Below the pieces are notes generated by a model. It was not told the DNA's origin. It saw only the letters and a list, made by a program, of their open reading frames with translations, and searched no databases. From Candidatus Tectimicrobiota bacterium (GTDB lineage: Bacteria; Tectomicrobia; Entotheonellia; Entotheonellales; Entotheonellaceae), in assembly GCA_026005175.1 (NCBI GenBank), contig BPKO01000001.1, positions 744,001-808,000 of the forward strand: a DNA stretch of 64,000 nt. Reading direction: 5' to 3'. Position numbers and translations under genes: made by a program. This document shows, one piece after another, positions 1 to 64,000 of this stretch (positions are counted from its first letter, which is position 1; each line of letters begins with the position of its first letter).

Positions 1-62
1 ACCGCAAGCTGCGCGCCATGGTGCTGGGGACGGCAATCGTGCGGGAAGAAGTGGTCAGCTGA
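1..62 (+). CDS. C-terminal end of an unidentified protein (partial)
   Basis: The open frame entering from the left edge ends at a TGA at 60-62. Only about twenty residues are visible, ending in REEVVS, which is too little to name a family. A strong hairpin follows at 90-120, which fits the end of a transcription unit. The frame could also be a chance opening, because no start or domain can be seen inside the window. Confidence 0.4.
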   Translation, partial: RKLRAMVLGTAIVREEVVS

Positions 63-89
63 AGCAAGAGACCGCATGGCCAGAAGAGA

Positions 90-120
90 ACGGCTCGCCC
101 CGGCTGCCGGAGCGAGCCGT
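90..120. terminator. Hairpin between convergent genes, probable bidirectional terminator
   Basis: A perfect 9-bp inverted repeat, ACGGCTCGC (90-98) and GCGAGCCGT (112-120), encloses a loop that contains a second CCGG/CCGG repeat. It lies between the end of the plus-strand gene at 62 and the end of the minus-strand glutaredoxin-like gene at 131. On the minus strand the hairpin is followed by a pyrimidine-rich run (TCTCTTCT), but there is no pure T tract, so its strength as an intrinsic terminator is uncertain. Confidence 0.6.
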
Positions 121-130
121 CAAAGCGGGG

Positions 131-364
131 TTACTCTGCCAGCGCCGCGTCGATGGCGGCGGGATTGAAGCCGCTGAGGCGCTTGTCACCAATGACGATC
201 ACCGGCAGCGAGCGCAGCCCCATGCTCATCAGCTCCTGCACCGCTTCGGGATCGCGGGCCACGTTTTTCTCGATGTAAGGCACGCCTTTTTGCGATAGAT
301 ACTCCATCGCTTGGTGGCAAGCCCCTCAACCGATGTTGCTGTATACGATGACCTGCTTTGCCAT
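131..364 (-). CDS. Glutaredoxin-like UxxC selenoprotein (in-frame UGA at 326-328)
   Basis: Reading through one TGA gives a 77-residue thioredoxin-fold protein of glutaredoxin/NrdH size. It starts MAKQVIVYSN, has Sec13-Gly-Ala-Cys16 in place of the usual CxxC, the cis-proline segment SLPV (Pro54) and the glutaredoxin-like GF pair (65-66), and ends at a TAA. The TGA falls exactly on the catalytic first cysteine and a SECIS-like hairpin follows (292-310). GGAGG precedes two adjacent ATGs (367 and 364); 364 has the better spacing. It lies 35 nt downstream of the ArsC-like selenoprotein and probably shares its transcript. The family would act as a cytoplasmic thiol/selenol oxidoreductase; the partner is unknown. 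A standard gene caller would miss it. The alternative, a nonsense mutation, is unlikely because the neighbour has the same architecture. Confidence 0.85.
292..310 (-). promoter_or_regulatory. SECIS-like hairpin of the glutaredoxin-like selenoprotein
   Basis: On the minus strand GCGATGGA and TCTATCGC pair over eight positions (one G-U wobble) around the loop GUA. The loop begins 23 nt after the UGA. Bacterial SECIS elements lie inside the coding region just downstream of UGA, typically 16-37 nt before a small apical loop with a G in its first two positions; both conditions are met. The structure was folded by eye and not scored. Confidence 0.65.
326..328 (-). other. UGA proposed to encode selenocysteine (glutaredoxin-like protein)
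   Basis: This TGA is followed in frame by Gly-Ala-Cys, so it takes the place of the N-terminal nucleophilic Cys of a CxxC motif. Reading continues in frame for 64 further residues with family-like sequence. TGA is used as a normal stop elsewhere in the window (for example dop, pup, pafA), so reassignment of the whole code is excluded. Confidence 0.8.
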
Positions 365-399
365 CATGGCCTCCTTTGCCAGCGTCACGTCGACGGCGC

Positions 400-747
400 T
401 CACCGGAAGACGTCGGCAAACACCTGCTCATTATAGCCAACGAGCAGCGTTTGCCCCACCCGCAGCGTGGGAGCACGCAGGTTGCCCGTGGGCCCAAGCA
501 GGAGCGCCGCCAACGCCTCCTCCGACGGCGGTGCTGCCTTCAAGTCCACGGTGGTGACGTGTTTCCCTTTCATGGCAATGAGCCGCTGTGCCGTACGGGC
601 CAGGGCCAGGGCTTCGGCACGGCCAAGCCGCTTGGCGGCGCTGACCGTTTCCCGCACGGCGATGCCATGCGTCTCCAGAAACTTGGAGACTTTGGCACAC
701 GTGGCTCACCCCTTGCGATGGTAGTACCAGTCGACCTCTGCGGCCAT
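400..747 (-). CDS. ArsC/Spx-family UxxC selenoprotein (in-frame UGA at 706-708)
   Basis: Reading through one TGA gives 115 residues, the normal length of the ArsC/Spx family. The N-terminus has Sec14-Ala-Thr-Cys17 (context YYHRKGU) where family members have a redox cysteine. The C-terminal half has the ArsC-like segment GPTGNLRAPTLRVG near residues 85-98. Translation starts at an ATG preceded by GAAAGGA and ends at 400. The best-known members reduce arsenate or act as thiol-redox regulators; the natural substrate cannot be told from sequence, and selenocysteine versions of this family are known in several bacteria. Without Sec decoding only the last 85 residues would be called, as a falsely truncated protein. 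It is the first gene of a two-gene selenoprotein unit. Confidence 0.88.
663..697 (-). promoter_or_regulatory. SECIS-like hairpin of the ArsC-like selenoprotein
   Basis: On the minus strand a perfect 7-bp stem, GTCTCCA with TGGAGAC, closes the loop AGUUUC (678-683). An outer stem, TGCCA (693-697) with TGGCA (663-667), continues it across a small internal loop. The apical loop begins 22 nt after the UGA and has G in its second position, matching bacterial SECIS rules. This is one of the most regular hairpins seen in the window. Confidence 0.75.
706..708 (-). other. UGA proposed to encode selenocysteine (ArsC-like protein)
   Basis: The TGA is followed in frame by Ala-Thr-Cys, giving UxxC at residues 14-17. 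The upstream part (from ATG 747) and downstream part both look like ArsC/Spx family sequence, so the stop interrupts one continuous domain precisely at the redox residue. Confidence 0.82.
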
Positions 748-797
748 AGCTTTCCTTTCTGCGCGACACGCGGTCCCCTTTGGCCAGCCAGGGAAGG

Positions 798-827
798 AGT
801 CTATCAGACCTCCGGCAGGCAGCGCAA
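798..827 (-). promoter_or_regulatory. Possible promoter of the selenoprotein pair
   Basis: On the minus strand TTGCGC (822-827) and TAGACT (798-803) are separated by 18 nt and lie 51 nt upstream of the ArsC-like start, in the 86-nt gap after the PHP gene. Both boxes match the sigma-70 consensus only partly. The pair could instead be read through from the PHP gene. Confidence 0.35.
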
Positions 828-833
828 CGGGCG

Positions 834-1667
834 TCAGTCGTGCTTGAAACGCAGGTGCTCGCCGTGCACGGGAAAAAAATCCCCGTCGCGTAAAGCCACC
901 ACCAGGTCGTCCAGAGAGCGGATGGGGCCGTCAAAGAGGGTAAGATACGAGTAGAGGCGAGACATCTGGTGCGCGTCGCTGCCGCCCAGACCGCGCAGGC
1001 CGTGTTTGCGGGCGTACTCGATGGCCATCAGGTTCTGGTCGGCCGGCGTCTTGCCGTTGAGGATCTCGAGCGTCACCAGCTCTGAAGCCAGCTCGTCGGC
1101 GGGCAGCTCGCGCAGCAGACTCGTTTCGCGAAACGGGTGTGCCGGCACCGCCACCCCGGCGTCGAGGGTCTTCACCAGCTCGAAAAACTCGGGCCCGGTG
1201 GGCTTCACCGTAAGCTGGGGGCGGTCAAGTTCATAAGTGTAAATGATTTCCGGGTGTGACCCGTAGTAGAGGACGTGGCCGTGCTCGGTGCTCACCTCGG
1301 CGCCGGCAAGAAACCGCAGCGTCTCTCCCTGGTTGAGGCGCTTGAGCGCCGCCGGATCGTAAATGTAGTCGTGGTCGGTAATGACGATAACCAGGGGTAC
1401 GCAGAAGTGTTCGTAGCAAAAATACCCCTTTTTGTAGAGGGCCTGCGTCCAGGAAAGGATGCGTTCGGGCTCGATGAGGCCGTCGGAGCGCGGCGTGTGG
1501 CTGTGCATTTCCACCGCCGTGACCGGCCGGGACTTGAGCAACTGGAGGAGGTACGCCGGGGGGCTGAGCTCGCGGCGCTGTTTTTTGCTAAACGTGCGCG
1601 GGTCGTACCAGCCCGCCTCGACGAGTTCGTCTAAGTACCGTTCTCTGACCGCAGCAAAGCTCGCTTG
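834..1667 (-). CDS. PHP-domain phosphoesterase
   Basis: The 277-residue protein carries the metal-binding signatures of the PHP superfamily: HSHTPRSDG (His56, His58), an internal ITDHDY, GAEVST, AHPF and a C-terminal GGSDAH. Such proteins use two or three metal ions to hydrolyse phosphoesters; the substrate of this subgroup is not known. The ATG at 1667 is preferred over a GTG at 1709 because a purine-rich GGATGGGA precedes it and the extra residues look like upstream noise. The exonuclease gene starts divergently 147 nt away. It could act in nucleotide or sugar-phosphate turnover, but no neighbour fixes the role. Confidence 0.8.
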   Translation of the reverse strand, partial: QASFAAVRERYLDELVEAGWYDPRTFSKKQRRELSPPAYLLQLLKSRPVTAVEMHSHTPRSDGLIEPERILSWTQALYKKGYFCYEHFCVPLVIVITDHDYIYDPAALKRLNQGETLRFLAGAEVSTEHGHVLYYGSHPEIIYTYELDRPQLTVKPTGPEFFELVKTLDAGVAVPAHPFRETSLLRELPADELASELVTLEILNGKTPADQNLMAIEYARKHGLRGLGGSDAHQMSRLYSYLTLFDGPIRSLDDLVVALRDGDFFPVHGEHLRFKHD

Positions 1668-1814
1668 CATCCGTGTCCCATCCTCTACGCGCGCCCCAGT
1701 GCGCCGCACCGGGCTGGTCGTCTGCTCACGCGTGCGCTAAGATTGTACCATGCCTTGCGTGGGACGCGTCACGGAGAGAAGCCATCACGACGGGCACCGG
1801 CAAAGGAGCGGCGC

Positions 1815-2363
1815 ATGGGGCAACTCGTCTTCGTTGATCTTGAGACCACCGGCCTCGACGTCGAGCGGCACGGCATCATTGAAATCGCCTGCATCTTCGA
1901 GACCGACGGCCAGCGAGACCCCGAGGATTTCGTCTCGCTGGTCAACCCGGGCACGGTAGAGTTCTCCTCCGAGGCCGCTGCCATCCACGGGATCTCTCCT
2001 GCTGCCATTGCCGCCGCTCCCCCGCTCGAAGAAGTGCTGCGGCGCTTTGACCGGCGCTGCGCCGACGGCGCCGTGCTGAGCGGCTGGAACACCAAAGTGG
2101 ACGAAGCCTTCCTTTACCGCGCCTACCGGCGCTGTGGCCTCCCCTGGCGCTTTGACTATCACGTGTTTGACGTGTGGAGCCTTTACAAGCACCTTCAGCT
2201 TCGCGGCAAGCTTCCTGCCGACCTGCACATCGGCCTCAGCACTATTGCCAAGTACTTCAACATCGTGCGTGATGGCGAAAGCGCCCATCGGGCCCGCACC
2301 GACGTGGAATGGACCTGGCGCCTCTACCGCCTGGCCCTAGAAGCGGATCGCTGCCACACCTGA
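1815..2363 (+). CDS. DnaQ-like 3'-5' exonuclease (DEDDh family)
   Basis: The 182-residue protein is a single RNase T/DnaQ domain with all five DEDDh residues visible: Asp8 and Glu10 in VDLETTG, Asp96 in GWNTKVDEAF, His158 and Asp163 in AHRARTD. It would remove nucleotides from 3' ends of DNA or RNA, either as a proofreading-type subunit or a free exonuclease. It is free-standing, without a helicase or GIY-YIG extension, and is not next to dnaE (about 17.5 kb away). AGGAG sits at good distance before ATG 1815. Its stop is one base from the end of the convergent M20 peptidase gene. Confidence 0.85.
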   Translation: MGQLVFVDLETTGLDVERHGIIEIACIFETDGQRDPEDFVSLVNPGTVEFSSEAAAIHGISPAAIAAAPPLEEVLRRFDRRCADGAVLSGWNTKVDEAFLYRAYRRCGLPWRFDYHVFDVWSLYKHLQLRGKLPADLHIGLSTIAKYFNIVRDGESAHRARTDVEWTWRLYRLALEADRCHT

Positions 2364-2364
2364 G

Positions 2365-3609
2365 CTACCCCACCAGCGTCAGCGCCACTTGCACCAGGAC
2401 TTGCGTTGCCTTGATCAGGTCATCGATGACGATGTACTCGTCAGGGGCGTGTGCCACGCCGGTGGTGCCCGGACCATACGTGAGCGCCGGAATGCCCAGG
2501 CCGCGAATGAGGTAGTGGGTGTCGTTGAAGCCAGGAGAAATGGCAATGGCCGGCTGGCGCCCGTAGATCTGGGCGTGGCAGGCCGCCACCGTCTGCGCGA
2601 GCAAGTTGTCGGTGGCAATAGAAGCCGCCTCGATGCCCAGGTGCTGCCGCAGCTCCACCTGCAGCTGCGGGTCCTCGCGGCGCAGCTGCTCCACCACGGC
2701 GCAGATCTCCTCAAACGCCTCCCGGGTGGTCTCTTCCGGAATGAGGCGGCGGTCGAGCATCATCGTACACTCGTCGGGCACCACGTTGGTCTTCACGCCG
2801 CCGCGTACCACGCTGCCAATGCACAGGGTGGGGTGGCGCTCTTCCTCGCTCATCACCGGGGCAGCGGTGCGCTTGCCTTCCAGCTCGCGCTCGAGCGTCT
2901 CGAGTTGCTGCGCCACGCGCACCAGCTTCTTAAAGGCGTTGATGCCGCGGTGGGGCATGCTGGCGTGGGCCGTCTTGCCGCGGGTGATCACCTCCACCCA
3001 CAGCACGCCGCGGTGGCCGATGCGCACGAAGTGCGGCTGCGAGGGCTCGGTGATGATGGCGTAGTCGGCCTGCACCAGCCCTTGCTGCACCAGGTACCCC
3101 ATGCCCGCCAGCCCTCCGGTTTCTTCATCCGGCGTAAACGAGAACGTCAAGCCGTGGCGCAGCGTGGTGTTGGTCTCGTGCAGGGCCTGGATGACGCCGA
3201 GGATGCTCGCCAGCCCCCCCTTCATGTCCGAAGTGCCCAGGCCGTAGAGGCGGCCATCTTCTTCTTCGGGGCGAAACGGGTCGCGCCGCCAGCTCGTCCC
3301 CGCCGGCACCACATCGTAATGGCCGCTTAAGTGAAGTCCGGGGCGTTCCTGCCGGCTCTTGCGGTAGCGGCCCACCAGGCTCAGCCGCGGGTGCCCCTTG
3401 CCAAAGGGGTAGAGCTCGTCTTCGCGCTGTTCGGGCACCCATACCAGGTCGACGTCACAGTCCAGCCGGCGTAAGCGCTCTTGGGCGTACTCGCAGAGCT
3501 CCTGGTAGTGCGCGCCCGGCGGGTTGACGGTGGGAATGCGCACCAGGTCTTTGAGGTACGCCACCAGCTGGTCCCCAATCGCCGCCACGTGTTGCACCGC
3601 GCTGTGCAT
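2365..3609 (-). CDS. M20-family metallopeptidase / ArgE-DapE-like deacylase
   Basis: The 414-residue protein has the complete M20 set: metal ligands His97 (SGHYD), Asp128 (GTSDMKGG), Glu163 with catalytic Glu162 (PDEETGG), Glu188 (ITEPS) and a C-terminal His in FNDTHY. The central insertion beginning HRGVLWVEV is the dimerisation lid typical of ArgE/DapE/CPG2 proteins. It would hydrolyse an N-acyl or peptide bond in the cytoplasm using two zinc ions; the substrate cannot be assigned because no arginine or lysine synthesis genes are nearby. ATG 3609 is chosen because GGAGG stands 7 nt ahead; the frame is open further upstream to 3675 without better support. Confidence 0.82.
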   Translation of the reverse strand: MHSAVQHVAAIGDQLVAYLKDLVRIPTVNPPGAHYQELCEYAQERLRRLDCDVDLVWVPEQREDELYPFGKGHPRLSLVGRYRKSRQERPGLHLSGHYDVVPAGTSWRRDPFRPEEEDGRLYGLGTSDMKGGLASILGVIQALHETNTTLRHGLTFSFTPDEETGGLAGMGYLVQQGLVQADYAIITEPSQPHFVRIGHRGVLWVEVITRGKTAHASMPHRGINAFKKLVRVAQQLETLERELEGKRTAAPVMSEEERHPTLCIGSVVRGGVKTNVVPDECTMMLDRRLIPEETTREAFEEICAVVEQLRREDPQLQVELRQHLGIEAASIATDNLLAQTVAACHAQIYGRQPAIAISPGFNDTHYLIRGLGIPALTYGPGTTGVAHAPDEYIVIDDLIKATQVLVQVALTLVG

Positions 3610-3731
3610 GCCTGCGCCTCCGTCAAAGGGTCGTGCAATTTCCGCCTCGACACCGTACACTTTTCCCGCAGCCACGTCAACCCGACACGCCGTAACGCGG
3701 CGCCGGGCGCCCTTCAGGGAGAGGGTCTTTG

Positions 3732-6308
3732 ATGCAGACGCGACGGCTGGTTCTCCTGTTGCTCTTCGTCCTGGCCAGCGCCGTGCAGGCCAAAGTGGTG
3801 CACACCACCCTGGACAATGGCCTCACCGTGCTCATTGAGGAAAACCACACCCATCCGGTCGTCTCGGTGCAGGTGTTCGTGCGCACCGGCAGCATTTACG
3901 AGCAAGAGTACCTCGGCAGTGGCATTTCCCACTTCTTTGAGCACGTCATCCACGGGGGCACCACCACCACGCGCAGCGAAGCCGAAAGCCGCGAGCTTCT
4001 CGAAGCCATCGGCAACCACTCCAACGCCTATACCACCACCGACCACACCGCTTACTACATTACCACCACCACCGAGCACTGGCCGACTGCCCTGGAGCTG
4101 CTGGCCGACTGGATGCTGCACAGCACGATTGAGGAAGCGGAGTTTGAGCGCGAAAAGGGGGTGGTGCAGCGCGAGATCGAGCAGGGGCTCGACAACCCCC
4201 TGCGCGTGCTGTTCCAGGCCGCCCAGGAGGAGCGCTACAAAGTCCACCCCGCCCGCTATCCGGTGATCGGCTACAAGGAGCTGGTGCAGCAAATCACCCG
4301 CGACGACTTGCTCACGTATTACCGGCGCATGTACGCGCCCAACAACATGATCCTCGTGGTGGTGGGCGACGTGCAGGTGGCCGACGCCCTGGCCCGCATT
4401 CGCCAGGCGTTTGGCGGCAGCCCGCGGCGCCGCCTGCCGGTGATCAGCCTGCCCGAGGAACCGCCGCAGCTCAGCCCGCGCCGCGTGGTCAAGGAGATGG
4501 ACGTGGCGCAGGCGTATCTCAGCCTGTCGTTCCGCACTGTCCCCCTCACCCACCCCGATCTTTACCCCCTGGACGTGCTGGCTTTTATTCTTGCCGAAGG
4601 CGACAGCGCCCGCCTGGTCAGGCGCTTGCGCGACGAGCGGCAGCTCGTCTATCGCATCGAGGCGGCCTCTTTCACCCCGGCTTATGCCCCTGGCAGCCTG
4701 GTGGTGTGGGCCACCCTGGCGCCCGAGCAGCTCGAGGCCGCGGAGCAGGCAATTTTGCAAGAGCTCTACCGGTTGCGCGAGGAGCCCGTGACGCCGCAGG
4801 AACTGGCGCGGGCCAAGCGGCAGAAAGTGGCCGACCACCTCTTTGCGCAGCAAACGGTGCAGGGGCGCGCCCGCACCCTGGGACTGGACATGCTGAGCAC
4901 CTTTGATCCCACCTTCAGCGACACTTACGTGCAGCGCATCCAGGAAGTTACCGCTGCCGACATCCGCCGCGTGGCCCAGCAGTATTTCCGCGAAGAGACC
5001 CTGGTCACAGCGGTGGTGCGCCCGCCGCGCGCAGCGGCTTCCGCGGTCCCGGCAGCGGCAGCGACTTCCCCCACGGTGATGCAAAAACGGGTTCTCCCCA
5101 ACGGCCTGACGCTCCTTGTGCAGCGCAACCCGGCCTTGCCCATCGTGGCCATGCAGGCTTACTTCAAAGGCGGGGTGCGGGTAGAGACGCCGGAAACCAA
5201 CGGCCTGTCGCGCCTCATGGCGCGGCTGCTGCCCAAAGGGACGACGTCGCGCCGCGCCGAGGAGATTGCCGCGTTCTTTGATGGCATCGGCGGCAGCCTC
5301 ACCGCCGACTCGGGAAACAACAGCTTTTACGTGCACGCCACCTGCTTGCGAGAGGACTTTGCGGCGGCGCTTGAGGTCTTTGCCGACGTCATCACCCACC
5401 CGACATTTCCCTCCGAGGAGCTGGCCAAGATGCGGCGGCTCATGCTGGCCGAGGTGCGGCAGCTGCGCGACACCTGGCAGTCGGAGATCCGGACCCTCTT
5501 TCGCCAGACCTTTTTCACCGTGAGCCCCTACCGCCTGCTGCCCGAAGGCAGCGAGGCGTCGCTGGCGCGCTTGCAGCGCCAGGACGTGCAGGCGTTTTAT
5601 GCCCGTTACGTGGCGCCGAGCAACCTGGTGCTGGCCATTGTCGGCGACGTCGACGTCGAGGAGACCACCGCCCTGGTGGCCAAGTTCTTTGCGGACTTGC
5701 CGCCGCGCCCGGTGACGTTTCCGCCGGTGCCGGCCGAACCCTTCCCCCAGGAGACTCGCCGGCGCTTCGTGCCCACCCAGAAGCAAGTGGCCGCCATCGC
5801 CATTGGCTATCCCGGCACCACGCTCACCAACCTGAAGGACCGCTACCCCCTACACCTTCTTGACGCCATCCTCTCGGGCATCCAGTTTCCGGGGGGCTGG
5901 CTGCACACGCAGCTGCGCGGCCAGCAGCTGGTCTACGTGGTGCACGCCTTCAACTGGCTGGGGCTTGACGCCGGCTACTTCGGCATCATAGCAGCCACCC
6001 AGCCTGAGAAAGCCGAGCGCGTCGTCGAGCTCATTCTGCGCAACGTCGAGGAGGCCAAAGCCGGGCGCTTCAGCGAGGCCGAACTCGCGCGGGCCAAGCA
6101 ACTGGCCGTGATCGCCGCGCAGCTGGACCGCCAGACCAACGCGGAGCTGGCCAGCGATGCGGCCCTCAACGAGCTCTACGGCCTGGGATACGACTTCAGC
6201 GCCGGTGAGGCGGCCCGCATCCGTAGCGTCAGCAGGGAAGACGTGCTGCGCGTGGCACGCACTTACCTGCAGCATCCCACCATCGTCATTGCCTCTCCCG
6301 AACCCTAA
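3732..6308 (+). CDS. Exported M16-family zinc peptidase, two-domain (pitrilysin-like)
   Basis: The 858-residue precursor begins with a signal peptide (about residues 1-20, LVLLLLFVLASAVQA). The first M16 domain has the inverted zinc motif HFFEH (67-71) and a third ligand near Glu148. The second M16 half begins near residue 450 (LPNGLTLLVQRN) and lacks HxxEH, as is usual for the non-catalytic half. These enzymes form a clam-shell and degrade peptides, here in the periplasm. A TTG lies immediately before ATG 3732; the ATG is preferred, preceded by GGGAGAGGG. It is transcribed away from the M20 peptidase gene and converges on the gene ending at 6321. Confidence 0.88.
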   Translation: MQTRRLVLLLLFVLASAVQAKVVHTTLDNGLTVLIEENHTHPVVSVQVFVRTGSIYEQEYLGSGISHFFEHVIHGGTTTTRSEAESRELLEAIGNHSNAYTTTDHTAYYITTTTEHWPTALELLADWMLHSTIEEAEFEREKGVVQREIEQGLDNPLRVLFQAAQEERYKVHPARYPVIGYKELVQQITRDDLLTYYRRMYAPNNMILVVVGDVQVADALARIRQAFGGSPRRRLPVISLPEEPPQLSPRRVVKEMDVAQAYLSLSFRTVPLTHPDLYPLDVLAFILAEGDSARLVRRLRDERQLVYRIEAASFTPAYAPGSLVVWATLAPEQLEAAEQAILQELYRLREEPVTPQELARAKRQKVADHLFAQQTVQGRARTLGLDMLSTFDPTFSDTYVQRIQEVTAADIRRVAQQYFREETLVTAVVRPPRAAASAVPAAAATSPTVMQKRVLPNGLTLLVQRNPALPIVAMQAYFKGGVRVETPETNGLSRLMARLLPKGTTSRRAEEIAAFFDGIGGSLTADSGNNSFYVHATCLREDFAAALEVFADVITHPTFPSEELAKMRRLMLAEVRQLRDTWQSEIRTLFRQTFFTVSPYRLLPEGSEASLARLQRQDVQAFYARYVAPSNLVLAIVGDVDVEETTALVAKFFADLPPRPVTFPPVPAEPFPQETRRRFVPTQKQVAAIAIGYPGTTLTNLKDRYPLHLLDAILSGIQFPGGWLHTQLRGQQLVYVVHAFNWLGLDAGYFGIIAATQPEKAERVVELILRNVEEAKAGRFSEAELARAKQLAVIAAQLDRQTNAELASDAALNELYGLGYDFSAGEAARIRSVSREDVLRVARTYLQHPTIVIASPEP

Positions 6309-6320
6309 GTCCTGAGGGGC

Positions 6321-6905
6321 TCACGGCGAAGCCGTTTCGTCGGGGCGGTGCGGCGGCACCAGGCGGCGCTGCAGGGAGAGCAGGAACCCCACCCAGGTCA
6401 GGGTCAAGGCCGCCAGCACCGTGGCGTTGCCCAGCAGGGTGGCCCAGTCGCCCAGAAGCGCCGTAGGGCGCACCGTCTTGCGGAAGGTGCCGCGAAAGGG
6501 ACCGGTCGTGCCGGTGGCCTGAAACGTCAGCTCATACTCGCCGGCCTGCGCGAAGACGAAGGCGGTTTCGTAATAGGCCAGCACGCCCTGGGTTTCAGGC
6601 AAGGGCAGGGTGATCTGGCGGCCGTCGGGCGCCCGCAGGGCGAGCGTGGCGGCCAATCCCCCTACGTACTGGCCGCTAGCCACCTCCTGCACTTCGAACA
6701 CCAGGCGCGTGCGCTCTCCCCGCAGGGGCTGGCGGGGATAAGAGAGGAACTTGATGCGGTAGCCCTGGTCCAGCTGCTCTTCTTGCCACTGGTCAACCCG
6801 CAAGGCCCACTCGACGAGGTCGCCTTCGATGCCCAGGCCGCCGTGGTGGGCCAGGGCCGGCGCCGCCACCAGCACGCTGAGCAGCCACACCCGCCATACG
6901 CCCAT
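6321..6905 (-). CDS. Exported membrane-anchored protein with mature N-terminal HHG, copper-cluster neighbour
   Basis: The 194-residue protein has a signal peptide ending in ALA followed directly by His-His-Gly, an immunoglobulin-like beta-rich middle (about residues 50-150) and one membrane helix near the C-terminus (about 160-180). The family is not recognised with confidence; the fold and context resemble YtkA-like or other small periplasmic proteins found with copper genes. It is the last gene of a three-gene set with a CopD-like membrane protein and a YcnI-like protein. ATG 6905 follows GAGG; an alternative GTG at 6917 would overlap the preceding gene. A role in copper binding or delivery is inference from context and the N-terminal histidines. 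Confidence 0.6.
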   Translation of the reverse strand: MGVWRVWLLSVLVAAPALAHHGGLGIEGDLVEWALRVDQWQEEQLDQGYRIKFLSYPRQPLRGERTRLVFEVQEVASGQYVGGLAATLALRAPDGRQITLPLPETQGVLAYYETAFVFAQAGEYELTFQATGTTGPFRGTFRKTVRPTALLGDWATLLGNATVLAALTLTWVGFLLSLQRRLVPPHRPDETASP

Positions 6906-6913
6906 GGCTGGCC

Positions 6914-7399
6914 TCACAGCTTGGAAAAGCGCAGCGTCTCGCCCAGGGCCACCACCACCAGGACCAGCACCAGGTTGAGGCGGGCGTGGCGCTTCAGGCG
7001 CTGCCAGCGGGAGGAAGTGGCCAAGGGCTCTGCCTGGCGGGCGGCCTGCAACACCGCAGGCAAGCAGCGGCGCTCGATATACACGCCGTTGGCGACGATG
7101 AGCATGTACAGCACGAGCTTACCAAACAAAACCCAGCCGTAGACGTCGGGCAGAAAGATCAGTCCGGGCTCTCTCCACAGCAGGAGCTTGAGCAGGCCGC
7201 TGCTAAAGAGCAGCAGGATGCCGGCGCCAAAGCCGTTGGCAAACACCGGCACTGCCGTGGCCAGAAAGCGCTCGCCCCGCTCGTCGCCGTGGCGCTCGGC
7301 CACCGCGGTGAGCAGGGCAAACCAGAAGTGGCCGCCGGCCAACAGCAGCAAGCCCAGCAGGTGCAGCAAAGTGGCCAGATACTCGAGGGCGTGCGTCAT
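6914..7399 (-). CDS. CopD-like integral membrane protein
   Basis: The 161-residue protein has four predicted membrane helices (about residues 5-30, 50-70, 85-105 and 140-158) with a short acidic-basic loop after the first (ERHGDERGER). Size and hydrophobic pattern match the CopD domain / DUF2269-type proteins. CopD is associated with copper movement across the inner membrane. It overlaps the end of the YcnI-like gene by four bases (7396-7399), showing translational coupling, and is followed at once by the HHG protein. The assignment rests on topology and neighbours, so a non-copper function remains possible. Confidence 0.6.
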   Translation of the reverse strand: MTHALEYLATLLHLLGLLLLAGGHFWFALLTAVAERHGDERGERFLATAVPVFANGFGAGILLLFSSGLLKLLLWREPGLIFLPDVYGWVLFGKLVLYMLIVANGVYIERRCLPAVLQAARQAEPLATSSRWQRLKRHARLNLVLVLVVVALGETLRFSKL

Positions 7400-7986
7400 G
7401 GCTTGCGGCTGGTGGCCCGCGGGCGCTGGAGGAGAACCACGACCAGCACCAGGATGAGGGTACCGGCCACCCCGATGGCAATAAAGCTCACCGTGGTGGC
7501 CACCTGGGCGGTGCGCCAGGCCTCTTCGGCGCGCTGGGCGAGGGTCGCGGCCATGGGAACGATCTGCGTCTGGGCTTCCCAGGTGGCCACTTCGCCGCCT
7601 TCGGCGTATTGTTCGATGTGCCAGCGGTACGTTCCGGTCTCGGCCGGGTTGCGGGCCAGGAAGCGGAATTCTTCAAACCGCTGGCTGGGAATGCGACCCC
7701 CTTCCCACACGATTTCCCGCACCACGCCCTTCTCGTCGCGTACCGTGGTGAGGTGCCAGGGCGGCAGGTGCTTGACCGCCTCCACGGTGAAGGCGTCTGG
7801 CACCCGCAGGCGGACTTTCACCGTGGCTGCCGCGGTTTCGGTGGGCACCAGCAGGGTATAGGTTTCCCAGCGCTTGGGAAGGCTCTGGCGCGGTTCGAGG
7901 TCGCTGTGCGCCCACCCCAGGCTGCTCAGGCAAAGGCCCAGCAGCACCACGCCCCAGCCGCTTTGCCGCATGCGCCGGTTTCGCAT
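7396..7986 (-). CDS. YcnI-like (DUF1775) exported protein
   Basis: The 196-residue protein has a signal peptide that would leave His as the first mature residue (after SLGWA, then HSDLEPRQS), a beta-sandwich with the segment VKVRLRVPDAFTVEAV, and a C-terminal membrane helix (about 165-185). YcnI/DUF1775 domains bind Cu(II) through the mature N-terminal His and nearby residues, and are usually encoded beside CopD-like proteins, as here. GGAG lies just before ATG 7986; an ATG five codons later is also possible. It is the first gene of the set and follows the Wzz-like gene by 62 nt, so it may lie on the same transcript. The family call is probable and the copper role inferred. Confidence 0.65.
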   Translation of the reverse strand: MRNRRMRQSGWGVVLLGLCLSSLGWAHSDLEPRQSLPKRWETYTLLVPTETAAATVKVRLRVPDAFTVEAVKHLPPWHLTTVRDEKGVVREIVWEGGRIPSQRFEEFRFLARNPAETGTYRWHIEQYAEGGEVATWEAQTQIVPMAATLAQRAEEAWRTAQVATTVSFIAIGVAGTLILVLVVVLLQRPRATSRKP

Positions 7987-8048
7987 CCCGTCTCCGAGAA
8001 TCCCCCCGCTGGCGGTGGCCTCCGCAGCGACAAGCAAGACGGAAGCGC

Positions 8049-9945
8049 TCAGGACTGCTGCGACCCGCTGAGCACGGCGCCGATCACTCGCGCCTGCACC
8101 GCTTCCAGGGCGCCGCGTGCCTCGTTCACTGCCTCCAGGGAGGTCTGCCCGGCAACCAGGAGGAGGCAGACCGCGTCGGCCTTGCTCCCCAGCACCGCCG
8201 CGTCGGACGTCGTCAGCACCGGAGGCGCGGCGCACAGCACCAAGTCGTAAGTGGCCCGCGCCTGCGCCAGCACGGCGTCACAGGCGGCACTCTCCAGAGC
8301 GGCCGCCGCTGCCGGGGTTAGCGTCCCCGCCGGCAGCAAGAACAGGTTGTCCACCGCGGTCCCTTGCACTCCTTTGGGCCAGGCCTGCGGATCGAGGAGC
8401 AGCTCCGCCAGGCCCGGAGAAGGGGCGGTGGCCAGCAGGTGGTGCAGGCTCGGCTGGCGCAGGTTGCCGTCGATCAGCAGCACGCGCTCGCCGCTGGCCG
8501 CTGCCACCATGGCCAGCTGTACTAAAAGCGGGGCCGTCTGGCCCGTCTCTGCGGGACTCACCAGCAGCAGCACCCGCGGTGGGGTTTCGAGGCGCCGCAG
8601 GCGCGTGTGCCAGTAGCGCAGTGCTTCCAGCAGGGGGGTTCCGGGAGGTGGCGGGGCTAGAGGCGCGTCGTTGGCCGGCTGCCGCCGCTGACGGCGCGGC
8701 GGGGGAGGCAGAGGAGGCAGCACTGCCAGCACCGGCAGGCCGGCTTGGCGCTCCACCTGCTCGCGGCGGCGCACGCGGGTATCGAGGTACTCGAAGAAAA
8801 ACGCCGCAAAAACACCAAGCATACCCCCCACCACAGTGGCCAGCATGACCGTCATCCGCCGGCGGGGTTTCACTTTGCGCTCGGGCGGAATGGCGGGATC
8901 GAGCACCTGAAAAGCCGTCTCGTCGCGGGCTTCCTCAATGCGGGCTTGTTCGAGCTGCTGCGACAGCAGGGCAAAGAGCTTATTTTGCAGCTGCACCTCG
9001 CGCTGCAAGCGGGCATACTGGAGCTTGACCTCTGGCGCTTTGTCGAGCGACAGCAAGGCCTGGCTGTCGGCAGTGGCAGCTTGCCCGCGCTGCAGCTTGG
9101 CCAGCTGCTGGCGCAGCCCTTGCAACTCCTCTTGCAGCTGCACCACTTCACGGCTGGCCCCGGTCATGGTGCGCTGCAGCACGCGCAGCTGCACCTCTTT
9201 GGCCATGATCTGGCTTTCCAGGGTGGCAATGGCGTTGATTGCCGCTTCGGCCTGAGCGTCGAGAGCCACGATGCCGTGCTGCTCTTCAAAGGCGCGCAGG
9301 GCTTCCTCTGCTGCGGTAAGCGCCTGCTGCGTTTTGTGTAGCTGCTCCTCGACGAAAACCCGGTTTTTCTTGGCCAGGGAAAACGCCTTTTCGTTGAGGG
9401 CCTGCTGCAGCGCCATGATGTACTGGTTGGCAATGGTGGCGGCCAGTTGCGGGTCGGTGTGCTCCACGGCGATCGTGATCAAGCCGGTCTTGCGGTCGGT
9501 GGTGACCGACACCATGTCCTGCAAGGCGCGCACGCCGTCTTGCAGGGTAGGGGGCTCGGGCTCCCGCCAGCGCCGCTGCACAGCGTCCCACTGCTCGGGG
9601 AAAAGGCGCGGCATGAGGTCAAGGGCACGAATGACTTCTTCGGCCAAGGTGCGGCTTTGCAGCACCGCCATGAGCCGCTCGGCGGGATTCTCGCTGCGCC
9701 CAAGGGCCGGCGGGCAGCAGCCCGCCCAGCTCCCCCAGGGCGGCACGCAGGCCACCAGGGGCCTGCCCCAGCGGCACCAGGGTGGCTTTGCTCTGGTAAA
9801 TGTTGGGCTGCAAAAAAGAAAAGACGGCAGCGGCCAAGGCGGTGGCCACCGTACAGCCGATCACCAGCCAGCGGCGGCGCACCAGCACGCGCCAATAATC
9901 GCGGAGGTTGATCTCCTCGTCGCCGTAAGGCTCAGGAGGCGTCAT
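8049..9945 (-). CDS. Wzz/BY-kinase-like polysaccharide co-polymerase, with a frame break and a degenerate P-loop
   Basis: The N-terminus (MTPPEPYGDE, then LRDYWRVLVRRRWLVIG) is a Wzz chain-length domain with its first membrane helix. A long coiled coil follows, then a second helix (MTVMLATVVGGMLGVFAAFF) and a cytoplasmic kinase-like domain. Two overlapping frames are needed: the frame from ATG 9945 changes near 9704-9713 (GGGCCGG), where one extra base joins it to the frame ending at 8049. In the kinase-like part the Walker A is AETGQTAP, with Gln in place of the essential Lys, and Walker A' is LLIDGNLRQP; no C-terminal tyrosine cluster is present. It probably regulates chain length or export with the Wza-like protein but is unlikely to phosphorylate itself. 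AAGGAAGGG precedes the start. Confidence 0.8.
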
Positions 9946-9986
9946 GGCCCTTCCTTACGTGGCGAAGCCTTCAAGGGTTGCTAAGG

Positions 9987-10016
9987 ATGCTACCGACCGC
10001 GGCGCGTGGCTGTCAA
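9987..10016 (-). promoter_or_regulatory. Promoter of the Wzz-like gene
   Basis: On the minus strand TTGACA (10011-10016) is an exact -35 box, followed after 18 nt by TAGCAT (9987-9992). The start codon of the Wzz-like gene is 41 nt further on. The promoter may also drive the YcnI set downstream. Confidence 0.55.
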
Positions 10017-10080
10017 GCAGAACTTTCTGTTTACGGCACGACGCGCCGCGGCGGCCGCCGCATGCGGGGCTGCCAGGCGG

Positions 10081-10110
10081 TTGGCAAAAGACTTGCCATT
10101 GTGCTATACA
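10081..10110 (+). promoter_or_regulatory. Promoter of the FAD-dependent reductase gene
   Basis: TTGGCA (10081-10086) and TATACA (10105-10110) are 18 nt apart, with TG one base before the -10 box (extended -10). It is divergent from the Wzz-like promoter within the same 282-nt gap. About 115 nt of leader precede the ATG at 10228; no further structure was recognised there. Confidence 0.5.
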
Positions 10111-10227
10111 TATGGCTTGTTTCGGGATTGGGCCTGGCCAGGGGGCTTGCCAGCCTGGTCCGAGGCTCAGGTGCGCCGTGGACGGCAGGCAGCAGGGGGG
10201 AAGGCCACCTGCTGCGGAAGGGGGAGT

Positions 10228-11400
10228 ATGGAGCAGAGAGACACCGAGATTGCCGTGGTGGGTGGCTCGGCTGCTGGCTTGTTCGCTGCCTACCTGCTTG
10301 CCCGCCAGCACCACCAAGTGGTGGTCCTCGAAGGGGCTGAGCGCTTTGATCCTGCGCCGCGAGCCCTCATCGCCACGCACCGCTTTCGTGAGCTGCTGGG
10401 GAATCTGGGCGACAAGGCGGTGGTAAACGAGATCCACCGCTTCGAGCTGCACGCCGACGGCCAGGTGGCCACGGTGACGCTGCGCCATCCCGACGTGATG
10501 GTGGAGCGTGCCACCCTGCTCTGCGCCCTTGCCGATCGCGCCACCGCTGCCGGGGCGCAGCTGATGCTGGGCCACTGGGTTCGCAGCCTGGAGCCACACG
10601 CTGCGGGCATCACGCTGCACACGCAGCGCACGGCAAAGCATGAAGGACGGGCCCTGCGGGCGGGCACGGTGATTGGCGCTGACGGGGCTTTTAGCAAAGT
10701 GGCGCGGGCCGCTGGCTGGCCACCGCAGCCCACCCTGCCGCTGGTGCAGGCGCTGGTGCGGCTGCCGGCCGATTTGCCTTCGGACACGGCGCGGGTCTGG
10801 TTTCTACCTCAGGATACCCCGTACTTTTACTGGCTGCTGCCGCTCACGCCGGAGGCAGGGGTGTTGGGGCTCATCGGCGAGGAGGGGCGCCGCACGCGCC
10901 AGTGCTTGCTGCGCTTTCTGGCGCGCCAGGGGTTGCAGCCGCTCGGCTTCCAGGGAGCGCGCGTGCCACTTTACCGGCGCTGGGTGCCGGTACGGCGGCA
11001 GTTCGGCGGCGGTCAGGTCTACCTGGTCGGCGACGCGGCGGCGCAGGTAAAAGTCACCACCGTCGGCGGCCTGGTGACGGGCTTGCGCGGTGCCTTGGGG
11101 GTGGCAGAGGCCATCGCGCAGGGAGGGGCGAGCCGGGAGCTGCGGGCCCTGCGCCGCGAGCTCAACCTACACCGCCTTACGCGCGGGGTGCTCCACCGCT
11201 TCTCGCAGCGTGACTACGCGTCCTTGCTCGGCCTGCTCCACGCTGGGGCCAGGCGCTCCCTGGGCACCTACACGCGCGACGAGGCGCTCCGCGTGCTGTG
11301 GCGCCTGTGCTGCCAGCAGCCCCGGCTGCTGCTGCTGGCTTTGCGTGCCCTGCTGCTGGGGGGCTCTCCTGCCGAGCCAAAGCGCAGCGCCGCGGAGTAA
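10228..11400 (+). CDS. FAD-dependent oxidoreductase, geranylgeranyl-reductase-like
   Basis: The 390-residue protein opens with a Rossmann FAD site (AVVGGSAAGLFAAYLLA) and an acidic residue ending the second strand (VVVLEGAERF), and has the second FAD motif YLVGDAAAQVKVTTVGG near residue 265. The latter, with its conserved Gly-Asp-Ala-Ala and threonine run, is typical of the geranylgeranyl reductase/halogenase-like group. Members reduce isoprenoid chains or oxidise aromatic substrates; the substrate here is unknown. The C-terminus is rich in Leu and Arg and may touch the membrane. GGGGAG precedes ATG 10228; the open frame to 10006 is low-quality upstream sequence. It is a plus-strand single gene between minus-strand polysaccharide genes. 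Confidence 0.75.
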   Translation: MEQRDTEIAVVGGSAAGLFAAYLLARQHHQVVVLEGAERFDPAPRALIATHRFRELLGNLGDKAVVNEIHRFELHADGQVATVTLRHPDVMVERATLLCALADRATAAGAQLMLGHWVRSLEPHAAGITLHTQRTAKHEGRALRAGTVIGADGAFSKVARAAGWPPQPTLPLVQALVRLPADLPSDTARVWFLPQDTPYFYWLLPLTPEAGVLGLIGEEGRRTRQCLLRFLARQGLQPLGFQGARVPLYRRWVPVRRQFGGGQVYLVGDAAAQVKVTTVGGLVTGLRGALGVAEAIAQGGASRELRALRRELNLHRLTRGVLHRFSQRDYASLLGLLHAGARRSLGTYTRDEALRVLWRLCCQQPRLLLLALRALLLGGSPAEPKRSAAE

Positions 11401-11444
11401 CCGGAGCGGACCGGGCGGCGCCTCACGGCAGGCGGCAGCGCCTT

Positions 11445-14141
11445 CTATAGCAAGGCCGCCACCACCGCCAGGGTAGAGAGGCTCTGGAAGAGAATCTGCA
11501 CGATATCGCGCGTTGCCCGCAGGGTGGCCGGGGTGCGTACCCGCCGCGGCACGACGATGGTGTCGCCGGGTTGCAAGGGCACCTCGTCTAGGGAGGCCAC
11601 GTAGACGATTTGGCCGTTGGCGTTGCGCACCGGGTGGCGTGACTGGCGGGCACTGAGCACCGTGCCGTCGGCCTGCACGATATGGATCTCGCGCCGATCG
11701 GCCTCCCGCGTCGGCCCGCCGACTTGCTGCAGGTAGTCGTCGAGCGTCTGTCCCGGGACAAACAGCAGCGACCCTGGGTTGTAGACCTGCCCCACCACCG
11801 TGACGTGCCGCGGCAGCTGCGGCACCACCAGGCGGTCGCCGGGTTCCAGTTCCAGGTCATCCGGCGTCCCGGCCAGCTCCTCTGGCGGGCGCAGGCGGAT
11901 AACCACCCGCCCTTCGGGGCGTACGGCACGCAAGCGCTCGATGAGCTGCCGCCGCGCTTCGAGCTCCTGGCGGCGCCCCTGCACTTCTTCGGGACTTAGG
12001 GCGCCGGCGGCTTCCGCCGCGGCTGCCGCCAGGAGGGCTTGCTCTTCGGCGTGCAGCAGCTCCTGCAGGCGCTGCTCTTGCAGCCGGCGCACACTTTCGC
12101 GGGTAAACACCGCCCCACGCAAGTAAGCCTCGGCGGTAAAGCCGCCGGCGCGGCGCAGCACCGAACTTAAGCGCTCGCCTTTGAGAATAGGATAAACGCC
12201 GGGGAAGCGCACCTCACCGCGCAGCTCTACGGTTTGTTCCACCAGGATGCCGGCGCGGCGCAGGGCCTCGCTTTCCTTCTGGTCGGCCGCCAGCAGCGGG
12301 TGCACCGGCGGAACGCGGGGAACCCCCGGCTCTGCCTCCGGAAGCACCGCTTCCTGTGTCAGGTCGAGCTCGGGCTGCTGCAGCACCAGCAGGTGGTCGA
12401 GGTCCTGCAAGGGCAAGTTGTGCTCCGGATCGCCGGCCAGGGCACGGCGCAAGTTCAGCTCAAGACGGATCGCGGTCTGCGTGCCGTCCTGGCGCAGCAG
12501 GCGGGTGAGCTCGGCGCGCTCCAGGTAGGCAAACTTGTGCACGTTGCCGGCGCGCAAGACGAGGTCGCGCACGCGCATGCCCTCGGTGAGCGGGTAGACG
12601 CCAGGCCGGTGCACCAGCCCCGAGACGCGCACCAGGCCGGGATCGACGAATTCGCTACGGGCAAAGACGCGCACCAGGTCAAGGGGCTGCAAAGGCAGGT
12701 TGTGCGGCGCTTCGCCAGCAAGTACCGCGCCCAGGTTGAAAGGCACCACCACGCGCCGCCCCTCTGGGGGCACGTAGCGCACGATTTCGCCGTACTCGAG
12801 GTAGGGATCAGGCAGCAGGGCCTCGTAAGAGGGAAGCAAGTCGCGCAGGCGCATGCCGGGCTTGAGCTCGTAGTGGCCCGGGCGGCGCACGTGGCCGCGC
12901 AGCTCGACGACGTTTTCAGGCTGGGTCTCGACGGGAAAGACGCGCACCAGGTCCCCGTCGGCAATGGGCGTCTGCCACAGCGCCGCCGGAGGCGGGGTAG
13001 AGAGGTCGAGGTCGACCACCACTTTTTTCTCGTTGGCCACAAAGCGCTCTACCTGCACCCGTTGCCGGTAGCCCGCCGGCGTAATGCCGCCGGCCAGCTC
13101 GAGGAGCTGCTGCAGAGTGGTTCCCGGGGTAATCTCGTAAATGGCCGGGCGCTTGACGTTGCCGGCAACACCGGCCACCGGGCCGATGATGGGCACGAAG
13201 ATAGTATCGCCAGGCTGCAGGGTGCGGTCCTGGCTCTTGTCCCCGCGCAGCAAGAAGTCGTAAAGATCCAGCGTATGCACGGTGCGCCCCTGGCGCACCA
13301 GCTCGATGCGGCGCAGGGAGCCGTTTTTGCTCGGCCCGCCAGACGCAAAGAGGGCATTGATGACCGTCGACAGGGCACTTACCGTGTAAGCCCCGGGCTG
13401 CTGCACTTCGCCCACCACGTAGACGAGCAAGGTGCGCAGCTTTCCTAGCGTGACGGCAAGCTGGAACTCGGTGAGAAAGCGACTAAAGCGCTGCTGGAGC
13501 AAGCGCTGCGCCTGCTCCAGGGTGAGGCCCCACACCGGCACCACCCCCAGGCGGGGCAGCACCACGGTGCCGTCGCGGCTTACTTCCACTTGCCACGTCT
13601 GCTCCGGCACGTTGCCCCAGAGCACGATGTTGAGGGTGTCGCCCGGGCCGAGCACATAGTCGGGTCCCACCGGCACGTTGGTCACCGGGGCAAAGGTGGT
13701 CGGCGGCTGGGCGAAGAGGTCGTAGCCGAACTGGCGCAGCGGCGCCGCCGGCTCTGGCAGCCGCCCGGCCAGCAGGCGCTCCACGGGCGACAGGGCAGGC
13801 GCGGCCGCCGGAGCCGGCCTGGGCGGTAGGGCTGGCCTGGCGCCTTCCGGCGCCGCTGGGGCCTCTGGGGTCGGAGCTGGGAGGGCTTCTTGCGGAATCG
13901 GTGGCGCGGTTCCTGGAGTGGGGACGTGCGGCGCTGCCGGCGCCTGGGGTGTCGTGGGAAAAGTCGGAGGCGGAGAAGGCAACGGCGCAGGCGGCACCGC
14001 GGGCGGTGGGGCCGCGGGCTGCTGGGCCACTGCCAGGGAGGTGAATAACACCAGCAGGAGCCAGCCCGCGCCTAGCTTCGGGCTCAGGAATCGAAACACG
14101 CGGCAGCGCACAAAGGCACCACGGAACCACGGCGGGCGCAT
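11445..14141 (-). CDS. Large polysaccharide export protein, Wza-like with multiple SLBB domains
   Basis: The roughly 898-residue precursor has a signal-type segment (GWLLLVLFTSLAVAQQ), a Pro/Ala-rich linker of about 70 residues, the Poly_export domain (YVLGPGDTLNIVLWGN), and then repeated SLBB/soluble-ligand beta-grasp units such as VVGEVQQPGAYTV, GNVKRPAIYEI, LRGHVRRPGHYEL, VSGLVHRPGVYPL, LRGEVRFPGVYPI and VVGQVYNPGSLLF. A charged coiled-coil stretch interrupts the later repeats. It ends in a hydrophobic segment (LSTLAVVAALL). Wza-type proteins form the outer-membrane channel for capsule or exopolysaccharide, paired with Wzz-like proteins as here. It is much longer than E. coli Wza (about 380 residues). 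ATG 14141 follows GGGGA; ATG 14153 is also possible. Confidence 0.85.
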   Translation of the reverse strand: MRPPWFRGAFVRCRVFRFLSPKLGAGWLLLVLFTSLAVAQQPAAPPPAVPPAPLPSPPPTFPTTPQAPAAPHVPTPGTAPPIPQEALPAPTPEAPAAPEGARPALPPRPAPAAAPALSPVERLLAGRLPEPAAPLRQFGYDLFAQPPTTFAPVTNVPVGPDYVLGPGDTLNIVLWGNVPEQTWQVEVSRDGTVVLPRLGVVPVWGLTLEQAQRLLQQRFSRFLTEFQLAVTLGKLRTLLVYVVGEVQQPGAYTVSALSTVINALFASGGPSKNGSLRRIELVRQGRTVHTLDLYDFLLRGDKSQDRTLQPGDTIFVPIIGPVAGVAGNVKRPAIYEITPGTTLQQLLELAGGITPAGYRQRVQVERFVANEKKVVVDLDLSTPPPAALWQTPIADGDLVRVFPVETQPENVVELRGHVRRPGHYELKPGMRLRDLLPSYEALLPDPYLEYGEIVRYVPPEGRRVVVPFNLGAVLAGEAPHNLPLQPLDLVRVFARSEFVDPGLVRVSGLVHRPGVYPLTEGMRVRDLVLRAGNVHKFAYLERAELTRLLRQDGTQTAIRLELNLRRALAGDPEHNLPLQDLDHLLVLQQPELDLTQEAVLPEAEPGVPRVPPVHPLLAADQKESEALRRAGILVEQTVELRGEVRFPGVYPILKGERLSSVLRRAGGFTAEAYLRGAVFTRESVRRLQEQRLQELLHAEEQALLAAAAAEAAGALSPEEVQGRRQELEARRQLIERLRAVRPEGRVVIRLRPPEELAGTPDDLELEPGDRLVVPQLPRHVTVVGQVYNPGSLLFVPGQTLDDYLQQVGGPTREADRREIHIVQADGTVLSARQSRHPVRNANGQIVYVASLDEVPLQPGDTIVVPRRVRTPATLRATRDIVQILFQSLSTLAVVAALL

Positions 14142-14252
14142 GGATGTCCCCATCGAGTGCAGGCAGGGCCTTTCCTGGAAAACTCTGGCTCGGGCCAGCC
14201 GGGGAAGCAACCCCTCGGGGCTGTGGGCTTGCCCTCTCGCAAACAGCAAGAA

Positions 14253-14281
14253 ACGATGCCAAAATCCCCCGCGGTTGTCAA
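14253..14281 (-). promoter_or_regulatory. Promoter of the Wza-like gene
   Basis: On the minus strand an exact TTGACA (14276-14281) is followed after 17 nt by CATCGT (14253-14258), a weak -10 box. It lies in the 170-nt gap between the MBL-fold gene and the exporter, so the exporter probably has its own transcript. Confidence 0.4.
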
Positions 14282-14311
14282 TCCCGCAAGCCTCTCCCTG
14301 GCTGCAAACCC

Positions 14312-15166
14312 TTACAGGCGAAGCTGCAGACCCTCGGCGGCCGCCTGGCAGGTAAACGCGGCGCCTTGCTGGGCCAGCCAGGCACGGCAGTGGGCCACGA
14401 TGGTGTCGATCTGGGCGTCGCTGTGTTCGGGGTCGTGGTGGTAGAGAAAGAGGTGCTGCACGCTGGCGTCGCGGGCCAGGTGCAGGGCATCGAGGTATGT
14501 CGAGTGGCCCCAGCCCACGTGCTGCGGGTACTCCTCGGGCGTATACATGGCATCTTGGATGAGCACGTCGGCGGCACGGGCCAGCTCCGTCAGGGGGGCG
14601 GGCTGCGGCAAGTGGTGCGACGCCGCCTGCGGTCCGAAAGGTTCGTTATCGGTGGCGTACACCAGGCTCTTATTGCCGGCACTGAGGCGGTAAGCGAGCG
14701 TATGGCCGGGGTGGTTGATGCGGGCCGCGGTCACTGTGGCCTCTGGCAAGGCAAACGTACTGCCGTGGCGTAGCGGCACAAAGCGAATAGTGGCCGCCAG
14801 GGCGCCCATGGGCACGGGGTAGTACGGGCTGCGCATCTGGTCGCAGATAATCTGCTCCAGGCTCTGGCCGTCCCCTTCTGGCCCCAGGATCCAGAGCTCG
14901 GTGCCCGCGGCGTAAGCCGGGGCAAAGAAAGGCAATCCCTGGATGTGGTCCCAGTGCACGTGGCTGAGAAACAGGTAGGCGCGCACCGGCTGCCCTTGCG
15001 CTTGCAAGGCGTTTCCCAGTGGCCGGATGCCGGTGCCGGCATCGAAAATGACCAGGGTGCCGTCGTCCAGACGCACCTCAACGCAAGAAGTATTTCCGCC
15101 GTAGCGCAGCGTGTGTGGCCCTGGCGCGGCAATCGAGCCCCGCGTGCCCCAGAAAGTGATCTGCAT
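14312..15166 (-). CDS. MBL-fold metallohydrolase
   Basis: The 284-residue protein is a single metallo-beta-lactamase domain. It starts MQITFWGTRGSIAAPG, as many PhnP/RNase-Z-like members do, and has the metal motif HVHWDH (69-74), a downstream NHPGHT histidine, an Asp in YATDNEP and a final His in YHHDPEH. It would be a cytoplasmic two-metal hydrolase, probably of a phosphodiester; the substrate is not evident. It is the last gene of the 19-gene minus-strand run that starts at hemX, 27 nt after the glycosyltransferase. Similar MBL proteins starting WGTRGS occur near signalling genes, but none is seen here. Confidence 0.82.
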   Translation of the reverse strand: MQITFWGTRGSIAAPGPHTLRYGGNTSCVEVRLDDGTLVIFDAGTGIRPLGNALQAQGQPVRAYLFLSHVHWDHIQGLPFFAPAYAAGTELWILGPEGDGQSLEQIICDQMRSPYYPVPMGALAATIRFVPLRHGSTFALPEATVTAARINHPGHTLAYRLSAGNKSLVYATDNEPFGPQAASHHLPQPAPLTELARAADVLIQDAMYTPEEYPQHVGWGHSTYLDALHLARDASVQHLFLYHHDPEHSDAQIDTIVAHCRAWLAQQGAAFTCQAAAEGLQLRL

Positions 15167-15193
15167 GGCCCAAGCCCTCCTCTCCGGTGCGTC

Positions 15194-16495
15194 TCAGGAG
15201 GCCCTGTCCGTCACGGGCAGCGTGGCGCGGTGTGCCGCAGAGAGGGTCGCCATCAGGTGTCGGTAGAGGGTGAGGGTCTGCGCTGCAATGTGTGACCAGG
15301 CATAGCTGAGTGCGCGCCGTCGCGCTGCTTGACCCATGGCCTGACGCCGTGCCGGTGCCGCCAGCAGGGCAAGGATTGCCTGGGCGAAAGCTGCGGGGTC
15401 TCCCGCGGGCACGCGCAGTCCGGTTTCGCCGTGCACCACGGTAGAGCGCAAGCCGCCGACGTCCGAGGCCACTACCGGTGTGCCGCAGGCCATGGCTTCC
15501 AGGACCACCATGCCGAAAGACTCATAGTACGATGGCATGACGAACACATCGGCTGCCGTATAGTAGTGCACCAGGGTGGCTTGCGGCTGAGCGGGGACAA
15601 AGTGCACCGTCAGCCGCAGTTCCTGCGCCAGCCGCTGCAGGCGTTGCCGCTCTGCGACCTCGTGTGGATCGTTGGCATCGAGCCCACCCCCTACGACAAG
15701 CACCTGGGCTGCCGGCTGCTGCTGGCACACCAGGTGTGCGGCACGCAGCAGCACGTCGATGCCCTTGAGCGGCTGCAGCCGTCCTACAAACAGCAGCAGC
15801 GGAGCGGTAGCCGGAAGTCCCAGGGCACGGCGCGCCTGCTGCCGGTTGCCGGGGCAAAACAGCGCCGTGTCGACCCCTCCCGGAATGAGGCGGACCTTTC
15901 CGGCTTCGGCCCCATAGTGGCGCTTGAGGTGGTCCAGACTGGCCGGACTTTCGGCAATCACGGCGTGGCTTTGGCGCACCAGCTCTCGCTCCACCAGCAG
16001 GCGGCGCAGCGGTTCCTGCTCCCAGGGCTGGCGTGCGGCGGCGTTTTTGGCATGCCCCAGGGTGTGGGCCATGTAGACCAGGGGCAGGCGCCAGCGCCGG
16101 CTCAGCTGGAGCCCGACCCAGCCGGAAAGCCAGTAGTGGCCGTGCAGCACGTCGTAGCGCAGGCCTTCGGCAGCCACAAAGGCCTGCACTCGCGCCAAGA
16201 ACTCTGGCAAGTGATGCCAGACGCGGTGCTTGTGGTAAGGCATGGCCGGCCCGGCGTTGAGGTGAATGACGCGTGCTCCGGGAGCGTACGCTGTCACCAC
16301 CGGCATGCAGGGGTTCTGGCGGCGGGTGTAGATGTCCACCGCGACGCCCAGGGCGGCCAGGTGTCGCCCCAGCTCGCGCACGTAGACATTCATGCCCCCG
16401 GTGTCGCGGCCACCCAGCGCCGCCAGCGGGCAGCTGTGCACGCTGAACATCGCCACCCGCTGTGGTAAAGGCTCGGTGAGCGACGGGCTATTCAT
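15194..16495 (-). CDS. GT4-family glycosyltransferase (MshA/sucrose-synthase-like)
   Basis: The protein of about 433 residues has the N-terminal GT-B signature GGRDTGGMNVYVRELG, the linker strand PLLLFVGRLQPLKGIDVLL that opens the nucleotide-sugar domain, and the retaining-enzyme motif YYESFGMVVLEAMACG with the conserved Glu pair. This is closest to the MshA / sucrose-phosphate-synthase side of GT4, which uses UDP- or GDP-sugars. The acceptor is unknown; with adjacent acyltransferases and the export genes, a role in surface glycan synthesis is plausible. ATG 16495 overlaps the stop of the preceding gene (ATGA); in-frame ATGs at 16501 and 16519 are alternatives. Confidence 0.82.
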   Translation of the reverse strand: MNSPSLTEPLPQRVAMFSVHSCPLAALGGRDTGGMNVYVRELGRHLAALGVAVDIYTRRQNPCMPVVTAYAPGARVIHLNAGPAMPYHKHRVWHHLPEFLARVQAFVAAEGLRYDVLHGHYWLSGWVGLQLSRRWRLPLVYMAHTLGHAKNAAARQPWEQEPLRRLLVERELVRQSHAVIAESPASLDHLKRHYGAEAGKVRLIPGGVDTALFCPGNRQQARRALGLPATAPLLLFVGRLQPLKGIDVLLRAAHLVCQQQPAAQVLVVGGGLDANDPHEVAERQRLQRLAQELRLTVHFVPAQPQATLVHYYTAADVFVMPSYYESFGMVVLEAMACGTPVVASDVGGLRSTVVHGETGLRVPAGDPAAFAQAILALLAAPARRQAMGQAARRRALSYAWSHIAAQTLTLYRHLMATLSAAHRATLPVTDRAS

Positions 16496-17529
16496 ACGCA
16501 TGGCTCGGAAACCGGACATGGCGTACGCGCCAGCAGGTGAAGCAAGGGCCGGTCGGTGGCGCCAAAGCGGTACTTGTAAGCCTCGCTGCCGCGCAAGAAA
16601 TCAAACGCCTGAAAGCCACGGGCAATGGCGCTGCGGATACACTCGGCAAAGAGCACGATGCCGGCACTCAGCTGCGCATAGCCCGGGTGATAGCCGCTGT
16701 TGTAAACCGCGTACGTGGTGCCAAAAGGCAAGCACCACAGGCTTGCGATCGGCTCGCCATCAGCCAGCAGGAAGACCAGCTCCAGCCACCCTTCAGGCCA
16801 CAAGGCATGGGCGAGATCGCGGAAAAAGGCTTCTTTGGCTGTGGTCATGAAGCCGCGCTTGGCTGCATCACGGCTCATGCGGTGCAGGGCAAAAAAGGTA
16901 TCCAAGTCGCCATCCAGCCGGGAAGCCTCCCGGGTGATGTAGGTCTCCAGCCGGGCGGTGGCGGCAGCGCGGCGCAGTTTGCGCCGCAGCTCGTGGCGGT
17001 CCTTGCCCCGCAGACTTTGCAAGTAAGTCTCCCAGTCGCGCGGCAGGGCGACCGTTGGGCAGGTCTCGATCGGTTCCAAGGTGACGTGCAGCCCCTGGGC
17101 CAGCAGCGCCGTCTGTAGCACCTTTGGGGTGGGCGACTGTGGCGGCAGGTTGGGCAGCGACAGGGTGAAAGTGTCGCCCACCGTGGTCGCCAGGGCGCAG
17201 ACCAAGGCAGTGGCGGTCTCGTGGCGGCCCTCAGGGGCAAGAAGCACATCGAAGTAGTCGCACACTTCCAGGTCCCCGATGGGGGTCAGCGTCCCGCCGC
17301 CGTGGTCTTCGAGGGCAAGCATCAGCGGGGCCAGCCCGTGCAACCGGCCGTCTGCCCCGCGCAGGACCACCACGCAGAGCCGGTACCCCTCACCAAAATG
17401 GTGCCACCAGGTCGCCTGCCATTGTGGGGTGAGAAAGACACTGGCAGTGGGGAGCTGCCGCAGCAGCTCGAGCCATTCGCGACGCAAGGTCTCGAAGGCT
17501 GCAGGCGTCGTCAGGATCTCCACGTGCAT
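16492..17529 (-). CDS. BcsL/CelD-like GNAT acyltransferase (FemAB-like)
   Basis: The 345-residue protein has the double-GNAT layout of CelD/BcsL and FemAB-like proteins: an N-terminal half with FLTPQWQATWWHHFG, and a C-terminal acyltransferase half with ELVFLLADGEPIASLW, YNSGYHPGYAQLSAG and a final FDFLRGSEAYKYRFG. The last motif is characteristic of the family. Such proteins are common in exopolysaccharide clusters, where they are thought to acylate sugars or attach aminoacyl groups. It overlaps the glycosyltransferase start by four bases and lies 41 nt after another GNAT gene, so the three are probably made together. Donor and acceptor are unknown. Confidence 0.78.
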   Translation of the reverse strand: MHVEILTTPAAFETLRREWLELLRQLPTASVFLTPQWQATWWHHFGEGYRLCVVVLRGADGRLHGLAPLMLALEDHGGGTLTPIGDLEVCDYFDVLLAPEGRHETATALVCALATTVGDTFTLSLPNLPPQSPTPKVLQTALLAQGLHVTLEPIETCPTVALPRDWETYLQSLRGKDRHELRRKLRRAAATARLETYITREASRLDGDLDTFFALHRMSRDAAKRGFMTTAKEAFFRDLAHALWPEGWLELVFLLADGEPIASLWCLPFGTTYAVYNSGYHPGYAQLSAGIVLFAECIRSAIARGFQAFDFLRGSEAYKYRFGATDRPLLHLLARTPCPVSEPCV

Positions 17530-17570
17530 CGGCCGATCTCCATGCTTCGTGCCCAGACCGCATCAAGGCT

Positions 17571-18185
17571 TCACGCTGGCAGCAAGTCGACACTGGCTTC
17601 GGCCGGCAAGCGCGGCCGATACCGATACCAGGGAATGCCCAAGAAGCGCGTGTAGACCACGCGCTGGAACTCGCGGAAGCCCGCCTTCTGCACGCCGCGG
17701 ATAGAGGCGGTGTTGTCGCTGAGGACAAAAATCAAGGCCCGCTGCAGGCCCTGGGCGCGGCTGGCCTGCAGGATGTGTTGCAACAGGGCCGGATAGAGGT
17801 TGCGGCCGCGATAAGCGGCAAACGTAAAGGCATCGTAGAGGTAAACTTCCCCGTGGCGGGGATGGATGACGCGGCGGATTTCGCCGATGTCTACCGGCCG
17901 CTGGGCTGCCCAGCAGTAAGCCACGATTTTCTCCTGCAGCTGTGCGGTCCAAAACTGCTCGCCGCGCTCTAGGCGGGCCGCAAAGAGGTGGCGATCCGGG
18001 ATGTGCTCCGTGTGGGGCTGTGCGGCCCACGCCGCCGCATCAAGGCAGCGGAAAGTCACCGCCAGCTGGGGCGTACAGGGCGGCAGCTGCGCCTGGGGCA
18101 GGACCACCTCGAACAGACAGAGGGTCTTGCGCACCAGCAGCGGTGCCACCTCACCCGCCCCTCCGGGGTGCGGCCGGCTTACCAT
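17571..18185 (-). CDS. GNAT-family N-acetyltransferase
   Basis: The 204-residue protein has a GNAT core in its C-terminal two thirds: strand and loop GEVYLYDAFTFAAYRGRNLYP carry the acetyl-CoA binding turn (here AAYRGRNLY instead of the usual RxxGxG/A), followed by the helix ALLQHILQASRAQG and SDNTASIRGVQKAGF, the common Asn-xx-Ser..Gly-Phe end. The N-terminal 50 residues are variable. It overlaps the coiled-coil gene ahead of it (ATGGTAA), indicating coupled translation. The substrate is unknown; adjacency to the BcsL-like protein suggests a cell-surface precursor. Confidence 0.7.
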   Translation of the reverse strand: MVSRPHPGGAGEVAPLLVRKTLCLFEVVLPQAQLPPCTPQLAVTFRCLDAAAWAAQPHTEHIPDRHLFAARLERGEQFWTAQLQEKIVAYCWAAQRPVDIGEIRRVIHPRHGEVYLYDAFTFAAYRGRNLYPALLQHILQASRAQGLQRALIFVLSDNTASIRGVQKAGFREFQRVVYTRFLGIPWYRYRPRLPAEASVDLLPA

Positions 18186-18397
18186 GCCAGGTCATGCTTG
18201 AGCTCTTCGGCGATCTTGTTGAGCTGGCTCCACGCCTGGGTCAAGCGACTCTCGATTTGCTCCAGGCGGTAGCTACACAGCGCCAGCTGGCGGACGAGGC
18301 GTTCCTCCTGCTCGCTGGCCGGCTGCAACCGCGCATACATGGCCTCTTGCTTGCGGGTATAGGCATACAGGGCGTCCATTTTGTCCTGTGCGTCCAT
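18179..18397 (-). CDS. Small coiled-coil protein, unknown
   Basis: This 72-residue reading frame (MDAQDKMDALYAYTRKQEAM at the start) is mostly predicted helix with heptad-like hydrophobic spacing and charged residues, and no signal peptide or membrane segment. Its stop overlaps the start of the GNAT gene, and it lies 15 nt after a small membrane-protein gene, so it fits the operon. I do not recognise a family. Support is positional and compositional only; it could be a lineage-specific partner of the neighbouring proteins. Confidence 0.5.
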   Translation of the reverse strand: MDAQDKMDALYAYTRKQEAMYARLQPASEQEERLVRQLALCSYRLEQIESRLTQAWSQLNKIAEELKHDLAW

Positions 18398-18412
18398 AGT
18401 TCCAACCGTTCC

Positions 18413-18688
18413 TCAGGCTCGCATCCCCTTTCGTCCCCACAGCGTGCAGAGCCAGCCGGCGTAAAAGACGCCGCATGCCACCCCGCTCCAGAGCAGCAGC
18501 GGCCCCATGGCGGCACTGCCGGCAAAGAGCAACAGGACCCACCACAGCAGCACCAGCCCTGCGCCTTGTAGAACACGGCCACACCCGTACACAACCCTGC
18601 GCAGACCCGCTGGACGAGAGGAGCACTGTGCCTTCGGCATGAGACTCGCCTGCTGTGCCCGTGAGACCTGAAGGGTTTCTCTCTTCAT
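18413..18688 (-). CDS. Small membrane protein, unknown
   Basis: About 91 residues with a basic N-terminus and two hydrophobic segments (VLQGAGLVLLWWVLLLFAG and WSGVACGVFYAGWLC) ending in a charged tail. The start is uncertain: ATG 18688, ATG 18640 and a GTG at 18727 overlapping the exbD stop are all in frame. It sits between exbD and the coiled-coil gene on the same strand with no promoter seen. Not recognised; it may be an accessory to the ExbB/ExbD proton-driven complex, but that is only context. Confidence 0.45.
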   Translation of the reverse strand: MKRETLQVSRAQQASLMPKAQCSSRPAGLRRVVYGCGRVLQGAGLVLLWWVLLLFAGSAAMGPLLLWSGVACGVFYAGWLCTLWGRKGMRA

Positions 18689-18723
18689 CCTACGCGGCTT
18701 CCCGGTCAAACGCAAGGGCAAGC

Positions 18724-19119
18724 TCACCGCACGGCCACGGCAATGTCGGCAATGTTGGCTTGCCGCACCAGGCCCAGGACGCTCACCACCTGGCCGTAGG
18801 CCAGTCGCTTGTCGGCGCGGATGATGACCGCGCGCGTCCCACCGCCTTGGCGCAGGCGCTGTGGCAGCTCTTCGAGCCGCACGGGCTCGCCGTCGAGCAG
18901 AAGCGTCCCTTGCGGGCCGATGTCGATGACGTGCTGCCGTGCCGGCGTCACCGCATCGGCTGCCGGGCTTTCTGGCAGCTGCAGGCGCAGCTGGCGGTGA
19001 AACTCCACAAAAGTCGTCGACACCATAAAGAAAATGAGCAGCAAAAAGACGATGTCGGTCATGGAGGTGAGCTCCACGCGCAACTCGTCGGCTTCATCGC
19101 GCCGGGACCTAAAGCGCAT
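18724..19119 (-). CDS. exbD: ExbD/TolR family biopolymer transport protein
   Basis: The 131-residue protein has a short cytoplasmic N-terminus, one membrane helix with the essential acidic residue (SMTDIVFLLLIFFMVST, Asp22), and a periplasmic domain ending in VRQANIADIAVAV. This is the usual ExbD/TolR layout. With ExbB it forms a proton-driven motor that energises outer-membrane transport or envelope integrity through TonB or TolA-like partners; none is encoded in view, so ExbD versus TolR cannot be settled. The start at 19119 overlaps exbB by 11 bases. Confidence 0.88.
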   Translation of the reverse strand: MRFRSRRDEADELRVELTSMTDIVFLLLIFFMVSTTFVEFHRQLRLQLPESPAADAVTPARQHVIDIGPQGTLLLDGEPVRLEELPQRLRQGGGTRAVIIRADKRLAYGQVVSVLGLVRQANIADIAVAVR

Positions 19120-19798
19120 CGGCTTGCTCCTGGCGGCGGGCCCGCTGCTGCTGGCTCAGGAGGTCCTCGACAAATTCGAGGGCAATGCCCTCCATCTCGC
19201 TGACAAAGCGCTCCACGCGACCGCGGAAGAAGTGAAAGAGGGCCAGCGACGGGATACCCACCAGCAGGCCGGCCGCCGTGGTGAGCAGCGCTTCCGAGAT
19301 ACCTCCCGCCACCAGTCCGGGGTTGCTGCTTCCGGCTGCCGCAATCGCGTTGAAGGCTTTGATCATTCCCGTCACCGTGCCCAGGAAGCCAAGCATCGGC
19401 GCCAGGTTGGCCACCACCCCCAGGCCGCGCACATTGCTGCTCAGTTGGCTGGCTTCGAACTGCCCGGCCGCTTCCATCGCCCGCTCGACTTCGTGCAGGC
19501 CGGCCTGGTGCCGCACCAGGCCGGCCCGCAAGATGCGGGCAATTGCCGCGTGCTGCTCGTCGCAGCATTCCAAGGCCGCCTGCAGATCACCGCGGTACCA
19601 GTAACGGCGCACCTGCTCGAGAAAGCCGGTGGGTAGAATCCGCCGGCGGCGCAGGGCGAGGCTGCGCTCGATGACGATAGCCAGCACCACTACCGAACAG
19701 AGGACAATCCCCGCCGCCGAGATGGCCGTGACCACCGGCAGCAAGACGGCACCGTGGCGCTGGAAGAGCTCGGCCAGGGACAACTCAAAGCCGCTCAT
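19109..19798 (-). CDS. exbB: MotA/TolQ/ExbB proton channel family protein
   Basis: The 229-residue protein has three membrane helices: one near the N-terminus (VLLPVVTAISAAGIVLCSVVVL) and two in the conserved C-terminal half (NLAPMLGFLGTVTGMIKAFN and SEALLTTAAGLLVGIPSLALF) that line the proton path with ExbD. A cytoplasmic region with CCDEQH separates them. It would form the pentameric stator of an ExbBD/TolQR motor in the inner membrane. It overlaps exbD and lies 49 nt downstream of dnaE in a long gene run with no obvious own promoter. Confidence 0.88.
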   Translation of the reverse strand: MSGFELSLAELFQRHGAVLLPVVTAISAAGIVLCSVVVLAIVIERSLALRRRRILPTGFLEQVRRYWYRGDLQAALECCDEQHAAIARILRAGLVRHQAGLHEVERAMEAAGQFEASQLSSNVRGLGVVANLAPMLGFLGTVTGMIKAFNAIAAAGSSNPGLVAGGISEALLTTAAGLLVGIPSLALFHFFRGRVERFVSEMEGIALEFVEDLLSQQQRARRQEQADAL

Positions 19799-19847
19799 AC
19801 GAGACTCCTCTGTGACAGCGTCGAAGCGGCCCCAAAGGACCCTTCCT

Positions 19848-22800
19848 CTAGCTTACTTGCACGCTCTGCGTGCCCAGCAGTTCTTCCAGCGTGGCCAGCA
19901 GGGCCATCGATGGTGCCACGTTATAACGCTCGCCAGCGCGCAGCACCACGCGTTCGCCGTCGGCAAACTGCAGCGCCAGGAGCACCTGGCACGGCCCTGG
20001 CGCGGTGGTGAGCGCCTCGCGCAGGCGCTCGAGGTGGCTGCGCGGCAGCGACGGGGACAGCGTCAGGGTGAGGCAGCGAAAAGCGCCCTGGGTGGCGGCG
20101 GCGTGCAGGGGGACAAGGCGCTGGGCGATGAGGCGGTTTTCGCCTTCGGCTTCCACCCGGCCCCATACCAGCACCGGGGCCTCGCTTTCGCAGGCTTCCT
20201 GGCAGCGGCGGTAAACCTCGGGGAAAACGACCAGCTCGACACTGCCTTCGAGGTCCTCGAGGGTGAGAAAGGCCATGCGCTCGCCGTTTTTGGTGAGCTG
20301 CGTACGGCGCTCGGCGATCAGGCCGCCCACGATCACCAGCTGCTCGCTGCGGCATTCGGCCAGCGTCTGGCTGCTGGCCGTGGTCAGCCGCCGCAGCGGC
20401 TCGCGCACCGCCAGCAGGGGATGGCTGCTGATGTAAAAGCCCAAAGCTTCTTTTTCTGCTGCCAGGCGCTCGCTCTCGCTCCACTCTGCCACCGGCTCCA
20501 GGGTGGGGACGGTCACCGCTGGGGCGGCTGCGTTGCCAAACAGGCTAAACTGGCCCTGCTGGCGGTCCTCTTGCTGGCGCTGCGCCCACTCCAGGACCCG
20601 CGGCAAGTTGCCGAGCATCTGTGCCCGGCTCAGCCCCAGGGAATCGAGGGCTCCGCCCCGGATCAGGCTCTCGATCACCTTGCGGTTGACTTGCCGGCTG
20701 TCAACGCGTTCGCAGAAGTCAAAGAACGAGCGAAACGGCCCGTGGGCCTGGCGCTCTTCGAGAATCGACCCGATGGCGCTTTGGCCGACTCCCTTGATGG
20801 CGCCCAGGCCAAAGCGAATGCCCTGACTGCTCACCGTAAAGCCGTAATCTCCTTCGTTGACGTCAGGAGGCAGCACCGTCAGGCCCATGTCACGGCACTC
20901 AGCCAGGTAGCGGGCGATGCGCTCGCTGTGGTCCATGTCGCTGGTGAGCAACGCGGCCATGAACTCCCGCGGATAGTGCGCTTTGAGAAAAGCGGTGCGA
21001 TAAGAGATAAGGGCATAGGCGACGCTGTGGCTGCGGTTGAAGCCGTAGCCGGCAAAGTACGCCATGAGGTCGAAGATCTTGGCTGCTTTTTCTTCGGGAA
21101 AGCCCCGCTGCACGGCGCCCTGCACGAAGTGCTGGCGCTGTTTGGCCATGACCTCGGCCTGCTTCTTCCCCATGGCCCGCCGCAGCAAGTCGGCAGCTCC
21201 CAGGGTAAAGCCGGCCAGGGTGGTGGCGATCTGCATCACCTGCTCCTGGAAGACGATCACCCCGTACGTGGAGCGCAGGATGGGCTCGAGTTCGGGCAGC
21301 TCGTAAGTAATGGCGCGCCGGCCGTGGCGGCGGGCAATGAAGTCCTCCACCATGCCGCTGCCCAACGGCCCGGGGCGGTAGAGGGCCACCAGCGACACCA
21401 GGTCCTCGAAGTGCTGCGGCTGCAGCTTGCGCAGCAAGTCGCGGAAGCCCCGGCTTTCAAACTGGAACACCCCCACCGTGCGGCCTTCGCCTAGCAGGCG
21501 AAAGGTTTCGGCATCGTCAAGGGGAATGGCGTCAAGGTCGAGCGCCACCCCCTGCGTCTGGCGCACCAGCTGCACCGTTTTGTGCAGCACCGTCAGGGTG
21601 CGCAGCCCCAGGAAGTCGATTTTGAGCAGCCCGATGCGCTCGATGTCGTCCATGGCATACTGCGTCACCACTTCCCCGTTGGCCCCCCGGTACAGCGGCA
21701 CGAAGGTGTGCAGCGGCTTCGGGGAAATGACCACCCCGGCGGCGTGCACCGAAGCGTGGCGCGTCAGCCCTTCCAGGCGCTGGGCGGTGTCGATGAGCCG
21801 CCGCACTTGTGGGTCTTGCTCGTGTAGGGCACGCAAGCGCGGCTCTTCTTGCAGCGCCTGCTCCAGGGTGATGTTGAGGCGGTTGGGCACCAGCTTGGCG
21901 ATGCGGTCCACCTCGCCGTAAGGCATGTCGAGCACCCGGCCCCACGTCGCGCAGCACGCCTTTGGCCATCATAGTGCCGAAGGTGATGATTTGCGCTACG
22001 TTTTCCTTGCCGTACTTCTGCGTCACGTACTGGATAACCTCGTCGCGCCGCTCCATGCAAAAGTCGATGTCGATGTCGGGAAGGCTGACGCGCTCGGGAT
22101 TGAGAAAGCGCTCAAAGAGCAGGTTGTAGCGCAGCGGGTCGATGTCGGTGATGCGCAAGGCGTAAGCCACCAGGCTGCCGGCGGCCGAGCCTCGCCCTGG
22201 TCCCACGGGGATGTCGTGCTCGCGGGCGTAGCGCACGAAGTCCCACACGATGAGGAAGTAGCCAGAAAAGCCGGTATTGCGGATGATCTCCAGCTCTTTT
22301 TCCAGCCGCTGCCAGTAGTCCGCCAGCCGCGCCTCGAGCTCGGCGCCGTAGCGCCGGCGCAGCTCTTGCAGGCGCACCTCCAGCCCCTGGCGGGCCACTT
22401 CGGCAAGGTAGGCGTCCAGCGACTGCCCCGCCGGGGTCTCGTAGTGCGGCAGCAGCGGCGTGCCAAAGGGAAGCTCCAAGTCACACTGTTCGGCAATGGC
22501 CAGGGTGGTGGCGCAGGCCTGCGGGATCTCGGCAAAGGCAGCGTACATTTCCTCTGCCGACTTGAAGTAGAACTCCTGCTGGCTGTAGCGCAGGCGCTGC
22601 GGGTCGTGCACGCTCTTGCCGGTGCCGATGCACAGCAGGATGTCGTGCGGCGCGGCGTCTTCGCGGCGCAGGTAGTGGCAGTCGTTGGTGGCCACCACCG
22701 GCAGGCCGAGGTCACGGCTGAAGGCCAGCAGCTGCCGGTTGACTTCCTGCTGGCCGGGCACGCCGTGCCACATGAGCTCCAGGTAGAGGTGGTCGCGGCC

Positions 22801-23304
22801 AAAGATCTGGCACAGGTCGTCGAGGGCGGCGGCGGCGCGGCGCAAGTCCCCTTGCAGGATGTGCGTGTTGGTCTCGCTTTTGAGGCATCCGCTCAACGCG
22901 ATGAGGCCGGCCGCGTGGCTAGCCAGCAGCTCTTTGTCCAGGCGAGGCCGGTAGTAAAAGCCCTCGAGGTAGGCTTTGCTGAGCAGCTGACAGAGGTTCT
23001 GGTAGCCCTGATAGTCACGCGCCAGCAGAGTGATATGGTGCGTTGCCGCTGCCGGCGGCAGGGAGCGGTCAAAGCGGGTGGTTGGCGACACGTAGGCCTC
23101 ACACCCCAGGATGGGCTTAATGCCACGGGCACGGGCGGCGTGATAAAACTTCAGCGCCCCGAACATGTTGCCGTGGTCGGTCACCGCCACGGCCGGCATG
23201 CGCAACTCCTGCGCGCGATCGAGCAGCTCCTCGATGCGGTTGGCGCCGTCGAGCAGGCTGAATTCGGTGTGCAGGTGCAGGTGCACGAACGGTTGCTGGC
23301 CCAT
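19848..23304 (-). CDS. dnaE: DNA polymerase III alpha subunit, with one frame break
   Basis: Joined across one break, the protein is about 1151 residues, the normal DnaE length. It has the N-terminal PHP domain ([19 protein letters not shown]), the polymerase catalytic aspartates ([13 protein letters not shown]), the [15 protein letters not shown] finger motif, tandem helix-hairpin-helix sequence and a C-terminal OB fold. It is the replicative polymerase of chromosome synthesis. The frame starting at ATG 23304 runs into the wrong frame at 21938-21943 (GGCCCC on the plus strand); removing one base restores [19 protein letters not shown]. Because the gene is essential, a sequence error is more likely than a true lesion. 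It follows guaB by 40 nt. Confidence 0.92.
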
Positions 23305-23344
23305 CGTCCTCCCCTAAGTGGCAGGTCATGGGTGGTGGAAGCGT

Positions 23345-26543
<3,199 letters not shown>

Positions 26544-26583
26544 GCCGGCGACCTCCCTGGCGCCTGGGGTGGCGCGCGCCGTT

Positions 26584-27030
26584 TTAGCCCACCTGCCGCC
26601 TGATCGACACGTAGGCCATTTGCAACTGCGCCAGCACCTCCTGGAGCACCTGCTCCTCTTGCGCCGTAAGGTTGCCGCGGGTCTTGTCACGCAGCATGAG
26701 GAGCGTGTCAATGGTGTGCTTTGCCTGCGCCAGATCGCGGTGGCGCTGCTGCGTCACCGGATCCGGAATCTGGCCAAGGAACATCAGGGCATTGTTGGCC
26801 AGCATGGCCACAAAGTTGATGAAGTTCGCCGGCGGCAATTCCATGGCTTCGGCTTCTTGCGGACGCCGGCGGGTCGCTTCCTCCGCCCGCGGTGCTTCCT
26901 GGCGCGGAGTGGCTTTTGGGGGTTCTGTGGGCTCGATGGGCCGGCGCCGCTCCCCCTCGGGGGTAAACAGACGCCGATCCAAAACAGTAAACCCTCTGCT
27001 TTGCTGCTCTTCCTCTTCGCGCTGCGCCAT
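26584..27030 (-). CDS. DUF1844 family protein
   Basis: The 148-residue protein has a charged, probably disordered N-terminal half (many Glu/Arg/Pro, MAQREEEEQQ) and a C-terminal helical domain with the DUF1844 hallmarks: NFINFVAMLANNALMFLGQIPD, then TIDTLLMLRDKTRGNLTAQEE and a final helix QMAYVSIRR. The function of DUF1844 is unknown; it occurs widely in Deltaproteobacteria, Acidobacteria and relatives, often next to tRNA-modification genes. ATG 27030 lies two bases after the mnmA stop. Length and motif order are typical. Confidence 0.8.
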   Translation of the reverse strand: MAQREEEEQQSRGFTVLDRRLFTPEGERRRPIEPTEPPKATPRQEAPRAEEATRRRPQEAEAMELPPANFINFVAMLANNALMFLGQIPDPVTQQRHRDLAQAKHTIDTLLMLRDKTRGNLTAQEEQVLQEVLAQLQMAYVSIRRQVG

Positions 27031-27032
27031 GG

Positions 27033-28145
27033 TCACCCTCCCCTCGGGGTTGGATCGGCGGGGCGACGAATCCAGCCCCCGCCGAGCACCGTGTCCCCGG
27101 CATAGAACACTGCCGCCTGTCCCGGCGTCACGGCAAATTGCGGTTCTTCTAGCACCACCAGGGCGCATTCCCCTGCTTGCGGATAGACGGTGGCGGCCAC
27201 CGGGGGATGGCGGTAGCGAATCTGCACGCAGGTGTGCAGGGGCTGCTGTGGGGGTGAGCACATCCAGTTCACCCCCTCGACTTCAAAGGCAGCGTGCATG
27301 GCCTCCTCGCGTGGTCCCACCACCAGCGCGTTGCGCGCCGTATCGATGGCCGTTACGTACAGCGGCCGCGGCGCGGCGATGCCCAGCCCTCGCCGCTGCC
27401 CGACGGTATAAAACGGCAGGCCTTGGTGCTGCCCCAGGTAGCGACCGTGGCGGTCGACGATGGGTCCGGGGGCATACGCCGCTGGCTGCAGGCGCGCGCG
27501 CAGGAAAGCCCGGTAGTCGCCCTCGGGAATAAAGCAAATTTCCTGGCTCTCGCGCTTGTCTGCCACGTTGAGGCCCAGCTGCCGGGCCAAGGCGCGCACG
27601 TCCGACTTACGATACGACGCCAGGGGAAAAAGGGTCTGCGCCAGCTGCTCTTGAGTCAAATTAAACAAAAAATACGATTGGTCCTTAGCGCGGTCAATGC
27701 CGCGTTGCACGTAGTAACGGCCGTCGCCCCCACGCTGTATGCCGGCGTAGTGGCCGGTGGCAATCCAGCGGGCGCCGAGCTGCTGTGCCCGCTGGCGCAG
27801 GGCGGTGAACTTCAAGTAGCGGTTGCACAGCGTACACGGAATAGGGGTGGCGCCCTGGCGGTAAGCGGCGACAAAGGGGTCAACGACGTGGGCGGCAAAC
27901 TGGGCCTTAAAATTCACCACGAAAAACGGAATGCCCAGCCGCGCTGCCACCCGGCGGGCGTCGCTCACGTCGTCAAGGGTACAGCAGATCTTGACGGCAG
28001 CCGGCCCTGCTGGTCCATCCCAGAGCTTCATGGTTATGCCGATCACTTCATAGCCCTGGGCCTGCAGCAGCGCCGCCGCCACCGCGCTATCGACACCGCC
28101 GCTCATGGCCACCACAACACGCTCGGCCACTGCCGTCCTCCTCAT
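27033..28145 (-). CDS. mnmA: tRNA-specific 2-thiouridylase
   Basis: The 370-residue protein has the PP-loop AMSGGVDSAVAAALL, the KICCTLDDVSDARR segment, the CTLCNRYLKF catalytic cysteine and the second cysteine in SQEICFIPEGDY, plus the YTVGQRRGLGI loop and the C-terminal beta barrel. It activates U34 of Glu, Gln and Lys tRNAs with ATP and adds sulfur, giving s2U34. ATG 28145 overlaps the rsmD stop (ATGA). Upstream in-frame sequence to 28604 is antisense to rsmD and not part of the protein. Full length and intact. Confidence 0.94.
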   Translation of the reverse strand: MRRTAVAERVVVAMSGGVDSAVAAALLQAQGYEVIGITMKLWDGPAGPAAVKICCTLDDVSDARRVAARLGIPFFVVNFKAQFAAHVVDPFVAAYRQGATPIPCTLCNRYLKFTALRQRAQQLGARWIATGHYAGIQRGGDGRYYVQRGIDRAKDQSYFLFNLTQEQLAQTLFPLASYRKSDVRALARQLGLNVADKRESQEICFIPEGDYRAFLRARLQPAAYAPGPIVDRHGRYLGQHQGLPFYTVGQRRGLGIAAPRPLYVTAIDTARNALVVGPREEAMHAAFEVEGVNWMCSPPQQPLHTCVQIRYRHPPVAATVYPQAGECALVVLEEPQFAVTPGQAAVFYAGDTVLGGGWIRRPADPTPRGG

Positions 28146-28657
28146 GCGGCGTACAGCGAGAGCTGTGTCTCGCCGTAGCGCCGGCGCAGCCGCAAGGGCC
28201 GCCCCAGCACCGCTTCGGGAACCCGGTGGTCGGCGGCGTGCTGCCACACCACCACCCCTCCGGGAGCCAACACGTCGGTTGTGGCCAGCGCTGCCAGAGT
28301 ACGCTCTCCCAAATCCGAAGCATAGGGAGGGTCGAGGAAGAGGACGTCTGCCTGCAAGTGCGGCGGCAGCTGCCGGACGCCCTCGGGCAGCCTGGCCGCG
28401 ATGAGCACCGCCCGCCCCGGCACCGCATAGCGGCTGAGGTTGTGTTGCAGGACCTTCAGGACGCGGCGGTCGCCTTCCACAAAGTAAGCTTGTCTTGCCC
28501 CTTCGCGGAGCGCTGTCAACCCCACGCTGCCGGTCCCCGCGAAGAGGTCTACGAAGATAGCATCCGGGAGGCGCGCGCGCAACACGTCGAAAAGGGCCTG
28601 ACACACCCGGGCACTGGTGGGACGCAGCCGCGTGCCGGCGAGGCTGCGCAGGCGCAT
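28142..28657 (-). CDS. rsmD: 16S rRNA (guanine-966-N2) methyltransferase RsmD-like
   Basis: The 171-residue protein begins with the RNA-binding start MRLRSLAGTRLRPTSARVCQ and then has the SAM-binding strand IFVDLFAGTGSVGLTAL and the catalytic loop VLFLDPPYASDLG (D/N-PPY family motif). It would methylate G966 of 16S rRNA. GAGGAGC lies six bases before ATG 28657, one base after the kinase stop; a TTG at 28672 is the only other option. It is coupled to mnmA by a four-base overlap. Confidence 0.9.
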   Translation of the reverse strand: MRLRSLAGTRLRPTSARVCQALFDVLRARLPDAIFVDLFAGTGSVGLTALREGARQAYFVEGDRRVLKVLQHNLSRYAVPGRAVLIAARLPEGVRQLPPHLQADVLFLDPPYASDLGERTLAALATTDVLAPGGVVVWQHAADHRVPEAVLGRPLRLRRRYGETQLSLYAA

Positions 28658-28658
28658 G

Positions 28659-29567
28659 CTAGAGCTCCTCAATGGTCACAAAGCGCTGAAATTCCGCCAC
28701 CCGCTGCTCGATCTCGGCCGGCGTCAGGCGCGTCAGACGGCGCAGGCTAAAGTCCTCAACGTTAAAAGAGGCCATGGCACTGCCGTAAAGAATCGCCCGC
28801 TTGATCGCTGCGGCGTCAAGCGCACCGTTGCGCGCCAAGGCGCCCATGAAGCCACCGGCAAAGGCGTCGCCGGCGCCCGTGGGGTCGAACACTTCCTCCA
28901 GCGGGTAAGCGGGCGCAAAGAAGCAGCTTTGCGGCGTCAGGTAAAGCACCCCGTACTCGCCGCGCTTGATGATCACCGCCCGCGGGCCCAGCTGCAAGAT
29001 GCGGCGCCCGGCCCGTATGGTGTTGGGTTCCTGGGCCAAGGCGCGTGCTTCGGCTTCGTTGAGCAGCAAGTAGTCGACACGCCGCAGCGTAGCCAGCAGC
29101 GCCTCGCGTTTGCCCTCGATCCAAAAGTTCATGGTGTCACAGGCGACAAAGCGCGGCGCCTGTACCTGCTCGAGCACCTGCAGCTGCACTTCGGGGTCGA
29201 TGTTGGCCAGGAAGACATACGGGGTGGTACGGTATGCCGGTGGCAGCTGCGGCGCAAAGTCGGCAAAGACCCCCAGCTGGGTTTCCAGCGTGTGGGCTTC
29301 GTTGAGGTCGTAGCCGTAGCGGCCGCGCCAGCGAAAGGTGCGGCCGGGGCGGCGGGCGAGGCCGGCCGTGTCCACGCCGTGGCGCCGCAGCAGCGCCTCG
29401 TGCTCCTGGGGGAAGTCTTCTCCCACCACCCCCACCAGGCGTACCGGCGTAAAGTAGCTGGCCGCCACCGCGAAGTAAGTGGCCGACCCCCCCAGCACCT
29501 CCTCTGCGGCACCAAAGGGCGTCTCCACCGAGTCAAAAGCCACCGAACCGACCACCAGCACGCTCAC
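28659..29567 (-). CDS. PfkB-family carbohydrate/nucleoside kinase
   Basis: The 302-residue protein has the ribokinase-fold start VLVVGSVAFDSVETP with the small-residue substrate lid GGSATYFAVAAS, and the PfkB signature DPTGAGDAFAGGFMGAL with the catalytic Asp. Substrate residues differ from ribokinase, fructokinase and adenosine kinase enough that the sugar or nucleoside cannot be named; related proteins next to hem genes are simply called PfkB family. The start is GTG 29567 with GAGGGCG ahead. It is followed closely by rsmD and preceded by hemB (15 nt). Confidence 0.85.
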   Translation of the reverse strand: MSVLVVGSVAFDSVETPFGAAEEVLGGSATYFAVAASYFTPVRLVGVVGEDFPQEHEALLRRHGVDTAGLARRPGRTFRWRGRYGYDLNEAHTLETQLGVFADFAPQLPPAYRTTPYVFLANIDPEVQLQVLEQVQAPRFVACDTMNFWIEGKREALLATLRRVDYLLLNEAEARALAQEPNTIRAGRRILQLGPRAVIIKRGEYGVLYLTPQSCFFAPAYPLEEVFDPTGAGDAFAGGFMGALARNGALDAAAIKRAILYGSAMASFNVEDFSLRRLTRLTPAEIEQRVAEFQRFVTIEEL

Positions 29568-29582
29568 CGCCCTCGTGCTCCT

Positions 29583-30557
29583 CTATTTTGCCAGTAGCCG
29601 CGCCGCTTCTTTGGCGAAGTACGTAATAATCATATCTGCTCCGGCGCGCTTGATGCCAAGGAGGGCCTCCAGCATGGCTTGCTCTTCGTTGAGCCAGCCA
29701 CGCTGGGCGGCGGCTTTGATCATGGCAAACTCGCCGCTGACGTTGTACGCGGCCAGCGGCAGGTCGGTGAGCTGGCGCACGCGGTAAAGCACGTCCAGGT
29801 AAGGCAGCGCCGGCTTCACCATGACGATGTCGGCGCCTTCGGCGATGTCGAGGCGCACCTCGCGCAGCGCCTCGCGGGCGTTGGGCGGATCCATCTGGTA
29901 GGCGCGGCGGTCGCCAAACTGGGGCGCCGAGTCGGCCGCCTCGCGGAAGGGGCCGTAGAAACTGGAGGCATACTTGGCGGCGTAGGCCATAATCGGCACG
30001 TCGACGTAGCCCTTGGCGTCGAGAGCCTGACGAATCGCCCCCACGCGGCCGTCCATCATGTCCGAAGGGGCCACCATATCCGCCCCCGCCTCCACGTGCG
30101 AGAGGGCCGTCTTGCTCAGCAGTTCCAGCGTCAGGTCGTTGACCACGCGGCCGTTTTCTACCACGCCGCAGTGGCCGTGGTCGGTGTACTCGCATAGGCA
30201 AACGTCGGTGATGACCACCAGCTCGGGCACGGCGCGCTTGATGGCGCGGATGGCTTGCTGCACCACGCCCTGCTCGCTGTAAGCCTCCTGTCCCAGGGGA
30301 TCCTTGTGCGCCGGCAAGCCAAAAAGCAGCACGGCAAGGAGGCCCAGGTCAGCGGCCATTCGCGCCTCTTCGGCCGCCTGGTCAGGCGACAAGTGCTCGT
30401 GGCCGGGCAACGTGGCAATAGGGCGTCGCTGCCCCTGGCCAGGAACGACGAACAGCGGCAGGATGAAGTCTTGGGGAACCAGGGTGGTTTCCTGCACCAG
30501 GCGGCGCAGCGCCGGATGCTGGCGCAGGCGACGTGCACGGTACTGCGGAAAGTGCAT
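29583..30557 (-). CDS. hemB: Porphobilinogen synthase (delta-aminolevulinate dehydratase)
   Basis: The 324-residue protein is full length. It has the metal-cysteine region [16 protein letters not shown], the Schiff-base lysines ([15 protein letters not shown] and [10 protein letters not shown]) and the arginine-rich [14 protein letters not shown]. It condenses two 5-aminolevulinate molecules into porphobilinogen in haem synthesis. The cysteines indicate a zinc-dependent active site. ATG 30557 lies two bases beyond the end of hemC. It belongs to the hemX-hemA-hemC-hemB group. Confidence 0.96.
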
Positions 30558-30559
30558 CC

Positions 30560-31486
30560 TTACGCCTCCTTCTCGGGATGTAAGAGTGCGGCGGCACCGG
30601 CGGCCAGCAGCTGCTCGGCCAGCTGCCGGCCGAGCGCTTCCGCTTCCCGCACCGGCCCGCAGAGCTCCTGGCGCAGCAGGCGGCGGCCGTCGACGGTCGC
30701 CACCAGACCGCGCAGGCGGAGGGTGTCGCCCTCACAGGAAGCCAGCGCCGCCACTGGCACCGTGCAGCCTCCTCCCAGATGGGCCAGGAAAGCCCGCTCG
30801 GCGCTCACGGCGCTGGCGGTTGCCGGATCGTGAAGCGGGGCCAGCAAGGCGTCAAGCCAGGGCTCTTCGCGGGTTTCCAGGGCCAAGGCCCCTTGCCCCG
30901 GCGCCGGCAGCATGACGTCCGGCGACAGCCACTCGCTGATGGCCGCCTCCAGGCCCAGGCGTTGCAGGCCTACCGCCGCCAGCACCACGCCATCTACTTC
31001 GCCGCGGCGCACTTTGCGCAGGCGTGTCTCCACGTTGCCGCGGAGGTCGCGCACGCACAGCTCGGGACGCAGGGCCAGCAGCTGCGCTTGGCGGCGCCGG
31101 CTGCTGGTGCCGACGGTGCAAGGGCCCGTGGCGGTGGTGAGGCGGCACCCGGGGCGTCCGACAAAGGCGTCGCGCACCTCGCCGCGCGGCGGCACGGCAC
31201 TGAGGCGCAAGCCAGGCGGCAGCTGCGTCGGCACGTCCTTCATGCTGTGGACGGCGACGTCAATGGTGCGGCGCTGCAAAGCCGCTTCGATCTCCTTGAC
31301 AAAGAGGCCCTTGCCGCCCAGGGCAGGAAGCGGCTGGTGGCGGTAGCGGTCGCCGGTGGTGGTGATGACCACGATGTCGAGGCGCAGCCCCGGGTGGTGC
31401 TGCTGCAGGGCCTGGGCCACCCAGCGGGCCTGCCACAGGGCCAGCGGGCTTCCCCGCGTGCCAAGACGGAGGTGACAGCGGGCCAT
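30560..31486 (-). CDS. hemC: Hydroxymethylbilane synthase (porphobilinogen deaminase)
   Basis: The 308-residue protein starts [17 protein letters not shown], the family hallmark, has the Asp-containing [12 protein letters not shown], and the dipyrromethane-cofactor cysteine in [12 protein letters not shown] near residue 240. It polymerises four porphobilinogens into hydroxymethylbilane. ATG 31486 is chosen; a GTG at 31492 overlapping the hemA stop is possible and would add two residues. No hemD is visible next to it in the window. Confidence 0.94.
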
Positions 31487-31488
31487 GG

Positions 31489-32751
31489 TCACTGGTCCAG
31501 GTCAAAGAGGCGAGTCAGGAGCTGCACGTAGTCCCGCACGCGGGGATCGCCGGCCGCCCGCTTGAGGTTGACCGTGGGCGTATGCAGGAGCTTGTTGACG
31601 ATGGCACTGCTGAGGGCCTCGACGAGGCGGCGCTGACGCTCGTCAAGGTGGCCAAGCCGGGGCAGGATGCGCTCCAGCTCGGCCCGGCGAATCAGCTCGG
31701 CCCGCTGCCGCAGGGCGGTGATCGTCGGCGCCAAGTCGCGGGCGGCGAGCCATTGCTGGAACTGGCGCACCTCGCGCCAGACAATATCCTCGGCGGCCGC
31801 GGCGGCCTGCTGTCGCTGCCTCCGGTTGGCCTCTACCACCCCCTGCAGGTCGTCAATGTCGTAAAGAAAGACGTTCTCCAGGGTATTCACCGCGGGATCG
31901 ACGTCACGGGGCACGGCGATGTCGATAAAAAACATCGGCTCGCCGCGGCGCAGCCGCATCGCTTCTTGCACCATAGCCCGATCGATGAGGGGCTGCGGGG
32001 CACTGGTGGAGCTGATGACGATGTCGGTTTGCGGCAAGTGGGCCGGAAACGCCTCCAGGGGAATGGCCTTGGCGTCGAGCTCCTGCGCCAGGCGGGCAGC
32101 ACGCGCCGGGGTGCGGCTGGTGACAAACACCTGCTGCACGCCCTGAGCCCGCAAGTGGCGCACCGTGAGCGCCGCCATGTCGCCCGCGCCTAAGACCAAA
32201 ACCGTGCGCTGCGCCAGATTGGCAAAGATACGCCGCGCTAGCTCTACGGCGGCGTAGCTTACCGACACCGGGTGGTCGCTGATGCCCGTTTCACTGCGTA
32301 CCGCCTTGCCCACACCTAAGGCGCGGGCAAAGAGCTGCGACAGCACCGTGCCGGTGCGGCCAGCCGCTTGCGCCGCCAGGTAAGCCGCTTTCACCTGCCC
32401 GAGGATCTGGGGCTCGCCCACCACCATCGAGTCCAGGCTGGCCGCCACCCGGAACAAGTGGCGTACCGCCTCGGCCTCCTGCAAATGGTAGAGGTAGGAA
32501 GCGAAGGTCTCCGGCGCCAGGTGGTGATAGGCGGCCAGAAAGCGAACGCAACTGGCAAAAGCCGCCTGTGGGTCGGGCGTTTCCAGGTAAAGCTCGACGC
32601 GGTTGCACGTCGAAAGAATGACCAGTTCGGCAATCGCCTCGTCTTGGAACTGCTGCAGTGGCGCGTGGAGCTGCGACTCTGGAAACGCCAGCCGCTCGCG
32701 CACCGCCACGGGTGCCGTTTTGTGACTCAGCCCGACCACGGCCACCGTCAT
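31489..32751 (-). CDS. hemA: Glutamyl-tRNA reductase
   Basis: The 420-residue protein has the catalytic cysteine in ILSTCNRVELYLE (near residue 50), the NADPH-binding strand TVLVLGAGDMAAL, the ISSTSAPQPLI loop, and the C-terminal dimerisation helix. It reduces glutamate on tRNA-Glu to glutamate-1-semialdehyde, which is the C5 route to haem. ATG 32751 is 10 nt from the end of hemX. Together with hemX upstream and hemC, hemB downstream it makes the classical haem operon order. Confidence 0.95.
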   Translation of the reverse strand: MTVAVVGLSHKTAPVAVRERLAFPESQLHAPLQQFQDEAIAELVILSTCNRVELYLETPDPQAAFASCVRFLAAYHHLAPETFASYLYHLQEAEAVRHLFRVAASLDSMVVGEPQILGQVKAAYLAAQAAGRTGTVLSQLFARALGVGKAVRSETGISDHPVSVSYAAVELARRIFANLAQRTVLVLGAGDMAALTVRHLRAQGVQQVFVTSRTPARAARLAQELDAKAIPLEAFPAHLPQTDIVISSTSAPQPLIDRAMVQEAMRLRRGEPMFFIDIAVPRDVDPAVNTLENVFLYDIDDLQGVVEANRRQRQQAAAAAEDIVWREVRQFQQWLAARDLAPTITALRQRAELIRRAELERILPRLGHLDERQRRLVEALSSAIVNKLLHTPTVNLKRAAGDPRVRDYVQLLTRLFDLDQ

Positions 32752-32761
32752 CAGGGGGCTC

Positions 32762-33523
32762 CTATGCGGTGTGCACGAAATATGAGGCCAAGACGATAGG
32801 AAAGCCGCCCACCGCGGCCGAGGCGGCTTTTCGCCCTTGCCAGCCCAGGCGGCGACGACCGCCAAGGAGCAAGGCATACAGGAGCCAGGCCAACAGCAAA
32901 GGCAACGACTTCAGGCTCCAGTAGAGGTAAGAGCCGTGGAGGTGTTTGGCCCACACCGACCCGGTAATGATCCCCTGCGTGAGCAGCGGAAACCCGATAC
33001 GCAGGGCCCGGGCGTTGAGCTCATCGAGCAAGGTCAGGGAGGGCAGACGCTCGGAGAGCTGCCCGGGCCGTCTCGACTTGAGCTGCCGCTCCTGCAGCAG
33101 GTACATGAGCCCGGCGCCAAAGGCCAGGCTCAGCGCGGCGTAGCCCAGGATGGCCAAGAAGACGTGCATGCTCAACCATAGCTGCTGGAAGACAGGCGTC
33201 CACGGCTCTGGGGTGGCTGCCGGCACCGCCGCCGCCAGAAAGGCCAGCGGCACCACGAAAGAGCCCAAGGCCTCGATGCGATAACGCCACCAGCTCAGCA
33301 CATACGCCACGGCAATGGCCCACGACAGCAAGCTCAGCGGCGGCAAGGTCCCCTGCCGCACCACCGACAGCGCCAGCCACCCGCTGTGGAGCAAGACGCC
33401 TGCCGCCACCAACCCCTGCGCAGCGCGCCACAGGGGGCGCTGCCGCAGGCTGAGGTGTAGCCAGAAAAAGAGGGCGGCAAACAGGTAAGCGAGCAGGATA
33501 AGGTGAAAGACGATACTGTGCAT
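32762..33523 (-). CDS. hemX: HemX/CcsA-like cytochrome c assembly membrane protein
   Basis: The 253-residue protein has about eight hydrophobic helices and the CcsA-like region ending GSVWAKHLHGSYLYWSLKSL. In true haem-handling CcsA/CcmC the corresponding motif is tryptophan-rich (WGxxWxWD); here the second half is YLYWSLK, so the haem-binding motif is degenerate. In many bacteria this HemX version is encoded directly upstream of hemA and is thought to influence glutamyl-tRNA reductase levels. It is the first gene of the 19-gene minus-strand run; a promoter is seen 65 nt upstream. Confidence 0.78.
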   Translation of the reverse strand: MHSIVFHLILLAYLFAALFFWLHLSLRQRPLWRAAQGLVAAGVLLHSGWLALSVVRQGTLPPLSLLSWAIAVAYVLSWWRYRIEALGSFVVPLAFLAAAVPAATPEPWTPVFQQLWLSMHVFLAILGYAALSLAFGAGLMYLLQERQLKSRRPGQLSERLPSLTLLDELNARALRIGFPLLTQGIITGSVWAKHLHGSYLYWSLKSLPLLLAWLLYALLLGGRRRLGWQGRKAASAAVGGFPIVLASYFVHTA

Positions 33524-33587
33524 GCCCTGGCGTCCCCCGCTGTCGCCGGCCCCTGCGCATAGCGGTGCGGCGCGCCGGCGTGCTAAA

Positions 33588-33616
33588 ATGATCACCACAA
33601 ACGGCTGCCTTGTCAA
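33588..33616 (-). promoter_or_regulatory. Promoter of the hemX-hemA-hemC-hemB run
   Basis: On the minus strand an exact TTGACA (33611-33616) is followed after 17 nt by GATCAT (33588-33593), a weak -10. The hemX ATG is at 33523. It is divergent from the arc promoter in the same 262-nt gap, in which nothing else was recognised. Confidence 0.45.
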
Positions 33617-33698
33617 GCGCACGCCACCGGCAGCGGCAGCGTGGGGAGCGAGGCGCCAAAGAGAAGGTATGGCCTTGTGGCATGGGCACTTGCGTCGC

Positions 33699-33727
33699 TT
33701 GACACCCCTGGGAGGGTATGGTAGGTT
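33699..33727 (+). promoter_or_regulatory. Promoter of the proteasome operon
   Basis: An exact TTGACA (33699-33704) is followed after the ideal 17 nt by TAGGTT (33722-33727). Transcription would begin near 33735, about 50 nt before the arc ATG at 33786. This is one of the clearest sigma-70-type promoters in the window. Confidence 0.6.
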
Positions 33728-33785
33728 TAGCGGCACGCGGAGGCGGGAGCTTGCTCGGTGCCTTGTTCCGTGAAGGAGAGAGCCT

Positions 33786-35609
33786 ATGGAGCACGACAAG
33801 AGAGACGAACGACGGGGGTTCATGCGCGACACCATGCGCAAGCTCTCTATCCACATGCCGCGTACGGAGGCCTCCTTCCAGAGCAAGCTCGCCCAGTACG
33901 AGGCGGAGATTAAGGAGCTGCAAGAGCGCGTCCGCCTTATTGAGCACGAATCGCATGCCCTGCTACGCAACCTTGAGCGCACCGTCGGGCAGTACGAGGC
34001 GCTGCGGCGCAAGTACCAGCAGGCGATGGAGCAGCTTGAGCAGGGCCGGCGACAAAACGAACGCCTGGTAGCCGCCTTGCAGGAAGCCAAGGAGCACATC
34101 AATTCCCTCAAGAAAGAAGTTGAAAAGCTTTGCGCGCCGCCCAACAGCTACGCGGTGTTTCGCCAGCGCAACAAGGACGGCACCCTCGACGTGATCCTTG
34201 ACGGCCGGCACCTCAAAGTCAATGTACATCCCAAGCTGGAAAACGTTGAGTTTGAAGAAGGGCAGCTGCTGGTGCTTAACGAGTCGCTCAACGTGGTCGA
34301 CTTGAGCGACTACGAGACGCGCGGGGAGGTAGTGCGGCTGAAAGACCGCCTTGATGAGCGCCGCGCCGTGGTGGTGGGCCGTGCCGACGAAGAGCGCGTG
34401 GTGACGCTTACCGAACGCATGCGCCACATGCGGCTGGACGTGGGCGACCACCTGCTGCTGGAGACACGCTCCAATTACATCCTGGAGAAGCTGCCCAAGT
34501 CCAAAGTCGAGGAAGTGGTGCTGGAAGAGGTGCCCGACGTGACCTACGATGACATCGGTGGCCTTGACGAGCAAATCGAACGGCTGCGCGATGGCATCGA
34601 GCTGCCTTACCTCTACCCCGAAGAGTTTCGCGAACACCGCCTGCGGCCGCCCAAAGGCATCTTGCTCTACGGTCCGCCGGGGTGCGGCAAGACGATGATT
34701 GCCAAGGCGGTGGCCAACAGTCTGGCCAAAAAGCTGGCCGAGCGCCACGGTGTCGAGGCACGGGGATACTTCCTCAACATCAAAGGCCCCGAGCTGCTCA
34801 ACAAGTACGTAGGGGAGACGGAGTCGAAGATCCGCGAGATCTTCAAAAAGGCACGGGAAAAGGCCAACGAGACGACGCCGGTCATCGTCTTTTTCGACGA
34901 GATGGATGCCCTGTTTCGGGTGCGCGGCTCGGGCATCTCCTCGGACGTGGAAATCACCATCGTGGCCCAGTTTCTCTCCGAGCTCGATGGCCTTGAGTCG
35001 CTGGAGAACGTCATTGTGATTGGGGCCAGCAACCGGCAAGACCTCATCGACCCCGCGGTGCTGCGCCCTGGCCGCCTTGACCTGAAGATCAAAGTGGATC
35101 GTCCCAACAAAGAGGCGGCACGTGACATTTTCTCCAAGTATCTGGTGCCCGAGCTGCCTATTCACCCCGAGGTGCTGCAGCGCTTCGACGGCGACCGGCA
35201 GCGGGCGGTGGCCTGGCTCATCGACCAGACCTGCGAGCACATGTACAGCGAGCGCGAAGAGAACAAGTTCCTGGAAGTCACGTACGCCAAGGGCGACCGC
35301 GAGATTTTCTACTTCAAAGATTTTGCCAGCGGCGCCATGATCGAAAACATCGTGGCACGGGCCAAGAAACGGGCGCTGAAGCGCTATTTGGCAACGGGAG
35401 AAAAGGGCATCAAGCTCGAAGATTTGCTCGAAGCGGTGCAGGTCGAGTTTAAAGAAAACGAGGATTTGCCCAACACCACCAATCCCGACGACTGGGCGCG
35501 CATTTCCGGGACCAAAGGCGAGCGCATCATCAACATTCGGCCGCTTATCGGGTCGAAGGCGCCGATGAAACCGCCCATCGAGGACATCACCCCCGGGCAG
35601 TACCTGTGA
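33786..35609 (+). CDS. arc: Proteasome-associated AAA+ unfoldase ARC/Mpa
   Basis: The 607-residue protein has an N-terminal coiled coil (about residues 30-115) for Pup capture, two OB-type domains (about 120-245), and one AAA module with Walker A GPPGCGKTM, Walker B VIVFFDEMD and the GASNRQDLID sensor region. It ends GQYL, the kind of tail whose Tyr-Leu end inserts into the alpha ring of the 20S core. The hexamer would bind pupylated proteins, unfold them and feed them into the proteasome. GAAGGAGAG precedes ATG 33786. It is the first gene of arc-dop-pup-prcB-prcA-pafA-ddl. Length and layout match Mycobacterium Mpa (609 residues). Confidence 0.95.
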   Translation: MEHDKRDERRGFMRDTMRKLSIHMPRTEASFQSKLAQYEAEIKELQERVRLIEHESHALLRNLERTVGQYEALRRKYQQAMEQLEQGRRQNERLVAALQEAKEHINSLKKEVEKLCAPPNSYAVFRQRNKDGTLDVILDGRHLKVNVHPKLENVEFEEGQLLVLNESLNVVDLSDYETRGEVVRLKDRLDERRAVVVGRADEERVVTLTERMRHMRLDVGDHLLLETRSNYILEKLPKSKVEEVVLEEVPDVTYDDIGGLDEQIERLRDGIELPYLYPEEFREHRLRPPKGILLYGPPGCGKTMIAKAVANSLAKKLAERHGVEARGYFLNIKGPELLNKYVGETESKIREIFKKAREKANETTPVIVFFDEMDALFRVRGSGISSDVEITIVAQFLSELDGLESLENVIVIGASNRQDLIDPAVLRPGRLDLKIKVDRPNKEAARDIFSKYLVPELPIHPEVLQRFDGDRQRAVAWLIDQTCEHMYSEREENKFLEVTYAKGDREIFYFKDFASGAMIENIVARAKKRALKRYLATGEKGIKLEDLLEAVQVEFKENEDLPNTTNPDDWARISGTKGERIINIRPLIGSKAPMKPPIEDITPGQYL

Positions 35610-35638
35610 GGGACCCCGCCGCAGCCGCCGGTGTAGGG

Positions 35639-35647
35639 TGCTATAAT
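35639..35647 (+). promoter_or_regulatory. Internal extended -10 promoter ahead of dop
   Basis: TGCTATAAT at 35639-35647 is a perfect extended -10 element (TGnTATAAT) in the 62-nt gap between arc and dop. No -35 box is found at the right distance, as is common for extended -10 promoters. It could give extra transcripts of dop-pup-prcBA-pafA independent of arc. Confidence 0.5.
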
Positions 35648-35671
35648 AGGGGGGGACAGAGGGGAGGTCTC

Positions 35672-37159
35672 ATGGCGGCTCCCAGGATCGTCGGTTCGGA
35701 AACCGAATACGGCCTGACCGTACAGAACGACCCCGACTTCGACTCGATTGCCACCTCGCTGTTGCTGGTCAACAGCTACAGCAGCGTGCAGTCGCTGCGG
35801 CTGCTGTGGGACTACGACCAGGAGGACCCGCTGGTCGACGCGCGGGGCTTTGAGCTCGACGAGGAGTATGACGTTCCCGACCAGCAGGACAACATGGCAA
35901 TCAACAAGGTGCTGCCCAATGGCGCCCGCTTCTACGTCGACCACGCCCACCCGGAGTTTTCAACGCCAGAATGTTCCAATGTCTTTGATTTGCTCCGTTA
36001 CGAAAAGGCTGGGGAGCGCATCCTCAACCTCAGCCGCATGAGCGCCAATCAGCACTTGCCCTCCGGCCGGACGATCCTCGTCTACAAGAACAACAGCGAC
36101 CAAAAGGGCAATAGCTACGGCTACCACGAGAACTACCTGATGGATCGCCGCACGCCGTTCCAGACCATTGCCGAGCAGCTGATGCCCTTCCTGGTGACGC
36201 GGCAGATCTTCTGCGGGGCAGGGAAAGTGGGCGCCGAAAACGGCACCGACCCCGTTCCTTACCAGATCTCCCAGCGGGCCGACTTCTTCGAGACCGAGAT
36301 CGGCCTCGACACCATGGTGAAGCGCCCGATCATCAATACCCGCGATGAGCCGCATGCCAATCGCGACCGCTTCCGGCGCCTGCACGTCATCGTAGGCGAC
36401 GCCAACATGTCGGAGTACACCACCTACCTCAAGGTGGGCACCACGCTGGTGGTGTTGCAAATGATCGAGGACGGGGCGTTGGCCCTGAACCTGACCCTCG
36501 ACAATCCGGTGCAGGCCCTGCGGGCCATTTCGCACGATCCCACCTGCAAGATCACGGTGGCGCTCAAAGATGGGCGCAAAATGACGGCCATCGACATCCA
36601 GCGCTGTTTTCACGAGGCGGCTTGCCGCTACCTGGAGCGCCACGGCCCATGCCACCCGACCTTCCCGCAAATCGTCGCCGAGTGGGGAAGCGTGCTCGAG
36701 CGGTTGGCGACGGATCCCATGCAGCTGCACCGTGAAATCGACTGGGTGATGAAGCTGCATTTGCTCCTTCACTACATGGAGCGCCGGGGCAGCGATTGGG
36801 ATGATCCGCGCATCGCCATGATGGACCTGCAGTACCACGACATCCGGCCAGAAAAAGGCCTCTACTACGTGCTCGAGCGCAGCGGCGGGGCACGGCGCCT
36901 GCTGACGGAAGCCGACATCCAGCGGGCCATCGACGACCCTCCAGAAGACACGCGCGCCTATTTCCGCGGCCAGTGCCTGAAGAAGTTTCGCCAGCAGGTG
37001 TTCGGGGTGAATTGGGACTCGATTTCTTTTAATCTGGGTGACGGGCCGATCAAGCGGATTATGATGGAGGACCCAACGCGCGGCACCAAACAGCACGTTC
37101 AGGAACTGCTCGACCGCTCTCAGACGGCGGCAGAGCTGATCGCTAACCTCGTCTCCTGA
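35672..37159 (+). CDS. dop: Deamidase/depupylase of Pup
   Basis: The 495-residue protein is a carboxylate-amine-ligase-fold enzyme starting RIVGSETEYGL (metal-binding Glu pair) with YVDHAHPEFSTPEC, NTRDEPHANRDRFRRLH and GDANMSEYTTYLK. Features that point to Dop rather than PafA are the DARGFELDEEYD segment, the longer loop near residues 20-70 and the end LGDGPIKRI. Dop converts the C-terminal Gln of Pup to Glu and can remove Pup from targets. GGGGAGG precedes ATG 35672, 62 nt after arc, and pup follows after 31 nt. It resembles the PafA encoded at 38942, as expected for paralogues. Confidence 0.93.
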   Translation: MAAPRIVGSETEYGLTVQNDPDFDSIATSLLLVNSYSSVQSLRLLWDYDQEDPLVDARGFELDEEYDVPDQQDNMAINKVLPNGARFYVDHAHPEFSTPECSNVFDLLRYEKAGERILNLSRMSANQHLPSGRTILVYKNNSDQKGNSYGYHENYLMDRRTPFQTIAEQLMPFLVTRQIFCGAGKVGAENGTDPVPYQISQRADFFETEIGLDTMVKRPIINTRDEPHANRDRFRRLHVIVGDANMSEYTTYLKVGTTLVVLQMIEDGALALNLTLDNPVQALRAISHDPTCKITVALKDGRKMTAIDIQRCFHEAACRYLERHGPCHPTFPQIVAEWGSVLERLATDPMQLHREIDWVMKLHLLLHYMERRGSDWDDPRIAMMDLQYHDIRPEKGLYYVLERSGGARRLLTEADIQRAIDDPPEDTRAYFRGQCLKKFRQQVFGVNWDSISFNLGDGPIKRIMMEDPTRGTKQHVQELLDRSQTAAELIANLVS

Positions 37160-37180
37160 CACGAGGAGCCTTACGTAAGG
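37153..37180 (+). other. Inverted repeats covering the pup ribosome-binding region
   Basis: A perfect 12-bp palindrome CCTTACGTAAGG (37169-37180) is placed so that its right arm supplies the AAGG of the pup Shine-Dalgarno AAGGAG. A second inverted repeat, CTCCT (37153-37157) with AGGAG (37164-37168), lies just ahead. In RNA either could hide or expose the site; as DNA the palindrome could bind a dimeric protein. Function is not shown. Confidence 0.45.
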
Positions 37181-37190
37181 AGTAGCGATA

Positions 37191-37430
37191 ATGATGGAGC
37201 AAGGACATCGGTGGGCTGGTATCGTTACGTGTAGCGAAGGCGGACAGCAGCAAGTGCGGCGTGGCGGTGAAGAGCACGCCACGACCAGCCAGACCAAGGC
37301 AAGCAACCTCACCGAAAAAGGCGAAAAGCTCAAAGACGAGATGGATGCCTTGATTGACGAAATCGATGCCGTTCTGGAAGAAAACGCCGAGGAGTTCGTG
37401 AAGAACTACGTGCAGCGAGGAGGCCAGTGA
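37191..37430 (+). CDS. pup: Prokaryotic ubiquitin-like protein Pup
   Basis: The 79-residue protein has the Pup signature in its C-terminal half: a helical stretch KLKDEMDALIDEIDAVLEEN followed by AEEFVKNYVQRGGQ. The final Gly-Gly-Gln matches actinobacterial Pup, so Dop must deamidate Gln to Glu before PafA can form the isopeptide bond. It is about 15 residues longer than the 64-residue mycobacterial protein, and the additional N-terminus contains one Cys. AAGGAG lies eight bases before ATG 37191; a second ATG follows at once, and an in-frame GTG at 37255 would give a 58-residue form. The C-terminal region binds the ARC coiled coil. Confidence 0.95.
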   Translation: MMEQGHRWAGIVTCSEGGQQQVRRGGEEHATTSQTKASNLTEKGEKLKDEMDALIDEIDAVLEENAEEFVKNYVQRGGQ

Positions 37431-37431
37431 C

Positions 37432-38226
37432 GTGCTGCTGACGGGCAGCTACGGTGGGTCGAGCTTTTTCGAGCTGCTCCAGCAGGACTTCCCGCATTTG
37501 CTGCCCTTTCGTCACCTGCAACATCTTCCTCCCGAGGCCGTGCAGCTGTCGACGGCGGTGCCGTTTGCGACCACCATCCTGGCGCTGCGCTTTGCCGACG
37601 GCGTGGTGGTCGCGGGCGACCGCCAGGCGACTGAAGGCTTTGAGGTGTCGTCGCGGCGCATCGAAAAAGTCTATAAAGCCGACGATCACGCAGTGATTGC
37701 CATTGCCGGCGCGGCGGGGCCCTGCCTGGAGATGGTACGGCTTTTTCAGGTGGAAATGGAGCACTACCAGAAAATCGAGGGTGAGCCCCTGGCCCTGGAC
37801 GGCAAGGCCAACAAGCTGGCTCAGATGGTAAAACAGAACCTCCCTGCCGCTTTCCAGGGCCTGGTGGTCATTCCCATTCTGGCCGGCTACGACTTGCGCC
37901 TCAAGCAAGGGCGGATTTTTAAGTACGACCTCACCGGCGGGCGTTACGAGGAGCACCAGTTCTATGCCACGGGCTCCGGGGGCAAAGAGGCACGCAGCAC
38001 GCTGCGTAAGTTTTTCAAACCAGACCTGTCGCGTGAGAGTGCCATTCGCCTGGCACTGGAGGCGCTCATCGACGCCGCCGACCTTGACGTCGGCACGGCA
38101 GGACCGGACTTGACCCGCGGCATCTTTCCCCTGGTGAAGCTGGTGACCAAAGAAGGGGTGAGCGACGTTGAAGATGCCGAGCTGCGTGCCCTGAGTGAAA
38201 CCATCCTGCAAACGCTGAAGGGATAG
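37432..38226 (+). CDS. prcB: 20S proteasome beta subunit
   Basis: The 264-residue precursor has a 46-residue propeptide and then the catalytic Thr at position 47 in FATTILALRFADGVVVAGD. Lys79 (Lys33 of the mature chain, in RRIEKVYK) and the downstream GSGGKEAR/GPDLTRGIFP segments are those of active bacterial beta subunits. Autocleavage before Thr47 would expose the nucleophile. The start is GTG 37432, one base after the pup stop, with GGAGG at the end of pup serving as ribosome site, so the two are translationally coupled. prcA follows after four bases. Confidence 0.95.
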   Translation: MLLTGSYGGSSFFELLQQDFPHLLPFRHLQHLPPEAVQLSTAVPFATTILALRFADGVVVAGDRQATEGFEVSSRRIEKVYKADDHAVIAIAGAAGPCLEMVRLFQVEMEHYQKIEGEPLALDGKANKLAQMVKQNLPAAFQGLVVIPILAGYDLRLKQGRIFKYDLTGGRYEEHQFYATGSGGKEARSTLRKFFKPDLSRESAIRLALEALIDAADLDVGTAGPDLTRGIFPLVKLVTKEGVSDVEDAELRALSETILQTLKG

Positions 38227-38230
38227 TGCC

Positions 38231-38932
38231 ATGGCCATGCCGTTTTACGTGTCGCCCGACCAGTGGATGCAGGACAAAGCGGAGTATGCCCGCAAGGGGA
38301 TTGCCAAAGGCAAGTCGATCGTCGCCCTGGAGTACGCCGATGGCGTGCTGCTTACCGCGGAAAACCCCAGCACCTCTCTTAACAAGATCTCCGAGATCTA
38401 CGACCACATTGCCTTTGCTGGGGTGGGCAAGTACAGCGAGTTCGAAAACCTGCGCAAAGCGGGAATCCGCTACGCCGACGTCAAAGGCTACGCGTACAGC
38501 CGGCAGGACGTCACCACCAAGTCGCTGGCCAACGCGTATTCCGAAGCGATCGGCACGATTTTCACCCGTGACCCCAAGCCGCTGGAAGTGGAAATCCTGC
38601 TCGTGTCCGTGGGGGAAACGCCGGCGGAAACCGAGATGTACCACATTTCTTTCGACGGCAGCATCACCGACCACCGCCAGTACGCGGTGATCGGGGGGCA
38701 GGCAGAACGGATTCGGGCTTACTTGCAAGAGCACTATGCGCCCAACTTGCCGCTGCCTGCTGCCCTGTTCCTCAGCCGGCGCAGCCTCTTGGCCGGCTAC
38801 GACCGCCCGCCGGCCGAGGAGAGTCCCCTGGAAGTCGGCGTGTTGGAGCGCCAGCGGCCAGGTCGCAAGTTCCGCCGCCTGTCGGCTGCAGAGATCGCCC
38901 AGGCCTTGGCAACCGGCGCGGCACAGGGGTAG
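38231..38932 (+). CDS. prcA: 20S proteasome alpha subunit
   Basis: The 233-residue protein starts MAMPFYVSPDQWMQDKAEYA, the alpha-type N-terminal gate and H0 helix, followed by KSIVALEYADGVLLTAENP in the position where beta subunits have the catalytic Thr. It has no nucleophile and forms the outer rings that dock ARC. The C-terminus (about 195-233) is basic and variable. AAGGGAT precedes ATG 38231. It is intact and of normal length. Confidence 0.94.
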   Translation: MAMPFYVSPDQWMQDKAEYARKGIAKGKSIVALEYADGVLLTAENPSTSLNKISEIYDHIAFAGVGKYSEFENLRKAGIRYADVKGYAYSRQDVTTKSLANAYSEAIGTIFTRDPKPLEVEILLVSVGETPAETEMYHISFDGSITDHRQYAVIGGQAERIRAYLQEHYAPNLPLPAALFLSRRSLLAGYDRPPAEESPLEVGVLERQRPGRKFRRLSAAEIAQALATGAAQG

Positions 38933-38941
38933 GACCGTGCC

Positions 38942-40336
38942 ATGAAAAAGCGAATTTACGGCTTAGAAAGTGAGTTCGGAATCACTTTTACTTCTCACGG
39001 GCGGCGGACCTTGCCCTCGGAAAAAGTGGTGCGCTACCTCTTCGAGAAGCTCATCACCACCGAGGGCTTCCTCAACGTCTTTCTGGAAAACGGCGCTCGC
39101 TTTTACCTCGATACCGGCTGTCACCCCGAGTACGCCACCCCAGAGTGCGCCAGCCCGCGCGACGTGGTGATTTATGACAAGGCCGGCGAACGGATTCTGG
39201 AAAACCTCCTGGAATATGCCCAGAACAAGGTGCGCGAAGAGGGCTTCCACGGCGAGCTGGCCATTTTCAAAAACAATACCGACTTTGTCGGCAACTCTTA
39301 CGGCTGCCATGAAAACTACCTGGCCGACCGCAGCGCCGACTTTTACTACATGGCCGAGCAGCTGATTCCCTTCTTGGTGACTCGCCAGATCTTCTGCGGC
39401 GCCGGCAAGGTCTTCCGCACCCGCCGCGGCACTGTGTTCCACATCTCACAGCGCGCGCAGCACATCCGCCAGAAGATCTCGGGCACCACCACCAACGAGC
39501 GCAGCATCATTAACACCCGCGACGAGCCCCACGCGGTGAAGGAAAAGTACCGCCGCCTGCACATCATCGTGGGCGATTCCAACATGTCCGAGTTCACCAC
39601 TTACCTGAAAGTGGGAACCACCGCCTTGGTGCTGGACATGATCGAAGATGACTTCATCCCCCCGACCTTTTCGCTGCGCAACCCGGTGCGGGCCATCAAG
39701 GACATCTCCCGTGACCTCACCTGCCGGGAGCCGATTCCACTGAACAACGGCAAGAAGTATTCGGCGCTCGAGCTGCAAAAGGAGTATCTCGACCTCGCCC
39801 ACCGTTACTACAGCACGCGCCCCATGAGCCCGCTGGCCGCCGATATCCTCCAGAAGTGGGAAACGGTGCTTGCCAAGCTCGAAGAAGACCCCATGCAGCT
39901 CAACCGCCAGATCGATTGGGTAATCAAGCTGCATCTGCTGCGCGCCTATGCCGAACGCAGCAAGCTGCCTCCCGAGGCGAGCGCCGACCGCATGCTCATG
40001 CTTGACTTGCAGTACCACGACATCCGCCGCTCCAAGGGGCTTTACTACTTGCTGGAACGCAAGGGGCAGGTAGAACGCATCGCCACCGAGGCGGAGGTGG
40101 AAAAGGCCATGGTCGATCCGCCGCAAGACACGCGGGCTAAGATGCGCGGCGAGCTGATCAAGCTGGCAAAAATGAAGCGCATCCCCTATGACCTCGACTG
40201 GAACTACATTCGCATCGGCTACCTGCTCAATCTCTGGGTGAAGTGCAACGACCCCTTCCAGGAAGAAAACGAAAAGGTGACGCAGCTCAAGCGGCGGATC
40301 GAGCGCTCGAACTTCAAGTACGGCTACCTGCTCTGA
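38942..40336 (+). CDS. pafA: Pup-protein ligase
   Basis: The 464-residue protein starts KKRIYGLESEFGITFT with the Mg-binding Glu pair, then RFYLDTGCHPEYATPEC, KNNTDFVGNSYGCHENYL, NTRDEPHAVKEKYRRLH and GDSNMSEFTTYLK. The shorter N-terminal loop and the DWNYIRIG..VKCNDPF end are PafA-type rather than Dop-type. It phosphorylates the C-terminal Glu of Pup with ATP and joins it to substrate lysines. ATG 38942 is nine bases after prcA. The ddl gene follows after ten bases. Confidence 0.94.
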   Translation: MKKRIYGLESEFGITFTSHGRRTLPSEKVVRYLFEKLITTEGFLNVFLENGARFYLDTGCHPEYATPECASPRDVVIYDKAGERILENLLEYAQNKVREEGFHGELAIFKNNTDFVGNSYGCHENYLADRSADFYYMAEQLIPFLVTRQIFCGAGKVFRTRRGTVFHISQRAQHIRQKISGTTTNERSIINTRDEPHAVKEKYRRLHIIVGDSNMSEFTTYLKVGTTALVLDMIEDDFIPPTFSLRNPVRAIKDISRDLTCREPIPLNNGKKYSALELQKEYLDLAHRYYSTRPMSPLAADILQKWETVLAKLEEDPMQLNRQIDWVIKLHLLRAYAERSKLPPEASADRMLMLDLQYHDIRRSKGLYYLLERKGQVERIATEAEVEKAMVDPPQDTRAKMRGELIKLAKMKRIPYDLDWNYIRIGYLLNLWVKCNDPFQEENEKVTQLKRRIERSNFKYGYLL

Positions 40337-40346
40337 AGGCCTCCCC

Positions 40347-41513
40347 GTGTCCTCCAAGCTGCGCGTGGCCCTGCTCTTTGGCGGCCGCTCCGGCGAGCAC
40401 GAGGTCTCGGTGGCCTCGGCCGCCTCGGTGATGCAGGCCCTCGATGCCCGCAAGTACGACGTGTTGCCCGTCTACCTCACCCCCCAGGGACGCTGGTTGC
40501 CGGCGGTCTCGCCGCTGCAGCTGCTAGAGGGCCGCGGCGACGCGCCCTCCCGGACGGCGGTGCTGCTCTCGGGCGACCCGCAGTGCCGGGGACTGGTGCC
40601 CCTGGACGCGAGGAGGGAAGTGCAGGCGGTGGATGTCGTCTTTCCCCTCCTGCACGGGACGTACGGCGAGGACGGCACCGTGCAAGGCCTGCTCGAGCTC
40701 GCCGATCTTCCCTATGTCGGCGCCGGGGTGCTGGGGTCGGCCGTGGGCATGGACAAAGGGGTAATGAAGGCGCTCTTCCAGCAGGCCGGCCTGCCGGTGG
40801 TGCCACACCTGGTGATTCGCCGCCACGAGTGGGAACGCCAGCCCCGGCAAGTTGAGGAACGCATTCTCGATATCCTGCCCTTGCCCCTCTTCGTCAAGCC
40901 GGCCAACCTTGGCTCCAGTGTCGGGGTCACCAAGGTCAAGCAGGCCACCGAGCTGGCTGCCGCCTTGGCACGGGCCGCCCAGTACGACCGTCGCCTTCTC
41001 GTGGAGCAGGGCCTCGAGTGCCGCGAGCTGGAGTGTGGCGTGTTGGGCAACGAAGAGCCCATGGCCTCGGTGGTGGGAGAGGTGGTGCCGCGCCGGGAAT
41101 TCTACGACTACCAGGCCAAGTACACCCCCGGGCTGAGCGAGCTGCGCATCCCGGCCCCGGTAGCGCCGGAGGTGGCGGCGGCGGTGCAGCGGCTGGCACT
41201 GGCCGCGTTCCGCGCCATCGACGCCGCCGGCCTGGCCCGCGTCGACTGCTTCCTTGAGCGCCGCAGCGGCGCCATTTACGTCAACGAAATCAACACCCTG
41301 CCCGGCTTTACCACGGTCAGCATGTACCCCAAGCTCTGGGAGGCCAGTGGCATTCCCTACGCCGCGCTGCTCGATCGCCTCATCGAACTCGCCCTGGAGC
41401 ATTACCGCGAGCGCAAGCGGTGCCAGACCACGTACCGGCCCGAGTCCTCAGCGCTCCCGGAACTCGAGGCCACTGAAAAAGAAGGGGATCTCCCAGGCCG
41501 CCGTCTCGGGTGA
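40347..41513 (+). CDS. ddl: D-alanine--D-alanine ligase
   Basis: The 388-residue protein starts [20 protein letters not shown], has the [19 protein letters not shown] motif, the ATP-grasp lysines ([18 protein letters not shown]) and the metal site [12 protein letters not shown] with [11 protein letters not shown]. It makes the D-Ala-D-Ala dipeptide for peptidoglycan. It starts at GTG 40347, ten bases after pafA, so it looks like the last gene of the proteasome operon. The C-terminal 20 residues run into sequence antisense to the ndk end (66-nt overlap). Members of this longer group often carry a DdlA/VanA-type layout. Confidence 0.93.
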
Positions 41514-41867
41514 GTCCGAGCCGTGGATGGCGTTTTTTTCCACGTCGAGCCCGAACTCGTGCCGCAGCGTCCCGGCGGCTGCCTGCGCCGGATTGGTCGC
41601 CCCCATGAGCTCACGCAGGGACGCGATGGCACCCTCACGTTGCAAGAGCAGCGCCACGGCAGGTCCGGAGGCCATATAGGACGTCAGGCTGTCAAAGAAC
41701 GGCCGCTCGCGGTGGACGTGATAGAAGCGCTGTGCGTCCTCTTTGCTCAAGTAGACCATCTTCATCGCCAGAATGACAAAGCCTGCGGCTTCCAAGCGGG
41801 CCAGGATCTTGCCCACGAGCCCGCGCTGCACGGCATCGGGCTTGATAATGGCTAAAGTGCGTTCCAT
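41448..41867 (-). CDS. ndk: Nucleoside diphosphate kinase
   Basis: The 139-residue protein has the full NDK pattern: [19 protein letters not shown], the [17 protein letters not shown] helix, and the phosphorylated histidine in [16 protein letters not shown]. It transfers phosphate from ATP to other nucleoside diphosphates. AGAGG precedes ATG 41867. It is the last gene of sucC-sucD-ndk on the minus strand, 53 nt after sucD, and its 3' end overlaps the 3' end of ddl by 66 nt in antisense. Confidence 0.95.
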
Positions 41868-41920
41868 AGGTGTCCTCTCTCGCTCTCGGCCACGGGGCGC
41901 CAGCGGCCAGCCACCTTGGC

Positions 41921-42802
41921 TCATTTGCCGCCGCGGGCTGCCAGCACCGCGGCCACCGTGGCCCCGATGTCTGCCGGGCTTTTGACCACGGTAATGCCGC
42001 TTTGCTCCATGGCGGCGATTTTTGAGGCGGCGGTGCCCTGACTGCCAGAAATAATGGCGCCGGCGTGCCCCATACGCCGCCCGGGGGGTGCCGTCTGCCC
42101 GGCCACAAAGCCGATGACCGGCTTGCTGACGTGCTGCGCCACGTACGCTGCGGCTTCTTCCTCGGCCGTGCCGCCGATCTCCCCGATCATCACGATGGCC
42201 TCAGTTTCGGGGTCTTGCTCGAACAGCGCCAGACAGTCGATAAAGCTGAGCCCTCCCACCGGATCGCCGCCAATGCCCACGCACGTCGACTGCCCGATGC
42301 CGCGGGCCGTCAGCTGCGCCACCGCCTCGTAGGTGAGGGTGCCACTGCGGGAAATGACCCCAACACGACCGGGCAGGTGAATGTGGCCAGGCATAATGCC
42401 CACTTTGGCTTTCCCCGGCGAGATGACCCCGGGACAGTTGGGACCAATAAGTCGCACCGGCTTGCCTTCCAGGTAGCGGCGCACCCTGACCATGTCGAGG
42501 ACGGGAATGCCGTCGGTGATGCACACCACGAGCTCGAGGTTGGCCTCGATGGCTTCCAAGATGGCATCGGCGGCAAAGGGGGCAGGGACGAAAATGATCG
42601 AGGCGTTGGCGCCGGTGGCGGCCACCGCCTGGGCCACGGTGTCAAACAGCGGGCGTCCCAGGGCAGCACCGCCACCGCGGCCCGGGGCCACGCCGCCAAC
42701 CACGCGCGTGCCGTACTCGATGGCCTGCTCGGCGTGAAACGTCCCCTCACGCCCCATGCCTTGGACCAGCAGGCGGGTGTGCTCGTCGACCAGGATGCTC
42801 AT
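41921..42802 (-). CDS. sucD: Succinate--CoA ligase alpha subunit
   Basis: The 293-residue protein has the CoA-binding Rossmann start ([20 protein letters not shown]), [20 protein letters not shown] and the phosphohistidine loop [18 protein letters not shown]. With SucC it converts succinyl-CoA, ADP (or GDP) and phosphate to succinate, CoA and ATP in the citric acid cycle. ATG 42802 overlaps the sucC stop by four bases, so the two subunits are co-translated. Confidence 0.95.
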
Positions 42803-43971
42803 GCCCTTCCTCCACGAATGGCTTGGACCACTTTGCGGGCCGCGTCGGCCATGTCGGTGGCAACAATGATGTTGAGGCCCGAAGTGGCCAGCAGGCGTCG
42901 CCCCTCTTCCACGTTGGTTCCTTCCATGCGCACCACCACCGGCACCTTCACCTGCACCTGGGTGGCTGCCTGCACGACGCCCTGGGCAAAGACGTCGCAG
43001 CGCAGGATACCTCCGAAGATGTTGATGAACACGGCACGCACGTTGGGATCGGCCATGAGGATGCGAAAGGCGTTGGCCACCGTCTCAGCGCTGGCGCCGC
43101 CACCCACGTCGAGGAAGTTGGCGGGCTCGGCACCGGCCAGCTTGATGATGTCCATGGTGGCCATGGCCAAACCGGCGCCGTTGACGATGCACCCGACATT
43201 GCCGGTGAGCTTGACGTAGCTGAGGCGGTACTTGGCCGCTTCCACTTCCAGCGGGTCCTCGGCGTGCGGATCGCGCCAGGCGGCCAGCTCCGGATGGCGA
43301 AACAGGGCGTTGTCGTCGAGGGTGATCTTGACGTCGACGGCCAGCGGCGCGCCGCTCGAGGTCAGGGCCAAGGGATTGACTTCCACCAGGGAGCAGTCGT
43401 TCTCTTCAAAAAGCCGGTAAAGCTTGGGCAGCAGCTCTTGGAGGGCGCGCCGAGCCTCGGCGCGGGCCTCGAGATGGGAGGCCAAACGGCGCGCCTGGAA
43501 GGCAGCCAGCCCAAGCAGGACGTCCACGTGCTCACGGAAGATGCGCTCCGGGGTCGTGGCAGCCACCTCTTCGATGTCCATGCCCCCGGCGGGGCTCAGC
43601 ATCACCAGGGGTTTGCCCGCCTGGCGGTCAACGAGCACACTACAGTAAAGTTCCTGGGCGATATCGCAGCCCTCCTCGACCAGCACGCGGTGCACTTCCT
43701 GTCCTTGCGGGCCGGTTTGTGGGGTCACCAGCCGGCGGCCCAACAAGTCGGCAGCCAGGCGCGCTACTTCCTGAGGGGAAGTGGCACGGCGAATCCCTCC
43801 GGCTTTGCCGCGGCCACCGGCATGAATCTGGGCCTTGACCACCCACGTGGTGCCGCCGAGCGCCTCGGCAACCCGCTGCGCCTCGGCTGGCGAAGTCGCC
43901 ACTTCCCCGCGTGGCACAGGAATACCGTAGCGACGCAGCAGGGCTTTACCCTGGTATTCGTGTAGTTGCAT
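42799..43971 (-). CDS. sucC: Succinate--CoA ligase beta subunit
   Basis: The 390-residue protein has the ATP-grasp fold with [19 protein letters not shown] at the start, [14 protein letters not shown], the metal-binding VEVNPLAL, and the C-terminal CoA-ligase part with [15 protein letters not shown]. It is the nucleotide-binding subunit partnering SucD. GGAGGGCG precedes ATG 43971. It is divergent from rsmA with a 114-nt gap, in which only a weak plus-strand -10 box was seen. Confidence 0.95.
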
Positions 43972-44032
43972 ACGCCCTCCTCTCAGGGCCTAAAGGGCAG
44001 ACGGCCCCCTTTCCCGCCTCCGACCCTACGGC

Positions 44033-44038
44033 TACAAT
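44033..44038 (+). promoter_or_regulatory. Possible -10 box of the rsmA promoter
   Basis: TACAAT at 44033-44038 lies 47 nt before the rsmA ATG in the gap between divergent sucC and rsmA. The expected -35 position holds only TTTCCC, so the promoter is tentative. Confidence 0.3.
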
Positions 44039-44085
44039 CTGGCCAGGAGCCCGTTTCGTTTGCCCGCTTCCGTAGGACAACCGGC

Positions 44086-44925
44086 ATGCGCAAACGCCTC
44101 TCACGCCAGCGCCAGCGTCTCGGCCAGGTTTTTCTGCGCGATCCGCTGGTGGCGGAAAGGATCGTGCAAGCTGCCGCCCCCCTCCCGCACGAAACGGTGC
44201 TGGAGATTGGCCCAGGCGGCGGGGCGCTTACGGCCTTTCTGTTACAACGTGGGTGCACGGTCTACGCCATCGAGCTCGATGCCCGCTACGTCGAGCGGCT
44301 GCACCGGCGCTTTGCCGGGTGCTCCCGGCTGCAACTCATTCACGCCGACGCCCGCACTTACGATTACGGGCTCCTCCCCCAGCCCCTGGTGGTGGTCGCC
44401 AACCTCCCTTATAGCATGGGCATGCCCATTCTGCAGCGCCTGCTGCACTTCCGCCAGCGCCTGTCGCGCCTGGTGGTCATGCTGCAGCGCGAAGTGGCGG
44501 CCCGCCTCCTGGCCACCCCGGGCAGCAGCGCCTATGGGGCCCTCTCGGTGGTCTTTCAGTACTATACGGCCGTGACCCGTTGCTTTGACGTCTCACGCCG
44601 CGCGTTTCGACCGGTGCCGGCCGTTGATTCCACCGTGGTACAACTGGTTCCCTATTCGGTTCTGCCGTGGCCTCGTCACGACGAGCGCTTTTTCCGGCAG
44701 GTGGTGCGCTGTGCCTTTGCCCACCGGCGCAAGACGCTGCGCGCCAACCTGCTGGCCGTTTCGCAGTGGTCGCTCACCCGAGCGCAGCTCGAGGCGCTGT
44801 GGGCCTCCCTGCACCTGCCGGCCCTGGTGCGGGCGCAAGAGCTGTCCGTGGCGCAGTTCGTGCAGCTGGCCGAGCAGCTGCGAGGTCTGCTGTCCGGCAA
44901 GGGAGCCGCTGGGCATGAGCTCTAA
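44086..44925 (+). CDS. rsmA: 16S rRNA dimethyladenosine transferase RsmA/KsgA
   Basis: The 279-residue protein has QRLGQVFLRDPLVAERIV at the start, the SAM-binding VLEIGPGGGALTAFLL, and the catalytic VVANLPYSMGMPIL (NLPY motif), followed by REVAARLLATPGSSAYG and the RRAFRPVPAVDSTVVQL loop. It dimethylates two adjacent adenosines near the 3' end of 16S rRNA during small-subunit maturation. TAGGA lies nine bases before ATG 44086; the frame is open to 43966 but family sequence begins at 44086. The 3' end faces lepB. Confidence 0.92.
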   Translation: MRKRLSRQRQRLGQVFLRDPLVAERIVQAAAPLPHETVLEIGPGGGALTAFLLQRGCTVYAIELDARYVERLHRRFAGCSRLQLIHADARTYDYGLLPQPLVVVANLPYSMGMPILQRLLHFRQRLSRLVVMLQREVAARLLATPGSSAYGALSVVFQYYTAVTRCFDVSRRAFRPVPAVDSTVVQLVPYSVLPWPRHDERFFRQVVRCAFAHRRKTLRANLLAVSQWSLTRAQLEALWASLHLPALVRAQELSVAQFVQLAEQLRGLLSGKGAAGHEL

Positions 44926-45681
44926 CAACTTGCCCAGGCGGTGCCAGCGCACGTGCTGCAAGAGGCGGCCGCGCCGGTTCCACGACCAGTAAATCATAAA
45001 GGCTTTGCCCTTGATCAGGTTGTCGGCCACGAAGCCCCAGTAGCGGCTGTCCTTGCTGTTGTCGCGGTTGTCACCCAGCATGAAGTAGTAATCGTGCGCC
45101 ACCGTCACCGGGCCTGCTGGTCGCTGCAAAGACGTCCCGGGAGGGAAAAGCGGGCCGTAAAAGACCTCAAAGCCGCTCATGGCGGCGCCGTAGTCTTCGG
45201 GATAGAAACGGCCTTCGGGAACGGGAATTGGCTCGCCGTTGCGGTAGAGGCGTCCATCGGCCCGGATCTCCAGCACGTCGCCTTTTTTGGGCACCACTAC
45301 CGGACCGAAGTTGTCTTCGTTGCGATGCCAGGCGCTGTAGCGGGCGTAGGGCTCTACCAGCGGGACGCCGTTGATGTAGACGCGGCGGTCTCGGATCTGC
45401 ACGCGCTCGCCCGGCAAGCCAATGACGCGCTTGATGAAGTCCCGGCCGTCTCCCCAGGGGTACTTAAAGACGATGATATCGAAGCGCTGGGGGGTGGCAA
45501 AGCGGTAGAGGAATTTGTTCACCAGAATGTGGTCGCCGATGAGCAAGGTTTGCTCCATCGAGCCCGAAGGAATCTTAAACGCCTGCACCACGAACTGGCG
45601 CATCAACAGGGCCAGCACCACGGCAATGAGGATGGACTCCGCATACTCCCGCACTGCCGACTTGGTTTTGCGTCGTTTCAT
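44593..45681 (-). CDS. lepB: Signal peptidase I with an unusual C-terminal read-on
   Basis: The family part (about 250 residues) has one N-terminal membrane helix (SILIAVVLALLMRQFVVQ), the catalytic Ser in KIPSGSMEQTLLIGD, the catalytic Lys in DFIKRVIGLPGE, and FMLGDNRDNSKDSRYWGFV. It removes signal peptides at the outer face of the inner membrane. After VRWHRLGKLL no stop occurs in frame until 44593, adding roughly 110 Gln/Arg/His-rich residues encoded antisense to rsmA. That tail is not family sequence. Either the protein really has it, or a base change has removed a stop near 44925. GGAG precedes ATG 45681. Confidence 0.88.
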   Translation of the reverse strand: MKRRKTKSAVREYAESILIAVVLALLMRQFVVQAFKIPSGSMEQTLLIGDHILVNKFLYRFATPQRFDIIVFKYPWGDGRDFIKRVIGLPGERVQIRDRRVYINGVPLVEPYARYSAWHRNEDNFGPVVVPKKGDVLEIRADGRLYRNGEPIPVPEGRFYPEDYGAAMSGFEVFYGPLFPPGTSLQRPAGPVTVAHDYYFMLGDNRDNSKDSRYWGFVADNLIKGKAFMIYWSWNRRGRLLQHVRWHRLGKLLELMPSGSLAGQQTSQLLGQLHELRHGQLLRPHQGRQVQGGPQRLELRSGERPLRNGQQVGAQRLAPVGKGTAHHLPEKALVVTRPRQNRIGNQLYHGGINGRHRSKRAA

Positions 45682-45735
45682 ACTCTCCTCGTGCATCCGG
45701 CGCGGTCGCCTCGCCTAGCCGCCGCCGCGGGGACG

Positions 45736-46371
45736 CTATTCTTGACGCAGCGCGCGGAGGGAGGCCACCGCCGCCGGCGGCAAGAGCTGCACCCGCCCCA
45801 GGCTCTTCGCCAGGTAAAGAACGTACGCCACGCGCTCGACGGTTTCCATGCGGTTGAAGGCCTCCTGCAGCGAGAGGCCCACGGTGACGCTGCCGTGATT
45901 CTCCAGCAGCGCGGCATCGGCACGCTGCAGCGCTGCCCCCACGGCTTCGGCAAAGGCCGGCGTGGTCGGTGTCTGGTAGGGCACTGTGGGCACTTCTCCC
46001 AGCAGGACCACTGCTTCTGGCAACAGGGCCACCTCGAGCCGGTAGCCGGCCACGGTGAGCGCCGTGGCCACCGGCGGATGGGCGTGGATGACCGCGCGGA
46101 TCTCGGGGCGGCGCCGGTAAAGGGCCAGATGCATGGGCAGTTCGCTCGACGGCCGCCCTTGCCCGGCACACACCTGCCCGTCCATATCAACGCAGACCAG
46201 GGCTTCTGGCACCAGAAGCCCTTTGTGGCAAGCAGCGGGCGTCATCCATACCCGCTCGGGCGCCACCCGCACGCTGACGTTCCCTTCCGTGCCGGCGATG
46301 AGGCCCCGCTCGTAGAGGCGCCGGCAGACGGCAACAATTTCCTCACGGACCGCCACGTCTTGGCTGGCCAT
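45736..46371 (-). CDS. Class II aldolase/adducin-family protein
   Basis: The 211-residue protein has the aldolase-II pattern: the phosphate-binding GTEGNVSVRV, the MTPAACHKGLL loop, an SSELPMHLALYRRRP segment with the catalytic acid Glu, the zinc histidines VIHAHPPVATAL, and a third His in LLENHGSVTVG. Such enzymes are zinc-dependent fuculose- or ribulose-phosphate aldolases, epimerases, or methylthioribulose-phosphate dehydratases. Nothing in the neighbourhood picks one. GAGG precedes ATG 46371 and a promoter is seen just upstream; lepB follows after 54 nt. Confidence 0.82.
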   Translation of the reverse strand: MASQDVAVREEIVAVCRRLYERGLIAGTEGNVSVRVAPERVWMTPAACHKGLLVPEALVCVDMDGQVCAGQGRPSSELPMHLALYRRRPEIRAVIHAHPPVATALTVAGYRLEVALLPEAVVLLGEVPTVPYQTPTTPAFAEAVGAALQRADAALLENHGSVTVGLSLQEAFNRMETVERVAYVLYLAKSLGRVQLLPPAAVASLRALRQE

Positions 46372-46402
46372 ACGCCCTCGGCACTGTACGCGATGACTTC
46401 TA

Positions 46403-46431
46403 ATGATACTCCAGCCACCTTGCCTCGCCAA
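46403..46431 (-). promoter_or_regulatory. Promoter of the aldolase-lepB pair
   Basis: On the minus strand TTGGCG (46426-46431) and TATCAT (46403-46408) are 17 nt apart, in the 78-nt gap between pyrD and the aldolase gene. The ATG is 32 nt beyond the -10 box. Confidence 0.5.
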
Positions 46432-46449
46432 GCGCGCCCTTGCCAGCTT

Positions 46450-47392
46450 TCAGACCGGCAGCGGCGGCAGACACGGCGCTGCCGGCATGCGCAGCGTACC
46501 GCACAGCTCGGTTACCTTGGCGATGCGGTGGCGACGCAAGTAACGACGCATTTCGTCGATAATTCGCTGGCAGGCGGTCGGATCGGCAAAGCTGGCCGTT
46601 CCCACCTGGCAGGCGGTGGCACCGGCTACCAGGAATTCCAGCGCATCCTCACCGGTGAGAATCCCGCCACCGCCGATCACCGGGATGCGCACCGCCTGCG
46701 CCACCTGCCATACCAGCCGCAGGGCGAGCGGCTTGATGGCTGGCCCAGAAAGCCCGCCAAAACCCAAGGGCAGGCGCGGCCGGCGCGTTTCCAAGTCGAT
46801 GGCCAACCCCAACAGGGTGTTGGTAAGCGAGATGGCATCGGCGCCGGCCTCCTCGGCGGCCCGGGCCACGGCGGTGATGTCGGCCGCATGCGGGCCGAGC
46901 TTGACCAGCAGCGGCAGGGGCGTGACGCGCCGCACCGCGGTCACCACTTCGTAGGTCAGGCGAGGATCACTGCCAAAGAAGACCCCGCCGTGACGCACGT
47001 TGGGACACGAGACGTTGGCTTCCAGCGCCGCAATGCCCTCGGCTTCGCTGGCGCGAGCAGCGACCGCAGCAAACTCCTGTGGCGTGTCGCCAAAGAAGTT
47101 GACCACGATCCGCGTCCGGTAGTGGCGTAGACGCGGCAGCCGCTCGCGCACAAAGGCTTCGATGCCGATGTTGTGTAGCCCCACGGCGTTGAGCATGCCC
47201 CCCGCGGTCTCTACCAGCCGCGGACCCGGATGCCCGGCCCGGGGGGTTAGAGACAGCCCTTTTACCACCACCGCGCCCAGCCGGTTGAGGTCGACAAAGG
47301 GGGCCAGCTCTTCCCCGTAACCGCACGTGCCAGAGGCGGCCATAATGGGATTCTGCAGCGTCAGGCCGGCCAGGGAGACGCGCAGGTCAGGG

Positions 47393-47412
<20 letters not shown>
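46450..47412 (-). CDS. pyrD: Dihydroorotate dehydrogenase, class 1B-like
   Basis: The 320-residue protein is an FMN-binding TIM barrel with [16 protein letters not shown] at the start, the catalytic cysteine in [13 protein letters not shown] (class 1, Cys-type), [13 protein letters not shown] and the FMN phosphate site [16 protein letters not shown]. It oxidises dihydroorotate to orotate. Class 1B enzymes normally work with an electron-transfer partner, PyrK; no pyrK is seen next to it. ATG 47412 overlaps the end of carB by 20 nt, so it is the last gene of the pyr operon. Confidence 0.9.
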
Positions 47413-50690
<3,278 letters not shown>

Positions 50691-50694
50691 CGCT

Positions 50695-51787
50695 TCAACA
50701 TCCTGTGCGCATGGCGGTGAGAAACTCGCCGAACAAGTAGCGGGCGTCGTGGGGCCCAGGGGAGGCCTCAGGGTGAAACTGCACCGAGAAAATGGGCAGC
50801 TCTCGGTGGCGCATGCCTTCAATGGTCTGATCGTTGAGGTTGATGTGGGTCACTTCGAGAGCCGGGGGCAGGGTGCGCGGATCCACGGCAAAGCCGTGGT
50901 TTTCGGCGGTAATCAGCACCCGCTCGTAGCGCACGTCGCGGATTGGCTGGTTGCCTCCGTGGTGACCGAACTTGAGCTTGAAGGTCTGGGCCCCCAGCGC
51001 CAGGGCCAGGATCTGATGACCCAGGCAGATGCCCATGAGAGGCTTGCGGCCAATGAGGCGCCGCACCTGGGTGATGGCGTAGGCCACGGCGGCCGGGTCG
51101 CCTGGGCCGTTGGAGAGGAAAATGCCGTCGGGCTGGAGCGCCAGGACCTCTTCTGCCGGGGTGGTGGCCGGCACCACGAGCACACGGCAGCCCCGCTCGC
51201 TGAGGCAACGCAGGATGTTGCGCTTGATGCCGTAGTCGTAGGCCACCACCAGGGGAGCGGGTTGCGGCTGAGGCGCCTCGCCTTCCCAGGGGTAGGGCTG
51301 CTGGCAGGTGACGTCACGCACCAGGTCGCGGCCGCTCATCACCGGCACGGCGCGCGCCCGCGCCACCAGCACCTCGGGATCGGTCTCCAGGGTGGAGATG
51401 ATGCCGGGTTGGGCGCCGTAGTCGCGCAGCCGGCGCGTAAGCGCACGGGTATCGACACCGGCAATGCCTACGATGCCGTAAGCGTGCAGGAAGTCGGACA
51501 GGCTGCGCCGGGCCCCGCCAGTTGCTCACCACCGGGCTACATTCCTTGACCACAAAGCCTTCCACCCAGGGGCGATGGGATTCAAAGTCCTCGTCGTTGA
51601 CCCCGTAGTTGCCGATGAGCGGATAGGTCATGGTGACGATTTGCCCTTTGTACGAGGGGTCGGTGAGGATCTCCTGGTAGCCCGTCATGCTGGTGTTGAA
51701 CACCACTTCTCCCACCGCTTCCCCTGGGGCTCCAAAGGACTCCCCTTCAAAGTAAGTGCCGTCGGCCAGAGCCAGAAGTGCTCGCAT
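50695..51787 (-). CDS. carA: Carbamoyl-phosphate synthase small subunit, with one frame break
   Basis: Joined across one break the protein is about 363 residues. It starts [20 protein letters not shown], has the [17 protein letters not shown] family segment, and a class I glutamine amidotransferase domain with the nucleophile in [15 protein letters not shown] and the His/Glu pair near FHPEASPGP. It supplies ammonia from glutamine to CarB. The break is at 51511-51516 (GGCCCC); removing one base restores [19 protein letters not shown] second GGGCCCC near 50755 reads correctly. GAGG precedes ATG 51787, and pyrC ends ten bases upstream. Confidence 0.92.
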
Positions 51788-51797
51788 TGCCACTGCC

Positions 51798-53081
51798 TCA
51801 TAGACGTTCAAAGACGATGTGGCCTCCCACGATGGTCATCACCGCAGCCCCACGCAGGCGCCAGCCAAGAAACGGGCTGTTTTTACTGCGGGAGCGCAGG
51901 GTCGCCGCCTCTACCACCAGCTCGTACTCCGGGTCGAGAATGGTGACGTCGGCCGTGCTGCCCACGCGCAGCGTACCGTGGGGCAGGCCCAGAATGCGCG
52001 CCGGCGCCACGGTAAACTTGGTCACCAGCTGCGGCAACGACAGCAGACCTTCATGGTACAGCTGCAAGGCCAGGCTCACCGTTGTCTCCAGCCCGATCAT
52101 ACCAAAGGGCGCCGTGAGGTAATCCTGCTCCTTTTCCGCAGCGTGGTGCGGGGCGTGGTCGGAGGCAATGACCTCGATGGTGCCGTCTTGCAAGCCGGCC
52201 TTGACGGCCTCCACGTCGGCGGCCGGGCGCAGGGGCGGATTCACCTTGGTGTTGGTGTCGTAGCCGCGCACCGCCTCGTCGGTCAGCGTAAAGTGGTGCG
52301 GGCAGGCCTCGGCGGTCACCGGCAGGCCTTTGTCCTTGGCACGTCGCACCAAGTCAACGGCCTCGGCGGTGCTGAGGTGGGCGATGTGCACGTGCGCCCC
52401 GGTCAGGGCGGCCAGCTGCACGTCGCGATAGACCATGATGCTTTCGGCGGCCGCCGGGATGCCGGGCAGCCCCAGCTCTGTCGACACCACGCCTTCGTGC
52501 ATGACGCCGCCGGCAGCCAGCGTCTGATCCTCGCAGTGCGAGATCACCGGCAGGCCCAGCATGGCCCCGTATTCCATGGCGCGGCGCAGCAAGCGGGAAT
52601 TCATCACCGGCATGCCGTCGTCAGAAAGGGCCACGATGCCGGCGCGGTGCATGCTGCCAATTTCGGCCAGCTCCTTGCCGCGCAGTCCCTGCGATACGGC
52701 GCCGATGGGGTAAAGGCGCGTGCCGCCTACGGCCGCGGCGCGCTGCAGCATGTACTCGGTCACCGCTGCGGTGTCGTTTACCGGCTGCGTGTTGGCCATC
52801 GCCGCCACCGCGGTAAAGCCTCCGGCAGCGGCTGCGGCCAGGCCGGTGGCGATAGTCTCCTTGTGCTCAAAGCCGGGCTCGCGCAGGTGCGTGTGCATGT
52901 CGATAAAGCCTGGCGCCACCACGCAGCCACGGGCGTCGATGACCCGCAGCGTCTCCGCAGGCGGCAGAGGCAGGTTCTTGTCAAGGGCAGCAATTTTCCC
53001 GTCGGCAATCCACACGTCAAGATGGCGGTCGAGCCCCTGTGCCGGGTCGATCACCCGGCCGCCGCGAATCAGAATGTGCAC
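51798..53081 (-). CDS. pyrC: Dihydroorotase
   Basis: The 427-residue protein is of the type I (PyrC/allantoinase-like) amidohydrolase class: metal histidines in [18 protein letters not shown], further His in ISHCEDQ and [12 protein letters not shown], and the catalytic Asp in [14 protein letters not shown]. It cyclises carbamoyl aspartate to dihydroorotate. The start is GTG 53081, two bases after pyrB. Full length and intact. Confidence 0.94.
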
Positions 53082-53083
53082 GC

Positions 53084-54013
<930 letters not shown>

Positions 54014-54017
54014 CGCT

Positions 54018-54680
<663 letters not shown>

Positions 54681-54698
54681 TTAAAGAGACCTGCACAA

Positions 54699-54726
54699 AG
54701 GGTAGCAGAATTCTGGCAGAAGTCAA
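54699..54726 (-). promoter_or_regulatory. Promoter of the pyr operon
   Basis: On the minus strand TTGACT (54721-54726) and TACCCT (54699-54704) are 16 nt apart, with TG one base before the -10 box. It starts 15 nt after the surA stop and just before the PyrR attenuator, so it gives the leader transcript. Confidence 0.6.
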
Positions 54727-54740
54727 GGGCGAGGCGCCCT

Positions 54741-55706
54741 TCAGACGCCCTCGTAGACGATTTTGATGTAGGCTTGCTGGCGCAAGCTCTCCAGCCACTC
54801 CTGGTAGCGCTGGGCGGTTTTCTGTTCCAGGAGCTCGGCGCGGAGCTCGTCTTTGACGGCTTCAAAGGGCCGGTAATTCCCCGCTTTTTTGGCCTCCAGG
54901 CGGATGATGTGGAAGCCTACCCGGGTACGCACCAGGTCGCTGATTTCACCGGGCTGCAAAGCGGCCGCCGCTTCCTCAAAGCCAGGGAGCAGTTCCCCCT
55001 GGCGAAACGTGCCCAGCAGCCCGCCGCGCTCGGCCGAAGGGCCTTCGGAGTAGCGCCGGGCCAGGGTGGCAAAATCGGCCCCGCGGCGCAGCTGGGCCAG
55101 CACTTCTGCGGCCCGCTGCCGGATGCGCGCTTCTTCTTCCGCCGTGGCGGTGGGCGGCACGAGGAAAAGGATGTGGCTGACCGTCAGCTCGCCGGGCACC
55201 TGGTAGCGCTGGCGCCGCTCGGCATACGCCTGGCGCAGCTCTTCCTCGTCGATAACCAGGCGCGAGCGCACCTCGGCATTGATGGCTTTGGCAATGAGCA
55301 GCCCCTCGCGGATGCGCTGGCGGTAAACTTCCATCGTCAAGCCACGACTTTGGAGCATGCGCTCCAGCTCGGCATCGCTGAGGTGGCTTTCTTCCTTTAC
55401 CGCCTGCACTTGGGCGGCGACTTCGTCATCGCTCACTTTGAGCTGTAGCTGCTTGGCACGGGCCAGCTGCAGTTTGGCATCGATGAGCCGCTGCAGGGCC
55501 TCGCGGTAGAGGCGCTGCGTTTCCGTGGCTGAGCGGTTAGGCTGCTGCTCGAGGTCGAGGGCCATCGCCTCGCGCACCTCGCTGATGGTGATGATTTCGT
55601 CGTTGACAATGGCGGCAATGCCGTCGAGCACTTCTGCCGCTTGCACGTGTAGCAGGCAGCCTAGGCACAGGAGGAACGCGAGGGCTTGCCACGTCAGGGG
55701 GCGCAT
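54741..55706 (-). CDS. surA: SurA-like periplasmic peptidyl-prolyl isomerase
   Basis: The 321-residue precursor has a signal peptide (LAFLLCLGCLLHVQA), a SurA N-terminal chaperone part starting AAIVNDEIITISEV, and one parvulin domain with VSHILFLVPPTATAEEEARI and FATLARRYSEGPSAERGGLLG. The C-terminal helix returns to the chaperone core. SurA-type proteins guide outer-membrane proteins through the periplasm, so this supports a two-membrane envelope. It has one parvulin unit rather than the two of E. coli SurA. It follows the HlyD-like gene by 17 nt and precedes the pyr promoter. Confidence 0.87.
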   Translation of the reverse strand: MRPLTWQALAFLLCLGCLLHVQAAEVLDGIAAIVNDEIITISEVREAMALDLEQQPNRSATETQRLYREALQRLIDAKLQLARAKQLQLKVSDDEVAAQVQAVKEESHLSDAELERMLQSRGLTMEVYRQRIREGLLIAKAINAEVRSRLVIDEEELRQAYAERRQRYQVPGELTVSHILFLVPPTATAEEEARIRQRAAEVLAQLRRGADFATLARRYSEGPSAERGGLLGTFRQGELLPGFEEAAAALQPGEISDLVRTRVGFHIIRLEAKKAGNYRPFEAVKDELRAELLEQKTAQRYQEWLESLRQQAYIKIVYEGV

Positions 55707-55723
55707 GCGCTTTTCCTGCCGGG

Positions 55724-57011
55724 TCAGCGGTTTTTGACGATTCCCACCACCACCATCATGCCGGGTTTGAGCATGCCGTCGGGGTTGGCCACGGCAATGC
55801 GCACCGGGATGCGCTGCTCCACTTTGGTAAAGCTTCCCGTAGGCGGAAACAGGGCAAACTCGGAGATGGCCGCCGCACCGATCACCTCGACCCGCCCTTC
55901 GAAGCGCCGATCCGGATAAGCGTCGACGCGCACGTCTACCGGGCTGCCTACTGCCACCTCACGGATGGCCGATTCCTTGATGTTGGCCAGCACCCAGACA
56001 TCCTTTGGGTCGTTAATTACCAGCACCGGCTGCCCGCGCTGCACCAGCTGTCCCTCTTCCACCCGCTTGCGGCTGATCACCCCGCTGATCGGGCTGCGCA
56101 GTACCGTGTCGCGCAGGTTGATCTGGGCTTGCGCCACACGCGCACGCGCTTCTTTGAGCTTGGCTTCGAGCACCCGTGCCTGCTCTAGCAGCAAGTCGCC
56201 GCGCTCCTGCTCGGTCTGGGCCAGTTTTAAACTCGCCCGTGCTTTTTCCACCTCGGCGCGCAGGGTCTCGATGCGCTTTTCGCGCAAGCGAATGCGCTGG
56301 CGCAGGCTGACGGCTTTGTTCAGCCGGGGCCTGCGCCTGGGCCACCGCCTCGCGGGCGGCCTGGAGGCGGGCTTCGGCCTGGTGCAGGGCTTCCTGGGCG
56401 CGGTCGCGGGTGTCTGCCGGGACGATGCCGTCGGCGAACAAGGCCCGCACGCGTTCCCAGTTGCTGCGGGCCACTCGCACTTCCCCTTCTTTTTCTCGTT
56501 CTGCAGATTCGGCCTGTTTCAGGGCCGCTTCCGCTTCGGCAATCTGCGCCTCGATTTGGTCCTTTTCTAAGGCCAGCCCCGCCAGTTCCTCGGCCAGCTC
56601 GCCCTCCTTGGCGGCCACCTCAGCTTGCGCGTGGGCAATTTGGCCTTCGGCGCGCTTTAGGTGCAGCGTATATTGCTTGCGCACTTCTTCAAGCTGCCCG
56701 GCAATCATTTCGGCCTGCGCCTGCGCCTCCTGAAGCTGCAGGCGATACCCCGTATCGTCGATTTCGAGCAGCACATCACCCGCCTCCACCGTGCTGCCTT
56801 CGTCGACGTGGAGGACTTTCACGATACCGGAGACTTCAGGGGCTACGGAGACCATGCGGCCTTTGATGCGGGCGTCGTCGGTGACCACGTGCTTCATGCT
56901 GTAAAGCCAGTAGCCAATGCCGTAACGGAGCCCCACTATGGCGCCGATCCCCAGTACCACCGTGGGCAGCCACACCCGCAACTTGCCACCGAGGAAGGAT
57001 TTCTCGGCCAT
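55724..57011 (-). CDS. HlyD/EmrA-family membrane fusion protein, with one frame break
   Basis: Joined across one break the protein is about 429 residues. It has one N-terminal membrane helix (WLPTVVLGIGAIVGLRYGIGYW), a lipoyl-type half (VSVAPEVSGIVKVLHVDEG), a very long coiled-coil hairpin, the second lipoyl half (LRSPISGVISRKRVEEGQLV) and a beta barrel. The break is at 56326-56331 (GGGGCC); removing one base gives AQAQARLNKAVSLRQ. Such adaptors link an inner-membrane pump to an outer-membrane channel, but no pump or TolC-like gene is adjacent. ATG 57011 is preferred; TTG 57041 is in frame. It lies between mfd and surA. Confidence 0.85.
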
Positions 57012-57055
57012 ACGCGCTTTGCTCACACTGCGGTTTTTCAATAACTTGCAATTGC

Positions 57056-60000
57056 CTACATGCTAACACTGCGCCGCAATTGCTGCAAGCGGTTTTTAAG
57101 GGTAAGGAGGGTTTCGAGCGAAGACGTTTCTGGCAAGGGCAGGGCGATAGTACGCTCGGCGAGGAAGCGGCAAGGCGTTTGGGGGTAACGCAGCCACTCG
57201 AACAGCTGCTCGAGGGTTACCGGGCTTTGCGGGTGAAAAGTGAGGCGCGCTTCGCGGGCGCGGCACTCGAGGCGCTCGATACCCAGCTCGCGGGCCAGCA
57301 ACTTGAGTTCTACCACGTGCAGCAAGCGTTGCGCCGCGGCCGGGGGCGGGCCAAAGCGGTCGGCCAGTTCGCTTCGCACCTCCTCTAACGCCTCAAAGCT
57401 GGTCGCCGTGGCCAGTCGCCGGTAGAACGCCAGGCGCTGTCCCTCTTCGGCCACATAGGTCTCGGGAAGCGCGCCCTGTACGGGCAGGTGCAGCTCTGGC
57501 TCAATGCGCACCGGCAGGGGTTCGCCGCGGGCGGCGCGGATGGCGTCGGCCAGCATCTGGCAGTAAAGATCGAACCCCACGCTGGCAATGTGGCCCGACT
57601 GCTGGGGCCCCAGCAGATTGCCGGCGCCGCGGATCTCGAGGTCGCGGGTGGCCAGGTGGAAGCCGGAACCCAGCTCCCTGAACTCCTCCAGGGCCTCGAT
57701 GCGCTTGCGGGCGGTGGGCGAAAGCAGGGTATCGGCAGGCACCAGCAAGTAAGCATACGCTTGCTGGGTGCCGCGGCCTACCCGGCCGCGCAGCTGGTAG
57801 AGTTGCGCCAGGCCGAACTGGTCGGCGCGGTCGATGAGGATGGTGTTCACCGAGGGAATGTCGAGGCCGGACTCGATGAGGGTGGTGCACAGCAGCAAGT
57901 CGAACTCGCGCCGCAGAAAGCGCAGCATGGTGCGCTCCAGGGCCGCTTCGCGCATCTGCCCATGAGCCACCCCGATGCGGCACTCGGGAACCAGCCGGGT
58001 CAGGAGGCGTTCCATGGCCGGCAGCGTGTCGATGCGGTTGTGAACGAAAAAGACCTGGCCGCCACGGGCGAGCTCCTGGCGGATGGCCTGGCGAATCGTC
58101 TCTTCGGAAAAGGGCGTCACCACCGTGCGGATAGGCATGCGCCCCTCGGGAGGCGTTTCGATCAAGCTGAAGTCGCGCAAGCCTACGAGGCTCATGTAAA
58201 GCGAGCGCGGAATGGGGGTGGCGGTGAGAAAGAGCACGTCGATGTGGGTGCTAAGGCGCTTGATGCGCTCTTTGTGAACGACGCCAAAGCGGTGCTCTTC
58301 GTCCACCACCAGCAGGGCCCCAGGTCCTTGAACTGCACGTCTTTTTGCAGCAGCCGGTGGGTGCCGATGACGATGTCCACCAGGCCGCTGCGCAGCCCCT
58401 CCAGCACCTGCTGCTGCGCTTTGCGGCTGCGCAGGCGACTGAGCACTTCAATGGTGACGGGATAAGCGGCAAAGCGGCGCTGGAACGTTTCGTAGTGCTG
58501 CTGTGCCAGCACGGTGGTGGGCACGAGCACCGCCACTTGCTTGCCGTCATAAACGGCTTTGAAGGCAGCCCGCATGGCCACTTCGGTTTTGCCGTACCCC
58601 ACGTCACCACATACCATGCGCTCCATGGGCCGGGGACGCTCCATGTCGGCCATCACGTCCTGGATGGCGCGCAGCTGGTCTTCGGTTTCGGCGTACTCGA
58701 ACTGGCTTTCGAACTCGCGGTGCAGGGCGGTGGCCGGCGAGAAGCTGTAGCCTGGCCGTGTCTGGCGGGCGGCGTGCACTTTGACGAGCTCTTCGGCCAT
58801 GGCCAGCAGCGAAGCCCGCACCCGTGCTTTGGTGCGGGCCCCAACTGGCGCCGCCCAGGCGGTCGAGAGGCACCTGCGCGCCATCGTGACCGATATACTT
58901 CTGAACCAGGTTGAGGCGGTAGGCCGGGACGTAGAGCTTGGCCCCCTCGGCGTATTCGATCTCCATGAAATCGCCGTCGTCGTCTCCCACCTTGAGGCGG
59001 GTCATGCCGCGGTAGATCCCAATGCCGTAGTCGACGTGCACTACGCGCTCGCCGCGCTCGAGCTGGCTCAGGTCCAGCGGGCGGCGCGGCAGGCGGGGTG
59101 GCGGGGCAGGGCGCTTCTTTTCCCCGAAAATGTCCACCTGTCGCAGCACCACCAGCTTTAGCTCAGGAAACACAAAGCCCTGGCTCAGGTCACCGACCGC
59201 CAGCAACAGGGTCCCCGGTGGCCATGTCGTTTCCTCCAGCACCGCCTGGCTTGCCTCCAGAACCCGGCTGCCCAGCTCGTAAGTGGCCAAAAACTCGTGC
59301 ATGCGCTGCACTTCTAAGGGAAAGCGACACAGGATGAGGACGCGGTAGCCCTCGGCTTGCCACCGCCGCAGCTGCGTTACGAAGCGCTCGAGCTGCCCGA
59401 AGAACTGTGGCACCCCGCGCAAGTGCAGGGACAGCAACGACGCCGCAGGAGAGGCCGGCGCGTACTGCCGCAAGAGCACATCGGCACGCTGCTGCAGCTG
59501 GGCCAACAGCGCCGGCGGGGAAATGAGATGGGCGGCGGGACGCGGCAGCTGGGTCTCGCCGATGACCAAAGGCGCTGCTGGTGGCTGTTGCAGCACCAGG
59601 GCCAGGTCTTCAGCGTCAACGCAGCACAGGATCCCTGAGTTGGGAAGGTAGCTGAGGGGAGAGATGGGCATGTCGCAAAAAAAGAGCTCCAGTCCCCAGG
59701 GCCAGGCGCAGGGAGACTGGTGCTGCCAGTGCTCGAGCGCTGCGTTGGCCGTGGCTTCCGGCCACCCGTGGGCCAACAGGTGTGCTCGCAGGCGCGCCGC
59801 GCTACTTGCCGCACTCACTTGCTCCGGCGCCAGGGGATGCAGGGGCACGAGAACCGCCTGCTGCAGGGCCGCCACCGACGTCTGCGAGTCGACCAGAAAC
59901 GTCCGGATGGTCTCGATTTCGTCGCCAAAGAACTCCAGGCGCAGCGGATGGCGCTGGGTAGGGGGAAACACGTCAAGGATACTGCCCCGCAAGGCGAACT

Positions 60001-60509
60001 CCCCAACGCCCTCGACCAGCGACACGCGGCGGTAGCCGCGCTCCACCAGGGCTACCGCCAGCCGCTGTGGCGACATCACGGTTCCCACCCGCACGCTCAG
60101 CAGCCGCTGCGCGATCGCGGCAGGGGGGAACACCGGGTACTGGAGTGAAGCGGCATCCGTTACCACCACCACCGCCTCCTGCTGCCACAGGCGCCACAGC
60201 GGCACGTAAGTCGCCTCTAGGCGTTGCCGTTCGAGCTCCGCAGCCGCCGGCGTGGCCACCGGCGGGGCATACTTACCCAGCGGGCCGGTTCCCTCAGACG
60301 TCGGAGACATTTGAGATAAAAAGCACGCGAGGTCGTCGTAGAGCAAGTCGCGCTGGCGGGCATCGGGGGTAACGACAAGAAACGGCCTGCGGTACGTGCA
60401 GAACAGGCGCGCCAGCACATAGCCTTTGGCCCCCGCGGTCACGCCTTGCAGCGTGAGCCAGGGGCCGGCGGCTAGGATCGGGATAAGGGGCCAAGAGGGA
60501 GGGCAGCAT
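57056..60509 (-). CDS. mfd: Transcription-repair coupling factor Mfd, with three frame breaks
   Basis: Joined across three single-base breaks the protein is about 1150 residues, normal for Mfd. It has the UvrB-homology N-terminus, an RNA-polymerase-interaction domain ([17 protein letters not shown]), the RecG-like motor (Walker [42 protein letters not shown]), the [17 protein letters not shown] motif and the TRCF C-terminal domain. It removes stalled RNA polymerase and recruits UvrA. Breaks lie at 60487-60492 and 58837-58842 (one extra base each) and at 58316-58321 (one base missing), all in GGGGCC/GGCCCC. The first join extends the start to ATG 60509. It lies 13 nt after pilC. Confidence 0.9.
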
Positions 60510-60522
60510 TGCGGCAGGGGCC

Positions 60523-61737
60523 TTAGCCACCTTCGACCGCACCGGCAAGCTTGAAAATGGGCAAGTACATGGCCACCACCATAAAGCCGATGGTGGTGCC
60601 CAGAAACACCATCAGGGCGGGCTCTAGCAGAGACGTGAGCGCCTCCACCGCCGTATCCACTTCGTCTTCGTAAAAATCGGCCACTTTGTGCAGCATCATG
60701 TCGAGAGCGCCGGCGTTTTCTCCAACTTCGATCATCTGCGTCACCATCGGTGGAAAGACCCCTTGGCGGCCGAGGGGCTCGGCAATGGTTTGCCCTTCCT
60801 TGATGCTGCTGATGGTGGCCAAAACCGCTTCCTCGACGACTTTGTTCCCCGCCGTGCGCGCCGTGATCTGCAGGCTGTCAATAATGGGCACGCCACTGCT
60901 GACCAGCGTCCCCAGGGTGCGGGCGAACTTGGCCACCGCCACTTTCTGGAGCAGAGGACCAAATACCGGCAGCTGCAACAACAGCCCATCGACCAGTCGC
61001 TGGCCCTTGGCCGTGCGGTAAAAGCGCTTGAAGAGAAAAATCAGCAGGATCACGGCGGGAACGGCATAGACAATGTAGGCTCGGGTCAGATCGCTCATGC
61101 GCATGACCAAAACCGTCAGGGCTGGCAGTGAGGCCCCAAAGTCGGCAAACATCTCGGCAAACACCGGAATGACGTAAATCATCAAGAAAATGATCACGAT
61201 CACCGCAATGCCGATGACCGCTGCCGGATAGACCAGAGCCCCTTTTACTTTGCCTTTGAGGGCTTTGGCTTTTTCCAAGTAAGTCGATAGCCGAGCGAGG
61301 ATGGTGTCGAGTACCCCACCCGTTTCTCCTGCCTCGACCATGTTGGTATAGAACTCGCTAAAGACTTTCGGGTGCTTGCGCAGGGCATCGGAAAAAGTCT
61401 CACCGGCCTCAACATCCGTCTTCACTTTGGCAATGACGTTGGAAAATTCCTTATTGGTGGCCTGTCGCTGGAGAATATCGAGGCACTGCACCAGCGGCAA
61501 GCCAGCGTCGATCATGGTCGCCAGCTGCCGGGTGAAGACCACGAGGTCCTTTTCTTTGACCTTGCCGCTCAGGCCCGGAATGCGAATCTCGATATCTTTT
61601 GCTTTGGGGCGGATGGAAGTGACCAGAATCTGGCGCTGGCGCAACAGGGCGATAGCCGTCTGGCGGTCGTTGGCCTCGATTTCTCCCTTTTGTATCTGGC
61701 CGGTGCGTGTCTTACCGGTGTACTTAAAGACGGGCAT
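60523..61737 (-). CDS. pilC: Type IV pilus / type II secretion inner-membrane platform protein (PilC/GspF)
   Basis: The 404-residue protein starts MPVFKYTGKTRTGQIQKGEI, the usual PilC/GspF opening, and has two copies of the T2SF domain (about 65-190 and 270-395), each with VVFTRQLATMIDAGLPLVQ-like and FARTLGTLVSSGVPIIDSL sequence, and three membrane helices. It anchors the pilus or pseudopilus assembly ATPase. No pilB, pilT or pilin gene is in view. ATG 61737 has GGAGG seven bases ahead; ATG 61743 is also in frame. Confidence 0.9.
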   Translation of the reverse strand: MPVFKYTGKTRTGQIQKGEIEANDRQTAIALLRQRQILVTSIRPKAKDIEIRIPGLSGKVKEKDLVVFTRQLATMIDAGLPLVQCLDILQRQATNKEFSNVIAKVKTDVEAGETFSDALRKHPKVFSEFYTNMVEAGETGGVLDTILARLSTYLEKAKALKGKVKGALVYPAAVIGIAVIVIIFLMIYVIPVFAEMFADFGASLPALTVLVMRMSDLTRAYIVYAVPAVILLIFLFKRFYRTAKGQRLVDGLLLQLPVFGPLLQKVAVAKFARTLGTLVSSGVPIIDSLQITARTAGNKVVEEAVLATISSIKEGQTIAEPLGRQGVFPPMVTQMIEVGENAGALDMMLHKVADFYEDEVDTAVEALTSLLEPALMVFLGTTIGFMVVAMYLPIFKLAGAVEGG

Positions 61738-61782
61738 CGGCATCCCTCCTGCCCGCGTTATCGGCACCTTCGACCCCGGACT

Positions 61783-62679
61783 TTATTGGCCGCTCTGTGC
61801 GGACTGGCTGCTGGTGAGTAAAGCATAAACCTTTTGCCGCACCAGATCCATGGGGAACGGCAAGCCCGTCCACAGCTGAAAAGCCACGGCGCCTTGGCCG
61901 AGGAGCATCTCAATGCCGGGGATGACGGTGGCCTCGTGGCGGCGTGCCGTCTGCAGCAAGGCCGTATACAAGGGCCGATAGACCAGATCGTAGACGATGT
62001 GCTCGGCGCGCAGGCACGCTGCTGGCAGCAGCTCCGCTTGCCCAGAGGCGAGCCCGACGGCGGTGGCATTGACGATCAGCCGGCACTCTGCGGCGCTGTC
62101 GGCCGCCCTTGTGAGGGGAACAGCCCGCACTTGGGCGTGCGGAAAGCGCTGTTGCAGCGCCACAGCCAGGCGCTCGCCCCGCTCGTAAGTGCGGTTGGCA
62201 AGGGTTAAGGCCGGACAACCTGCTTGCAGCAAGGCCACCGCCACAGCCCGCGCCGCGCCGCCGGCCCCCAGCACCAGCGCCGGCAGCTCGCTCACCCTCA
62301 GCGAAAGGGCCTGCAGGGGCTGTAAAAACCCTTGGCCGTCGGTGTTGTGGCCACGGGTGCGCCCGTCGACCACGCACACGGTGTTGACCGCCCCCATTAG
62401 CTCGGCTTCCGGAGCCAGCTCATCCAGAAGAGGCAAGATGGCTTCTTTGTGCGGGATCGTCACGTTGAAGCCCTGGACGCCAAGCGCCACGGCACCCCGC
62501 ACCGCCTCGGGCAGGCGGGTGGGCGGAACGGGAAACGGCACGTAGAGGCTGTCAAGACCGTGGTGGTGAAAGGCCAGGGTGTGCATAAAGGGTGACAGAG
62601 AATGGCCAAGCGGGTAGCCCATGAGGCCGTAGAGGCGAGTAGTCCCCGAAAGGGGCACAGAAAGCCGCGGTGCAGACAT
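61783..62679 (-). CDS. aroE: Shikimate dehydrogenase
   Basis: The 298-residue protein has the shikimate site GYPLGHSLSPFMHTLAF, the catalytic Lys in GFNVTIPHKEAIL, the NTDGQGF loop, and the NADP-binding ALVLGAGGAARAVAVALL followed by NRTYERGERL. It reduces 3-dehydroshikimate to shikimate on the route to aromatic amino acids. It lies four bases after the RodZ-like gene and 45 nt before pilC on the same strand. Intact and typical length. Confidence 0.93.
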   Translation of the reverse strand: MSAPRLSVPLSGTTRLYGLMGYPLGHSLSPFMHTLAFHHHGLDSLYVPFPVPPTRLPEAVRGAVALGVQGFNVTIPHKEAILPLLDELAPEAELMGAVNTVCVVDGRTRGHNTDGQGFLQPLQALSLRVSELPALVLGAGGAARAVAVALLQAGCPALTLANRTYERGERLAVALQQRFPHAQVRAVPLTRAADSAAECRLIVNATAVGLASGQAELLPAACLRAEHIVYDLVYRPLYTALLQTARRHEATVIPGIEMLLGQGAVAFQLWTGLPFPMDLVRQKVYALLTSSQSAQSGQ

Positions 62680-62683
62680 CCCG

Positions 62684-63535
62684 TCAGTTGAGCAGTTCGC
62701 GAGTGAGGAGGAAATTGCGCACCACGTTGCTGCGCGTCTGTGGCAAGGGAATGTCTTGGCCGTTGAGGCTCAGGCGCGTTCCCTGCACGTTGCCGACCGT
62801 CAGCACGAAGCGCTCGGTCGCTTCCCACCGGATGTCCTTGCCGGCGGTCAGCAGCAACGCGTGGCGCTTTTCGCCGTCAATTTCGACGCGCAACCAGGTA
62901 TCTTCCAAGGCGCGCACGTGCAGGACCAGTGGCGTGGGGGGCGGGGGCGGCGGCGCCGGCGCTTCTGTGGCCGCTGGGGTATGCTGTGCGGTGCCGTTTG
63001 CGGGCAGCGCCGGCGGTGGCTCTCCTGCTTCGGTTGGCGTCTGCGGAGGTGCCGCCACGGGAAGCGGCGGGGCAGGGGACTCTGCCGGCAGCGGCGAAGG
63101 CGTTGACCCTGGCATAGCCGCAGTCGACGCCGCTGTCGGCTCTGTGGGCGGTGCTTGCCGTCCACTGCGCAGTACGAGGCCGGCCAGCAAGGCAAGCGCT
63201 CCGAGCAACGCTGCCAGCCCCAGGAGGCGCATCTTTCTGCTTATCCCGCCGCCTGCCCTGGGCACAACCGTCCCCTGGGCTTCCTCCGGAGGCCGGTGGC
63301 GGGCGTGGTAGGCAGCAACCACCGCATCGGGATCCAGCGCCAGACACTGAGCGTAGGCACGCAAGAAGCCAAGCACAAAGGGCGTGGGCGGCAAGTCGTC
63401 GTAGCGGTCCTGCTCAAGGGCTTCGAGGAATTTGCGCTGGATCTTGGTCACGGCCGAGATCTCCTGCAAAGAGATCTGCCGCCGCTCCCGCTCCGCGCGC
63501 AAAAACTCGCCAAGAGAGCCGGACTCGGCTGCCAT
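62684..63535 (-). CDS. rodZ: RodZ-like protein (HTH, membrane helix, DUF4115)
   Basis: The 283-residue protein has a cytoplasmic helix-turn-helix (LGEFLRAERERRQISLQEIS at residues 8-27, continuing to about 75), one membrane helix (LLGLAALLGALALLAGLVL), a Pro/Ala/Thr-rich periplasmic linker of about 80 residues, and a C-terminal DUF4115 domain (DTWLRVEIDGEKRHALLL). RodZ links MreB to the cell-wall machinery and shapes rod cells. The layout is the standard RodZ one. ATG 63535 lies 13 nt after the TPR gene. Confidence 0.88.
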   Translation of the reverse strand: MAAESGSLGEFLRAERERRQISLQEISAVTKIQRKFLEALEQDRYDDLPPTPFVLGFLRAYAQCLALDPDAVVAAYHARHRPPEEAQGTVVPRAGGGISRKMRLLGLAALLGALALLAGLVLRSGRQAPPTEPTAASTAAMPGSTPSPLPAESPAPPLPVAAPPQTPTEAGEPPPALPANGTAQHTPAATEAPAPPPPPPTPLVLHVRALEDTWLRVEIDGEKRHALLLTAGKDIRWEATERFVLTVGNVQGTRLSLNGQDIPLPQTRSNVVRNFLLTRELLN

Positions 63536-63548
63536 AGCACGCTCCTGC

Positions 63549-64000
63549 TCAAGGGGTCAGGGACTGCAACTGCTTGCGAACCCGCATTGCCATCTCGCTT
63601 TCGGGCGCAAGGGCAAGTACACGCTCAAAGGCCTGGCGTGCCGCCTCCGCCTGCCCTAGAGCCAGCAAGCTTCCGGCCAGCCCAACATATGCCTCGACAT
63701 ACGCCGGGCGCAAGCGCAGCGCCTGGCGAAACGCCGCAATCGCCTCTTCGTGCCGTTCCAGCCGCTTGTAAACCAAGCCCAAATTGTGGTGCGCTTCGGG
63801 AAGCTCGGGCTGGTACTCCAGGGCGACCCGCAAGTGTTCGAGGGCCTGATATGGCGCGTCTTTTTGCAAGTAGGCCAGGCCAATGTTGGTATGCGCCACC
63901 GCTGGCTTGGCGTAGCCAGGGTCCTTTAAGGCCCGCTGCGCCAAGGCAATCGCCTCATCGGGCCGACCCTGCAGCAGCAGGACAGTACTGTAGTTGACCA
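63549..64000 (-). CDS. TPR-repeat protein, PilF/PilW-like (5' end outside the window)
   Basis: The visible 149 residues hold three to four tetratricopeptide repeats, such as AHTNIGLAYLQKDAPYQALE, AHHNLGLVYKRLERHEEAIA and AYVGLAGSLLALGQAEAARQ. The frame runs off the right edge with TPR sequence (QGRPDEAIALAQRAL), so the start is missing. A TPR gene directly ahead of rodZ is common and is often PilF/PilW, a pilus-assembly lipoprotein; whether this one has a lipobox cannot be seen. The end LQSLTP is close to the rodZ start. Confidence 0.75.
   Translation of the reverse strand, partial: VNYSTVLLLQGRPDEAIALAQRALKDPGYAKPAVAHTNIGLAYLQKDAPYQALEHLRVALEYQPELPEAHHNLGLVYKRLERHEEAIAAFRQALRLRPAYVEAYVGLAGSLLALGQAEAARQAFERVLALAPESEMAMRVRKQLQSLTP

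Follow-up and report, generated by a model that had tools for sequence, protein, structure and literature searches.

Two adjacent minus-strand genes in the window (the whole 64,000-nt stretch analysed, from a Candidatus Tectimicrobiota genome) form a conserved pair that, at the level of sequence, consists of two selenoprotein genes with SECIS elements. ORF A encodes an ArsC/Spx-like protein and ORF B a glutaredoxin (Grx). Overall, these observations are best explained, with moderate confidence, by a two-selenoprotein operon in which a reductase would reduce the selenocysteine (Sec)-containing Grx (B), which in turn would reduce the Sec-containing Spx-like protein (A). The source genome (G000, 4.0 Mb, 77% complete) has Candidatus Entotheonella among its relatives and was analysed with three further genomes (G001, G002 and G003), giving a family set of four genomes from three genera. 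The features of the pair are as follows.

751–759, minus strand: Shine-Dalgarno-like sequence of ORF A, GAAAGGAAA (GAAAGGA; from the sequence)
400–747, minus strand: ORF A, ArsC/Spx-like selenoprotein of 115 aa; ATG at 747–745, TGA (U14) at 708–706, Cys17, stop TGA at 402–400 (NF041106, homologous loci, AF2 model and fold match)
706–708, minus strand: Sec-UGA of ORF A (codon TGA at 75 of 81 loci, TGC/TGT at the other 6)
671–690, minus strand: SECIS-type hairpin of ORF A, GTCTCCAAGTTTCTGGAGAC, with G-U at its apex, +26/+27 (compensatory pairs; lost in Cys homologues bar one marginal case)
370–377, minus strand: Shine-Dalgarno sequence of ORF B, AAAGGAGG (from the sequence)
131–364, minus strand: ORF B, glutaredoxin selenoprotein of 77 aa with Sec at residue 13; ATG at 364–362, TGA (U13) at 328–326, Cys16, stop TAA at 133–131 (PF00462, identity to cGrx1 and TGA orthologues)
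326–328, minus strand: Sec-UGA of ORF B (TGA in all four orthologues)
292–310, minus strand: SECIS-type hairpin of ORF B, GCGAUGGAGUAUCUAUCGC (DNA identity, fold z and synonymous recoding)

The predicted proteins begin MAAEVDWYYHRKG-U-ATCAKVSKFL (ORF A) and MAKQVIVYSNIG-U-GACHQAMEYL (ORF B), which places the single in-frame TGA of each gene in the contexts YYHRKG-U-ATC and YSNIG-U-GAC, respectively. The ORFs lie 35 nt apart on the same strand and are probably one operon. The original prediction described two minus-strand genes, each with one TGA followed by Cys (UATC and UGAC) and preceded by a ribosome site, and read them as UxxC selenoproteins of thioredoxin-fold families in one operon. Its coordinates and motifs were right, Shine-Dalgarno-like sequences precede both ORFs, and its reading of the genes agrees with ours. 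Directly upstream of the pair lies a gene for a PHP-domain-like metal hydrolase (801–1709, minus strand; named by inspection), which is also upstream of the pair in G003 (L022) and absent from that position in G001 and G002.

The original prediction had also proposed a search for the Sec machinery, and all of it is present in the source genome. The tRNA-Sec scores 76.5 bits (cut-off 47), selA lies immediately before selB, and selD (G000:C9:120631–121554, minus strand, L015) has one in-frame TGA, such that its product, selenophosphate synthetase, is probably a selenoprotein itself. SelA, SelB, SelD and tRNA-Sec are among the features expected alongside bacterial selenoproteins. UGA is a stop in the standard code, and the two UGAs might then be true stops or pseudogene lesions, with the downstream matches as remnants. 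However, both TGAs are kept in three independent public assemblies, and the sequence after the UGA is under purifying selection in every pairwise comparison of the family genomes (dN/dS of ~0.14–0.31 for A and ~0.05–0.17 for B, rough ratios since some synonymous distances are near saturation). Because of this conservation, the low dN/dS, the SECIS-type hairpins described below and the complete machinery, the UGAs reflect neither chance nor sequencing error. It is near certain that ORF A and ORF B are both selenoprotein genes, and a stop or lesion at these positions is vanishingly improbable.

The hairpin occupies the same position in both genes, spanning +18 to +37 as counted from the UGA, and its tip has G-U at +26/+27, in agreement with the published bSECIS rule of a stem-loop after the UGA that carries G in the first loop positions, 16–37 nt away (PMC13188914). 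For ORF B, the hairpin DNA is the same across six codons in all four genomes (three genera), where five of the six conserved codons have synonymous alternatives and most synonymous sites elsewhere vary. For the window, the 59-nt fold gives z = −3.1 relative to shuffled sequences, and its stability stands out against synonymous recoding in each of the four genomes (p ≤ 0.004). Of the 75 TGA sequences of ORF A, 27 carry the hairpin in one register and 42 in another, and compensatory pairs occur, for example G-C/U-A at 20–34. Its apical G-U is found in 71 of 75 TGA forms versus none of the six Cys forms, one of which retains a run of at least four pairs in one register (a marginal match). Against synonymous recodings the TGA forms show extra stability (mean z −1.8) that the Cys forms lack (−0.13), a group-level signal that reaches p ≤ 0.05 individually in just 31 of the 75 TGA forms. 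An Rfam scan for a SECIS family gave nothing relevant, its three listed matches being at chance level.

The same G-U register is seen in Grx genes of the relatives and in two more Sec-Grx genes of the source genome, both outside the window and with TGA at the active site and SECIS-type hairpins. One has the motif AASUGAC (G000:C6:12724–12927, plus strand, L107) and the other RPGUSSC (G000:C6:1077–1289, minus strand, L111). The latter has a C-terminal extension, DinB-like in appearance, that also occurs in G001, G002 and G004.

ORF A is, as judged from its sequence, a Spx-like member of the known UxxC selenoprotein family NF041106 (ArsC_rel_Se_1; 130.2 bits, cut-off 85, residues 5–110). A search of genome contigs returned 80 homologous loci from Planctomycetota, Myxococcota, Acidobacteria, Gammaproteobacteria and others. 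Together with the window these give 81 loci, in which codon 14 is TGA in 75 and Cys (TGC/TGT) in six, while Cys17 is present in every one. The expected exchange between Sec and Cys was therefore seen at residue 14 of ORF A; at residue 13 of ORF B all four family orthologues have TGA, with no Cys orthologue in the sample (five genomes of the phylum plus the 80 ORF A loci). Table 1 of PMC13188914 gives the family as 'Arsenate reductase-like protein, UxxC', and a 2008 list has it as 'Arsenate reductase 2' (cd03032, UxxC; PMC2398784). The AlphaFold2 (AF2) model of ORF A has a pLDDT of 94; in a fold search with this model, as in a profile search, arsenate reductases rank below Spx and YffB. Among solved structures Spx matches the fold best, with TM-scores of only 0.51–0.57, and one of the best sequence matches, 2m46, carries the depositors' name 'arsenate reductase, putative'.

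We considered whether ORF A could be a seleno-arsenate reductase with ORF B as its Grx donor, acting in arsenic resistance; arsenate chemistry was among the suggestions of the original prediction. Classical ArsC uses Grx, and ORF A matches PF03960 (ArsC), at 24.5 bits barely above the cut-off of 24. The catalytic motif of E. coli-type ArsC is HX3CX3R, of which ORF A has H10 and U14, but Ala at position 18 in place of the Arg. Among 49 aligned members this position is T, K, A, V or G in most; the motif GPTGNLRAP is invariant in all 49. Two further observations speak against this role: Spx and YffB proteins rank with the top matches by sequence and by fold, and only one of the four family genomes has an Acr3 match. 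Arsenate chemistry by ORF A is unlikely, an arsenate reductase function was rejected on motif, fold and context, and the combined arsenic-resistance scheme is highly improbable.

Alternatively, ORF A might be a selenium-based, Spx-like transcriptional switch that is reset by B, as Spx is the nearest solved structure and likewise uses an N-terminal CxxC switch. Spx needs its Gly52 loop for α-CTD binding, yet ORF A lacks a 4-residue insertion where this loop falls (alignment with 1z3e), and it scores 28.2 bits with the Spx model TIGR01617 against a cut-off of 75. Both observations weaken the case for a Spx-type transcription factor, which we regard as improbable. Compared with Spx (PDB 6gho and 1z3e) and YffB (1rw1), its nearest solved relatives in fold and sequence, ORF A has its redox pair at the same place as their dithiol, but differs in having Sec, no Gly52 loop and its own GPTGNLRAP motif. 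By homology we favour for ORF A an oxidoreductase of thiol/selenol type, or a redox switch, whose target may be a protein or small-molecule disulfide.

ORF B matches the glutaredoxin family PF00462 (52.4 bits, cut-off 22.9), and U13-G-A-C16 fits the U/CxxC/S motif. It scores below the cut-offs of UXX-star NF041212 (46.2 bits versus 66) and YruB TIGR02196 (74.3 versus 88.55). The nearest solved relative is the dithiol cGrx1 (7c10; 39% identity across 74 residues), which we take to be Clostridium oremlandii Grx1. The native form of that protein has U13 and C16, and it resolves MsrA, which in C. oremlandii is also a selenoprotein (PMC4479559). ORF B shares with C. oremlandii Grx1 (PDB 7c10, 7c12 and 7c13) its fold family, length and Sec13/Cys16 pair. 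In contrast, the partner of C. oremlandii Grx1 is Sec-MsrA whereas the neighbour of ORF B is the Spx/ArsC-like protein, the motif is UPHC rather than the UGAC or UGPC of ORF B orthologues, and no glutathione synthetase was found in the genomes with ORF B. A Sec-MsrA was rejected as the partner of ORF B here, since the MsrA gene has no in-frame TGA and is located elsewhere.

ORF A and ORF B are adjacent, with both TGAs, in all four family genomes (three genera), and the flanking genes differ: the window and G003 have the PHP-like gene upstream, and G001 and G002 have other genes. Neither a B-like Grx nor a gene for ferredoxin-thioredoxin reductase (FTR), a candidate electron source, was found in the fetched flanks of the other 77 ArsC-like loci. 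ORF A occurs at these 77 loci without an adjacent B or FTR, and thus B is not an obligate partner of A. In the data covered, the pairing of A and B is restricted to Entotheonellota, and outside this group ORF A has no conserved neighbours beyond close relatives. Such a distribution would suit two genuine selenoproteins that function independently and whose adjacency is merely the inherited gene order of one small lineage. Against this, the pair has been retained in three genera despite its differing flanks, and the spacing is short and on the same strand; we consider independence rather unlikely, while giving it some weight.

FTR is one possible electron source for the pair. Each of the four family genomes has a single gene for its catalytic subunit (PF02943), which is near the pair in three. 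In G001 and G002 it is convergent with ORF B, ~50 nt from stop to stop. In the source genome it lies at G000:C1:741421–741672 (plus strand), ~2.5 kb before window base 131 and outside the window, beyond the view of the original prediction. In G003 (L118) it is away from the pair, and TGA takes the place of the final Cys codon in its CHC motif (CHU). The gene scores far under the threshold for the 'double-U' FtrB family, NF041072. FTR is outside the operon and its proximity to the pair could come from inherited synteny. In the source genome only, two methionine-synthase-like (MetE-type) genes in the opposite orientation separate the FTR gene from the pair (L112, ~4000–6062; named by inspection), reaching into the window start.

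Glutathione synthetase (PF02955) had no match in any of the four family genomes; glutathione may yet be taken up or made by a diverged pathway. Thioredoxin reductase is above the cut-off in the source genome only, slightly below it in G003, and nowhere over it in G001 and G002. Absences from the source genome are weak, given its 77% completeness. Besides its canonical thioredoxin reductase, the source genome has two or more further Sec-Grx genes, and these could serve A instead. By its title, PDB 7pwe is a fusion of Grx with a ferredoxin disulfide reductase, from Desulfotalea psychrophila. It resembles the present case in joining Grx to a ferredoxin-dependent disulfide reductase, although there in one protein; here two genes encode Grx and FTR, at nearby positions in three of four genomes, and the Grx has Sec.

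We propose the following working of the pair as a relay from reductase to B to A. Judged from the sequence, SelB, guided by the hairpin 18–37 nt past each UGA, inserts Sec at the first UxxC position of A and B. A would have B as its dedicated reductant, on the model of C. oremlandii Grx1 and MsrA: the U13 selenolate of B may attack the selenenyl-sulfide that U14 and C17 form in oxidised A, or else a mixed selenenyl-sulfide joining A to its substrate, with resolution by residue C16 of B. The reduction of B would need no glutathione and would probably come from the nearby FTR or, in genomes that have one, from a thioredoxin reductase. Putative targets of A are of disulfide, selenenyl or sulfoxide type. 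The electron donor and acceptor roles of the original prediction fit the C. oremlandii precedent of Sec-Grx and Sec-MsrA; the relay itself we infer. A more specific form, a ferredoxin-driven, glutathione-free selenol relay particular to Entotheonellota, would run from FTR (Cys or Sec) to Sec-Grx to the Sec-Spx/ArsC-like oxidoreductase; in G003, as many as three consecutive steps would then involve Sec. This form is possible but doubtful.

Selenoprotein genes in shared operons often share a pathway (PMC13188914). The operons given there (grdA-grdB, prdB-prdC, frhA-frhD-hdrA, Prx-SelW, Prx-like/AhpD-like, SAO and Tso) likewise comprise neighbouring Sec redox genes presumed to serve one pathway, and a pair of ArsC-like and Grx genes is not among them. 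Nor did we find a description of an ArsC/Spx-like and Grx selenoprotein pair in that review or in the open papers searched. ORF A resembles the NF041106 family in its score over the cut-off, the UxxC motif and the alternation of Sec and Cys, and differs only in its operon partner. The pairing and the FTR proximity appear new, as the original prediction had supposed of the pairing, while the families of A and B were already known as selenoproteins.

The NF041106 ArsC-like UxxC family has been catalogued since 2008, and we found no reported function or partner for it in the open literature. A conserved operon with a Sec-Grx, in bacteria where glutathione synthetase was not detected, gives this family a testable partner. 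It also suggests that electron transfer from Sec to Sec, as known from Grx1 and MsrA of C. oremlandii, is perhaps a wider strategy.
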